The position numbers and the translations under genes were made by a program. Shown piece by piece: positions 1 to 64,000 of a stretch of 64,000 nucleotides of DNA. The notes beneath the pieces were generated by a model, which saw only the letters and a list, made by a program, of their open reading frames with translations, did not search any database and was not told the DNA's origin. This DNA is from Polytrichum commune (Eukaryota > Streptophyta > Polytrichopsida > Polytrichales > Polytrichaceae). Every line of letters starts with the position of its first letter. Positions within the stretch are counted from its first letter, which is position 1. The DNA lies in NCBI GenBank assembly GCA_950295325.1, contig OX485804.1, positions 65,440,533 to 65,504,532 of the forward strand, in the 5' to 3' direction.

Positions 1-900
1 ACATCTCCAGTAATATAACTATGCAATATCAACATGATCATGCTCCAAACGTTGCACTCTAGCGTTTCAATCCACGTTTCTAGGTGGCAATCATCCGAGA
101 ATGACACACATTATAATAAGACTCGCATTGCAGCAGAGCCCAGTTACATGATACGATCCGGGTCAAACTGCATGTTGCATTTTTGTATCAAATCATGGGG
201 AAAGGCACAATTCTGAACCTAGTGAACTGGTTAGTACGTGCATGAAACATGCCCCTACTGCGGCCTAGAACGATAAGGAGATCGTTTTCCATGGTGCTTC
301 AAACATTGCATGTTTCAATACATATTGTTTCTTAGTTGGTGTCTATCAGTGTACGAGTAATAGCACAACATATTCTAAGTTGGGGCATTGCAGCAGGGGG
401 CCCAGATCCAACATAGATGGTGAATATATATGTTGCATCTTGTACAAAAACGGCACAGAGTTCAACCTAACTGCTAATACGTGTGGAGTTGAACTAGGTA
501 TACGGAGATCATGATTTTTGAACGGAAGCCTTTGATTATTCCCATTTAATGGTCGCATATTTCTGGTGACCAGGAAAAGGAATGTAATGAATGAGGATCG
601 AATTCTTGCTTGACACGCTAGGCAACTGTGACCCAAGCTAACTTAAGTTGAGTTACACGCGACTACACACAACCCAGGTGTGACCTGTGAGAGACATGAA
701 GCCACCCACCACACATCATCTTGACACAAATTAATTTTTTTTTTTAAAAACGAGAAGAAGAAGAAGAAGAAGATGATTATTCAACTTTTTTTTGAAAACA
801 ACCACCGACACCACTGTGAATGTTAATAGTCCTCTCAGTATTTTGCAGGGCGAAGCTTACTAGCACAACGAATAAGAAAAAGAAAAGAAAAAATAACGCC
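1..900. other. non-genic DNA
   Basis: I see no supportable gene. There is a short GAA microsatellite at 752-772 following a T-rich run, and AT-rich sequence leading into the 3' untranslated part of the non-LTR element. The short open frames here have no recognisable domain. Confidence 0.5.
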
Positions 901-946
901 CATATTGGCATACCGGCATGACTTCGAGCCCGTTGACCTTATATTG

Positions 947-964
947 ATCACGGTATTCCGTGAT
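947..964. other. perfect hairpin in the retroelement 3' UTR
   Basis: A 7-bp perfect stem (ATCACGG / CCGTGAT) closes a 4-base loop. It lies about 70 bases beyond the stop codon of the minus-strand non-LTR element. Structured 3' UTRs are recognised by the reverse transcriptase in several non-LTR families, so a role in priming is possible. That role is inferred. Confidence 0.45.
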
Positions 965-1031
965 GCAATATATGGTTTTATGCTTCCTTTGGGGAGGTGG
1001 GCTCTGATGGGTCACTAGTAGTCCGTTGTTG

Positions 1032-2485
1032 TTATGGTGGGGGGACCGGTGTCTGTTTGTTGTCTAGTTTTCGTTTGTTTAATACTAAATAGGTGAGGTA
1101 TTTAATGGCATTTTGGTGTATGTCTTTCATGAGTTTTTTTATGTTTGATTTTGGGATTTTTAATTCTGTGAGTTTTTGAATGGAGTGTTCATGTATGGCT
1201 CCTCTTACTCCTGCCGTGATTGCTATGATGGGGTTGGTTTCCAGCCATTATTTTGGATGGTGTTATTTAGTGGGTCATATTTGGCATGTTTTTGTGAAAT
1301 GGCTTGTTTAGGGAATCTGTCGTGGCAATATGTGAATTCAATAAATTGTATTGTGTGGTTAGGTGATGGCGATATAGGAAGTGTTATATGGTTGGGGGCT
1401 CCAATCATGCATAGGATGTTGGGTCTAAGTTTAGCTTGACATTGGCATGGTTGTTGTTGGCATATGCATCGTAGTAGCCAGTCTGGTACGGTTTGTTCTT
1501 GTAGGCGATTGTTGAGATGACATGCATTGACCATGGTAAGGAATCTGGTGTTTTTATTGGCTTGTTGTGTCTGGGTGATAAGGTGTACTGCTTTGTTATG
1601 TCTTGCGATTCTAAGCCCTTTTAGGTATGGGTGTTCGCATGTAGATAGTAAGTGGGGCCATGTGTCTCGTTCGTTCCTATGACATAGTGTGCAGTTGGGG
1701 TTTTGGTGTGTGAGGGACCAAAATATGTTTTTCCTGTGGTTGCCCATATATTGGGCATATCGAAATTTTAGTGTTTGGGTGATTTGGGTATCTGGTATTT
1801 TGTCATTATGCCAAAAGTGGTTAGAGAGTTTCTGATTTATTTGGGTGTTTGATAACCATTTGTCTACGTATGGAAATTTGGTTTTGGCAAAGGTTTTTTC
1901 TTGGTTTCCATGTTCTTTTGATATGAATGTGCATAGGTTGCGGATGGCGCCGTCGTGTGTGGCTGTTGGACAGCTGGCTAGCCAATATGGGGTCGGATGG
2001 GCAATGTGGATGTGTGGGGTGCTTGTTGGTTTTTCTTGGGTTGTCCCTTCGTTTGTGAGTTCGTCGGCTAATTCGTTTCATGTGATGTCTGAGTGTGCTC
2101 GGACTTTATGTATGTGGATTTGTTGTGGGGTCCAGTATATTTGTCGCACTAGGGCTGCTATGAGTAGTTTATCTGGGTGGTGGTGTTGGGATGTGGGGTG
2201 TTGTATGTGATTGTTTATTAGGTATATGTTGTTAAGGCTGTCAGTGAATAGATGTGTGTCTGTTTGGGTAACATTTATATTTTTGATGGCTATGAGTATG
2301 GCGTTTAGTTTGGCTCTGAGTATATTTTGGTAGCCTGGTAATCTTTCTGATATTTGTGTGTTGTTATTGGGGCTATATACACCTGATCCTGCAGTGTTGC
2401 CCACTATTTGTCCTTCAAATTTTTTTGTTGTACAAGGCCATTGGAGGATTGAGCAGGGTCTTACCAGTGTGGATACGACACGTGG
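1032..2485 (-). mobile_element. 5'-truncated non-LTR retrotransposon (RNase H, zinc knuckle, putative endonuclease)
   Basis: The minus strand carries the 3' half of a LINE-like ORF. From 2485 there is a type I RNase H domain (NTAGSGVYSPNN, then FTDSLNNIYLINNH, then KVRAHSDIT-stop-NELADELTNEG). A Cys-His knuckle CTLCHRNERDTWPHLLSTC follows (C-x2-C-x9-H-x4-C). The tail contains RPNILCMIGAP, IQFIEFTYCHDRF and KHAKYDPL, spaced like a PD-(D/E)xK nuclease, then ITAGVRGAIHEHSIQKL, and ends with a TAA at 1032-1034. The copy is dead. A TGA (2078-2080) interrupts the RNase H where the family has Gly in GNELAD. The catalytic Glu position reads RAKLNAI, and the first Asp (TDGS) is not seen. A one-base frameshift near 1220 separates the last ~60 residues. 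No reverse transcriptase is present, as expected from 5' truncation. RNase H is certain to my eye; the endonuclease assignment is an inference. Confidence 0.82.
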
Positions 2486-2489
2486 CAAA

Positions 2490-3530
2490 TTTCTTCCTCA
2501 AAAAATTTGTGTCGAACCAGCAAGCATCACCTTACATCACAAAAAATATATACGTTTAAGCAATAGGTAAAAAAAATTGGAATCGAACAACACCGACACC
2601 GCCATGAGTTTGGTATTTTAGATTTGGGGTTAGTAAGGTTCATAAAAATGCACGTCATGTAGTTTCCACTAAAGAGTCCTCCCCCCCCCCTCCCTTCGCG
2701 CAGGTCCCTCTTTGAGAGACTTTACACATAACTTTAGTATGTCCCTGCATTTTAGATTCACTTTTGAAGGCAAAGTTAGGGTGTCCATTATTCCCAAATC
2801 TAAGATACGGGCGCATCCAGTGTATACATATATTGATAGGCTAGAAAATGGACTCATGTATTTAAACAAGTTTTTTGATTGAATGTGATAAATGTCTTCA
2901 CTACATACACAAAAATTAAATTATGAAATAAGTATGCCTTTAGTACATATGAAATTCACTTTCACTTGCCAATGAGAAAGTCATTGAACATTTTAATTTT
3001 TTATTCATAGGATGTAACTCAATAATTGCATTAGACAAATGGGTGCAAGTACAGTAAAGTGGACAACTCCTAATTTATGCATAGGTTCAAGTGAAAGTGA
3101 TTTACAACTAGATACTAACTCTGAATTTTGTGGAGAAAAAAAAGCATAAACATTTAAAACATATATTGATTTGCAAAGCCAAGTAATTTTTGCTAGCAAA
3201 TTTTTTTTCTAGTGAAGTCTACATATTTTAGAAGACGGTGCAAGTGGTTTGCACATAGGTGATATTGAACAAGACACTATTTAGAATTTGTTTAAAATGT
3301 GATAAAATTTTACATTACATTGATGATTTTGTATAAATTTTTGTGACGATGCCCTCAACTCTATAATGAAAAATTAATCCAACTTCAAAATATTTAAGGT
3401 CGTGAAATCATGGGTTTCTCTTCCTTTGGAGAAATTTCCGCTAAAAGATCATGAGCTCGTTGTGTGTTAGAGTCTATTTTGAAAGTTAAATGAAACTTAT
3501 TAGTCCTCCTTTTGCTATCCCAAAAAGTTG
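2490..3530. other. non-genic AT-rich DNA
   Basis: No coding sequence or terminal-repeat structure is supportable. A C-rich homopolymer run lies near 2680-2692. Confidence 0.4.
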
Positions 3531-3539
3531 AGAAAAATT

Positions 3540-3795
3540 TAGGGTTTATATAGGGTTCGCCCATGGGGCCTACTATCCTAAATTACAAATCGGTCTATGC
3601 AAGACTAACTTGGCCAACTCATCCTATTATGACAAGCTAGATATCCGGTTATTTATATTCTTACAACACTCTTTGAACATGTTAATTAAAGCCTCAAGGA
3701 AACTTGGAAGACCCTATGGTTACGCTCTCAAACTCACTTTTCAGTCAACCCAACAGGAGTTTGATCCCAAGACTTTATGCACAACTCTAATATAG
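3540..3795 (+). repeat. dispersed repeat, family C, copy 1
   Basis: This matches 12300-12545 and 33190-33400 in the same orientation. Shared landmarks in order: ATGCAAG..CTA, TATGACAAG.TAGA, TTAAGCCT.AAG, CTCAC.TTTT, and GGAGTTTGA followed by GACTTTA. No ORF is shared, so it is non-coding, perhaps a fragment of a longer element. Family identity is unknown. Confidence 0.6.
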
Positions 3796-3869
3796 TCGGG
3801 CCACCCTAAGGACAATTTCTTACCATTCTTTATTCTAGGTTGCCCTAAAACACAAAGGTTCGACTAGGT

Positions 3870-4110
3870 GCAAATCCATAAGTGGCCATATTGGTGTCAC
3901 TTGGGATTCATCCAACATAAAAGTCTTAAAATAATATGTACCCCAATCTTTACTTATTTTAGTTGATTAAGCACTGGATTTTTAGCTTTCAAAACCCCAA
4001 ATTAATCTAGGCCAAGTCATGTGAGATGAATTAGCCACAAACCTATAAGAGATCAAGTATTATGCTAAGTGGGTGAGAGGTATGCTCGTATGCAATAATT
4101 CTCTCTCTCC
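3870..4110 (-). repeat. dispersed repeat, family E, copy 1
   Basis: The reverse complement matches 31840-32000: shared blocks are AGGTTTGTGGCT..TTCATCTC, ATGACTTGG.CTAGA and CTTTTATGTTGGAT. The stretch CTCGTATGCAA.AATTCTCTC at 4085-4108 also recurs near 32370. Nature of the parent element is unknown. Confidence 0.5.
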
Positions 4111-4460
4111 TTCATTTAGCATGCCAAACATGGTCTTCCTTATCAACCCTTATTATTTGTTTTTTTGAAAAGTAGTAGGTTTGCTACGGTTGAGTTCAAA
4201 AGCAATCAAGGTGGCAAGCTTCAGATTTTTGTGGAGCTTAGGGTGGCTACATTAGATGAATTAAAGGGAGTATTCGGCAAATGCACAAAATCCATTTGTC
4301 AAGTTGAGTGGCGACTTCTAATTGTACATGGAAGAAATTCAAGGTTGCATGTATGATTTGATAAGGTGAACAATGGCCCCAAGTTTATATTCTCAATCTA
4401 GATGTGGCCACACGCACCACAAACTAAGGGGAAAGTTGGCTACATATTGAAATTGATTGT

Positions 4461-4484
4461 AACAACAACAACAACAACAACAAC
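4461..4484. repeat. (AAC)n microsatellite
   Basis: Eight perfect AAC units. Confidence 0.95.
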
Positions 4485-4499
4485 CCCTTAAACCACTAG

Positions 4500-5930
4500 A
4501 GGCTTCCAAGTTCAACTAGTTTGCAAATGTATAAGTGGATGAACATGCACAAATCATACATCCCAAGCACTTAGAAACATCTTAGGCCAATAGGCGTTGT
4601 GCCAACCCTCTAAAACATCAATGTGCACCCAAATTGAACCAATTTGCACACGTATAAGATGATCAACATTGGAACATCATACACTTGGAGTACCTATTAC
4701 ATTTCTAAACCAAAAAGAGTCAACCATCCCACTTAAACAAGAAAATATACCCAGAAACCACTCATACAATCACACATACAAGTACAAAAAGGTAGGTAGG
4801 GAGGTTGGCCTGTGCCTTAACAAATATAAGATATGCTAGACAATGTACAAGGAGAAGCTATATATACTAAGTACTAGCATGAGCACTAAAGTAGATGAGG
4901 CTAATTTGGTTAGCTTCCTTAATCAAACACCTATTTTTGGCTCCTAATCCACGGTATAGTTGCTTTAATTCGGTGGACGTGTAATACATGTTGTTTTAGC
5001 CGTTGCCTCGATGATATTTGGGTTAAGTCACCTTCGCAAACTACACCCACCATCCTCCATAATGAGTGCTATCCACCAAGCTATGACATGCTTTATTTTT
5101 GTGCCCAAGGTGGGCAAATTAGGAGGTGGCAACTTGGACAAATTAGGAGGCAGCATGTGGTTGTGAGGTGCCGACCAACTTGTATTGTGGGTATTCTATA
5201 ATATTAAAATTTTTAATTTAGCAACATTTTATTTTAGATGTGACCACTTTAGAAATATGACACAACCAATATTGGCATCAAACTAGGCTTTTCATTGGCA
5301 AATGACCCATGTAGAATTTGCTAACAATGTTGTCTACTTACACAACATTGAACGATAAAATAATTCCCCCCCCTATAATACCACATTGGGAAGTAGAGAA
5401 TCTTTGATTGTGGAGCCTAGATCAACACCTTCCTCAACTCCAATTTCAGCGATTTCAAATTCTTTGGTCCTCATTCGAAATTGTTAACATGGTCAAGCTT
5501 CTAATTCTCGAACCCATCGGTTGGATAATTCCACAAAGTTGGAGGTGTCCACATTAGCCTCATCTCCCTTACAAGAGCAAAGAGGCTATAAGGTACAAGT
5601 TGAGAAAGCAAGAGGGTGGCAACCATAGGAGTGGACAATGGAGGACTCGAATGTGGCAACAACACGCACAACACTCAATTAAACCTTAGGCGATGTGAGC
5701 CCTTGCATGGGAGGATGGCCTCCATTCATAGCTCACAATGGAGCTCATTGGCACCTCCCAATAATGGAGCTTAATGGCAGGTCCCAATTTTTAGGCGACT
5801 CCACTCCACCCGTGTAAAGCTAGTTGGTGCCACCTCTTACCCACAAAGAATGCAAGTGACAAGAATCCAAATTTTTTACATTGTGTGTGTAAATCCATTC
5901 ACTTCACCTATAGCAAAATGGCTACCAGTA
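4500..5930. other. non-genic DNA
   Basis: No gene is supportable. Open frames are short, unrelated to anything I recognise, and show no splice-linked continuation. Confidence 0.4.
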
Positions 5931-5936
5931 GCACCC

Positions 5937-5993
5937 AAAAAAAAAAAAAAAAAAAAAAAAAGTGTGCTTGTTTGAAAGAAAGAAAGAAAGAAT
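5937..5993. repeat. poly-A run followed by (GAAA)n
   Basis: 25 consecutive A bases (5937-5961) are followed after 9 bases by a GAAA microsatellite. Together they create a spurious Lys-rich open frame. Confidence 0.9.
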
Positions 5994-6325
5994 GTTTGCT
6001 AATTACTACAAATGGTTCAACAATTAGAATGCCAAACGGTAATTTCCACCTGGGGTGCAACAAGATCTTGACCAATGTAAATATAATACATACGGCATTT
6101 CTTTCAAAAATATTTATTTATTTATTGAACTAGACCTCACCCTACGGTAGTTTTATGTAGTCCTGATGATTGTCTCTACTAATAACTCTGCTATGTTCAT
6201 TTCAAAAAAAATTAACATGGTTTGAACAATCCACAAATTCAAGTTCAACATGATATAAGATTGTGTGTTGAAGTTGTCACGCCCATCATAAGAATCACTA
6301 CCAACTACGTATGCGATTCTAATAC

Positions 6326-6465
6326 TATAGAGGGTGCTATTTCATCTTTACTAGTACCAAAATGTAGTTTCCATGTGGGATTCAAGAGGGTCTCAACTAT
6401 TGTAGGATTGACACATGAAAATTTGAAAGAATTTTTTTGGGGGGTCGAAATAGAGAGCCCTCTAC
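6326..6465 (+). mobile_element. short MITE-like element, family D, copy 1
   Basis: About 140 bp. The left end (TATAGAGGGTGCTATTTC) and the reverse complement of the right end (GTAGAGGGCTCTCTATTTC) resemble each other, giving an imperfect terminal inverted repeat. The interior (AATGTAGTTTCC, GTGGGAT, TGACACATGA) matches the reverse complement of 34512-34655. No coding capacity. Superfamily and target-site duplication are not clear. Confidence 0.5.
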
Positions 6466-6479
6466 ATTAATATATCAGT

Positions 6480-9400
6480 AAGTGCTTACAAGTGAACAAC
6501 TCCCTTGTAAATCACTCCCTCTTAGTATGTGTATATCAAGTTTATAAACAAAATGATATGACTATACCCTTGTAAATGCCTAAGGAACCTATATCTAGCT
6601 CTTTTGCTCCTTTTGACCACTCATGCTACTTAAACTACTACTACAATTTTGTCGGATTGAGACGAATTTTTTTTGGCTTCTAGTGGTCACGTGTATGTGC
6701 ATATTCATTAACGAAATAAAAATACCTTTAAATGGGTTTGTCGCTTTAAATAAATAGCCGTCATATTGGTGGCCAAACTTGTGAAGTGGGCTACGCTATG
6801 TCATTGGTGTACAAGTATAGGCCCGGGTATATGTTAGATATCACATAGCTCCCAAAAATTCCTCAAACGATTGTGCATACTATTAAGAACCGTGTCTTCA
6901 CATCCACCATTGGGATTTGGAAAAAAGATTCTATACTCTTACTTCTAAAATTCTCATCTTCAAAGTGGCCAAAAAGTGGAGGGTTGCAAGCAAGCATCAT
7001 GATATTAATAGGTTGGTGTGTGTGTGTTGGGGGGAGGGGTGTTTTTTTCTTTCTCTAACATGTTCTAAACTCCAAGACGGCGGTTTTAATAAGGCTTAAA
7101 CCTCTGATTCTGATCAGAGTTGGAAACGTGACGGTTTTGACACACAAAAAGAGGCACCAACTTTGAATCCAAGCTCCTCAATGTGTGGCACATGTCAAGG
7201 CCAAAATTCTTTTACCTTGGCCCACCGATCTCCATTTCGAAACTAGCATTTCAAACATGTGTGGCCTCCCCTTCCCTCGCGCATGATGTGGTGGGCCAAT
7301 GTCATTCCAAATATTTGGACTTCATGCTCTTAGAACGTCCAAACAAAATCCTATTTCTCCTTCGAGCATTTTGGTCAAAGGCCCCACATGCAAGGCTTTC
7401 AATCATATCACCAACGCTTATGGATGAGTAGGAGCATGTATTGTGGATGGTTAGAAGGACAATATTTCATGGCCTCGGGACATCCACTTGTACCAAACCA
7501 TGAGACGCATTTCTTCTTTAATCAATTAGACACTCTTCCCTTCCAAAACATTTTTTAAAACGCCCTTCAAAGTGCAAGGGGTCCACAATGCATAACATTC
7601 TTAAAGATGGAGTTCCATTAACCGGTCGACGAAGAATTAAAGTACATCAAGGAAGCATAAAGTTGTGCCATCCAAATCTCAAACTTGAATTGAGATCACA
7701 AGTTTCTTCATTCAAGAAATCTCCCAGGTTCAAGGATTTGTCTAATGTTCACGGGAATGTCATGTTTACACACTACACTCATGGTAGGACTAGGAATGTG
7801 TTATCTAACAAAATCATAATAGGATCAAGATAGTACAAGCCCTTGAGAATGTTATGTGGACTTGTACTAAATAATTACATCACCAACAACTCAATAGTAG
7901 AATCTAGTTCAAATCACATGTCTCACATACCATAATGAAGGTCTTGATGTGCAAGGAGCCCATGTCTCAAAAGGAAGGAAGTAAGCTTATCCTAAAGTTT
8001 GGTAAAACATGATCTAGGTAAGGAAGAATGGGTTCCCATTCACACCAATTTGAATATAAACATCGACTTATTTTATGTTTTATCATGAAGTGCATATGAC
8101 ATGACCTTCCTTAATTAGAGGAATATCAAATTTCAGTCAGCACATGGAGAGCACAACAACTATATATAAATATAGCAAGGACCTTGGTTATTTAATAGTT
8201 AAATCTATCCATCTTTTGATATTTTACTTTTGGGTTTTTGATTTTATATCAAACACCTTGGCTTGACAAGACATTGATGTGGGCAAGATGACCAAATTTT
8301 AGTATGGGTACTATAGAGGGCTATATAGTTCAACATAAAATGATCATTTTCTAGGAAAATGTTGACACATTTCATGTTCACATTGATCAGGACATCTTGA
8401 ATCCTACATGGAATCTTATCTTTTGGCACTCAAAGTGTGGAACCAAACATCACTTTATGGTATATGCTTCTTTACATATTCAAACACATACAATCTTGTG
8501 AATAGGTTTCTAATTTTAGGCTATGAGTATCTCCGAGGGCCTATACTTAGTGTGACTTACATGAATCACATGCATCAAAGGTATACTTGTTTGGGGGGTA
8601 TTATCTTGTTGACAAGCAATTAAAGGACCCATTCAATTAGGATATTTTCTAATTTTGCATATTTTGTAGTACCTTTCAATTACTTTGAAAGGTTGTTGTT
8701 AGTCGTTTTCATGTACCATATGTTTATTATAAATCAACAAGTGGCTTGTTGCAAGAGTACTATGCCCTATGATTATCCTCTACATGTGGCCAATTCTAGT
8801 TGATTGTCCAACCAAGGCCAAACTTTGGCTCATTTCAAAAACCATCTCAATATTCAAAGCCAAGAATTCATTGTAACGCAATTTAGCCTCAAAGCAATTT
8901 CATAAATCCACAAAACAAAACATACATTCACAAATACATGTGCATCCAAGAACAATAGGAATTGCATTTATTGTAGAACCATAAATTGATGACACTTTAA
9001 AGCAAAATGATGGAAGTACTTCAAGGGAATGCATAGAGTAAAACCCTTTTGCAATTTTTTATACCATGGTCTCTTACAAATAATATAAACTTAATTTCAT
9101 GAAGTTTATAACAGCCTACATTATTTTAAACTCAAAGTCACATTATGTGTGGGACCTATTTTTATCTTAAAACCGCTTCAATGTTTTTGATTCCATCAAT
9201 AAAGAAGACCCTATCTTTAACCACACGTAATTTCTAATTTTGAGGGAGTGTCAGCCATGGGTGAGTATCTTAATATCCTACTTGATTGAAATCTACGTAA
9301 GCTACAAACCAGTGTTAAGTAATCCACTAAAATCAAGATCCTTGAAGGTCATAACCAATCCCAATGTGCGATATTAAGATTCAATTAGTGCACATTAGCG

Positions 9401-10120
9401 TACGTTAGAACCCACTTTTGACCTTAACATGTTGGGCTCGTATGAGTTCCAATTTTTCCTTAAGCTGTCTTAGTTGTCTCAAATTTTATGCTTAATCCTC
9501 TCCAAATCATTAGCCCAAAAAAATACTACCTATTTAGTTCACATCTACAGGTATGTGGAAGAATTGACAAAGGTGAGATGAAACTTATCCTTGATAGACC
9601 TGCCAGCAGAGGTTTCATGCACAAACAGAATACCTAAGCCTTATGAATCGATCCATACTCACAGACAAATTTATGTGAAGTCATTCCTTCTCTGCAGGTT
9701 TTCTCAATCCAACACTCAGAACACAATTTTTATTTTCATCAATTTAGCTATCATTTGCTCACGTATAGAACACAATCGTCATTCTCATCAATTTAGCCAT
9801 CGTTTTGCTCACCGATTAAGCTCCCATTGCAAATATGTAAACGGCTGTTCGTTGATCACTTTATATCAGCTTCCAGAAGAGGATTAAAGAATCTATGAAG
9901 GATATCAAAATTTCAAGAGTCTGTATTCAACAATGGACACCAATTCTAGTGGCACACAATAACAGCAAAGGATTTAAGAATGTCAAACACAGCTGTGGTA
10001 AATCTGAAATGTTGCAACTCTGGTCCACACGACTTAATAGTTTCTGAACTTCTTTCCCACCTATGATACCTGCTTATGTAATGTTTCAACCAATTTCCAC
10101 CCATTACTGAACATTCTGCA
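6480..10120. other. non-genic DNA
   Basis: No gene, RNA gene or terminal-repeat element is supportable in this stretch. Open frames up to about 98 codons occur (for example near 9.6-9.9 kb on the plus strand), but none has a recognisable domain or splice context. Confidence 0.4.
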
Positions 10121-10128
10121 TCGTTCAT

Positions 10129-10645
10129 GGTACTTAGTGTCATGTACACTACATGTGAAGGCTAAAAATAAATGCCTACAGGTCTCAAAGTGTCATGTCC
10201 ACTAATTGCCAACATGATACAATATGTCAACATAAGCAAATTTTTAAGTGAGAAAATATTTACTTTATAACACTTAGCGTAGCAATTTGGGGTACTTGAA
10301 ATGATAATTTTGTATATTAATATACAATGGGAAGATATTATTGAACATAATAATGGCAAGTGTCATGTGTTTAAGTTTTAGTATGCAAGAGGAGGATATT
10401 CTCAAGCATGCGAATGTCAAATGTCAATTATGTACACTTTAATCAACTTGTAGACCATTGTGTAACATAGGCATACACCTCATAACGCTTTTGAACATAC
10501 TCATGTACTCATGCCAAGATATCAATAAGCGCACTTGAACGCCTAGCATCACGAGGTGACAATCATGGTTGTTAGTCATTAGTATAACCTAGCATACACC
10601 TCAAATTAGAGTGGTGACACTATTACACATATGACACTAAGTACC
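10129..10645. mobile_element. non-autonomous DNA transposon with TIRs, copy 1
   Basis: About 517 bp bounded by GGTACTTAGTGTCAT and its inverted copy ATGACACTAAGTACC. It is homologous over its length to 56468-56950, with shared blocks such as GGTCTCAAAGTGTC, TTGTAGACCATTGTGTA and GCGCACTTGAAC. TGTCA/TGACA motifs recur inside. No ORF. Outside the 15-bp core, the right flank here (GGACTAAACTGTTTAGGG read inward) resembles both ends of the other copy, so the true TIR may be longer. A CACTA relation is possible but unproven. Confidence 0.75.
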
Positions 10646-11685
10646 CTAAACAGTTTAGTCCCCATAAAGGATTCTGTACTTTCTTTCCTTCCGGCAGAGC
10701 TCTTGAGATAATTCAGAGATTGAAATCTGGAGTTGCATTGTAGAAAGTAATTGACATCTTTGTTTGCCTCATGCTGCAGGTTTTCCTGCTGGACATTGGA
10801 ACCTTGCTTGCATGATTAAACATCACCTCCATATTTGCAAACCAACAATCTGGTCAATTAATTTGCCATGACACATTATGACAAAGTAGGTCCTCCTGTC
10901 ATTTGTCAACCAGGTGTTTCTCCAAAGGAGAAATTTCGGTAGCAGTTTCTAAGTCCAGGCCTCCAAGGTGTAGCATCCTGACACTCCCCATTCGATAGGA
11001 GAGGTTTCTTTCAACATGACCTTAAACTGTCGGAGATGAAAGACCATTACCTACTTCAGAATGCTCATGTCTGATGTGCCCAAGACAGGTGACTTTAGCA
11101 GACCGGCAACAAATGTTTTTCGAGCAACCCACAGGATGTCGCAAAAAAGAAACATGCATGAGAACCAAAAAATACCATGTCGGGGGCTTTAATGATCGTA
11201 GCCATCAAGAGTGTAGGGATTCCATTTAAAATGGATTAATCTATCATATATTTTGGAACTTTGGAATGGCAATGATGCATGGGCGTTGATACGGTTGTCG
11301 TTTCAAAATTCCAAAATGGCCAACCGTCAACAACGGCATGTTGAGCAAACAGTGCGCAGATAGTCTGGGACATTATTTCATATGCAAGGGTGCAACATGT
11401 CGTGACAGCACACGCCCAAATTAGTCCAAGCTATCATAACTTGGAGGCCATCTCATGAGCACAACCAAGTATGCTCCTCTCATCATCCTTACAATACCCA
11501 CTCTATCGAATTGAAACTGGCTGTGGCTCTCACTGTGCTCATTCTGCTGTGTTATTGAGTTCCAGGAAAAAACTAAAAAAAATCTTCCTGGAAAATAAAT
11601 CATCCTATCAGCAAGCAGTGTCAGGAAAAATAGAGAGAATCAAGAATCCAGTGCCCCTAATCGATCTAGCCATTTCCCTGGCTGA

Positions 11686-14600
11686 TCATCTCTTCATGTA
11701 GTGCACACCTGCAACAACTGCCAGACCTCCAACTAAAAGAGCAGCTGCACTTCGGAATGCCACACTGCTGATGAAAGACCTCTGTGCGGGCACTACTATC
11801 AGCTCTGCCACCTGCAAGAACCCAGGATTCTTGGTAAGTCCTCTACCATACTTTACGTTCACAAGTTCAGGTACGTTGATATTAGAGTTAAATTAGGGTG
11901 GAATTACACTAGGGTCCAAGACCAAAGAGATTCCATAATCAAGCAATCCTCTTGGTCCAAGGTATGAAAAAATGAAGTGGCGCTGATGTGGCATCACTTT
12001 CCCACCAAATCCCGATGGCCTCACTCAAGAAAATACTCCTAATTTGAGAAACCAACTATTTAGGGTGTACAGTAGGGTTTGGGACCAAGAAACTTGGGGT
12101 CCCAAACACCCCTTAATGGACCTTGCTTTAGGACTCAACACTGGACACAGGCTTGAAGATTGGTCCCTTTTTTAGGGACTTTTCTATTGAGAATCCAATA
12201 GCGAGTCCTGTGTCAGAGCCTAGTTTTGAAACATTTTGTGAACCTCCTTGAACCCCTTTTTCAATCCATAATACTTCAAGAGAATTTAGGATCTATAATA
12301 GGATTTGACCTGAGGGGCCATCACCCTAAAATCTCTGCTCAGCCTATGCAAGTCTAGCTAGGCTCGCCAATCTTAGTATGACAAGGTAGAAAGCCAATTT
12401 TTTAAAGCCCTAAAGCCCCCCACTCTTTTAGCAGTGTTGATTTAAGCCTTAAGAAAGCTCAGGTACTGTATGCATAACCTCTTAAAACTCACCTTTTGGC
12501 CAGCTCACCTGGAGTTTGACCTAAAGACTTTACAGATACCTCTCTTTCTTTCTAACTTCATATAAAAACCCAAATCACTGACACCCACAACACCATGCAG
12601 TACTATCACTTTTGAACAACAGACTTGTGGGACAACATTGACAATGGCTTGAACAAGAGGATGGGAACTCTCCATGGATTTAGAAGATGATCTAGGTTAC
12701 AAAGAATACTCCAAAATTAGACATTCCGTGATCTATCTCTAAAGAAAATGTTGTTCTCATGTGAAAAAGAAACTTACATCTATGTCTTCTTTCCAGTTAT
12801 TAGCAATGCCAGTAAGGTGGCCTCTTCCAACGACCGCCACAACACTAGAGGAGTTGCGTGCAACACTCCGAAGGCTTGCCACCATATACCTGCCCAGAAA
12901 TCCCCCCCTTCAGTGGCCTGCTAGTTATTTTCAAGATCTCCCTCGCATTTATGCATTTTGTAAGTATGACACTAATAAATGAGTGTCCATTGACAAGACG
13001 ATCAAAGACATGATAAAAATAAGTCATCAAGGTCCAGTAACAACTCTATTGTCAATCTTTTGGATCTTTTGAAATTCGAATTGTTGCTTACAAATCTCGC
13101 TCACGAATGAGTGTTTCTGAAAGTGTTGGAAAGCTTTTGCTCAACTCTTGTATCATAAATGTTATCTCGTCATTTTCCTCCATTGTCTTCATCTGCATGG
13201 ACACCAGAAATGAAGAGCTATAAGTTTCAGTACTTATGTGTATGATGACTCTGGTCCTCCACATACATATGTTCCAGTTGGAAAACCCAAGTCAAGAGAT
13301 TTCACCCTATGCTGCTGCAGGGATAGCAAAAATGATGAAGGAATTACGCTCCCCTACTTTCAAAAAATAATGAGATTTCCACACCATCCTAGGAAATTTC
13401 CACTACTTGGAAAGTTAGAAGTATTCAGAAAGCATCAAAATGATTTAGCCCAGGAGTACGGGCTCTCAAAGAAAAACTGACAATCAAGATTAGGAGCAAG
13501 GAAAAACAGAGACAGGATAAGTCAAGGACACCCAAAAAAAATTCATGCCTACTGGATAGGAATATAACCATTGTCAAACACCTCATCTGCACTAATCTAC
13601 AAAAAGAAGCAAAGATAATCACCATTTCAGCAAGTTCCTCTGCAGTTGGCATGAAAATACAGCCTGACAATATGCTGTATATGAGTTTTGCCTTGCTCCA
13701 CATGCTCATCATTCCCCACGTCCTACGCAAAGTAATCTGCAAGTGTTTGCTAAATATGTGTCATTGACCACTAGACACCGCAACTGGAAACCTTAGAAGA
13801 CACAAATGATCAAAGTGTGAAAGTGTTCATGTTAATTGTTGTAACCTCAATGGGGCTCGGAACAACATAAAGGAGAGAAACATATGGGAACACCTTTGGA
13901 ACAGCATAAAATACAAACATCAATGGTGGTTTCAAAACACCTGGATAGGTCGATCTCCGAGAGCAACTTCTGCACCACATTTCACAGCCTCTTCATATCC
14001 AACTCGAAATTCCATACCAGGTTGAACCTCCATCTTCTCACCAACCTTTATCACAAGACAAAAATCAGTCATACTCAAGTGCCATTGTTGAGAACAAAAG
14101 AGGCTGTTGACTACCCTGCATGCTGGTCAAATTAGGCGTAAATTGAAAATTATTTTTCCAAAAGGGCCACATATCATCATATGATTGGTAAGAACATTGT
14201 AAGAGATGGCATGGAAATTGCATTTATTCCAAGACTTGCCCAATCAGACCTGAACGTACAGTATATGCAAACCTCCCAGGAGAGGAACAACAATTAAGAT
14301 GTACCTTTGCAAGGAACCAGCTGTACATTATACCAAAGAGATTCATTTCCTTCTTTTTATACATCTCCACCATTTTCTCCAATGTTGGTACCTAATAACA
14401 ATGTCAGTGCTCACCATTAGACTACAGAAGTACAAAGAAATAGAAAAGAGTGATCTGTTCAGAGGCCTACAAGGGTCATGACGTATCGTGATGTATTATG
14501 ATGTATCTCCAGCCAGAAAGGAGCATAATTTGACACATTCATGACTTACAAAGAACATAAAGCCACCTACACTACAAAAAACACAGGATTAACAAACAGA

Positions 14601-16373
14601 TCTAGAAGTTCCAAGACGCAACTTAGAAATGTATACCCTTATGAAAAACTCTAACTTGGCCTGCCAAATCTTGATTATCAGGTGGACAGGAAGCAAAACT
14701 GCTTTAGTCAACTATTTCAGAGAGCAACTTCTATGTTGAAATGAGCGAAAGTGCAGAAAATCAATTTCACATCCATAACGCAGGTTGCACTAGTCTACAT
14801 TGAATGCAACACTATGAGAACACATTCTGAGTCAATTATCAAATCTCTGCTGTCAATCATGTAAAGAGTGTAAACTTTCAATTGCTGCCCACGCTGACAA
14901 TTTTATTAACCTTTACATAATAAGCCGGTTCTATATCAGTACAAGCAGCTCTATTGATTGCTTCAAACAAATATCTGTCTACATAGAAAGAATTCCTAGT
15001 ATCAAGAAAAACGTACCTGGACTTTAAGAGGTAGGAGAAGGGCCACTCTACTTGAACACAGCTCCAAAAATACATGCTATAGCAAATACAAAGACCTCAT
15101 TTAGTCATCTCCTTCAATTGAGCTGAAATCAAAACAAATGTTGCCCACCCAATTTATAAATACACATGTACAAAAAGGAAGCGACCATGAGAAAACTGAG
15201 AGCATACTTGTGGCTTGACATGTTGTATGAGAGCCTGGACTTCCGCACATGATGTCTGTGCACAGATATACAACAATCAACCCATTAGAGAGTACAATCT
15301 AGCAAGGCTCTGTTAATTTTTTCCTAGATCAAGAGGTTGTATGACTGAATTCCCCGATAATCTGCCCCCATAAGTTGATACTATTAGTCCCGATACTAAT
15401 TCAACAGGGAGCACACACTGGTGATACATGTGAGCTGTACTTCCACAACTTCAATGTTTAGGACTGATCATTTGCGACTCAAGCAACAAACCTTTGACAC
15501 ATGCGCAGTGCCAATAATATTGATGAAGCACACACCGCCCGGTGCACTTGACTCGCACTGCAAAAGAATAGTGTTCTTTCCGGCGTCTTTTGGCAAATGT
15601 AGACACCTTGAGAAGTCATCAGCTTCCCTTTCGGAGACAGTGTGTACAGATGCAGTCTCAAGTGGATATCCTCCATCCATGGAACCACTCTCTGCAGCTA
15701 TAGAAACGTTATGATCTAACATTACATTTTCCGCCGGCTCGATGTTGGATGCGGTTTCTGATTGAATATCTTCCACCTTCACCATCTCATCACCGAAGCC
15801 ATTCCCAATGCTATCCAACTCACAAACCTTTGGGACATGGGCAGAGTCAATACCAATGAAGCACACACTGCCTGGTGCACTTGACTCACACTGCAAAAGG
15901 AGAGTATTATTTCCATCCTCTTTTGCCGATTGTAGACAACTTGAGAAGTCATCAGCTTCTCTTCCAGGGACAGTGTGTACAGAGGCGGTCTCAAGTGGAT
16001 GTCCTCCATCTTCCGAATCACTCTCTGCAGCTTCCAAAACATTATAATCTAACAATACATTTTCCACCGGCTCAATGTTGGATACAGTTTCAGATGGCAG
16101 GTCTTCCACCTTCACCATCTCATCACCGAAGCCATTCTCAATGCCAGAATGTCCATCACCTATCTCTAAGTTATGGCCAGTATCAACAGACAGACTTCCT
16201 GCAGAAGCACTGTCCTCTTCCTTGCTTTCTTCCTCTTGAGACTCAGATGAATTGACTTCTATAGTAGCAACCGAATTTAAGGCGACCATGGAAGGATCAC
16301 AAAAGGTGAAATCTGTGCTTGTAGGTTCAGTCACAAGCACGACTTGAAGTGCCTCTCCAGTTTCAGGATTCAT
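11686..16373 (-). CDS. TraB-domain protein (TRB1/TRB2-like), nine coding exons
   Basis: Coding exons, 5' to 3': 16373-15492, 15255-15208, 15076-15017, 14391-14305, 14045-13941, 13736-13623, 13192-13092, 12889-12778, 11811-11686. Every intron is GT-AG and the sum is 545 codons including the stop (544 residues). Conserved TraB/Tiki landmarks are GTAH at residues 288-291, FLELC with Glu315, FGIMYSWFLAK, EFRVGYEEAVK, LGDRPIQITLRRTW, and the second GxxH (GRGH, 487-490). A hydrophobic C-terminal anchor (about 524-542) ends in HYMKR. In Arabidopsis such proteins lie in the mitochondrial outer membrane at ER contact sites; enzymatic activity is unproven in plants. Residues 1-70 are acidic and Ser-rich, typical of the variable N-terminus. 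Residues 71-294 are a tandem duplication (separate entry). The start is the ATG at 16373, which gives MNPETGEA. The last intron holds a family C repeat. Confidence 0.9.
11820..12777 (-). other. last intron of the TraB-domain gene
   Basis: The donor is ATAGAT|GTAAGT at the end of exon 8 and the acceptor TTCTTGCAG|GTGGCA before exon 9. The intron is by far the longest between the TraB-domain exons because it carries a family C repeat. Confidence 0.8.
12300..12545 (+). repeat. dispersed repeat, family C, copy 2 (intronic)
   Basis: Homologous to 3540-3795 and 33190-33400; inserted in the last intron of the TraB gene, antisense to that gene. Non-coding. Confidence 0.6.
15492..16163 (-). repeat. 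tandem duplication inside TraB exon 1, including its splice donor
   Basis: Two ~336-bp units lie head to tail: 16163-15828 (residues 71-182) and 15827-15492 (residues 183-294). Both encode GFGDEMVKVED, then SETxSNIEP, then PLETASVHTV, EADDFS, LLQCESSAPG, and end in AHVPK or AHVSK. Both units end in the same donor-like sequence, AAAG|GTTTGT (15822-15828 and 15486-15492), in codon phase 0. Only the downstream unit keeps the TraB GxxH motif (GTAH); the upstream one reads DSAH. Splicing at the upstream donor would drop 112 residues in frame. Confidence 0.9.
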
Positions 16374-16596
16374 TGCTCCAGACGCCCAGTGGCATGGACA
16401 GTCTCAGTGAATGTTTTTCTACCCAGCCAGCCGTCTCTTGCAGCACCCACTTATTAGAATTCCTATGACCTTGTTTTTCTGCATCTCCTTAATGTTTCAC
16501 AACAACATGATTGGTTGGTCTGCTCGTCTTGATTAGCCAGAGTGGTAAGAGCTTTCCCACTGTATCGCTCCTCTAACCTTCTAGTCTGAAAATCAG

Positions 16597-16870
16597 CAAG
16601 CTGCACAACATTGCACCAAACTTGAGTTGCAAGCATGAGGAACAGCAACTTTGCACTATCGAAAAGCTCACATCCCAAATGCAAAACAACTGTTCCTTTA
16701 CAACACGTAAACCATCAAGCTTCCATGAGGAAGAAACTCAACAAGCTGCACACCATTGCACCAAACTTGAGTTGCAAGCATGAGGAACAGCAACTTTGCA
16801 CTACCGAAAAATGCATCCCAAATGCAGAATCCATTCCTTCACAACGTCTTAACCACCAAGTCTCTATGAG
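16597..16870. repeat. 145-bp tandem duplication upstream of the TraB start codon
   Basis: Two units start at 16597 and 16742 (CAAGCTGCACA.CATTGCACC), and share AACTTGAGTTGCAAGCATGA and GGAACAGCAACTTTGCACTA. They lie within the presumed 5' UTR intron of the TraB gene. No function is evident. Confidence 0.9.
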
Positions 16871-17554
16871 CATGAGTCAGTATATCCTGCTAACTACACT
16901 CATACTCCTGTGTGCACAATCTTCTGATATAAACATTGAACATTTGCATTTCATTCCCTCTTCTAGGTGCATGTAGAAAGAACATTTGAAGAGCATTGAA
17001 CACTATCCACTCTTAGGTCATGAGTGCAATGCCTTCCAAGAGACATTTCTGAGTTCCAGCGAATCTTCATGACTTGAATCCGTCTCCAAGGTAATTGAAG
17101 ATCTAATTGAGTAGAACACCCGGAATCTCACCTTCGGTAATTGAGCCTCCTAACTAGGGTAAATACGGAGGTTAAGTAAGAACGTGGAGTTGAAATACTG
17201 TGTATAGAATCTTAACCTGGACTGTTGCACCTTCGCATTAGTCCAGGTTATGAATTCCAAACACCATGCCAGTTTTTTCAATCCATTCCTGAAACCCGGA
17301 ACCAGAGATTGAATATCACATTTTGTCCATCTTTCTAATTAGGAAGGCATAAAAACCTGCATCCGCTGGAGCCAATACTAAAGCTGATCGACTGACCCTG
17401 GAATACAACATTGCACTTATGGAGTCTTAAGAATTGCAGGAGGTTAAAGAAATGCTCTAATGTTTCTCCCTCTCAAATGCCCCAAAGCCCCAACAAAACT
17501 ATCTCTAATGTATCCGGGCTTACTTTTCTTATCCCTATATTTGAGTGCTGTGTG

Positions 17555-17790
17555 GATCTAACAACAGACAACAAAAAAGGCATATTGTGTTCAAAAGAGA
17601 TTGGACTACGTGCTCAGAAGTTGTGCTCAAAAGTTTCTAGACTCAAGTAGTCAACATAATTGGAGGGATCTATGTGACCATTCAGTGAGCTCGAAAATCC
17701 TCACCTTGATAATGAATAAGATATTCATATGAGCTCCGAAATTATGAGAAAAATGGCTAACGGCCACGAATTGGATTTGCCAATCATCTC
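17555..17790 (-). repeat. dispersed repeat, family A, copy in TraB 5' intron
   Basis: The reverse complement aligns with 32125-32345: GAGCTCATATGAA, TTCATTATCAA, AATTATGTTGACTA, then AGTCCAATCTCTTT. Related copies lie at 35110-35310 (minus) and near 23440-23560. Non-coding; parent element unknown. Confidence 0.55.
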
Positions 17791-18300
17791 GCACTAATTT
17801 TGCATTTCATATCGTACAAGGGGAGGAGGAGGGGGGCAAGAGCTAAAGTGTCCATTTAAGGCCCGCCTACCGTAATTGAAATCTTATGTGGCAATGATGA
17901 GCTGCCAAGCCAACCGGCCCTCCAAATGCTCCCACATTTTTGTTTCCTCATTTCCCCACCGATTTCTACACCCAATTCCTACTTCGGGGTACTCACTCCC
18001 TGCACAAAACTACAGAAACCATACCAATACAGCCAAACCCCTGACTTCTCCAAATCAACCCCAAATTCTCAAGCCTCTCCCAGACAGAACAGACCACATT
18101 GAATCTCATAAACAACGAGGTCCAGCTGCTACATACATAGCCAAAAAATCATCAACGCAGATTTCCAAATGCATCAACATGTGCACTCAAAAGGGAACTC
18201 AAACGAAAGGCCAAACCCTCAACAAGGTCTTTCACCATCCAGCTGGAAAGGTTAGTGTGAGCACAAGACAAAGCCACGGCATGATCTGCTTGGTTCTTAC

Positions 18301-18430
18301 CTTCTTCCAATTTGCATTGGTGACCGCCCGAATGAACGTCCTCGGCAGCCGTGATCGGGTTTTGTAGATGTTTTGCGCTCCGCATCACTCGAGTCTTGTG
18401 CTCTCTTGACTCTTGTGCTTCTTCTTCCTT
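18301..18430 (-). other. probable 5' UTR exon of the TraB-domain gene
   Basis: On the minus strand a GA-rich leader-like stretch ends in a consensus donor, GAAGAAG|GTAAGA (donor at 18300-18295). It lies 1.9 kb upstream of the TraB start codon on the same strand, with no other candidate first exon between. The 5' boundary is a guess and the matching acceptor just before 16373 is not obvious. Transcript data would settle it. Confidence 0.4.
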
Positions 18431-18466
18431 CCTCCTCCCCAAGGTCGTCGGGGTGAGTTACTAATA

Positions 18467-18555
18467 CGATCACTAATCACTGGATCATTAATCACTGGAT
18501 CACTAATCACCGGATCACTAATCCCCACGACCACCAATTAGGATCACTAATCACG
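18467..18555. repeat. 15-bp tandem repeat upstream of the TraB gene
   Basis: Four contiguous 15-bp units (18467-18481, 18482-18496, 18497-18511, 18512-18526), consensus GGATCACTAATCACT, are followed after 14 bases by a fifth at 18541-18555. Position just upstream of the presumed transcription start makes a regulatory role plausible but unproven. Confidence 0.9.
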
Positions 18556-18600
18556 TGCGACCTTACCACCTCTGGGTCTGTGCACTTTGATGACGTGGCA
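18552..18600. promoter_or_regulatory. ACGT-core motifs (G-box and TGACGTGGCA)
   Basis: A perfect palindromic G-box CACGTG sits at 18552-18557, overlapping the last 15-bp repeat unit. TGACGTGGCA follows at 18591-18600. Both are classic plant bZIP/bHLH binding cores. Their position 120-170 bases upstream of the presumed TraB leader fits a promoter. Binding itself is inferred. Confidence 0.4.
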
Positions 18601-18639
18601 GTGACACGAAGTCTAGTGTTTTTTCAAATTCTCAAGAGA

Positions 18640-21600
18640 CCAGTGTTGGCTACAAGCATTGGAGTAATGAAGCCACGTATGGATGATAATATAAAACTTT
18701 CATCCAGTTTGCACCCAGTCATCCCAAACCTAGCAATTTCACCCAGTATCTGTGATTTTTTGGAGATTTTGTTGATGCTTTCATCCATGAAAATACATGG
18801 AAAATGAAGAATTCATTGTTTCCTTTTTTTATTGGAATTTCAATTTGGCAATAAACTGTCAAATTAGGAAACATTGGTCTTGAACAATATTGTGGTTAGT
18901 CAAGAGCTCGAACCACTTGAGGGATTTAGAGATGTTCTCTACACTCTCCCCCCGAGCTCACATTTATAAGGTAAGCGGCCCTTAAACGGACTTTGTTAGC
19001 TATGCATGCACTTCTAGTGGGATATGAAACACATCATTAGTGTGAGATAATTTGCAAGTCCGCACCATGCCCATAGTCATTTCCTCATGATACTCAAAGT
19101 TCATATGAAGTTCTTATTCATTATCAAAGTAAAGATTTTTTTTTCTCATTATTGTACATGTCCCCCTCCCCGCCCCCTCAATTATGTCAAATATAGGTGT
19201 CCATCCAAGACGAGCAACCAAATTAGGCATGTTTTCTTAGCTTAAGTACGACTCTTATCTTTTAGTTCGATAAAATAAAAGTCTTCCATCCATAGTTCTA
19301 TCTTTGTTGGTGCAATTCCAATGCTAGTCACTATGAGTATTTTTCCTCTAGTCCTCGAAGGAGGCCGGAGTGAATGAATTATTTGTTTGTAAAACATCCT
19401 TGGCCATGCCCTAAAGGAAATGACATTGGGTGTAGAACTAAGTTACTTCACCCTTTGCAAGGAGTAGACACTATGTTCGTGACCAGTGCTCTTAGTAACA
19501 ACCAATATTTAATAACTTTGTGTTGGATTTAAACAACACCAACTAGGAGTTCAACACCTTGACAATGAGGAATAAATGACTATTGATGTGAGCGAATTGG
19601 GTCCAATTGATACTATGCCATTTTGCCTCCGTCAACAGTGCATGTGCAAACATGGAAAGAATGCATGCATCATGTGGAAAATCACAATCATAAAATTTAG
19701 GAAACAAATCCACTATACATTTTGGCACTTGCTCATCTAGATGTTCAAGCAATTTGAATGAGTTTCGATACTTTGGTGTTCCCCATTGCTTCTTGCATTT
19801 TTTAGGCTACAATGCTTATCCATGAGAAGTCTCCTTGAAATCAAACCTCTTCTTCAACCAATCACCCTATGAAACCACAACACACTCCTTGGCTTCCATC
19901 GTGATACTTCTCCTATTGCTCATATGCTACCTGGTTTGTTATAAGCAAAATATATTGGCTTGGGAGTGCAATATATGTGGCCCATCCCATATAAAGGAAA
20001 CTCAACCTACATCATAACAACTTTGAGCAATCTAGGAGGTTAATAGGCCCTCATTATCATGAACTTGAGTGAAGGGTTAGGCATCCATTGAATTAAGGGG
20101 GGAACTAAATTAACCATCATTTGAAATTAGAAGGACTTTGGGACTGCCAATTGTTTATCCTTGCCCACCAAATTTAAAGTCACAACTATTTTGATGTTGC
20201 CCGAAATGGAGGTAAATTGAATAACCATCATGTCATGAGTGTTGATAATCGTATGTGAGGTCTTTATTAATAACAATAGTGAGCTTTTGTAAAGAAATTT
20301 CAATGTTTTGGCACAAACACAACTTCTACCTACATTGTCTACTATGGCACTTGTAACATAGTCACATTGTTGTACCTATGTTGAGTCAAGCTAACATTTG
20401 AGATGACGAAGTTGCCACTTCTATATTTGTATTACTTACATATTGGGGGGCATAAGGTAGGTATACACAATACCGACCTAATAAGCACAAAGAATATTTT
20501 TGATCATCTGAATTGACAAACCTACATGTTTTCTTTTCGAAAGATTAAGAGGATTCCAACACTCTTAAAAACACATTGTTTGGACAGTACAAGGGCTTAA
20601 AGTTTCATTTGTAGGCGACCTATAACCAACGCCTATATTAGAAGTGTAGATAGTGTACATGTTCATTTTCAATCCTAGTATGCAAGACTTATGGGTGTTG
20701 GACTTAGGTCAAGTGTTGGTTATGGGTCTATTTACCTTATTACAAAATGGCATGAACTCATGCAATCGAACAATATAAGGTCATTTGACACATGTACATG
20801 AACATGGATGAATATTAGCTTCTTCTAAGGTCCAATTGTGTTTTGAACTTGTCCTCGTGGGTCGCATGTACAATTGTGCTATGCCACATGGTTATGCTGT
20901 TACAAAAGAAAGAACATAAACCATAACACATCGGAGGATGTACCATATGTATAAGCTAACTTTAAAGCCACAACGTTTCAATAGTCAACCTAGTTCCATT
21001 CAACAAGTTATGTTGAATGTCGGTCCTATCATGGTTGTATGGAGTTCAAGCATGTATTGGTTGGCGATCTATTTTAAAAGTAAATGGTTAAATTAGAGAG
21101 TTATTTTTTCTCCAACTACATTGTTTTGTCTCACTAGTGTGGGTTACCATTTGGAGTTACACATTGCTACAACATTTTACTTAGAGTTTGTTTTTTACCA
21201 ACTAAGTTGTATCATATTCTTCGGTGTGCAAACTAGCTACTTATGTTAGTTGGATTTAAAAATGATACTCTCACTAAAATATTATAGCAATACATAGCTC
21301 CATATGGATAACCCGCATAAGGAACCCACACTAATCAGACAAAACAATGCAACTTGCTCCTCATAAGCTATGGAACATGCAATTAGTACGAGGTGATTAG
21401 CGAAATCGAATTGAGGCCGAAGACACTTTCATTATGATTTCTACTAACTACTGCATCTAACGCCAATGCCGTAAGGCATGGCCTAGGGTGTTCTACGAAC
21501 ATACACTTTATTCACTCCGGCCTCCTCCGGAGACCGGAGTTCTTCTTCTTCTTCTACTAACTACACTCCACCCATGGGCACCAAAAAAAGAAAAAGAAAC

Positions 21601-22020
21601 GGAAATATATATATAGCAGTTTGCCTCAATTCATGGCCTTCGTTTATCTGCCAAGATGTAGTAATTTTGCATTTTGGGTTGTTGTGCTCACGATTTGAGA
21701 CCATGTCCGGGGAGACTTTAGGGCATAGTTGGTCGAGATCCTAGTGTTTCCAAGATCATCTAGTTTACATATGGTTGACATCTTTGTTTTTTCTTTTTTA
21801 ATTTTGACAAAAAGTCCGTAAACTCCTCAAAATGGATTGGTCTTTTTTCCCGAAGTCTTGAATTGAACCGGTTATTTAACAAACTCAACCGGTTCATATG
21901 TAACTAGCACTCGGTTCTCCCCGTTCATTGGCTCAAGACTCCCAACCACACAACACACAAATATTGGGTGTCCATTTAGGAGAAGGTGAAGAGAAGCAAG
22001 CACCCATTGTAGGTTGGAAC
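18640..22020. other. non-genic DNA between TraB gene and MITE
   Basis: There is no supportable gene. Parts of 18985-19260 resemble the family A repeat (TTCATATGAA, TTCATTATCAAAG). I searched the minus strand here for later RpoT exons and found none. Confidence 0.45.
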
Positions 22021-22030
22021 TTGGCACTGA

Positions 22031-22579
22031 GGGCCGGTTTACACCATGGACCATGAAATTCAGACCATGGAAGATGGTCTTTCCCATGGTCCGATTTCTT
22101 AAAATATCAATTTACAAAGTTTTTGGACCCCTCATTAGGTGTAAATTGAATGTGGACCAAGAGGAAACACCATGCACCAAAAAGTGACACATGCTGATTT
22201 TTTTAATATATGTCCAAAAATGGCAATTTTGAAAAAAAAATTAAAGTTTTACCGTTCTCTTATCTTCTCTTGTCTTCATTTTCTCTTCCCCAAAAATATT
22301 CATTAATTTTTTTTATTATAACAATATTTCTATACCACAAGTCCTTGCCTTTCTTTTTACCAAAGCACCTCTTTTGCCTCTCCCGTTGCAAAACCCGTTG
22401 GACCATGTCAGTGGATAATGTAGGCCTTGAAATTTGTCTTTTGAGGACCTTGAACTCCATGTTCACTATGACAATTTTTCCTTGGTGTAAATTAAAGTAA
22501 TCTTGGAACGAATTCAACATCCAATTACAAATTTGCAGGGTTTGGGGATGACTTCATGGTCCATAGTGTAAACAACCCC
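22031..22579. mobile_element. MITE with ~30-bp TIRs, PIF/Harbinger-like
   Basis: About 549 bp. The left end is GGGCCGGTTTACACCATGG continuing ACCATGAAATTCA; the right end inverted is GGGGTTGTTTACACTATGG continuing ACCATGAAGTCA. The flanking trinucleotides are TGA on the left and TAA on the right, close to the TAA-type duplication of PIF/Harbinger elements. No transposase is encoded; it is non-autonomous. The TIR is strong; the superfamily is an inference. Confidence 0.75.
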
Positions 22580-22599
22580 TAACTTCCGCATGGCATTGA

Positions 22600-24400
22600 G
22601 TACACCGGTGTCAAATAATTCAAATGCTTTGAACAACATGATTGCCTCGTGTTGGCATAATAGGAGAGGTTTGATTAGTTTACCAAGTACCAAAACACAT
22701 GCATCCCTCACTCGATTGTACTTGAGTCTACTTGCTTAATATTAGTTATCTTTGCTCCATGTGGTCATGTTAAACACAAAGACCATGGTAGCACAATTGC
22801 CTTCCAATGTTTTATGCATTCTTCTCACTTGTAAGTTGTAGACAGTGTGGCCCTATCACACATATCATAGTAGGAAACCTAAAGTACAATATGTGCACAA
22901 GTTGCCATGCTATGTGGATGTTTAAACAGGCCACATGATTGTTTAGGAGGTATCCCATGGATTAAGTTCAAACATAGGCCCATTCAATTTCTCATCTAGA
23001 GAATTGTATCGGAAATTCTCCAAGTTGTTTAATCCGTTTATATATAAAGTGTTGCTTTTAGGCTCAACTACCTTACTACGTTTCAACGCAATCTTAGTTT
23101 GTCACTCTTGTGATCTAACATTATAGCAAACATCAAGGTCTCAGTAAGAGACAATTAGAGTTTATTGTGGCAAGGAAAGTTAAAGCCTAACCAGATTGGA
23201 GAGTAAGTCATATATGGGATTTACAAAAAAAACATGCTACAATGCCCATGACTAAGGTGGACGTGATTACTTGGTTATTATCTTAATTGAACACCTATGT
23301 TTGAGGCATACGTGGCTAGGTGACAGTGCTTCCAAAAACAAATCCTTAAAAAAAACATGTGTTGAAAGTAGATTGGAGTATATACTAGGACAAATGATAA
23401 CCAAGCTTGATAATCAATCTAATTTAAGGGTACATATATGTCCATTTAATCAACACAATAATTTTCATTATGATAATAAACAAATGTTCATATAAACTCC
23501 AAAAATTATGAGGAAAGTGTCAACAACATCAATTTGGATTTGCTAACATTCCCCTATGCTTATGGCATGTTTCGTATCCTAGGTGAAGCAGGCCGGTCAA
23601 TGAAATTAACCAATTATTCCACCCATCTATCTTGGTATCCTCAATGGTGCGTCACTCGTGGTCTTACACTATCACAAACATCATCCCATGTTACATATGG
23701 CCTTAATTGGTTATAGATGAAAAAATCATTAACCGACTTTCAAAGGGTGGACTTGTCCTAATTGGATTAAGCTACCAAATTATGATATGTTGGCAGAACG
23801 ACCATATGCTCACACTCTTATGGCATTGGCATTAGTACCAAAACCAATGGTTATTGAGTTCAAAGCATGCAATGCCATACAAACTAAGTATAGCATGTGA
23901 CTTGCACAAATAACATTGCAACGGGACATTGTATATGCTATTTAATGGCACTCATTTAGTCTTGCATCCTCATAGTGATATGCACATCTCATCATTAGTG
24001 CTTATAAGTTATACACGAGGTAGACCAATGTTGTGACATTATCAAAGGAACACAACAAACTCAGGGCTTGGAAAGAAGTATTTTGGAGTCTACGAGTTAG
24101 TGAGTGTGGCTGGATAAATGAACAAATACCTTCGCACCAAGTGATAGCGTTCGGACCAAGGAAATTCCTAATTACGCTTAAGTGCCCTACTCGCACAGTC
24201 ATCTCACTCTAATTCGGTGGTGTGTGGTTATGTGTGGATCTAGGAGTGTCTCCCCAAAAACATGTGTCTCAAAGAGATTGAATTAAGTGCTACATTCTAT
24301 GTATCTACAAGTCCTAGCTACCAATCAATTAACACAATGGCAAGGACTTATAAGATATAGCAATAAGAAATAGAAAATAAAATAAAAACAGCTGATTGAA
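22600..24400. other. non-genic DNA, presumptive RpoT intron side
   Basis: No gene is found. A family A-related fragment lies near 23440-23560 (minus), and another near 24235-24345. This stretch follows the RpoT exon donor on the minus strand, so it would be intron if the gene is intact. Confidence 0.4.
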
Positions 24401-24426
24401 TCTCTCACTAGAAGTGAAAAACATAC

Positions 24427-25088
24427 CTTAGGGGCTCATACCGTCCGAGAAGCATCATTTGAACGGCCGGTAGATTCGGGGCTAATTTTTTCCGACACAT
24501 TTCTTCCATGAGAGATCTATATTCGGCTTCAGCATTCGTCCACGCCTCGGTCTCAATTTTCATCTGCCTCTTATACAATGCAGCTCGCTTCTTCTGCACA
24601 TTTCTTCTCTCAAGATTTTCCTTCTCCTCAGATTCTGTTTCACGGTTTTCACAGTTCTCGATAACTGACTCCACCCCACTACTTCCATGTAGTTCAATTT
24701 CTTCATGTTTATATTCGCCATGCTCAATTGCTTCGGTGCCAGAACTTGCAAATGCATAACTATAATCCAGAGAGCTGAACCCTCTATCATCATACCTCAA
24801 TTCAAACCTTGGATTTAATGCATGTTCAGGTGATTGTGGTGGCAGCCACGTAAGAAGTGCCGCGTCCAAAACTTCTTCGAGAGGTGTTTGAAGCTGTGAC
24901 AAGATAGAGCTTCCAAAGGGTAAGAGGAATTCGTCAAAATTGTCTTCGGTGTGCACCACCACTGCAGCAGCTGAACTTGATGACGACCTCTGAAAGAGCC
25001 CAAAAGTTTTTGTAACAACTGAAAGAGGTTGGTGAGTCCTTGAATCAAGCCATTGCTTTGAAAGATGTCGTGCCGCAGCCCTCCACAT
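24427..25088 (-). CDS. phage-type organellar RNA polymerase, first exon only
   Basis: The start ATG is at 25088-25086 (MWRAAARHLSKQWLDSR), and the exon ends at a consensus donor CTAAG|GTATGT (24427/24426). It encodes about 221 residues. The N-terminus is rich in Arg, Ser and Ala with no acidic residues for about 15 positions, as in a mitochondrial presequence. The C-terminal part matches the N-terminal extension of plant RpoT enzymes: KRQMKIETEAWTNAEAEYRS, then LMEEMCRKKLAPNLPAVQ and LLGRYEPLR. RpoT proteins are single-subunit, T7-like polymerases that transcribe mitochondrial or plastid genes. No later exon with the polymerase core was found on the minus strand down to position 1. This is a truncated duplicate, or a gene with an extremely long intron that would enclose the TraB gene. 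Organelle specificity cannot be told. Confidence 0.75.
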
Positions 25089-25099
25089 AGTACTCACCA

Positions 25100-26290
25100 A
25101 ATTGCAAAGGCATGCCTAAATTCCTGCACCCACAACTTCAATTTCTTCATGCTATCAATGTCACCCAACAAACACACGTGCTGAGCAGCCATAAAATCAG
25201 AATTCAAAAGACCTGATTGCTTATGTTTCATTCGCAGGCATTCAATGCACAAACAACCTTCTCGAGTAGACTCCCACCAGGCGCAAATGGGTGAAGAATT
25301 CTTAGGTAATGCGGATAACCTAACCAATGAATGATTTCATTTGGATGCACACTCTCTTCAATTGAATCTTGGTAGATAGGAGATTCAAGGCTTCGTGCTC
25401 AAAGATACGCAACAATGACATCGGTGTCAATCCTTGGACACTCAATCCTTGAGCTGGGCTCTATCAGTACACCCTGGAGCAGAAATGCTGCCCAATTCTC
25501 TAAATTAAGGTATGCGGCAGGTACTTTTCTTAATTGAACACCTACATTTGAATAGTATGTGGTTAGGCGAAGATCAAAAACCATAAAAAAAAACACATGT
25601 TTAAAAGAAATTGCACTTCATCTTCAAATTTTATCCACCACTATACGCTCGGTAATCAACACAACTGGAGCAACCTAGCTTATGTATTCCTTTAAAGAAT
25701 CAACAGACATGCACCTGCACTTCCGATAACCACACCTAATTAATGAAAGGTCCGATTTTCAATCCGGATTTTGTTTGTTGATGTTTCATCATAGATTTGC
25801 TAATGCAACACAAAATCCGGATGAATTAGAAGATGGAGAACGGGAAAACCAAGAGCATGACCGCCAATTACAAGGAAAGCAAGCATCCAGTAAACCCTAC
25901 CCACAAGATAATTCCCACAAACCTCAAAAACAAATTTGGCCCAATCATCGATAGAGATGGAAGTTCGGTGCTTACTGAAGATTACACTGGCATCCACCGT
26001 AACACCTAAAGCTTGAAATGCTGATAAAATTGTTGCCACCAGTTGAAGGAAGAGAGATTTTTGGTCAAAATTCGGGTGAAATTTAGCGGCATCGCACTTT
26101 GAAAGATTGGAAGGGCGAGTTGAGTTATTATTGTATTGAAGTAATCTTTAGCGACTGCAAAGAAAAGGGACATTTCTATGACGGGGGACTGCGTTATGGA
26201 GACGCGTGTCATGACCTCATTGGTGGTTGGGAAGGTGATTGGGATGACCATGGGGGATGAAAATGTAACCCTCCATCGCCACACTAATTC
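25100..26290. other. upstream flank of RpoT exon, no gene recognised
   Basis: Several short minus-strand open frames occur (25094-25327, 25800-26039, 26006-26284) without recognisable domains. Part may be 5' UTR or promoter of the RpoT exon. I see no TATA box that stands out. Confidence 0.35.
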
Positions 26291-26299
26291 ACTTCACCC

Positions 26300-27770
26300 T
26301 GTGGGAACATGCGAACACCAAAATATCCGGATTGGCGTTTTTAAGTGCCTAATCCGGTTTTGTCCGGATGACCCTAGTATCGTCCAAGGATTCTGTGAAG
26401 TGTAGGAGGTTTAGAACCCTCCGTTCCTGCTTATCTCCTCTTCCTTAACCAAATTTCCGGAAATTCTAATTTCCGGACTTTTGGTCTTTGGGACACTCTT
26501 CGCCTTCTTCCGGAGGGTGCCTTTCCAGATTGTGCCTCTAGGTCCTAATTATAACGCTAACTTACCCCTCTACGTCTACCCTCTAGAATAGGTGGTTCCT
26601 TCCGGCGAAGACGTCCTTTATAAGATTAGAATCCGGAAACTCCCTCACAATCAATCCGGATTGATCAGATCCGTCCTGGCAGGTCACGCAAAAAGATCCG
26701 GATTACGTCTTAGGACCACAATGACTAGAGGAGTCCGGGTTCCAACCGGAGATCTGCCTCGACGGGTGAAGTGGGTGACCCGTACCACTTTCCGGATAGT
26801 CCCGTCCTCCGGCGATGAGACCTCTTCGAAAGATCGGATTGGCGCAATTCCGGATACCTTCCGGACCTTCGCTCAATCTTCCCCACGGTTATCTCACCTT
26901 GACGTTACTTAAACATCCGGAACAATGAGGATCTCTCCCACTACATTCCGGAGGTGGCCTCCAACCCGGAACCCTTACTGATCCGGTCCTTCCCTTCTCC
27001 TTCCGACAGATCTATCCAACTACCTCTACCTTGGATTCTACTCAATCTGAGCTAACTGGGCGATCCGTACCACCTTCCGGATTGATCCGTCTAAGGGCGG
27101 TGGGACCTCTTCAGAAGATCAGATTGGCGTGAGTCCGGATCCCTTCCGGACCTCACCTAATCCTCCCAGCGGCTATCCCACCTAGACGTTACTCAACCAT
27201 CCGGGCTAGTGAGGTTTCCCTCCCACTACACACAGAGAGGATCTACAAGGCCATCACCGGATCAGATCCGGGTCTCCTCTCCCATGTCCTATCCGGAACT
27301 CCTATCCCTCATGCTCTCTCGCCTTCACTAACGATCTTCGGATCATCCATGCAAACATCAATCAAGGAAAGTCAAGGGGTGAGAAACCAAGGAATTTATT
27401 AGAGTAGGAGTAATCGGAATACAACAATGGAGAAGAAACCCTTCCCCAACTCCTTATTCAGCCTTAAATAGAGGCCCTAAAATCCCTAACCTGAGGGTGG
27501 TGGCCCAGGCGGCCGCCCCTAAGGAAACCCTAATTGTATCCGTTCTCCCGGATTTCCCGGATCAAGATCCGGATTTTCCGCTGCCAAACTCAAGGGAGAA
27601 TTTCATCCCTCCTCTTCAAAAACTTCAAAGTCCTTCCTTCCTACCTCTATTCTACCTAACTAATCTTCCATTCCAAGCTAAGAAGAGCGCGGCTTCTTCG
27701 AAGCCGATCCCTCCTTCGAATGGCTCCGTAGTCCGCTGACGGCGGATGAGCCGCCTCCCGGCGACGCCTT
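26300..27770 (-). mobile_element. LTR and 3' region of a CpG-rich LTR retrotransposon
   Basis: On the minus strand a TATA-like box TATTTAAGG (27470-27462) is followed about 65 bases later by AATAAA (27400-27395), the order expected for U3/R of an LTR. The low-coordinate edge reads TGTGGGAACA on the plus strand at 26300, so the minus-strand LTR would end TGTTCCCACA, with the canonical CA. The interior is dense in TCCGGA and GATCCGG, unlike the flanks. Two diverged direct repeats lie 285 bp apart (see separate entry). The upstream LTR edge and the second LTR are not seen, so the copy is partial or a chimera. Confidence 0.55.
26770..27245. repeat. two direct repeats, period 285 bp, inside the LTR
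   Basis: Unit 1 (about 26770-26960) and unit 2 (about 27055-27245) share CCGTACCAC.TTCCGGAT, GACCTCTTC..AAGATC, TTCCGGACCT, GACGTTACT.AA.CATCCGG and CTCCCACTACA. They are diverged, so the duplication is older than the insertion or has been relaxed. Confidence 0.8.
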
Positions 27771-29087
27771 CTACAGCCGTGTGAGCATCCTCCTCATGTT
27801 CGGAGAAGGGGCAATCTCATCCTCTGAGTCCGCGGTCCTCTCAGTCCCCGGGGTTCCGGAAACTGTACTCCCCTTCCGAATGCTCCGGACCGGGGAAGGG
27901 TCGCTTCCGGTACGCTGTTCCGGATTCTGCCCGCCCGAGATCGAAGTAGTCCGCGGATCCCTGTTGGAGGCCGCTCTTGACGGTGGCGGACGGAATGGAC
28001 TAACCATTTGGCAGTCCAGAGGAGAAGACAGTGAGGCTTGAGTCATAGGGGTCCTACCCCTGCTCGGAGTTGCCTCCCTATCCGAAGTTTGGTGCCGAAT
28101 TGGCGTCCTAGCCCTATCCGGAGTCCGGGACCGATCCGAGGTCCGCGGAACAGGGGATTGGCCTCGTCCGGATCGGACGGACCCGGTGCTCTTCCTCCTC
28201 ACCTGTGAAGAGCGGACCTTGTCCGGAGCCCCTCCGGAACTACCAGGCCGAGAGCCGCCTCCCTGCTGGCTGCGTCCTGCAAACGTCGGCGGATTCTGAA
28301 CCAGGGCCACTTCACCAACCACCTCGTAGAGGGTTCCGGTTGGTGACCCAGGCAGACCCGGATAGAGTACCCGCCGGGGCGTACCGCTCGGCGGAACCAC
28401 TTTCTGGATTTCCGCCAGGAGATCCTTCATCGTCCGTGAATATTTCACGAGGATGGGGAGGGTCTGCCGGGCGGAAGTGGGTTTTCCGGACTCCATCATC
28501 CGGTCGTAGAGATGCGTTTTATTGACGATCTCCGCCGGATGCCCCACCAACTCCCGGATCCGACTGAAGACCACTGCCTGCTCCGTGTGGTACTTCCGGA
28601 TTTCCTCGCTCTTCTGACTCAGTTCCTGAGTCATGGCTGCCACCTGCGTGGTGAGGTGAGCATTATCCGTCTTGGCCTGCTCGAGCTCCTTCCGGTCCGC
28701 TCTCTTGGCCAACTCCCGGAGAATATTTCCGGGTCCGCAGTCGTCCAGGGCCCGGTCTGCTCCTCGGACGATGTGCTCCAACCGGTAGTACTGGTTTTGA
28801 AGATCCTCCATCCCCTCCTGGACCCGTTTGAAGGGGTTTTCCGGAAAGTCCCAAGCGGCGAGGTCCACATTCCGCCAAGTGGTCTCCCGGCTGGGTCCGG
28901 GTTCCGGATGATGATGAGGAAGAGGAGGAGAGAGTGGCCTCAAGATGGTGGGCGGCGGGCTCCCGGGTGAGGAGGGAGGTGCTTCCGGAATGATTGGGTC
29001 GCTGGAAGTCTCAGTCTCGAGGTCTCCGGCTTCCGGAAGGAGCTTGTAGGCGACCTCATCCGCCGATACCAGCGGTCCGGACCATGA
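27771..29087 (-). CDS. unidentified coiled-coil/Arg-Ser-Pro-rich retrotransposon ORF, 5' incomplete
   Basis: An open frame of 438 residues runs from a stop at 29088-29090 to TAG at 27771-27773. There is no in-frame ATG near the upstream end, so the 5' part is missing or separated by a frameshift. The N-terminal part is Pro-rich, and includes NVDLAAWDFPENPFKRV. The middle is predicted coiled coil by eye (about residues 80-170, with ELAKRADRKELEQAKTDN and MTQELSQKSEEIRKYHTEQ). The last ~200 residues are low-complexity Arg/Ser/Pro/Thr with repeated S-R-T-P motifs. It has no zinc knuckle, protease or polymerase motif. It sits just upstream of the LTR on the same strand, so it is probably the single or last ORF of that element. 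I do not recognise the family. Codons are much GC-richer than in neighbouring genes. Confidence 0.5.
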   Translation of the reverse strand, partial: SWSGPLVSADEVAYKLLPEAGDLETETSSDPIIPEAPPSSPGSPPPTILRPLSPPLPHHHPEPGPSRETTWRNVDLAAWDFPENPFKRVQEGMEDLQNQYYRLEHIVRGADRALDDCGPGNILRELAKRADRKELEQAKTDNAHLTTQVAAMTQELSQKSEEIRKYHTEQAVVFSRIRELVGHPAEIVNKTHLYDRMMESGKPTSARQTLPILVKYSRTMKDLLAEIQKVVPPSGTPRRVLYPGLPGSPTGTLYEVVGEVALVQNPPTFAGRSQQGGGSRPGSSGGAPDKVRSSQVRRKSTGSVRSGRGQSPVPRTSDRSRTPDRARTPIRHQTSDREATPSRGRTPMTQASLSSPLDCQMVSPFRPPPSRAASNRDPRTTSISGGQNPEQRTGSDPSPVRSIRKGSTVSGTPGTERTADSEDEIAPSPNMRRMLTRL

Positions 29088-29099
29088 TCAAACGGTCCC

Positions 29100-29617
29100 C
29101 CTAATCCAATTTACCGGACCGGTAATCATACATTTTTTTTTCTTTTTATCGTGTAAGGCGGATTTAGATCGCCCTAATTCCTAGTACCCTAAATTTTAAC
29201 CTAAGAGACCCTATTGTCTTTACTAAGGTAAGCAAAAATACGGAAAATGGATCCGTATTTCCATCAAATTTGGACTCCCACACACCCACACTTACCTAAG
29301 GTAAGCAGCACCTAACTTATCACATCCACTTTGAGCACTATAGTCCCTAATCTAACTTGGATAAATCTACAAAAAAAAATTTAATGGACTTTCTTAAACT
29401 TGAAGTTGAGGCATTGAAATTATAGTATTACACAAAATGCATTATTATGTCAACTGATCTTTAAAATTTAAATATTTTAAAACTTATAATAATATTTTTA
29501 TAATGATTAGAATGCTAATTTAAATATTTATATTTTATATACATTTCTATTTATATTTTCTATTTATGTATATAAATTAAAAAAGTAGCTATAAATTTTA
29601 GATTTATACAAAAAAAT
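29100..29617. other. AT-rich spacer, possibly plastid-derived in part
   Basis: No gene. The stretch 29440-29617 is almost pure A/T and lies directly beside the trnK 3' exon, as the spacer beyond trnK does in plastid genomes. I cannot prove that it came with the tRNA. Confidence 0.35.
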
Positions 29618-29652
29618 TGGGTTGCCCGGGGCTCGAACCCGGAACTCGTCGG
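29618..29652 (-). pseudogene. trnK-UUU: plastid trnK-UUU 3' exon (nuclear plastid DNA)
   Basis: The 35 bases on the minus strand read as a tRNA 3' half. They contain a T arm with a perfect CCGGG/CCCGG stem around TTCGAGC, then an acceptor strand GCAACCC and discriminator A. From memory, plastid trnK-UUU 3' exons begin CCGACTAGTTCC and end GGGCAACCCA; this copy begins CCGACGAGTTCC. The upstream bases CACTTTCAT resemble the end of the trnK group II intron. No 5' exon or matK is present nearby, so the copy cannot make a tRNA. Confidence 0.7.
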
Positions 29653-29858
29653 ATGAAAGTGGATGAATCTATTTTACTTTTGTTAAAATAAAATCACCTC
29701 TATCATTATAAACATGGCCACCCACAAACAAATGTAGAAGTTTTTGGATCCAATTTCATTTTCTCATAGACATGCTTAAAAACACGAACACTCCTTTCAC
29801 ATGAGATTGAGGACACTTCAAAAGACAGCCTAAACCTTTAGCAGATTAGCTAATGTTC

Positions 29859-30872
29859 TCACGACTTCCCATGAGGGGTCGTTGCGCAATCGCTATTCAA
29901 TCGTTCTCTAATCGTCTCATTGATGCTTATCAAAACCCTTATGACTCCATTCCCCAAGTTCGCAAATTCATGGAGCTTCTCCTTCTCAAACTCAAACTTC
30001 GCTCGCTCAAACTCCATGAGCTCTTTATGACACTTGTCCGCCCTTTCCACGGCGCTAACAATTGCAGCCGCAATACCCTCAAGACCTTTTTCGTCGCTAG
30101 TTTCCAACTTCCTCTTTTTGTTGGGAGGTTGGGCACTACTACCACGGGCTGCATCATCTTCACCGTTGACATGGTGATTACTCGTAAAATTCAATCACAA
30201 AGTTGAATAATCCGACGCTGGATCAGTTCCTCCACCACCTCCGAAATGGTTTTTGTGCAACGCGTTGAAAACTTCTCTCAAGAAATTCGCAGGGAGCTTG
30301 TTCTGCTTGCGAGCGAGCTACGACATGCTCCAATAATCCTCCACGACGTTCGATGAATCAAAGTTCTTGTTGTTCAAGATCTTGATCTTCTTGTTAAATC
30401 TCGTCACCTTCCGAAACTGGGTAGTGACGCCCTCCCACTTGTTGTGGCACTGTTTTTGGCTCCGGAAAACGCCTGCATTCCAACATGCGTTCTCAATCCA
30501 CGTCCACCGCTCCTTCAATGAGATTTTGACGTTTTTCTCCCGAATCTTATGACATTGGTAACGATGGTTTCAAGCTTTCAAGTTGCTCTCGAACTCGAGC
30601 TTCGCGACTTGCAACACAAGCATCTCGTGAACGCTCCAATTGTTTGTGTTGTAATCGCGGTAAGGAGCAACAACTAGCGGCGGCGGATTCGCAACGAGAT
30701 GATCACCAACTTTGACTACTACATTGTTGTTGTGGATCTGCGAATCATGAGCGTTTGTAAGTTGTTGGGTATATGAAACTCCTTCGGATGGGACCGTTCG
30801 GTGTATATCGGTTGTTGGGATGCTATTGCTTGCAATTTGTGACACAAATGCATCACCTAGTAGTTGAGGCAT
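29859..30872 (-). pseudogene. trihelix (ASR3/GT-type) transcription factor pseudogene
   Basis: One continuous minus-strand frame runs from ATG at 30872 (MPQLLGDAF) to TGA at 29861-29859, without introns. The trihelix domain includes NWSVHEMLVLQVAKLEFE, KERWTWIENACWNAGVFRSQ, QCHNKWEGVTTQFRKV and VVEDYWSMS, then ARKQNKLPANFLREVFN. A basic NLS-like NKKRKLE and a long helical C-terminus (ELMEFERAKFEFEKEKLHEF) follow, as in ASR3-like repressors. Three stops break the frame: TGA at 30570-30572, TAG at 30318-30320 and TGA near 30196. Apart from those the frame and domain are intact, so inactivation is recent. Each stop could be one C-to-T change from CGA or CAG. Confidence 0.75.
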
Positions 30873-31006
30873 GTTTCTTAATTGCGGTTTCAAAACTTGG
30901 AGTTAAAAAAATGATGGTGATGATTATGGCATGTGGTCAAATAAAATGATAGGTATTGTGGATCGGTGTTGGGACCATCAGAATGTTCGGAAACAACTTT
31001 AGTATG

Positions 31007-31015
31007 TATATATAG
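31007..31015 (-). promoter_or_regulatory. TATA box of the trihelix pseudogene
   Basis: CTATATATA on the minus strand, about 135 bases upstream of the pseudogene ATG. Retention of a promoter element argues against a processed retrocopy. Confidence 0.4.
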
Positions 31016-31019
31016 ATGC

Positions 31020-31830
31020 CCTTCAAACAGTCACACCGTACAACCACCCTATAAACAAATTGATATAAGAACAAGTTCATGCTACCCAACATGTGTGTCT
31101 CCCTATATATTTGTGAGTAACTTGTTGATGAAATTTAGAAAATCAAAAGGTTGCCTATAAAGTAAAGTAAAAGTTGTTTTTTACTTCATCCCTAATATTA
31201 GCTTGCACTAAAAGGCTAAATTCATATTATTATCAAGGATATTTCACATGAGTAAAGCAAGTTGATGAGGCCGTTCATCCTTAATATTAATGGGGATACT
31301 ATTACGTATGTTTGTTATTATTATTAAAAAAAATCTGCCCATGTACTTTAGATTTCTTTCTTTCTTTCATTTTGTATTTCTTGTTTTTTGTTTTATTTAT
31401 TTATTTAACAAACATTGACAACTTAAAAGTGGACCTTCTTGCTTACATCGTAAGGCTGACATGATTGAAAAAAAGAAGTTGAGGAAGGTAAATTAAGTAC
31501 ATAAAACTACTAAGCAAGGTGTTTTTGTCATGTGGGCCTTGAGAATATAACGCCGGGATGAACAACACTTCAAAGGTAGACTCAAATTCAAACTAAGCTT
31601 CTGCCAGCCCAACTTTATATTTCATGGCCCACGATTGTTAAGTAATGTTAAGTACAGAGAAGTGTTAAGTACATACTCCCTCTGTTTCATATCAAAAGTT
31701 ACGTTTCACTAAATGTGTGGGATTAAGGTTATTTTTCGCATTTTTAGCACGAAATTGTGTGCGTTGTATAGCTCTCACTAAGAGGGAGGATCCTCTCATC
31801 ATCATCCATCCAACATTCAAAATAAATAAA
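31020..31830. other. non-genic DNA
   Basis: No gene is supportable; AT-rich sequence with short homopolymers. Confidence 0.4.
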
Positions 31831-31839
31831 ATAATAAAA

Positions 31840-32000
31840 TGACCCATTTTAGGTTTGTGGCTGGTTCATCTCAAATGACTTGGACTAGACCAATTCAAGG
31901 TCTTTCAAGCTTATTCCTTTATCAAATCAACCCCCCAAAATAACCTCTATGTAGGATATTAATTTGAGGCTTTTATGTTGGATGGTAGAGACGTAAGGCA
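31840..32000 (+). repeat. dispersed repeat, family E, copy 2
   Basis: Matches the reverse complement of 3870-4110 (see shared blocks there). It directly precedes a family A copy, so the two may be parts of one longer element. Confidence 0.5.
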
Positions 32001-32124
32001 TATGGGTTTTAAATGGTTGTTTTTTCCGACTATCCCACTTCTTCTAGGAAATGAAACATGCAAGTAGTAAGAGGTGGTTAGCAAGTCCAAATCAAGCCTG
32101 TATCACTTTCGTCATGAATTTTAG

Positions 32125-32345
32125 AGCTCATATGAACATCTTTTTCATTATCAAAGTGAAAATTCTCATGACCATCAAATGGTCATATGCAAACTCTCCC
32201 AATTATGTTGACTATGAAGTCTAGAATGATTACCATATTTTGAACATTTAGTCCAATCTCTTTAAACACATGTTGTGTTGGTGCATGTTCTTGGAACTAC
32301 ATAAAACCACATACCAATCAATTATAGGTGTTTGATTAAGATAAG
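32125..32345 (+). repeat. dispersed repeat, family A, reference copy
   Basis: GAGCTCATATGAA, TTTTTCATTATCAAAGTG, AATTATGTTGACTA, TAGTCCAATCTCTTTAAACA and CACATACCAATCAATTA are shared with minus-strand copies at 17555-17790 and 35110-35310. Non-coding. Confidence 0.6.
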
Positions 32346-32528
32346 CAACCAAAGTAGGCATGTCTAGCTTTTGCTCGTATGCAACAATTCTCTCCCGCTA
32401 AGAAGGAGGATGCAAAATGAGTGTGGCTTGACTAGGATTAAATATAATATGAACAAAAGACTTGTCCAAAAAGAATAAAGCATTTGAGAGTATTTTTTGC
32501 CCAAATCAACATGCACATTGCGAAACAT

Positions 32529-32551
32529 TTTTTTTTTTTTGGGGGGGGGGA
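32529..32551. repeat. poly-T/poly-G junction
   Basis: A run of T bases passes directly into a run of G bases. Such runs are often assembly- or slippage-prone. Confidence 0.85.
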
Positions 32552-33189
32552 GGAAGACACCAATAGAATATGATGAAAACCTCAAATATACATACTTTGA
32601 GACACAATATGATCAAATAGTTCCTCTACATGTGTATTTTTTCACAAACCACGCAGTGTGCATGCAACTAACACATGCTCCAACAGGAGATGCAATCCTC
32701 TTCTAGAATTAGTTGTTATTATTTCTATCATAAGGTTTGTCAACAAGACAACGGTAGAACCGTGAGGCTTTGTCCTTTGCAATGAAAGACTACAATTGTA
32801 GCTAATTACTTTGCTCATGCCAATCCATGGCTATTCACTATACCAAACCTTTCTTGGATTTTGTGCACCTTCTTCTCAAATACGGGTCAAGGATTGAAGC
32901 TACTCATTTATCACCCAAAATGTTTTTAAAGAAATAATCAAGAACTACCAAAATAACTATAGTTAACTAGGTTTCTTTCAATGGAGCACTGATATATATA
33001 TATATATAAACTATAGATAACATCCACTTTAAATATAGTGGACCAAAAATAACAAGAACAAGTAACGTCCAAGTGTGAACACAAAGTGGTTAGGAAATTT
33101 GCTCTTGAAACGAAGAAGTTGATGCATAGTCTCTGTCCTATAGACAGAGCCAACAAAGTAAATTTATCCGTAAAATCCCATGAGGAGGA

Positions 33190-33400
33190 CAAAATCATGT
33201 TGCGTAAGCCCACGCAAGGGTAGTTTGGCCCACCTATCCTAGTAGGGCAAGTTAGAAAGTTGGTTTTTAATAGCCTGACACCACTATTTGAGTGTGACAT
33301 TTTAAGCATGTAAACAAATCGGGTGAATGTATGCCTAAGCTCTCAAAGCCACGTCTTAGCCCACTTGGCGGGAGTTTCATGCTATGACTTTAGAAATAAA
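33190..33400 (+). repeat. dispersed repeat, family C, copy 3
   Basis: Aligns in the same orientation with 3540-3795 and 12300-12545 (ACGCAAGGGTAGTTTGGC, ATCCTAGTAGGGCAAGTTAG, GGCGGGAGTTT). More diverged than the other two. Confidence 0.5.
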
Positions 33401-33409
33401 TCTAATATC

Positions 33410-34500
33410 ACATTGATAATGAAAATTCAAAAAACATGATGAGTGTCACATCCAATAAGTAAGGTGTGTGTTCAACCTTGTTGTCCTAATGAGGCTAGGT
33501 AGTATGGGATTTTTATGCACTTCAAAACTTGTATTCTCAACTACATGTTGTAATGTTTTGTTGTTGGTTTGAAAGCACCACTTTTGACAACAAAACTATG
33601 GATCACATGCACTTCTCAGGTGAGCAGGCATAAATTGAGTTTGTAATTACCCTTGGAGATATATGTACACTAATAACTAAGCTCAACTTTGTGCCACGTG
33701 CTTATATATTTGGTAAGGTGGCCCATATTCACTCAATACTCCATCGTCAACTTGTTGTCACACCCTCCGGTAAATTGAGTTCTCTAGAGATTTTTAAAAT
33801 TTAAATTTTTTTTGGCACACTTCCATGTGGACATAGGGTCAAATATTTGTCATTTAGTAATTTTCACCAACTTGGTTGGCACTAAGAACAAAAATTCAAC
33901 ACGATTCCATCATAACAATTCTAAACATCCCATGGTCGCTCCCTTCTTATTAAGAACATTTATTGGATTCACTAGGCACATGTGGCACTCACAAACACGT
34001 GCCCATGCATGAGTAGGCTTCCATAGGCTATGCAATGCAAAAAAATAGCCATACGTAGCTACTCGTACATGTACACGCGATTAACCTTGCAAGCACACAC
34101 ACAACTTCATGGGCTATTGGATGATACTTGACTTCATGCCACGAGGCCTAGTCCCCTAAAAAAAGGCTTTGTCATGTTAAAAACATGAGTAATATGTATG
34201 CATAGAGTTTAAACGGAACTTGCAATGAAATTTTCATCTCGAGCACCCCAAAAGAAGGATTTTTTTTCCATAAGGGGTTGATTATTCTATCTTGGTTTAT
34301 GGACTAGGGGTGCACTCCCACATAGTTGAATGATGCTATGATGTGTATGTGAGCTAAAACAATGGTTTTCTATCAAAACGGCCAACACATGGAAGTGTAT
34401 CCTTATTACGAGTCTCCATGATTTATTGTTGTCACTAATACGGTCGAAGAATTCCAATATGCTTTTGTACAAAATCCTTTGCAAACGTTTATTTACGAAT
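33410..34500. other. non-genic DNA
   Basis: No gene or terminal-repeat element is supportable. Confidence 0.4.
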
Positions 34501-34511
34501 TATGAATTACC

Positions 34512-34655
34512 GTAGAGGGGGCTCTCTGTTCTGACACAATATAATGGTTTCCCCCTCAAAATTTGTCATGTGTCATGCTCACAATTGTCACGACACACTT
34601 GTATCCCACGTGGAAACTACATTCCGACACATGTAAAAATGAAATAGAGAGCTAG
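34512..34655 (-). mobile_element. short MITE-like element, family D, copy 2
   Basis: Ends are GTAGAGGGGGCTCTCTGTTC and, inverted, CTAGCTCTCTATTTC. The reverse complement of the interior matches 6326-6465 (AATGTAGTTTCC, CGTGGGATACAAG, ATGACACATGA). Non-coding. Confidence 0.5.
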
Positions 34656-35109
34656 TAAACTAGTGAACCAGTGTGTTTACAAGGTTGGGGTAAAACGTAA
34701 GCTACATGGCTTGCCATGGTTGTAGCATCAACTTAGCTGCACATTACTATCGTCTAGTTGGTTGCTCAACCTCCCAAATTGTTGCATACAACTGAAGCAA
34801 CTCATTCTTTAGCCATGTGCCCAACCCTTCAGACCAAATCGGGACATTTTCATATGACAATTTAATGTTTACCGTAAAAAGTGGAAGATTCAATTTACGC
34901 TACGTGAACTTATCCTACTTGTGCATCTGGGAGAATGTGAAGGTCCACTTGGCAACGAGGTTATGAGTCAATAGTTGGCTCAGTTTCTCTTCCCTGGGAT
35001 GGTCCCACAACCATTGTATGTTAGAGAAAGAGAGACAAGCGACTAAGGCATGCAGGCCTAATTCAGTCACTTTGCTTAATCGGGCACTTGTAATTCTACG
35101 GTGAGTGAT

Positions 35110-35310
35110 TAAGGAACAAGAACCGACACCACACAAATATGTGTATAAAAGAGATTGGATTATCATAACATCAGAGTATGATCACACATTGAACACCAAA
35201 CCACTAACCCAAAGGGGTGCAAAATCGGGTAACATAATTTTAGAATGGAGAAGTCTCATTATATGTCCCATGAGTTCAGAAACTGTGGGCCTCATGATCA
35301 GAACTTATCT
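35110..35310 (-). repeat. dispersed repeat, family A, copy 3
   Basis: The reverse complement shares AATC(C)AATCTCTTTTA and the surrounding block order with 32125-32345. Diverged. Confidence 0.45.
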
Positions 35311-35319
35311 CTTACGATG

Positions 35320-38300
35320 CACAAGGTTTTACATATAATTAATTGAAGCTAAGAGTCCATTTGATCAAGAAGTGCGAAGTAGTAATGGTTGATTTTCTCA
35401 CAAAGGAGTCGAAAACTCAACCACAGTAACGGTTGAGCCGAGGTGTGGGTCCAGCTTGGAGGCTAAACCCGGCAATGTTCCGATCAACTATGACTAATTG
35501 GTCAAAGCGTCCATACATGCCTCTAATACCAATGACACAAACAATGATTGTTGCTATTGCACATTGCTCATGTGAGCGTTTTCAAAACTCAACAATATTA
35601 TTTGTGTGATAGAACTTAGGTATGAACTCATTTTCACCACCTTTACGATAGAATTAGACATTGTAGACAACACCTTCAATACAAAGGGCATATCATCTTT
35701 CTCGATTGTATTATCTGACTTACTTAACACGTCAAAATTCTCAATATGAATATATGAATATATGATCCAACATGTAGTTTTGTTTCGCATTGATGAATAT
35801 GAGGATCCATCAAATTCATAGTGATGGTTGTATATTTTGCTCTATCAATTAAATCACAATGCAAGTATGGATGTTTTTTACCCTCTTTAGTGGTCATGAT
35901 TTCCATATCAAGATAGAACATTTCCCTCAAATTTTGCATCTATGCTACCCTAACTAATATCATCACCATCTACCACTAATTGTGGCCTAGACTTGGTGAC
36001 AATAGAAGCCATTTTTATGAAGATTGACTAGTTAGTAATAATTGATGGATGCACCGAGAATGACTCTGACATTGTGGGACTTGAACCTCATTTTATCATA
36101 TAATATAATTAGATTGTTAAGGCATTCAACAATAGACAATGTGTCATGGCTTTGTTCAAGAAAGTTGGCATAATCCAACAATGAAATCAATTTTATTGTA
36201 CTAAAGCAAGTACCACCATATCAACTATGGTGGATGACTTTGATTGGTTGGAGTCGATAGAAGTTCACAACAAGTTATGTTCCACAACATCAACTTCTAC
36301 CATAGAGGCGAATTTTTTCATATATTTCAATTTTAATAATGTTAATTATTTTTGTGGGTTTAAAATCAATCCAGTGCGTGTTTTTGTGCTATGTAAATTC
36401 ATGGAACAATGTCAATTGCTAATTTAATAGTGGCTCCTTACATATATATTTGTACAAAATGTAATCTTTCCAACCTCATTATCATTGAGGAAGAGTTATA
36501 TTGCAACATTTGTCACAATTCTTAATATGTCATCAAACATGCATACCTTTGAGCGAATATACTACTCTTATATCTACCATAATTGTTATCATGTATCTTA
36601 AAGGCAAATGATTTGAAACCCTTGCTCAAATGTTAGGAAAACAATTTCTCAATCTATCAAGAGGACAACAAATCGAGATGCTTGCTTCTTTTCAAATTTA
36701 AAAAAAAAAAAAACATTTGTTACCCTAATGGATTTGAAGAAAATATGGATGGGGATATGAGTACACAATATTCACTTCCAAGTGAAATGGAAGCAAGTGT
36801 TAGTAGTCTACTTATTTAAAGTTTTAAAAGAAGAGTTGACAATTACAATGTAGAAGTCTCTTCTGGAACTACTTCTTCTCATAAATCTAATTATTGTTGA
36901 TGTTTTCTATATCATTAGATAATAATAAACTTAAATATAAGGGACATGTGTGAGCCACCTAAATTGTTCGCAATTTGAATTAAGTGTCACTAACTAGTTA
37001 AGAAAGAGAATCAGTTGCAAGGAGTTAGGTTAATATTGACTAGTTGGTAATGTTAGATGATTAGGCAATACATGAAGATCCGACACAATGTTGTGTTGAT
37101 GAAGGCATGAGCGAACGAAGACACATGCGGATGAAGGCATAGGCAAATGAAGACGTGTGCGGATGAAGGCGAAGGCCGTTGGATCAAGAGGGCATCGAAT
37201 GAAGATTGTTGGATTTAGGGATTTAGAAGAATGATAGGTACGGTGGAGTTGGTTGTGGATGCTAACCGTTAGATTTAGGCATGGGTAGATTTACGGCCAG
37301 TAGGCCTTGTGCTTGGAAGATGATGGTCCACGAAAGTTAGCGCCGAGTTCATTCTTGATCCGAGTTTTCTTCCCCTCTATCTAGATAGTGAAGCAAAGTT
37401 CATAAATCGATAGAAAATTTAATGTTATATACAATTGTTTTTAAACCCTATTGATATGGAATAAAATATTTTGTAAACACTATTAATGTGGAATATAAAG
37501 GTTTGTAAACCATGTTGGATAATTGTTCTATGGATATGTGGCTGCTAGAGTGAAGGCCGCAACCGGTTGTCATTTTAGATTTTGTAGGTTGTATTGTTTC
37601 TTTTGCATTGCTGCTAGTTGTATATTTATGATTGTATTGTTGATTGTTGATGGTTTTGTACTCGAGGTTTAGTCTTGATATGAATATTGAACAAGAGGTG
37701 GCAAAAAATCACCCATCAAAGTATTATTCCTCATAAGGGTGGCTTAACCCTCAATTATTTCACTACTCGGCCAATCCAACCAAGGGTGACCAGTGTAGAA
37801 ATTGGTGAAAGTTAGGTACCTTAAGCCAATCCTCTCTTGTGGTAAAAAATATTATGTATGATGGATGAATTTAGGTTATGATTTAGTTAGGATGAAATTT
37901 GGATGATTTTGTTGGATGAAAAACAATTATATGATGGATGAAATTATGGACTTAGGATGAACTTATGGTGGTAAATATTGATGAATAAGTGATTAAATAA
38001 ATGTGATACATTTGGATAATTGCAGGAGATAGAAGGTCATTGCTTGGAGGCACTAGAGTACTCCATCCATCTAGCCAATCTGTGGGTTGTTATTTCGATT
38101 AGAGTAACAATTGTCATCACAACATGCCCTCAACTTCTTACATTGGTTATTTATTTTTTAACCAAATTTTCACATGTAATCTTATAATTGTAGTCTTACA
38201 TTTGCAATCTTACATCCATTAAACAAATTTGCTTAACAAATTTACAAGTTACATAAACGTGATAAAGATATATCCATTACCAATTTTATATAAATATTTT

Positions 38301-39390
38301 GTTGAACAATCGTATTCATTGTATTTTGACAAATTTCTTGGCAATATTGCTTGACATTCTATTAATGGATTCATTACCCCCCCCCCACACACACACACAC
38401 ACAAAACTTAAAAATAAGTGTATTAAAATGACACTTTTAGATACAAAACCATCATAATTCAATTTATAACATAATACGACATATAAATACATTGTTGAAG
38501 ATTGTTTATTTGACTCAATATCACATCTCTTATATTATGAAATTGCTTATGTTCTGCTTGAAATAAATGCACTACCCCATCTAGCATATTGTATATTTTT
38601 GAACACACCAAAGCTCAACAAACACATCAATTAGAATTAAATCTGAAATAATTGAGCAATCTAAATACAAATAATTTCAATGACTATCAATACAATTGAA
38701 AAATATCTATTAGTGCTACACAAGGTGGGCTTTGGGAGATTTTACAACTATTCAATAGATATATTATCATTTATAAAAACATCTTTATGTATGGTCAGTT
38801 GTAAGTGGAAGATATATATAAACAAATTTCCGAATTTTAATCAGACCCATTACATGTAGTATTTGGTTCAAATCACTTTCAATCCATAAAACAATTAAAT
38901 CAAAGTATGCCAATTATTTTATCAACAACAAATATGAATAATAAAATAATTGATTACATACATTTTCAAATCAATAAGATAATGATTTAGATTCATAAAA
39001 AATATAGAAATAATTGTATGAACCTCTATAAGAAATGAATGTTAATTGTCAATCTATTAATAATGATCAATCTTTGGAAGTAAAATATTAAATTCAAAAA
39101 AAACCAATAATATATTAGAATTCAAAGCTTAGTTAAAATATATTAACATTAATCTTTAAAATATTCATATCATAAAAAATTATTTTTATTTTTATAAATA
39201 AATAAATAAAACATCACAATTTGCTAAGTGATTTAATATATTATGTGTAACAACTTTTTATGAATATATGTTTTTTTAGACGTAGTTGTATATACATCTA
39301 CACCATTATATATATATATATACATTCTGCAATTGCACTAGTAGTTGAATGCAAAAATGTTATTTCATCATTTGCATGTAAATTTCATCC
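35320..39390. other. gene desert, AT-rich
   Basis: No gene is supportable over about 4 kb. Short simple repeats include (AC)n at about 38386-38402 and (TA)n at about 39309-39322. Two imperfect GCGGATGAAGGC units lie near 37110-37175. Confidence 0.5.
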
Positions 39391-39399
39391 GCAACATAC

Positions 39400-40045
39400 A
39401 TGCATATCATTTGTAACATCTACGATATGTATGCATGTTATTCTCATCATCTGCGACATGCATGCATATCATCTGAATCATCTTTATCATCTATAATATG
39501 CATACATATCATCTTTATCATCCACGACATGCATGCATGTCATCTGCATCATCTATATCATCCACGACATGCATGCATGTCATCTACATCATCTATATCA
39601 TCGAGGACATGCATGCATGTCCTCTGCATCATTTATATCATCCACGACATGCATGTATGTCATCTGCATCATCTATATCATCCATGACATGCATGCATGT
39701 CATTTACATCATCTATATCATCCACGACATGCATGCATGTCATCTGCATCATCTATATCATCCACGACATGCATACGTGTCATCTGCATCATCTATATCA
39801 TCCATGACATGGATAATGTTATCTACATCATCTATATCATCCACGACATGCATGCATGTCATCTGCATCATCTATATCATCCACGACATGCATACGTGTC
39901 ATCTGCATCATCTATATCATCCATGACATGGATAATGTTATCTACATCATCTATATCATCCACGACATGCATGCATGTCATCTGCATAATCTATATTATC
40001 CTCGATATGTATATGTGTCATCTGTATCATTCGCGACATGCATGC
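39400..40045. repeat. 40-bp tandem repeat array with 16-bp palindromic core
   Basis: About 15 units of a 40-bp repeat. Each typically contains GACATGCATGCATGTC, a perfect 16-bp palindrome, then ATCTGCATCATCTATATCAT and CCAC. Exact 40-bp steps are visible, for example at 39541, 39581, 39621, 39661 and 39701. A 119-bp higher-order unit (two 40s plus a 39 with GGATAATGTT) occurs twice, about 39722-39840 and 39841-39959. Because 40 is not a multiple of 3 and no unit holds a stop in this phase set, long spurious open frames arise. I do not think it is coding. Confidence 0.93.
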
Positions 40046-40099
40046 ATTCATACATTTATCCAAATTTTCATGAATTTCTTCATTTTCCATGAATTTTAG

Positions 40100-40890
40100 C
40101 AATTTTACATCAAATTTTATATTTGAATTTGAATTTTATTATTTTTCATCCAATTTCAACATTTTTCATCAAATTCTATTTTTTTAATTCATCCATCCAT
40201 TACATTTATTTATATTTAGATGTATTATCCTTCAAAAAAATTATTATTAAATTTTTCAAGAGAAGATGAGATGTATGTGTTGTATTTTTTTGTATTTTTT
40301 GCTTGTTGGTAGTTTTAAGGTTCTTTTGAACATTTTTTAGAGAGCATGATAGGTCATAATCAACTGATTCTTGAGGCGATTCTATCTAATATAGAATATG
40401 GTATGTAGTGGGAATAATAAAATTTTGTGAGTTGCTTTTAATTTACTGTTGTACAATTTATAATGTTTCAATTTTGTATGTTTATGCTGATAAATTTGTG
40501 GTCAATGTTTTTTTAAAAAAATTTCGATAATTTTTTTTCGAATGCATAGCTAATATCTTTTATATGTTTCCAAAGTTCATGATATGACTCGTCCAACAAC
40601 GTTTCGAAGTCCGCGTCAAACAAATTGTGGGTCATAGCGAGTCGCAAGTTATGAAATTTTAGATTTTAGATTTTGAATTGTGGTTGAATGCTTATTGCGT
40701 TGTTTTTCATGTCTTATTTGCTAAGTTTCGCAATTTTTTGTGTTTTTTGTGTCTCACAACGAGGTTTGTTGTAGGACGTAATATGATCCAACATTCATGA
40801 GAGATGAGGGGTGTCATCGAGCTCAACGACACCAATGACGACATTTTGACATATCCGTCGGGCCCACAACACTCATTATTGAGTTTTTAA
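40100..40890. other. non-genic AT-rich DNA
   Basis: No gene is supportable. T-rich sequence follows the tandem array. Confidence 0.4.
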
Positions 40891-40905
40891 AGCTTAAACG
40901 AGGAT

Positions 40906-41343
40906 GTGAATGTGCATATACTTCATATAGAGCCTTTTGCGCTATTTTCGCAACCATCGGTGATCAAAGAAGGTGTCGGAGTAGCTCTTGAGCATCGACA
41001 TGCAGCTTGTGGAGTGAAGTTTCTAATGTTGGGAGCTAGCAGTTCCAAGAACGAAGCGTCGGAAACTCCTCCAGCACAACGTGCTACAGTTCCGACGTTT
41101 GTATCAGTTGCTATGCGTAGAGCAGTCGTAAGACGCATGTACCCCTATACTCTGTTGTTGAGGGACAAGTTTGCGGAAATTATCCGTTTTCCCCCGTTTT
41201 ATGGGCCCGACACAGAGGATTCGGGGATGAATAACCTGCAAAGTCTAGATCTCGATGCCATATGCGTCACGATGCTGACATTGGATCTCCCGTCGTTGTT
41301 TGGCATCATAGCGCGTTCAGCATGCCGGAAGATTTTTGTGTGA
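40906..41343 (+). other. unidentified open frame, possible captured gene fragment
   Basis: A 145-codon open frame with balanced, coding-like composition (around RATVPTFVSVAMRRAVVRRM and LDLDAICVTMLTLDLPSLFG) stands out in AT-rich surroundings. It has no ATG: the frame is open only from about 40891 and the first Met-like codon is GTG. I recognise no domain. It may be an exon remnant or a fragment carried by a transposon. Confidence 0.25.
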
Positions 41344-41349
41344 ATTTTT

Positions 41350-42080
41350 TTGACTAGCTGCACGTTATGAAGTGTAATTTAGGCAAACTAAAATAAATAA
41401 ATAAATAATGGCATTGACACATGAACTAATGTGTATGTGGAAAATAACTATGAAAACCTACAAGTGGAAGTCCTTCAGTTGGTCCAAGTAAGGACAATGG
41501 TCGCACTCAAATAAATCAATAAATTTTATAACCCGCATGAATGAGATTACAATATTTTTTAATTTATTAAATTATCAAATAATTAAAGAGATATCATTGT
41601 CAAATCGGGGTGCCTTTGGCCCTGATTATTTGTGGTTCTTAAAAATACTTTTGATGAGTTGTGACTTCCTACATTGAAAATCCATGGTATATGAAATTGT
41701 TACTACTAGACTATGATTTATTATAAATGAGAGACTATGCAATTACATACACTGCATTAACGGAACCTCATAATTCACTCCTTAATGTCATTGTTTTTCT
41801 GAAATCACATGACTCAAAGTCTTACCTAGGTTTCGTACTCATATTTCATTCTAAATTTATTATCATCTATTTATTAACCTAGTAGTGATACTAAAAGTTT
41901 AATTTAACATTTGTTTAATCTTCCCTATGTGGTTTTGTTGAACGAAATCCAATCTAAAAAAGATATTTATAATATTGTACAAGCATGCAAACATGCAATT
42001 ATGAAGTTAAAAAATAAATAAAAACTTCAAACTACTTAGGATTTTAAGTTTTCAAAAAAACTTGCAAATGTGATCTACTA
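41350..42080. other. non-genic AT-rich DNA
   Basis: No gene is supportable. An AAATAAAT-type simple repeat lies at about 41392-41406. Confidence 0.4.
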
Positions 42081-42089
42081 TGCTTGAGC

Positions 42090-43151
42090 AATATAGGTAT
42101 CTTGCTATGTCTTCTTATTTGAACGAACAATTCTTAAAATGCAAAGTTTATAATAATATTTTACAAACACTAGAAAAAATAAGAAAACTTTACATATACT
42201 ATGAATTACCAAAGGTCATAGCTTTTGAAGATAGCACCATTTATGTATAATTATTAAGGAGTTTCATATATGTGCTTCACAAAAACCTTGGCACCACTCT
42301 TGTTGAATATGTTAAAAGATTGAACAAACTTGTAAGAACATGGACCACACACGCAATTTTGGATGACGAAGATTTTTTCCAATATTTGATTATGATGTGT
42401 TATGCTTATGATGATAAAAAAAACAAAAAAAAAACAAGTTACAACCATTGACAGAGGTCAAGCTTTCAAGAACAAACCTTTCAATATTTATTAGTTGAAG
42501 CCCGGGAGAAATTTGAGTGTCAAGCAGCATAGGAATGTGAGCCGGTTATGCAACATTCCACAAACATGTTTCGGTGATTGAAGACATGATACAAATATGG
42601 TTCATCAAATCTTTGACAAAATGAAATATAAAGATAAGAAACCTTTCAATTATTTTGCAAAACATGAAAGTTTTTATGAAGACTTTGTGCCTATTGAAGG
42701 TGATGTGTTGTTTGACATTAATACAAGATTTGGTGACAAAAATGACAATCCTTGGACATCCAACGATTACAAAAACATTATTAAGAATATTGCTAAGAGG
42801 ACTGGCAAAATTTTACAATGGAATGTTATTTTTCTATTGCCTACAAATTTATCTACACATGAAATAATTTCGAAACTTCAAGTATCTTGTAAACATAATA
42901 GAAGACACGTCAACCTCGGTAAGTACGTTTTCTCAAGGCACATTACAACATCCAAGGAGCTTGGAAATTCCATGAAGACCTCCATTTCCATTCAAGTGTA
43001 TAGTGTCGTTGTGTTTATATTCTCTTACCCAAGCACAAAATCTACTATAGATCATTTTCCTCATCCAGATGATAGTGAGCCCTCGTTTTTTATTATAAAC
43101 AATGGTGATAGTAGGTCACTTGAGAGAAGCCAATCAATTACTATTCTTTAA
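42090..43151 (+). pseudogene. decayed coding sequence of unknown family
   Basis: Several plus-strand open segments follow each other and look like one broken protein. The first reads RYLAMSSYLNEQFLKCKVYN and TLEKIRKLYIYYELPKVIAF, then after a stop TTLVEYVKRLNKLVRTW and DDEDFFQYLIMMCYAYDD. After further stops and a frame change, the ORF at 42597-43151 (184 codons) reads KKPFNYFAKHESFYEDFVPI, DVLFDINTRFGDKND and YKNIIKNIAKRTGKI. The amino-acid texture is that of real protein (amphipathic, Lys/Asp/Phe-rich) and not of random AT-rich sequence. I cannot name the family; a mobile-element or integrated viral protein is possible but unsupported. Confidence 0.35.
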
Positions 43152-43159
43152 TTATAAAT

Positions 43160-44715
43160 TATATGGCCAATGATTGGTCATTGGCCGTAGTTGGAGCAAC
43201 TTCTCACGTATCTAATCTAGTAATGATAATGCCTATGAGAATACCTAAAATGTATATCATAGATTTGTCAGTTGAACGACTTACAAACTTAGCCTCTTGA
43301 ATAATATCATTAGTTCAAAATAGTTGTATTTAAACTAACGAGGATTTGTTTTTCTATATGTAAATGTATCATTGCATATGTGGATTTTAAAATACATATC
43401 TAGATATTTAGGACAAAGATGCACAGTTGTATTGTTTTTGTTAACCTACAAGTAGTAGAGTCAATAAGTATTGTGGTTTTGGAGTGATTTCCCATCGTGA
43501 GGTGACAAATCTACCCTTTGATATGCCCCCTCCCCCTTCACAAAAGTGCTCGCCCAACAAAATCCTTAGAGATACAAGCTGAAACTTTGTTGATATCGGC
43601 AAAGTCTATTTTGCTACACTGGAACAACCACACATGGAAATCTACACAAAATGGGTAGTGACTTTGAGCAATTTCTAACATTCAAGTAAACTAACACATA
43701 GTACATTGTAATGCAAGAATCATGATGATAGATTTTGAAGGATTGGCAATGATAAATAAAACTTTATTCCTAAAATGAATGAATGCATGCATGTGATAAA
43801 AAATGATAGATATGGGTATGCAAACTAAAGCAAATGGCCTTTTATTCTCACAAACATGTAAGTATGGTGGGCAAAGGTCAAATGAACATTTTGCTTGCAA
43901 CAATGTGGTGCTTGTTGAAAACTTTGGAGAACCATACTCCCTCATTCTCACAATGTGTCCTAGGAAATAGAGATGATGACCCATGAGTGGTTGTGTTTTT
44001 GATAACACAATCCTAAACCAACGTGTGACATGCAATCTTTACCTAGAAGACAAACATTATTTTTATCATCCATTGCCTTGTATTCATTATTCAAATTTCA
44101 TTCATTGTTGTTGTTGGCTAGCATTCAAAGCTCTATTTTTGAAAATATGATTGTTGTTTTTGTATCATTATATCAAAATATTAACAAATGAGATGAAAAG
44201 GTATTATACTTAGTTGTTAATATTGGAGATCTTGTATTCATAACCTCGTTAATGTTTAATAACCATATTGCTCTCGTATTTATCATCATTCAATGGCATT
44301 TAAGTCAATGCATGCTCAATGAGCATTGAAAACTTCTCAAATCTTGCTAAAATGTCCAAAAAGATTGACATATCCTTGTTTATTAAATAACGAACAATTG
44401 CACTCAATGGTATATTGTCAATTTTTTCTTGTTTTGGGTGTTAGAAACATGTTTGAATATGTATGGAAACAACTTTCCAAAACTCTAAATGATGCATTGT
44501 CCTTCTAATATACAACATGTCACTATGCCTCGATTTTTGAATGATTGATCTTCATTTCATATGTACTTAGCATATTTAAAGTATAAAAATTACATGTCCA
44601 CTACAAATTTCTCCATGTTATATTGTAACTAAAGGAATATGAAATTATCATATATTTGCATGAAAAATGATTAAGCAAATTTGTCATAAGTCTAGCAACA
44701 CATTTGAAAGGGGGA
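43160..44715. other. non-genic DNA
   Basis: No gene or terminal-repeat element is supportable. Confidence 0.4.
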
Positions 44716-44727
44716 AAACAAACAAAC

Positions 44728-44754
44728 ACACACGCGCGCGCACACACACACACA
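44728..44754. repeat. (AC)n/(GC)n microsatellite
   Basis: Alternating purine-pyrimidine run including a short GCGCGC core, prone to Z-DNA. Confidence 0.9.
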
Positions 44755-45054
44755 TGATGGCACATGTGAATATGAAGTTATGTTAAAGTTGAGGTGGTAC
44801 AATCTTATATGCCTTGTTTTGGCTCCTAGTTGCCTAAATGGGTCTCATCATCATTTATTATCATCCAAGTAAAAGATGAAGAATTGCATGTACGGAAGCC
44901 TTGACAAGTACTTTAAGGAAGGAAGTAGAAGTCGGAGTCACATATTAGGAACTCAAATCCCATCTATTTTGTGCTTCCAACTTCTACATATGGCACTCAA
45001 ATTTTGGGAGGCAACTTTGAAAAATTCTCATAAGAAGGGAATCTCCCACTCTTT

Positions 45055-45074
45055 AGAGAGAGAGAGAGAGAGAA
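45055..45074. repeat. (GA)n microsatellite
   Basis: Perfect GA dinucleotide repeat followed by a poly-A run. Confidence 0.9.
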
Positions 45075-45254
45075 AAAAAAATCATTGAGATTTGTGACGA
45101 GGAAAATAACTTGATGTTTTGTCTTATTATTGTGTTTGAGAATTGTCGAACACTTCAAAACAACGTAATGATAGTGTAGAACTCCAAAACATGTCATCGA
45201 ATGTTATTGGTTGTCCAACATCACAATGCACAAAATGGTGGCTCCCCAACTTGT

Positions 45255-45294
45255 GTTTGTGTGTGTGTGCACGTGTGCCCGGGGGGGGGGGGGG
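45255..45294. repeat. (GT)n followed by poly-G
   Basis: GT repeats, then CACGTGTGCCC, then a run of more than a dozen G bases. Confidence 0.9.
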
Positions 45295-45299
45295 CTGGA

Positions 45300-46110
45300 G
45301 GAGGAGGCTAGATGGTTCCTAATGTGATTTTTTAATTTTATTTCATGATATGAAGATTTAATGTATTTATGTTATAATAGTATTTTATAAATATGTAATC
45401 TTACTTTGAGATTATTATCATCCTTATTTTATAAATTTCTCTAGTTGCTCTAAAATTAAAACATATTTTTTCTCAATGAATGTTTATTTATTTACTTTTT
45501 CATCTTAAACTGCACTCAAGATGTGGGCATAATTGTATCCATTTTGTTAGCTTGAACATTCTTCAAGTATTTTATGGACATCCCAGTGATCTATTTCCCC
45601 ACTTGCCCACCTGCATACATACTCATCCATCCACCTACCATAAACGCACGGGTGTAATATGCACAAGCCAAAAATAAAAAAGGTGGTGTGAAGGTAAAAC
45701 AATATTCACGCTACAAACTTCCTAAAACCAATCACATATCACATCGATCCTCAAATCTTAACAATTCGCAATGCACATGTATTGGTGCAACGTGTTGGTC
45801 TTACATGGGCCCAAGCTAACACGATACACCACATTATACAATAGTAACCAACAATGCATTCCGCGTAAAAGAATGTCCCGGGCGCACCGACGTGATGCCG
45901 TAATGCCACGGCATGCCGAATCATAATTTATTTTTTGTGCCACGTCAACTTCGACATAGTTACCAATCAACAACATCGTAACATGTGAGGCTTTCTCCTC
46001 GAAAGTGAATTAATTAGTGTCAAAACTACTCGGGTTCTCATAAGAGTGTCCCACGCCCAAGGGGCACACCCAAAAAAACCAAGCACTTCAAATAACAAGT
46101 GCCGCTAACT
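45300..46110. other. non-genic DNA upstream of the PCF11-like gene
   Basis: No gene is supportable. GC content rises from about 45.85 kb toward the gene. Confidence 0.4.
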
Positions 46111-46119
46111 TGGCCTTTA

Positions 46120-46956
46120 TGGAGGGGACAACCTAGGACACACTCCCACCCACCTGCGCTCCCAGCCGGTCACCCAACGTAAATCGCTCCACATGTACCG
46201 GGTCAACCGGTAGTACACCAACTACGACCCCAGGAGCGTTGATGCGCTGGCAGGCAGATGGACGGGCTACCCCCGGTCAGCTTCTCTCTTCTCTCTCCCC
46301 CTCTCTCCTGTGTGGCCTGCGTGGTGCTCCTCCACCGCTTTGAGGCCCGGAGTTCCCCCGAAGCGCATGGACCCCATCGCTCTCCATTAGGTCACGGCCT
46401 CCGGCCCGGGAGGAGGAGGACTCATCGCGGCACAGCACGCACCATCGTCACGCTGCTGCTGCTGCTGATGCTGATGCTCTTGCCACATTTTTGGTAGCGG
46501 GATAACCTAGGTGGCCTAACTACTCGTGCTTTCGCAAGCTCCAAGCCGATCTCGCTTTTTTTTTTTAAATTTTTACCCTTCCTTCTTTTCCCATTTTCTA
46601 GGTTTGTAAGGGACTTCTGCGCGATGTCGCGCTCTGGGTCTAGGGTTTGGGGCGAGTGATTGGATGTGGCGCGGAGTTGGGGGAGGGGCGGGGTGGTTTG
46701 GAGCGGGCGGAGAAGGAGCAATGAAGCTGATGGTGGAGATTTTGAGGTTGGATTGAGTTTTGGAGTGCAAGAATTTGAGTTTTGATGGGAGGCGCTGGGC
46801 CTGGGGTTGGGGTTAGGGTTGTATTGTAGCGGGTGTTGGATTGGTGTCGTGGTGGAGGAGAGGAGTTTGCTATATGGAAGTACCGATCGAACGGGACAAA
46901 GGGGAGGGGGAGTGGAATGCAGAAGAGTAGTAGGGTAGACGTTTGAGAGGGAGGCA
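46120..46956 (+). promoter_or_regulatory. GC-rich promoter and 5' UTR region of the PCF11-like gene
   Basis: The stretch is clearly GC-richer than the flanks. It contains a pyrimidine-rich tract (46270-46312, CTCTCTTCTCTCTCCCCCTC type), a CTG run at about 46451-46470 and a G-rich leader before the ATG. Long open frames on both strands here are products of the composition. The transcription start is not identifiable. Confidence 0.4.
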
Positions 46957-49900
46957 ATGTCTCGGACGGAACGTGAGAGGGAGCTGAGGATTCTAGGGAA
47001 TTTCTCTTCCACCAAGCAGGCAATTGCAGAGAGGGATAAAGAGGGGGAATCAAGAAGAGTTAGTAGTTTGCTGGCTGCCCAAGCTCTGGAAGGAGGGAGG
47101 GAGAGGGAGTTGGAAGGGGGATTAGGGGTGAGGAAAGTAGGGAATTTGTTGCTTGCTCCTCAAGCAATGGCAATGGAGAGAGAGAGGGAGGGTAACGAAG
47201 AGGAGCATAGTAGAGGCGGGAAGAGGTTGCGAGGTGCTGCTGCTGATCAGGTTATTAGTAGCCAAGGGAATATTAGGGGAGCGGGAGCAGCAGCGGGAAG
47301 TTACAAAGAGGAGGACGATGATTTGATGCTGGCGGGAGAGCTTGTCTCTCAGTATAAGTCTGCAATAGCTGAGTTGACATTCAACTCCAAGCCTATCATC
47401 ACAAATCTTACCATCATAGCTGGGGAGAATTCGCATGCTGCCCAGGGCATTGCAACTACTATATGCGACCACATTATAGCGGTACGCCAAATAGTTTTGA
47501 TTCTCTGCTTATCTTCACTATCCTCGCAGTGTATGGCCTGGGTCCTTACGCAGAGTTACTTTGATTCCTCTTGCTGAAAAATCCTGTATTCTCGTTACTT
47601 GCAGTTTATATTTGTGAGGAATGTTTGGAATAAGTGGAATGTGTGGACGGGACGCCCTTTGTGGGGTGACAGTGTCTATATTCATTGTTATATGTTAGCT
47701 CATCTCTTTAGAGATTTTGACCTCTCTTCTATTGTTCAGCTATCTTTAATATCTGTCGTTTCATGTTCCTTTTATCTGTGTAGTGTGGTGCCTCTTTGTA
47801 CTTCACGTTGTGAATGAAGCATTGAATTCAAGGTCATGATCACTGATAAGGATTAACATGTCTCGGAGATTCGTGTCCTACATGTCCTCACATTGTCAGG
47901 GTCTGACCCTTTGTCACGAAAAGCAAGGCCAACTACGGATTGAAACCGAAGTTGAGCACATTGAAGTGGATAGAGGAACAGTCACTAAGATGCATATCAT
48001 TCCATACTTCTATCTTAAACCCATTTACGACTAGATCAAATATTCAAACAGTCCACAATTTTGATTACCAACTTCTACACTTGTCTGCTCTTCCTTGCGT
48101 ATTGCTTGCTTTTGGAACATGCAGCTCTGTACATAGGTCAATTGTAAAGTTGGCTCTCTTTGCCATTATAAATTTCCACATCTTCCTACATTATATCCTG
48201 TAGGCCTCTCCATTGCATATTGTCAGGTTTGTGTAGGTGCCTACATGAGCCATAGAGCTAGCCGGAGACCTGTCTTTGTTGAGACCCTTACATTCCTATG
48301 AGGGGCATACCTTTATTGTATGAAACTGATACGAACTTGGAGAAGTTATGTCTTGACATGGAACACAACAAGTAAAGGACCATATATTTATCAGTGGTTA
48401 GTGTGCATGTATTGAAAGAGCTGGTTGGCATGTAGCTTAGAGTGATCATCTTTTTGCACATTCAGCTGAAGAATCTGCACTATTTCTTCTTATATACAGA
48501 AATTCCATGATGGGGGGAGATTGGGTATGCAGACTGCCCACACAGTCTGTCCGTGAGTGCATCAAGTTTAGAATTCCACAGGGTGCTTAGTATATCTAAT
48601 CTGTTTGCCCTATAAGGTTCTGCACCATAGTACTTGTCTCCTTCTGTCAGGTGCTCTGTGCTTTGATAAAGTCCTACAGAATCACAAATAGGATGAGTCG
48701 AGTGAAAGTAAAAGATACGGTTTTCAGGAAGGGAGAAATAACTACTAGGTCTTTCAAACAGGGAAACCCTAATTCTTCTAGATTGGTTGGACTCGTGGTG
48801 TTTCCTTGACTTTTATTTTCATAGTAGCCACTTAAAGTAGGGAATTTGGTACTTTGAACTTAAACTTAAACTTAAATTTGTCACTTTGAACTTGTCACTT
48901 AAACTTTGACTTCCACTATTTTGTATATGTATTGTTCTTTATAGTACAATCTACCAAAGCCCCTCCAATCATTCTCAAGTTTTATGGAAACGTCTGAGCA
49001 CTGTTGGATTTCCATAGAGGTGCACCCTGATACTGAATGACGACATGCCATCTCTACTTTCTTGTTGTTGACCTCTGCCCTTGGTCATCTCACATGGGGT
49101 CTGTATATTTGTGATGAAGGACATTGAAACCTTGTTAACATTGAAAGTTATTGATGAAAACATCTGGGTTTGTTTGTTCATAGGTTCCAAAGGAGCAGAA
49201 GCTTCCGTCATTGTACCTCCTTGACAGCATTGTGAAGAACATTGGAGGCGAATATGTGACGTACTTTGCTGCACGTCTGCCTGAGGTACATTATGTTTCT
49301 TGTCAAAAATTATCAATCTTCTAGTAGGTTAGCTTGTTGACCAAGATACTTGGTCAGGTTAAGGGTGCATGCAGGGTGTGCATTCATTTGGACTTGACAG
49401 TTCAATCACCCTACCCACCTCATTTTATTGACGGAAATTGTAACTCTGCTTTCTAGGTGGTCTGAAAGTGAAAGGGTTTTTTCAGGCCTGCCTCTCTTCT
49501 CCTTCCCAATCTGACCATGGCAAGGGTATGTTATTACGATAATCCTAGCCCAAAGAGAGCTTGTAATGTTGTAGGGTTTGAATGTCTCTATGTTGATTGC
49601 AGAAAGACTGATTGTTCAATGCTGATCTGGTTTTCCTCGATGCAGGTTTTCATGACAGCTTATCGACAAGTAGAACCCAACCTCTACACGGCCATGCAAC
49701 ACCTGTTCTGGACTTGGCGAGATGTATTTCCACCAATTCCTTTGAGAGCTATCGAGACAAAGTTACAATTTAACCCTAAGCCTAACGGACCTACAACTAG
49801 CACCCAAGTGACAAGAACTGTGGACTCTCCTTCTGTACGGCCCGGGCATGGTATTCATGTGAATCCGAAGTACTTGGAACAACGTCAACTATTACAACAG

Positions 49901-52900
49901 TCGAGAACAAACAGGGTCTGGTTTCTAATACCTCTTATATATTTGTCAATTCCTTGTGGGAGCCCTTATTATATTCAGTGACTTCACTTATTTTCTCCAT
50001 CATTTAAGGTTTTTCTTTGTGTCTCCTTCTCCCTGCATTCCCAAGAACCTACTTGTCCATGTCATTACCTCTTATTTCAAACCCTGGAACATATCTGGAA
50101 ATTTTTGGGATGTTCTGCATCAAGTAGTTGGGATTTATGGTGCCGGGTACCTATGAATCAGGACTGGTGGTTCTGCACTAATTTCTTAGTTCTGATGGAT
50201 AGCTTAAAATAGGCCATGCAAAGATTTACTGGTTCTTTATTTGTCATATATCAGTCCCTTTTTTTTTTAATTGGTGGATCACTACCAATTGAGAGAATTG
50301 TTTGCACTTTGTTTAACAGACTGAGGGAGTGGCTGCTGCTGAAAGTAATGGAGATGCCCAAGTAAGGCAAATGGAGAGACCTGCACTTCGGGAAACCTCC
50401 AAGGGATGGCCAGATGCTCAGAGACCAACTGTATGTTTCCACATCATTGTAGTTTATTTTCTGATACTCAGATTTCTGCTTCGTTTCTTTGTACTATTTT
50501 TCCACCTTTCCGCCTAGTTTCTTGCTCTTGTGGTCTAATTTTTGGATAAATATCTCTCTTGCTAAGTCAGTACCAATTCGGAGGTTTTATTTCATCTGAT
50601 TGTGATCTTTGTGTGTGTGTCTGAGCAGATTGTGCCACTTAACCAGCGAGACCATTATGTGGAACCAACTTATACCAAGGCCCCTCCATTGGAGTATGAT
50701 TACGATTTTGAAAGGCGGGGGGTTCTTAGGCCTGATCTCAGTAACTCTAGAAATCTAGAGAGGCGAGAGCAGGGAGATAGTGGTAGATGGGTTAGGGATG
50801 GGGATACAATGAAAGAGCATGCAGCTGCTGATGAGCGGCCACAACGGTACCCTCGCCGAAATGGCAATGATTCTATTCAGGGTCAAGGAGCAAGACCATC
50901 AGGTCTAGATGGACAAGGTTATAACCGTCCCCCTGGTCCCGGAAGAGGGGGTGCATTTCCTCCGTCACATTCTTTGGATTGGGATACTCGAGGCAGAGGT
51001 GGAGAAGGCCGGGGCCTGAGGATGGATAGTCGAGGTCTTGGACTTGAGGCTGCAGAAGGAAGGGGTCATAGGGTAGGACCAGAGGGTGGAGTAGGACAAG
51101 GGTTCAGATTGAACAGTAGAGGTCTTGGGCCAGAAGTTGGAGGACAGGTCCAGAGGATGGACAGTCGAGGCCTAGGGCGAGGAAGTCAGGGTTCAGCACT
51201 TGATGGTCGTGGATTTGGACCTGAGATGCGGGGTGTAGGATTGGAGAGTAGGGCTTTACGACCAGATCCTTCAGTCACAGGACCGGATACACGCATTCCA
51301 CGAGTGGATGGCAGCTTAGGATCTGAGGTGCATGGGAGGGACAGTTGGCAGAATGTAGAAGAGGAAGAATATGTTTGGGAAGATATGAAACCACAGGTGA
51401 GGGAACAAGATCAAAGGGTTGGGGATGAGAAAGTGGATGACTGGTATGCTGGTGACAAACCATTAGGAAGGCCAGGCAGTGCTAGTGGCCGTGGGCGAGG
51501 GTCTGGGATGGACACTACTGGAGGTGTGGACAGTTGGCGTAGACCTGGGGGTACCCAGTCTGAGCAGTATGCTGCTGCTTCAGTTATTCGGGCTACTCTT
51601 CGCAGAGTAGGACTTCTTTGTAAACATTGTCTGATAATAGAGACTGAATCCGTATTGTCAGATCTTGTGCTGCATCTGTTCACGTTCTACAGGTCCCTTT
51701 TTGTGGGTCGAGGGACTTGACTTTTGCTTGTTTGTATGCAGTCTCTTTTCTAGAGTGCAATTTAGATACTGTATATCACCAGATAACCTTGAATTATTTA
51801 CGGCATTGTTTTGGAATTGGTTCATTTGAGCTCTCTCTAAGCAGCCTGTAGAGTGACCAGAATATGCAACAATTCCTCTCCTAGTGATCCTTTACTGAGT
51901 TCGAGTGAGGGTGTATGTTGACAGGAGTCTGAGGAGCGCAGTCGACTTGCTATGTCCCAAGGTGGTCATGGTTCTCGTGTAGCACAGGAAATGGACATGG
52001 ATGGAGCAGGTCTGGGTCCACACTCGGTGCCTGGTCTGCAGTCTACACAGACTCAGTTGCCTTCTCTTCAGGTACATGCTTTTGAGATTATTATCGAAGT
52101 CATGAGTTTTCTTGTTTCTGTAATGTAGTTCCTTTCTCAAATTTTCCAATTTATCCAGGGTTCAGAAAATTTCGTGCAGATCTAGGAGCCACATATTTGA
52201 GACTGTGTCCTCTCTTGTTTTCAGCCTGTCTCCTTGCAAGTAATGTCCACAGAAACTGGTAAAGTAAAAATGTGTTAATGACAGTTCACTTTCTGCAGGT
52301 GAATGCTCCACATTTCAGTGTGCCTTTACCTTCTGCAAATTTGCCATCACGTTCAGGGACACCTCCGATGCCACCCTCTACTGCTGGAGGTTCTGTGCAA
52401 AGTGGTCCAGGACCATATGGATTTCGACAGAATTTTTCTTCTAACCCTACACAAGTGTCACCTTACAACAATTTCTCTCCAGTGACACCCTCAAGTGCAC
52501 CCTTTTCGCAACCTTCATCAGATTGGCAACTTCCCCTGAGTACTCCTTCTCTTCCTCGTCAAGCACTTCCTTTGCCTCAGCAGCAAGTAAAGGAGGAGCA
52601 GGTCAATAATGCTCAGCCCATGCAGGAACAACCACCTTTACTGCCTGCCCCCCAAGGGCTACCACCTCCATTGCCCCTGTTGTCCCAAGTTCCACCATCT
52701 TTACTGTCCCAGTTACCAACTTTTTCTCAAAGTCAGCAGTCTGGGCAGCCACCTTCAGGTGGTCCACACCAACAATTTTCCCCACAAACTCAGTCTTCAG
52801 TGGTAACGTCACAAGCCCAACAGGCTCAGATTAGTGAATATCAGCAGCCAACCCAAATACCTCCACCCTCGAATGGCCAAACTGATGTCCAATTACCTTT

Positions 52901-54668
52901 AGATTCTGCAGCCATTTCTGAGCTTCTGAAGCTTGTTCGACAGCTGCCAGCTTCACAAAATCAGATACAATCTCAACAAGGACAATCCCAGTCCCAGTCC
53001 CATTCTCAATCCCAGTCCCAATCCCAGTCGCAGTCCCAGAATGTTCTACCACAGGGCAATGCAGGTCTTAGTCAGACCTTGCAGAGTGTCCCAGGGCCAT
53101 CCCCTAATCCTGGTGGCCCTACTTTAAGCTTCATGCAAACATCAGTGTACAATCCGCTTATGCAGGTGGGAAACCATGGGGGACACTACTCTACAGGGCC
53201 TGGGCAAATGCTGCCTTCTATGCTTTATTCTTCCCAGCTGTATCCCCGTCCCAGTCAGCCCCCTCTCCCTCCTGGTCCTCGTCCACAAACTGCAACAACT
53301 GGGAATTCTGTTCCTCAGCCTCCTCCTGCACAAGCACCTTTAGCAGCCCCCATGAGTCAATATGACACTCTGTTTAAGTCACTTCTAGCACAGGGTTTGA
53401 TATCGGCTCCTGCACCAACAGCCACTTCAAGTGTTCCTCCACAAATTATGGGATTCCAAGCTGGTGTGGCTGCTGTTAATGCCAATTCAACCTTTTTTAA
53501 CCCGGGGACATTGCAAGCAGTGTCGAGTGTGCAGACATTTGCATTCTCATCGGCACTTGTGTCATCAATTACTCCTGTAGCAGACAATGCAACTACATAT
53601 ACAGATGCTGCAGCCACAACAAGCCAGACTGTGGTGGTTAAGGATGATCCAATTGGCACAGAGTTCAGACCAGAGATTTTGAAGGAAAGGCATGAAGTTG
53701 TAATTGATGCATTGTATAGCGATTTTCCTCGGCAGTGCAAAACCTGTGGTTTGAGGTTCCTGGAGCAGGAGGCTCACAGCAAGCACATGGATTGGCATGT
53801 ATCAAGGAACCGGCGGCAAAAATCACAGAAGAAGGTGTCAAGGAAGTGGTTTGTCAGTGGGAAAGAGTGGCTGAGTGGTACAGGAGCATCGACTACAGAA
53901 GTAGCTCCTTCTTTCTTTGCTGCAGAGGTTGGGGCAGCTCCTCTGACAGTGGATGAGGGTGAGAACATGGCCGTCCCAGCAGACTACAATCAGAATACTT
54001 GTGCTTTATGTGGGGAAACATTTGATGACTTCTATAGTGATGAGAAAGATGAATGGATGTACAAGGGTGCGGTTTACATGAATGTTCCTCCTGGGGCCTC
54101 CTTTGAGGGCCTCGATGCTGCAACTTTGGGCCCAATTGTACACGCCAAGTGCCAGACAGAATCGGCAGCTACAGCAGAACTAAGTGACGAGAGTGAAGAG
54201 GTAAGAGCTTTCATTATGTCGATGTTTGGCATATCACTAAGAACTGTGACTCCAGGAAGAGTGATGTGATGAAGGACTGCTAGGTTCTGCATTTGTTGGT
54301 AGATAGCACATCAAATGGATGTTTCAACTAGTCTGAGATCATATTGAGTTGGAAGTTTTGTAATCATGTGGGTGGTTGGACATATTGGAATATCAGGTGC
54401 AGCCAGAGTTGATGGCAGCTGATAGTGTACGCATGGAATTAGATGGGGGAGGAGGAGATGATACAGCGATGCCTTTACTTGACAATTTTGATTCTTTGGA
54501 CGGCAAGGTATGCCCTTGTATCTGGTTAATTTGTGTCCTTGTACACAAGAAAGCAAGCTTAATCTGTGTGTTGCACAAGCTATGGCATGTTGTTACTAAT
54601 TTGTACTGCTGTTTTTGCAGGAAGAGAGTAGCGAAATGGAAAACAGAAGAAAGCGAGTTCGGTACTAA
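46957..54668 (+). CDS. PCFS4-like: PCF11/PCFS4-like cleavage and polyadenylation factor, nine coding exons
   Basis: Exons: 46957-47481, 49184-49285, 49646-49915, 50320-50430, 50629-51606, 51925-52071, 52299-54200, 54397-54507, 54621-54668. All introns are phase 0 and GT-AG; the product is 1397 residues. Only the exon 5 donor (AGA|GTAGGA) is weak. Residues about 130-270 form the CTD-interaction domain that binds phosphorylated RNA polymerase II CTD ([60 protein letters not shown]). Exon 5 is Gly/Arg-rich with repeated SRGLG motifs; exon 7 begins Pro/Gln-rich with a Ser-Gln run. Two zinc-binding segments follow: CKTCGLRF with HSKHMDWH, and CALCGETF with HAKC, around a conserved [13 protein letters not shown]. 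The C-terminus is basic (RRKRVRY). In Arabidopsis PCFS4 acts in mRNA 3'-end formation and alternative polyadenylation, including FCA. Here the gene looks intact. Confidence 0.93.
47482..49183 (+). other. first intron of the PCF11-like gene
   Basis: 1.7 kb with donor GCG|GTACGC and acceptor TTCATAG|GTTCCA, within the CTD-interaction domain. It is T-rich and I see no nested gene in it. Confidence 0.85.
52975..53040 (+). repeat. Ser-Gln coding microsatellite in PCF11-like exon 7
   Basis: A degenerate TCNCAG hexamer array encodes about ten Ser-Gln pairs in a Pro/Gln-rich linker. It is in frame and may vary in length between individuals. Confidence 0.9.
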
Positions 54669-55480
54669 CATGCCATCTGTGCTGGTGTAAGCCAGACAAT
54701 TGTAACAATATCTCTGAACAAAGTTAGGGCAACAGTTGACAAGTTGAGGATGACGAGTCCTCTAAATTTACATGATCCCACATTTGGTTGCATCAGGCAG
54801 CATCTTAGAAGAGGTCTGATGGAAGGGTGTCTTAAAATGGATGAATGACGTTCAAGAGTGGCTTGAGAAAAGTTCAAGCCCTTTGGTTACACCTGTGCTG
54901 TCTGAGACAGGCGTCTCTGTGTGTGCCATGTCTTTGTCTATCTTGGTTGACTTGAAACACTCTGGTGTCTGTCAAGAGCACTAACTTACATCCAGGTTAT
55001 TCAGGTTATGCAGAAGCTCCTTCTGAGGATTGAACTGAGTGCTAAGGTAGTTGAGAGTTGCAAACCAGGATAAATGTTGCATATGGAAAATGTTTGTTGC
55101 TGACAGGTGTTTTGATGAGATGGCGCACTTCTGCTCGTCTTTCTACATGAATGAAGGCAATTACTATCTTGAAAGGGCTTGACATGGTCAGGGATTTTGT
55201 GCTCAGGGTTTAGCCTTGTCAAATGTAGCTGTGATCTAGAGGATCTGTGTGCTTTTAGTAGTGTCCAGGTATACAAGGTTGGGTTTATATAGTGTGGCCT
55301 TGTGAATGAGAGGATTGTACCTGGACATTGATTTGTAGAGCTTCTGAGAGCACATGTAGGGTAAACACCTGATTATTGAAGTACTCACCGGAATGGATGG
55401 CGCCCAAAGCATGTGTGACTCATCTTTTGCTGCTTTGTTTTATACATATTGGAATAAATATGGAACTCACAATCTCATTG
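54669..55480 (+). other. 3' UTR of the PCF11-like gene
   Basis: Sequence after the TAA stop has no coding potential. A canonical AATAAA lies at 55453-55458, about 785 bases after the stop, so the transcript end is probably near 55475. Earlier non-canonical sites cannot be excluded. Confidence 0.5.
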
Positions 55481-55489
55481 TTTTCAAAG

Positions 55490-56460
55490 CTTATTAATTT
55501 ATATCACCTTCTACTGTAGCTGGACTGAATGTGAATTTATGAGTGGATGCCACCCTTTTACCAAGCTTATGTATTGTAAGGTAGTTTTTATTGACAGTGC
55601 AGTCAGGGCAAGCCCAATTTGCATTTTCTTCTCTAATTGTTTGCCATTTTAAGCTTCCACTCTTGCTTATGCTCTCCATTATTTTTTGTGCCTGTGTGAG
55701 TTCTAGTTTGGTTGTTTCTTAGTGTCAAGTGCATTATCATTTGTTCTTCACATCAAATCATGTCCATTACTATATTAGCTGACCATATTCTACAATATTT
55801 TCATCTTGACATCATTGTACAGAAATGGTAGTGTTTACAGGACAATTTCCCCTTTCTGAGCAAGTTGGATTATAGCAGTTGGCTCCTCTCAGTATGCTGC
55901 CACCTCCCCACATTTTGCAAATCACTTCCTATAGCTTTTATTGTAGTAAAGTATTGCATCTATTTACACGTAGAATTGCCTCGCACAATGGAGTCTCCTA
56001 GATGTGGTAAAGTCGTCAACAGTGTGTTGCATCCAAGTGATCCGTCCAGTACAGTTGTATGTAACCTACAGTAACAATATACAGATTTTATCTGCATCCT
56101 ACTCCTGGACAGTGATTTTCAATCTGGCTATTTGCCAGTGATTTGCGTCCCAAAAAATAGGATACAGAAAATTCTCTGCATATTCTTTGACTTTTGTTAA
56201 TGAAATAGCTAGAATTATCCTTTGAATAAGATCACCAACTTTTTGATGAATGTGTATAAATTTGGATGAATCGTGTATAATTATCCATATGCGGTTTCGT
56301 CACTCCAGTGGTTGTATCCAATGTTCCTCTCATGAAAACTTGAAATAAAAAATCACTGCTCCTGGATAATGGCAGCGCACTAGATTCTGTGAGTTCTTGG
56401 GGAATATTAAACCATGTCAAGGTTCCTATATTTATGAAGTCACATGGGTGTGGACTATAC
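55490..56460. other. non-genic DNA
   Basis: No gene is supportable. Confidence 0.4.
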
Positions 56461-56467
56461 TGTTTTT

Positions 56468-56950
56468 GGTATTTAGTGTCATGTACACTATCTGTGAAGG
56501 GCCTAAACTAGATGCCTAGAGGTCTCAAAGTGTCCGCCCACTGATTGCCAATATGATTCCATTCGTCAACATAGTAACTTCTTTAAGTGAAAAATATCAA
56601 CATTATGACATTTAAAGTAGCACATTGGGATACTTTACATGATAGTCTTGTATTTTAGTATGCAAAGTTGGAGATGTTTTTGAGCGTACTCCACAAGAGG
56701 AAGATATTCTCGAGCATACAAATGGCAAATGTCATTTGTGTACACTTTAGTCAACTTGTAAACCATTGTGTAGCATAGGCATGCACCTCATAACATTATT
56801 GAACATACTCATGCCAAGATATTGGTAAGCGCACTTGAACACCAAGTGTCATGAGGTGACACTTATGTTGAAGTTCTTAATCATCAATGTAACCCAACAT
56901 ACACCTCAAAAGGGCAAGTGACACTATTATGTAATGTGACACTAAATACC
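56468..56950. mobile_element. non-autonomous DNA transposon with TIRs, copy 2
   Basis: About 483 bp bounded by GGTATTTAGTGTCA and TGACACTAAATACC; homologous to 10129-10645 in the same orientation. Here the inverted repeat clearly continues outward: ACTATACTGTTTTTGG on the left against ACTACACCATTTATGG inverted from the right, so the real element may be about 14 bases longer on each side. The outermost right sequence inverted begins CACTACACC, which recalls CACTA elements. No coding capacity. Confidence 0.75.
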
Positions 56951-56959
56951 ATAAATGGT

Positions 56960-58179
56960 GTAGTGTGATGCAACTCCCTTTCTTCATCTATGTTGCTTTT
57001 ACATTGACCAATCAATAGTAGGAAAAAATTCTATTTTTATCTTATTCTAAGTGTATAATCAATGTAACAACTTTCTATTTTAGTAGTAGACATCGTTGGC
57101 GGCAGTAAATTGACTAACTAAGTACAAAATTAATTATTGTGTTTCTGTTTCACAATTCGTTGGAATTGTGCAGTCCGGCTAGATGTTCACAACATTTATT
57201 TCAAACAGACTGTGCACTGTGGCCCAGGAAAATTCTCCAATATTTTATTTGGACTAGCAATTACATTGTGAGCATAATGACATTAAAATTGTGTGAATCA
57301 TAGGATAGTTAATATTTATAGACATGTTCAATGTCATAAACCTCATTGGACCCTTTCTAGTCACAAAGGGTTTCCAAAGTGGACAATGTTGATTCTTGAT
57401 ATTTTGTCTCCTTCATTGCGTTTTTAGTCCCTAAGATATTAGAATTAGTGTGCATGTTGAAATATATAGTTGCCCACTTTGAGGAAAAAATAGATGTTGG
57501 AATTGGGGTTATTGACAAATTTGGCGCTTCTATTGTACTTCTAGGAGGGAGGGTGAAAACAATGATCACTATATGGATCCCGAAATGTTATTTAAAGAAA
57601 ATCCAACACCAAATTTGGGTTAGATTGATTCAATTGATGTTAAATGAGGGTGAATGAGCAATACAACAGTAGTGGCAATGTTTTTTTTCCTGACTCTTCC
57701 CCCCCTCCCAAAGGTGTTTGAGAGTCTAGACAAAAGGGCCTTTCATTGGGACTTGTCTAACTCCCGTGCATGATTCATTCATGGGTTGTCTAGCCTTTGT
57801 GCATAATTTCTTTGGAGTTGTTCGAGTTCAATCATCAATTGCTTAGTGCATTCTAAGTACAACAAAATATAGTTAGTCAACATTCCATGATTGATTAATC
57901 AACCACTTAATTGATTGAGGTACCACTAAGATACATTATACACTCATGTGCTTGTATAAAATTGGTTGCTTGTATGAACTATGCAACCAATTTTAAAGAA
58001 CAAATAATGAGAGTTGTTGCAAATCCTTGAAGGTTTAAAATGTCCATCATGGGGTCTCAAGATACTTCGCAGGGGTGTTAGGGTTTTTTTTTCCCCTTCC
58101 CTCAAAACCAAAAATGTCAAAAGTGAACCCACCTAAAATTATCCCATTTATCAATTACACCCTTCTAATAGGACCATAC

Positions 58180-58214
<35 letters not shown>

Positions 58215-58840
58215 AAAAAAAAATAGACAAATTTGGGCTTGTCTATATTACCTATACTCAAATGCATGCCAAGTATATCTTATCATTGTTGTTACATATG
58301 ACTATACTCTCAATTCCTCTTTGTAATAGGTTGTGTTGATTATAATTTCATTCTCATAAGAAAAAGAAACTTTGCCCAATGCACCTCTGGAGGAAGAAGT
58401 TATTAACCTTGGAGACCATGAGAACTCATCATGGCTGGATATTGAACACGGAGAATACTTAGAACAACCACCCATCATGGCGACCTTGCAAGTTGATCAC
58501 AGGGCTTGAATGCATCAGAACCTCGATGATATTAACATTGAAATATTCAAAGTGGTGTCGGATAACATAAATGTGTATGCACATCTAATGGGAGATGTGA
58601 AATATATTTGTGGCAGTCAGGAGAAGTTGATTGTCTGACACTACAATCGCATAACCAATTTACACCAATCTCATGTTTGCGTGCTGGTGACTACACTCTT
58701 AGGAGGCACAGAGGGTTTCTACAAATAATGGGCTCCTGAAAGATGAACAATAAGAAAATTGCCCCTGCTATAGAGCATCCAGTTGATTGCCACCTTGTCG
58801 TTTTCACATGAACTGTTTGACACATTTAGGTTTTCTGTGC
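56960..58840. other. non-genic DNA
   Basis: There is no supportable gene. A C-rich run lies near 57700-57708. Confidence 0.4.
58182..58211. repeat. (TG)n microsatellite
   Basis: About 14 perfect TG units followed by T and A runs. Confidence 0.95.
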
Positions 58841-58852
58841 CCATGGTAGGAC

Positions 58853-60221
58853 CAATGGTCGGGGAAATGTGACGGCTAGTTCATTATCAGCCGATGGATT
58901 TCCCCTCATGACCGGTCCAAATTTCCAACCATCGGATGGCAATCCGACTGTAATTTCAATCCTCTGGCAATTAGTCGATGGACTAGAAAATGTCTTGGAA
59001 ATGTAGCCGATTCTTCTTGTGAGTTATTGGATTTCAGCCAGAAGAAGTATTCAAATACTGGCCGATACCCGGGAAATGGTAACCGATATCCTCCGGGTCA
59101 TGAGCATGGGTATCTGAGTGCACATACGTATCGAGGGATGCATGTCAGGTCATGACTTAGAGAGTGCTTTGGACTTTCAAAAAACTTATTATGAAGCGGT
59201 TTGTAGTGCTTTAGAGACAAGATTTGTTGATAATGACATTATAGATTGTTTTAAAATTCTTAATCCTTTACACATGCCTCGTAGACAAGTAGGTTTAGCT
59301 TCTTGGGGTGTTGTGGAGTTGGATAGGTTGTTGCAGCAATACGGTGTACAAAAAATGCAAGGAGTTCAAGTCCTTCCGCCGTTGGTGAATGCAACATTGT
59401 GCAAGCAATAATTTTTTGCTTTCAAGATACAAGGAAGTACAGAGTGGATGGATCTTACTTTTGTAGATGTATGGACATCAATTTCTTGGTCTCCATATTT
59501 GAAAGTGAAGTATTCTAACCTTCTTATTCTTGCTGAGATTGCTAAGTGCCAATGTGTGAGTACTGCAACATGTGAAAGGGCGTTTTCTGTTCAAAATACT
59601 ATTAAACAAAAACATCGTAATCGAATGTCTACATCTAACTTAGAAAGTATGATGCGTGTTGCTATAGAAAGCCCAGACAATGATTTTGATGACATTCTAA
59701 CAAGTGCTCTAGATCTTTGGAAGGATGTTGCTAAGTTTCGCTATTTGTATAGCAATCCAGAGCGCTATTTGTCTGGGGCATCTGATGATGCACTTGAGGA
59801 AGTACCCTAAACCTTAAACTTTTTGAATTATGCAACCTTTCCATGACCAAATCCAATTGCTTCTATGAAGAATTGGGGGACCCTTGGCCTTCAAGCGGTG
59901 AAGGCATTGCTAGGTTCAATTCCTGCCAAGGATATTAACTCTTCAAATTTAAAGTTTTGAACATGCCTTTCTTTTCACTTATTCAAGATTTTGTACTAAG
60001 AAACGATTCCTAATAACTTTTCATACATTTTTTAAACAATTAGTGCCAATATGAATTCCATTTAATCGGATATTGGCCAATGAAAATATGAAAATATAAG
60101 CAATTGGCCGATTGATTTTACAAAAGACGAGCTCTTGCCGATGTAAATTGGAAAAAATCCGACCCTTCGTAGCAATTACCGGCAATTAGCCACTAAGGCT
60201 TCAAAAACTTCCCGAACTCTG
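58853..60221 (+). mobile_element. internally deleted hAT transposon with intact TSD
   Basis: 1369 bp. Perfect 8-bp direct repeats GGTAGGAC flank it (58845-58852 and 60222-60229), the length typical of hAT. The left end CAATGGTCGGGGAAATG and the inverted right end CAGAGTTCGGGAAGTTT form an imperfect TIR. Subterminal CCGAT/ATCGG motifs recur at both ends (for example GCCGATGG, GGCCGATAC, GGCCGATTG), likely old transposase-binding sites. Only the C-terminal third of a transposase remains, so the copy is non-autonomous. Confidence 0.82.
59118..59810 (+). pseudogene. hAT transposase C-terminal remnant
   Basis: One frame with an in-frame TAA at 59409-59411. The first part has FQKTYYEAVCSALETRFVDN and MPRRQVGLASWG; the second contains the hAT dimerisation region, KYSNLLILAEIAKCQCVS, TCERAFSVQNTIKQKHRNRM and NLESMMRVAIE. 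The N-terminal zinc finger and most of the RNase H-like catalytic fold are absent, deleted before or during proliferation. It resembles the ZNF862-like hAT group. Confidence 0.8.
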
Positions 60222-60229
60222 GGTAGGAC

Positions 60230-62660
60230 GTCATGTACATTTTGAAGGCCCTTGATATGTGAGGGCTTTCGTGATTCCCGCAAGTCTGCTATAAACTGCT
60301 TCATTAGTTTACTTTGCAAAGCATATTATTCTTCCCTTGTGTGCTCCCAGGGTCCTGCACTTGTTCAAACGATGGGGTTCGTTTTCAAAATGCTGAAAAT
60401 GGGAGACCACCCCCAAGTGTCCTGCTAGCATTCCTCCCTCTCATCCTTGTCAAACTTGTAGGCGAGGTGATCTTTTGGTGTCTTCAATGTTCTTTCATTT
60501 TGTCTCCATATCCCTTGAAATGATCCAGGTGGGTTTGGAATTTTCAGATACAGCTCCATTGCAGGTGCGCTGTAGGATTGTCTTTAAATGAAATCAAACC
60601 ACAGATTTCAAAACCAACCCGACACCCTAATCGCACCGAAGCTCAATTGCAGCTAGTTTATTGCAGAACAAACATGCTACACCATGGACAATTGTAAGTG
60701 AAGGACATCCCCGGTTGCTCTACACATTGTAGACGAGGGGTTTGACGTTTTTTTTCTTCTTGGGATCTAATAACGCCTTCGAGAAAGATCTACACAGGCT
60801 GTCCTAGAGCAATCCCCATTCTTGCAATTTGTGTAGATGGCGTATACAAGAGTTTGGGCTGATTTGAATGTCACCTGGCAACCAGTCTTTGCAATTGGCA
60901 ACTGACATATTCAAATAATGAAATGCCATAGGTACAGTTGGGGGGTGGGGGGAGGACTGTCTATCATCCTCTGGAATTGCTAGTTTGAAAGAGTCCCAAA
61001 TTCCAGTTAGTTTTAGTTCCTTTGTTGACAAGGATTTCTTTGGTTCCACCCAAGTCCTCAGTGTTGATGGCTGCCCGACATCACCCCCTCCCTTGCATGG
61101 TCTGGATGGTGTTATTAGTAATGTTGGCTACAAACTTGTGGTTTTTGTCCCAAACATCTTGTTGTGGAGCGTTTCACAACGACCTGAGCCTTGCTTCTTG
61201 TCATAATCGACCTTGTAGTAGGAGCAACTATCTGCTCGTCTACATCCACTGTGTTCTCCCCATTGTGCTCTTGAATTTTTCGACAGAGTGGTGTTGTCTG
61301 AACTCTTATCTAAATTGTCGCATATATAATTTTATAATTTTATATACTTCTGTGTCATCGACCGTCTCTTTGCCACTATGCACCACCTCATTTGCAGGAC
61401 CTGCTGTACATGTAGTTCTCATTAGGCATTTCTTGCTAAATTTCACTAATATGTGGCATCTCCAAAAGTCCAGGTCCATGCCACACATTGCAATCATTCT
61501 AGTAACCCCACACAAATCTTGTCCTTGAACTTTGCAGTATATGCACTCAGAAAGAGAGCGGCCATGGTAGCCCGCCCCCTACAATAACTAAGCCACGTAG
61601 TGTGCTTCAATTACGAGCTCATGGTACTCTTTTTCGGCATACAGAGCAAGGTATGTGTGCCTGCTTTGCACCATGTTGGATTTATAAATGGGCTCATCCC
61701 AATTCGGACCTCCGCACACTTGTGGGGTGCGTTGCTTGTGAGGACAACCTATGTGCATTACTAGTACAACTTACCGTTAAACAACCCCTTAACCACAATT
61801 GCATCCACATTGCATTCTTACGGTTGAAACATAACTCTCAAACCCAAAATGTAGAACATGCATGCCTCAATATTAAGGGAAAAGGAGTGTAAGAGGGTGA
61901 TTGGTTACTCCACGCTACCAACCACAAGGCCCCTCTGTGCAAAATTTCATCACTTTCTCCCTGCGAAGCACCGCGATCATGTCCTGGTCTGGATGTAAAA
62001 TGGCAAGCATTCAAGCATCGATTTATTTATTTATTTTAAATTTATTTTTCCTACGTCTGTGTTTATGTTCGAGTGGAGCACAAACCCAAAAATTGCATGT
62101 TATTGGGTGCTTCACTTCCCCTTATCCTTGAGCCTTGTGGCTCTCTAGAGCAAGTTTGGGTGGATCAATATCAGCATGGTCCAACGACGGTGGTCAACAT
62201 GCCAAAGTGAGGGGCAAGGTCTCCTTCTCGTTGGTGTGCCCTCTGAACATAAGCCATGCTCTATTGTGGACTTGGCCCCCAAGTCCTCCCAATTTGAGAG
62301 TATGAAACTCTCTCCCATGGTGCTAAGGCTTTGTTGGGATTTTGAAACGGGCCGGCATGTGAAACGCTCAAGGCTCCAGGCCAACCTACGAGGAATTGCA
62401 AAAGGATGCTGACAGGTGGGGTCAGAGCTTCCCTCTTTAGGTCTTGAATTAAGCTCGTAGAGAGGAGCTTAAAGTCAGCCAGGGCTAGACGCCCACCTCT
62501 TTTAGTTGGGCCCCTACCACTATCACCTAAAATCAAAATGCAGACAATCATGTTATAACATATAGATCAAAATTTCAAAAAAATGAGATCATAAGATTAG
62601 CATCATAGACCACAAAAATAGCCTAAAGAGACCCACTTGAGATGATAAAACCACAAGAGT
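60230..62660. other. non-genic DNA with unresolved coding-like patches
   Basis: No firm gene. On the minus strand 61049-60804 is open and reads coding-like (KKSLSTKELKLTGIWDSFKL, PMAFHYLNMSVANCKDWLPG), and 61515-61306 is another open segment. I recognise no domain and see no clean splice link, so I leave them unnamed. Confidence 0.35.
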
Positions 62661-62680
62661 ATGGGGGTCATGGTTTTACT

Positions 62681-63790
62681 GCAGGGCTGATTTTTCACAA
62701 AGTTCTGGCCCGTCCACGTCCAAAAACCTTGAATTGAAAGGCAAAAAAATTGCAACCCGTCCCAAAACCGGTAATTTCTAAACCAACCCGTCCATGGAAA
62801 GGTTAAAGAAAAAAAAACCCGTCCCAAAACCGGTTTGGAAATGAAAATACCCATCCCGCAATATGTATAAATAAGTCTCTTACAATGTTGGTAAAAATTA
62901 AAATTAAAAAAATTAAAACCAAAAGATGTTGACATGTGACTGTTTGCACTTGGAAACAATAGGATCTTCACAAATTATGCCTTCAATGCTTGTCAGCTAT
63001 TTGTCTTTTGCTGTCGATTCTCATCTTTCTAGTACACCCCATTCTAATTTCCTCTGCCGCCATCATTTCTTTTTATTTCTTGTCCTTCAATCTCCCATTT
63101 CTTTCCCCACACTCTATCCTCAAGGTGTTTCCATCACCCGTCATCGCCTGTCCGTCACCACCCGCATTCCCTCCACAAGAGGGGTTTTTCTAGACAAAAC
63201 CTAATCAAAAGTCATCTACGTGCTAGTTTGAAGTTAGAGACTTTAGATGCTTTGATGCGCATTTCATGTGCAAATATTCCAGTTGAAAACATCAATTGGA
63301 ATGCAATGATGCTTGTTTGGAGAAACATGAAGGATAGGAGAATTCATCCACTTCTTTGAAGGGTGAGTAGCTCTTTATTTTTTAATTTTTGAACATGTTT
63401 ATATATACTAATTCTTATTCAATTGCTAAGTTTACCTTCAATTATAATCTTCGACATTATGTTAAAGAGGCTCTAAATTTTATGGTTGATGAATTAATGT
63501 ATGCAGGTGAATCGAGCACTTCAAGATGGATATTTTGATTGGGTATTAGTGGTTTGATTGCATTATGCTTATATTCACATGTCATACATGACATAATACA
63601 ATTGATATTTGTACCATTTATTTTTTTGAAAAAAGTTATCAAAAAAGTTATTATTTTTAGAACCCGTCCAAAAATGAATTTGACACGTCCAAAAACCGGT
63701 TCATTTTCTAAGAACCCATCCACTGAAAAGGTTTTTATTTTATGAACATGTCCCTGGACATGTTAGGGACCTTGTGAAAAATCACCACTG
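62681..63790 (+). mobile_element. second hAT element, different family, with 8-bp TSD
   Basis: 1110 bp. Perfect 8-bp direct repeats GTTTTACT flank it (62673-62680 and 63791-63798). The left end GCAGGGCTGATTTTTCACAA and inverted right end CAGTGGTGATTTTTCACAA form the TIR. Near the ends, CCCGTCC(C)AAAACCGG-type motifs repeat in the same orientation at both sides (at least three left, two right), unusual because subterminal motifs are often inverted. It contains a short transposase remnant and otherwise unrelated T/C-rich filler at 62990-63190. Non-autonomous. Confidence 0.85.
63192..63359 (+). pseudogene. hAT dimerisation-domain fragment
   Basis: Open frame of 55 codons ending in TGA: KSHLRASLKLETLDALMRIS then NIPVENINWNAMMLVWRN. 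It corresponds to the extreme C-terminus of ZNF862-like hAT transposases. It is preceded by TTTTTCTAG, an acceptor-like sequence, suggesting it was the last exon of an intron-bearing transposase gene. Confidence 0.65.
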
Positions 63791-63798
63791 GTTTTACT

Positions 63799-64000
63799 GG
63801 ACCCTGCAAATGTCTAGCCCGGGCCCTTAAGCCCCTGAGATCGCTCCCGGCTACGAGGTATATTCCTTCCTGTTTCGAAGCCTCCCACCATATTTAGACA
63901 CACGTTTGTACTGGATTTCAATTACCTCCTTAACTGCCCATTGACTTTGATTCCCCCCCTTTGCTCGGAGAAGAGGTGCATCCCACAACGTCCTTAAGCT
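63799..64000. other. non-genic window end
   Basis: Too short to assign; no gene seen. Confidence 0.4.

Follow-up and report, generated by a model that had tools for sequence, protein, structure and literature searches.

A tandem duplication in exon 1 of a Polytrichum commune TraB-family gene carries a copy of the intron 1 splice donor

A TraB-family gene on the minus strand of the window (the whole 64-kb stretch of Polytrichum commune DNA that was analyzed) contains a tandem duplication in exon 1 that, judged from the alignment of its two copies, is real, old, and in frame. The two copies have equal donor cores, and both predicted products are in frame. In the explanation that we consider likely, the acidic linker, the first TraB strand, and the first nucleotides of intron 1 were copied by an old tandem duplication that kept the frame. 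The donor with the exon end at 15492 would be the functional one, giving a 544-residue protein whose TraB domain starts in copy 2. Copy 1 would now be extra linker, with a domain start that decayed because it was redundant: GTAH would have changed to DSAH, and one residue would have been lost. The donor with the exon end at 15828 would be a leftover used at a low level at most, perhaps yielding a by-product of 432 residues in which the first strand is damaged, and no regulated second function. The coordinates are given in Table 1.

Table 1. Features of the TraB-family gene and of the duplication in its first exon. A slash marks the exon end.
Feature	Position in the window	Strand	Description	Basis
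Exon 1, coding part	15492..16373	-	294 codons; holds both copies of the duplication	Gene model
Copy 1 (upstream)	15822..16144	-	Carries IDSAHVPK; copied donor at its end	Alignment
Upstream candidate donor, AAAG/GTTTGTGA	15820..15831	-	Exon end 15828; 7/11 consensus matches; U1 duplex -6.8 kcal/mol
Copy 2 (downstream)	15486..15811	-	Carries IIGTAHVSK; intron 1 donor at its end	Alignment
Downstream donor, AAAG/GTTTGTTG	15484..15495	-	Exon end 15492; 7/11 consensus matches; U1 duplex -6.0 kcal/mol
Exon 2	15208..15255	-	Acceptor at 15255	Gene model
Exon 3	15017..15076	-		Gene model
Exon 4	14305..14391	-		Gene model
Exon 5	13941..14045	-		Gene model
Exon 6	13623..13736	-		Gene model
Exon 7	13092..13192	-		Gene model
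Exon 8	12778..12889	-	Encodes the second GxxH (GRGH)	Gene model
Exon 9	11686..11811	-	Hydrophobic C-terminal stretch and stop; tail-anchor-like	Sequence

The gene model (16373-11686) has nine exons, all introns are GT-AG, and the joined frame encodes 544 residues. The reading frame of exon 1 is free of stops from 16403 to 15468, and its first in-frame ATG is at 16373. The 544-residue form, hereafter the long form, matched PF01963 (TraB/PrgY/GumN) with 82.2 bits (Pfam gathering score 26.8). It contains GTAH as the first and GRGH as the second GxxH; we take GxxH to be the name of the TraB motif, and its conservation was seen in the relatives analyzed here. Read from the sequence, the protein has a hydrophobic stretch at its C-terminus, LLVGGLAVVAGV, with HYMKR after it. 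GRGH and the hydrophobic tail are present in both predicted forms. Scans against Rfam (at the gathering threshold) and for tRNAs gave no matches. Plant orthologues were looked for in viral contigs, where none of 17 pattern matches was a relative. The predicted structure of exon 1 alone was uninformative (mean pLDDT 32).

Arabidopsis TRB1 and TRB2 have the same arrangement of a TraB domain and a C-terminal hydrophobic segment. Both function at the outer mitochondrial membrane, with VAP27-1 and ATG8 as binding partners; in contrast to the gene described here, no internal duplication is mentioned for them in the accessible passages of that article, the available main text of which is without any word containing "splic" (PMC9513094). 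Human TRABD is likewise anchored in the outer mitochondrial membrane, and any protease activity of TRABD and TRB1/2 is said to await investigation in the accessible part of the source (PMC12329661). By analogy with TRB1 and TRABD, the hydrophobic stretch encoded by exon 9 would be a membrane anchor, and this plant-type gene probably encodes a mitochondrial-surface protein.

In the alignment of copy 1 with copy 2, 273 of 326 columns are identical (~84%, with three gap columns scored as differences), and there is a single 3-nt indel. The starts of the copies are 333 nt apart in the core and 336 nt apart at the donors. Both copies terminate in CAAAG/GTTTGT, with exon ends at 15828 and 15492. Because this sequence is common to both, the end of the copied unit appears to lie within intron 1, with at least the first 6 nt of the intron (GTTTGT) included. 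The GTTTGT of the former intron start in copy 1 now codes for V-C within exon 1. Between the upstream exon end and the aligned part of copy 2 there are 16 nt, at most 10 of which match the intron start, 6 of them being GTTTGT; the breakpoint is only approximate. The preliminary description had proposed a duplication of about 336 bp at the exon end that includes the start of the TraB domain and the donor AAAG/GTTTGT, and the alignment bears this out. Its phase 0 for both donors, and its products of 544 and 432 residues with a difference of 112, were reproduced in the gene model. Among the 24 tandem-repeat rows of the window, in which periods of up to 500 nt were searched, the exon 1 duplication is the sole one with a period above 119 nt.

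The 336-nt segment between the two exon ends is exon-like in composition and unlike the introns. Its T fraction is 0.262 and its GC fraction 0.464, compared to 0.263-0.269 and 0.450-0.452 in the exons, and 0.302-0.420 and 0.359-0.409 in the eight introns. The segment contains 21 AGs, five of which have 60-65% pyrimidine in the preceding 20 nt; this value is 50% for the AG at 15492 and 30-70% for the eight acceptors of the gene. With acceptor-like AGs present, a lack of them cannot serve as an argument against splicing inside the segment.

Substitutions between the copies were estimated over 105 of the 112 codons, excluding the gap-opposed codon and six junction codons. The NG86 method gave a dN of 0.141 and a dS of 0.349; the corresponding values were 0.153 and 0.280 for YN00 (omega 0.54), and 0.149 and 0.299 for maximum likelihood (omega 0.50). 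Across four methods, dS ranged from 0.28 to 0.35. In the NG86 bootstrap, omega, which is an average of both copies and would need an outgroup to be attributed to either one, had a median of 0.40 (0.22-0.79) and was at least 1 in 4 of 1000 replicates. Third positions hold 25 of the 51 differences (P 0.007 in the neutral simulation), and 27 or fewer residue differences had a P of 0.017 in the same simulation. A stop-free frame was kept in 28% of the neutral simulations, and the open frame is therefore weak evidence. By the pattern of substitutions, the copies were probably coding during much of their divergence.

Exon 1 contains 59 GTs. Five of these score 7 of 11 consensus matches and none scores higher; the five comprise the two donors and three others, and the two donors have the best U1 pairing among them. 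The GT at 15890, one of the best 12 of the 59 listed, has six matches and a U1 pairing of -6.5. Seven or more matches were found for 8.2% of the 7153 GTs across the window, and the other seven donors of the gene have six to nine. Splicing from 15492 gives 544 residues, while splicing from 15828 takes out a further 336 nt and leaves an in-frame product of 432 residues; intron 1 would be 236 or 572 nt long, respectively, and both lengths lie inside the intron range of the gene (131-966 nt). Since the donors are indistinguishable in core strength, use of the upstream one is possible; it looks competent and may leak. Two competent-looking donors, each with an in-frame product, are what a duplication-derived alternative 5' splice site would present. 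The 10-nt donor core is identical in both copies, for which the chance expectation at the observed divergence is 17%, and it doubles as coding sequence for K-V-C. The persistence of the core is therefore no evidence of use or of selection for splicing.

The predicted forms were compared using three TraB profiles, on which the short form scored 10-14 bits below the long form. For PF01963, the short form has 71.8 bits, and both forms are well above the cut-off. For TIGR00261 (traB), the domain pieces have 156.8 (long) and 142.7 bits (short), both below the curated cut-off of 178.35. Our own profile, built from a selection of 42 bacterial and archaeal rows out of 82 loci, gave 185.9 versus 173.7 bits. 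Against this 42-row profile, with six rows listed, the join at 15492 is gap-free at the exon 1/exon 2 boundary, whereas with the join at 15828 the first strand is one residue short and a D stands in place of the G of the first GxxH. The copies read FI-GIDSAH (copy 1) versus FINIIGTAH (copy 2); GTAH matches the motif and DSAH does not. The short form had been described as lacking the first GxxH, and this is correct for the G; the A and the H are still present in DSAH.

We considered relatives found by profile and relatives found through the motif. The profile search led to 51 loci, of which 47 were aligned and 44 spanned the first motif, with seven lacking coverage; three further, weaker matches had no locus assigned. 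Three of the 51 loci (L083-L085) are in genomes first reached via the motif scan, and two phylum searches were centered on two of these. The first-motif G is present in 41 of the 44 prokaryotic relatives (28 GTAH and 13 GTSH), and the remaining ones have PTAH (two) or ATAH (one). Among the motif-led relatives, 81 of 82 have the G and one has KTAH, a figure that is biased because a search pattern contained the G. A D at this position was found in none of the 44 profile-found and none of the 82 motif-led relatives. The second GxxH is GAGH or GAAH in 80 of 82 aligned relatives. In a structural model predicted for a bacterial relative (mean pLDDT 75.6), residues 5-11 form strand 1, which includes the G (residue 10), and the H (residue 13) lies just past it. 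A Foldseek search with this model, which serves as a family check only, returned three matches with E ≤0.001, all of them Tetrahymena complex IV TraB chains (TM 0.52-0.57 by query). Between copies 1 and 2, four of the last 10 residues differ and one is deleted, versus 21 differences in the first 80, although these are small numbers. The domain start of copy 1 has thus changed at a position conserved in the family. Such decay would be expected of a redundant stretch if the working domain start lies in copy 2. The functional protein is very probably the product of the downstream donor.

The preliminary description had interpreted the choice of donor as an isoform switch. Under regulated choice, the normal 544-residue protein would be accompanied by a 432-residue form without an intact first GxxH, whose role on the mitochondrial surface would be that of a non-catalytic or competing partner. 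The equal donor cores and the in-frame products stand, and each product retains the second GxxH and the hydrophobic tail. A TraB-family chain is present in solved Tetrahymena complex IV structures, and at the first motif this chain has GTTN, without the His, which is a lead only as the aligned stretch scores -1.0 bits. Use as a switch is unsupported, however: the domain start of copy 1 has decayed, with the loss of a first-strand residue and of its G and the drop in profile scores; the identity of the donor cores has the chance expectation and the coding role given above; and the skipped segment is exon-like and constrained on average. A regulated switch at this locus is possible, if unlikely. 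The same composition, open frame, and average constraint would fit a purely coding duplication, in which splicing never uses the upstream donor and the only effect of the 336 nt is a longer linker. We regard this as quite unlikely, as the upstream donor matches the working one in quality and some low-level use would be expected. An assembly or sequencing artefact is very unlikely indeed, given that the copies differ by 16% and a 3-nt indel, and that their dS would exceed that of allelic or mis-assembled duplicates.

A further reading follows from the human polyubiquitin gene UBC, in which splicing at dual-specific AGGT sites has been demonstrated. As far as the accessible part of that study goes, the TraB gene resembles UBC in having tandem coding repeats with an AG/GT per unit and a unit length divisible by three, removable in frame, but it has two diverged units instead of nine, the second adjoining an existing intron, and its alternative splicing is a prediction (PMC10809524). 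If the AG/GT of the second copy had a dual use as in UBC, it would serve the 336-nt repeat as the acceptor of an intron 15827-15492 and would also be the donor of intron 1, with two-step (recursive) removal of the repeat in a fraction of transcripts. The short form, its first motif damaged but its tail and second motif intact, would then be a partner on the mitochondrial surface that is stable and non-catalytic. We consider this distinctly improbable; if true, the gene would be a two-unit UBC-like splice repeat in a plant. Several points count against the explanation that we prefer, an old duplication with a functional donor at 15492 and a leftover at 15828. The upstream donor is undegraded and pairs slightly better with U1, and either length of intron 1 suits the gene; the G of the first motif is not invariant in the family, as PTAH, ATAH, and KTAH occur; omega averages both copies, with YN00 and maximum likelihood giving values higher than 0.40; the open frame is often kept in neutral simulations; and the excess of differences at the end of the unit involves few residues.

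Several other features of the protein and of the window were recorded. The window looks eukaryotic and plant-like, with spliced genes and a PCFS4-type zinc finger. The AIM-like pattern [WFY]xx[LIV], a possible ATG8-binding motif, occurs six times in the TraB protein. One occurrence, YNVL at residue 110, is in copy 1, while copy 2 has HNVS; since copy 1 is in both isoforms, we did not use YNVL as isoform evidence. Upstream of the TraB start codon is a second tandem duplication (16588-16665 and 16733-16810; 78 nt, 95% identity, spacing 145 nt), of which the copy nearer the gene runs into an acceptor-like TTTTCAG. A minisatellite at 39446-40030 has a 40-nt period (85% matches) and, over 39508-40030, a 119-nt period (94%). 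On the plus strand, the ORF at 59412-59810 matches the dimerisation domain of hAT transposases (31.4 bits against a cut-off of 21.4), and the reading frame at 52266-54269 has a zinc finger of the PCFS4 type, a plant family (98.4 bits). On the minus strand, 24408-25115 may be the first exon of an organellar RNA polymerase of the phage type (RPOL_N, 19.5 bits, short of the cut-off of 30.1), and the ORF at 27771-29087 (438 aa) had no Pfam match at E 0.001 and is gag-like by impression.

Other duplications that copied splice sites have been described in the available portions of two articles. In the potato RdRp gene, an internal tandem duplication also copied an existing splice signal; there it was the acceptor side, and a new intron resulted, whereas in the TraB gene it is the donor side and the repeat is still open coding sequence (PMC4974935). 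The intron-gain duplications of Drosophila likewise carry an AG/GY site, and their authors hold that a duplication whose length is divisible by three opens the way to differential splicing; those new introns arose within coding exons, whereas the TraB gene would have a possible shift of an existing exon end (PMC2891723). Together with UBC, these precedents make a duplication that copies a splice site a known kind. Among the matches listed from open-licence papers, none concerned this locus or a duplication in exon 1 of a TraB gene.

The locus is a clean case in which a donor was copied into coding sequence, the frame was kept, and the domain start of one duplicate apparently decayed later. It allows one to ask how two donors that share a 10-nt core and lie 336 nt from each other compete, and whether a splice site that is redundant can persist for long while unused. 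Should the short form be produced, mitochondrial TraB proteins would gain a natural motif-damaged variant.
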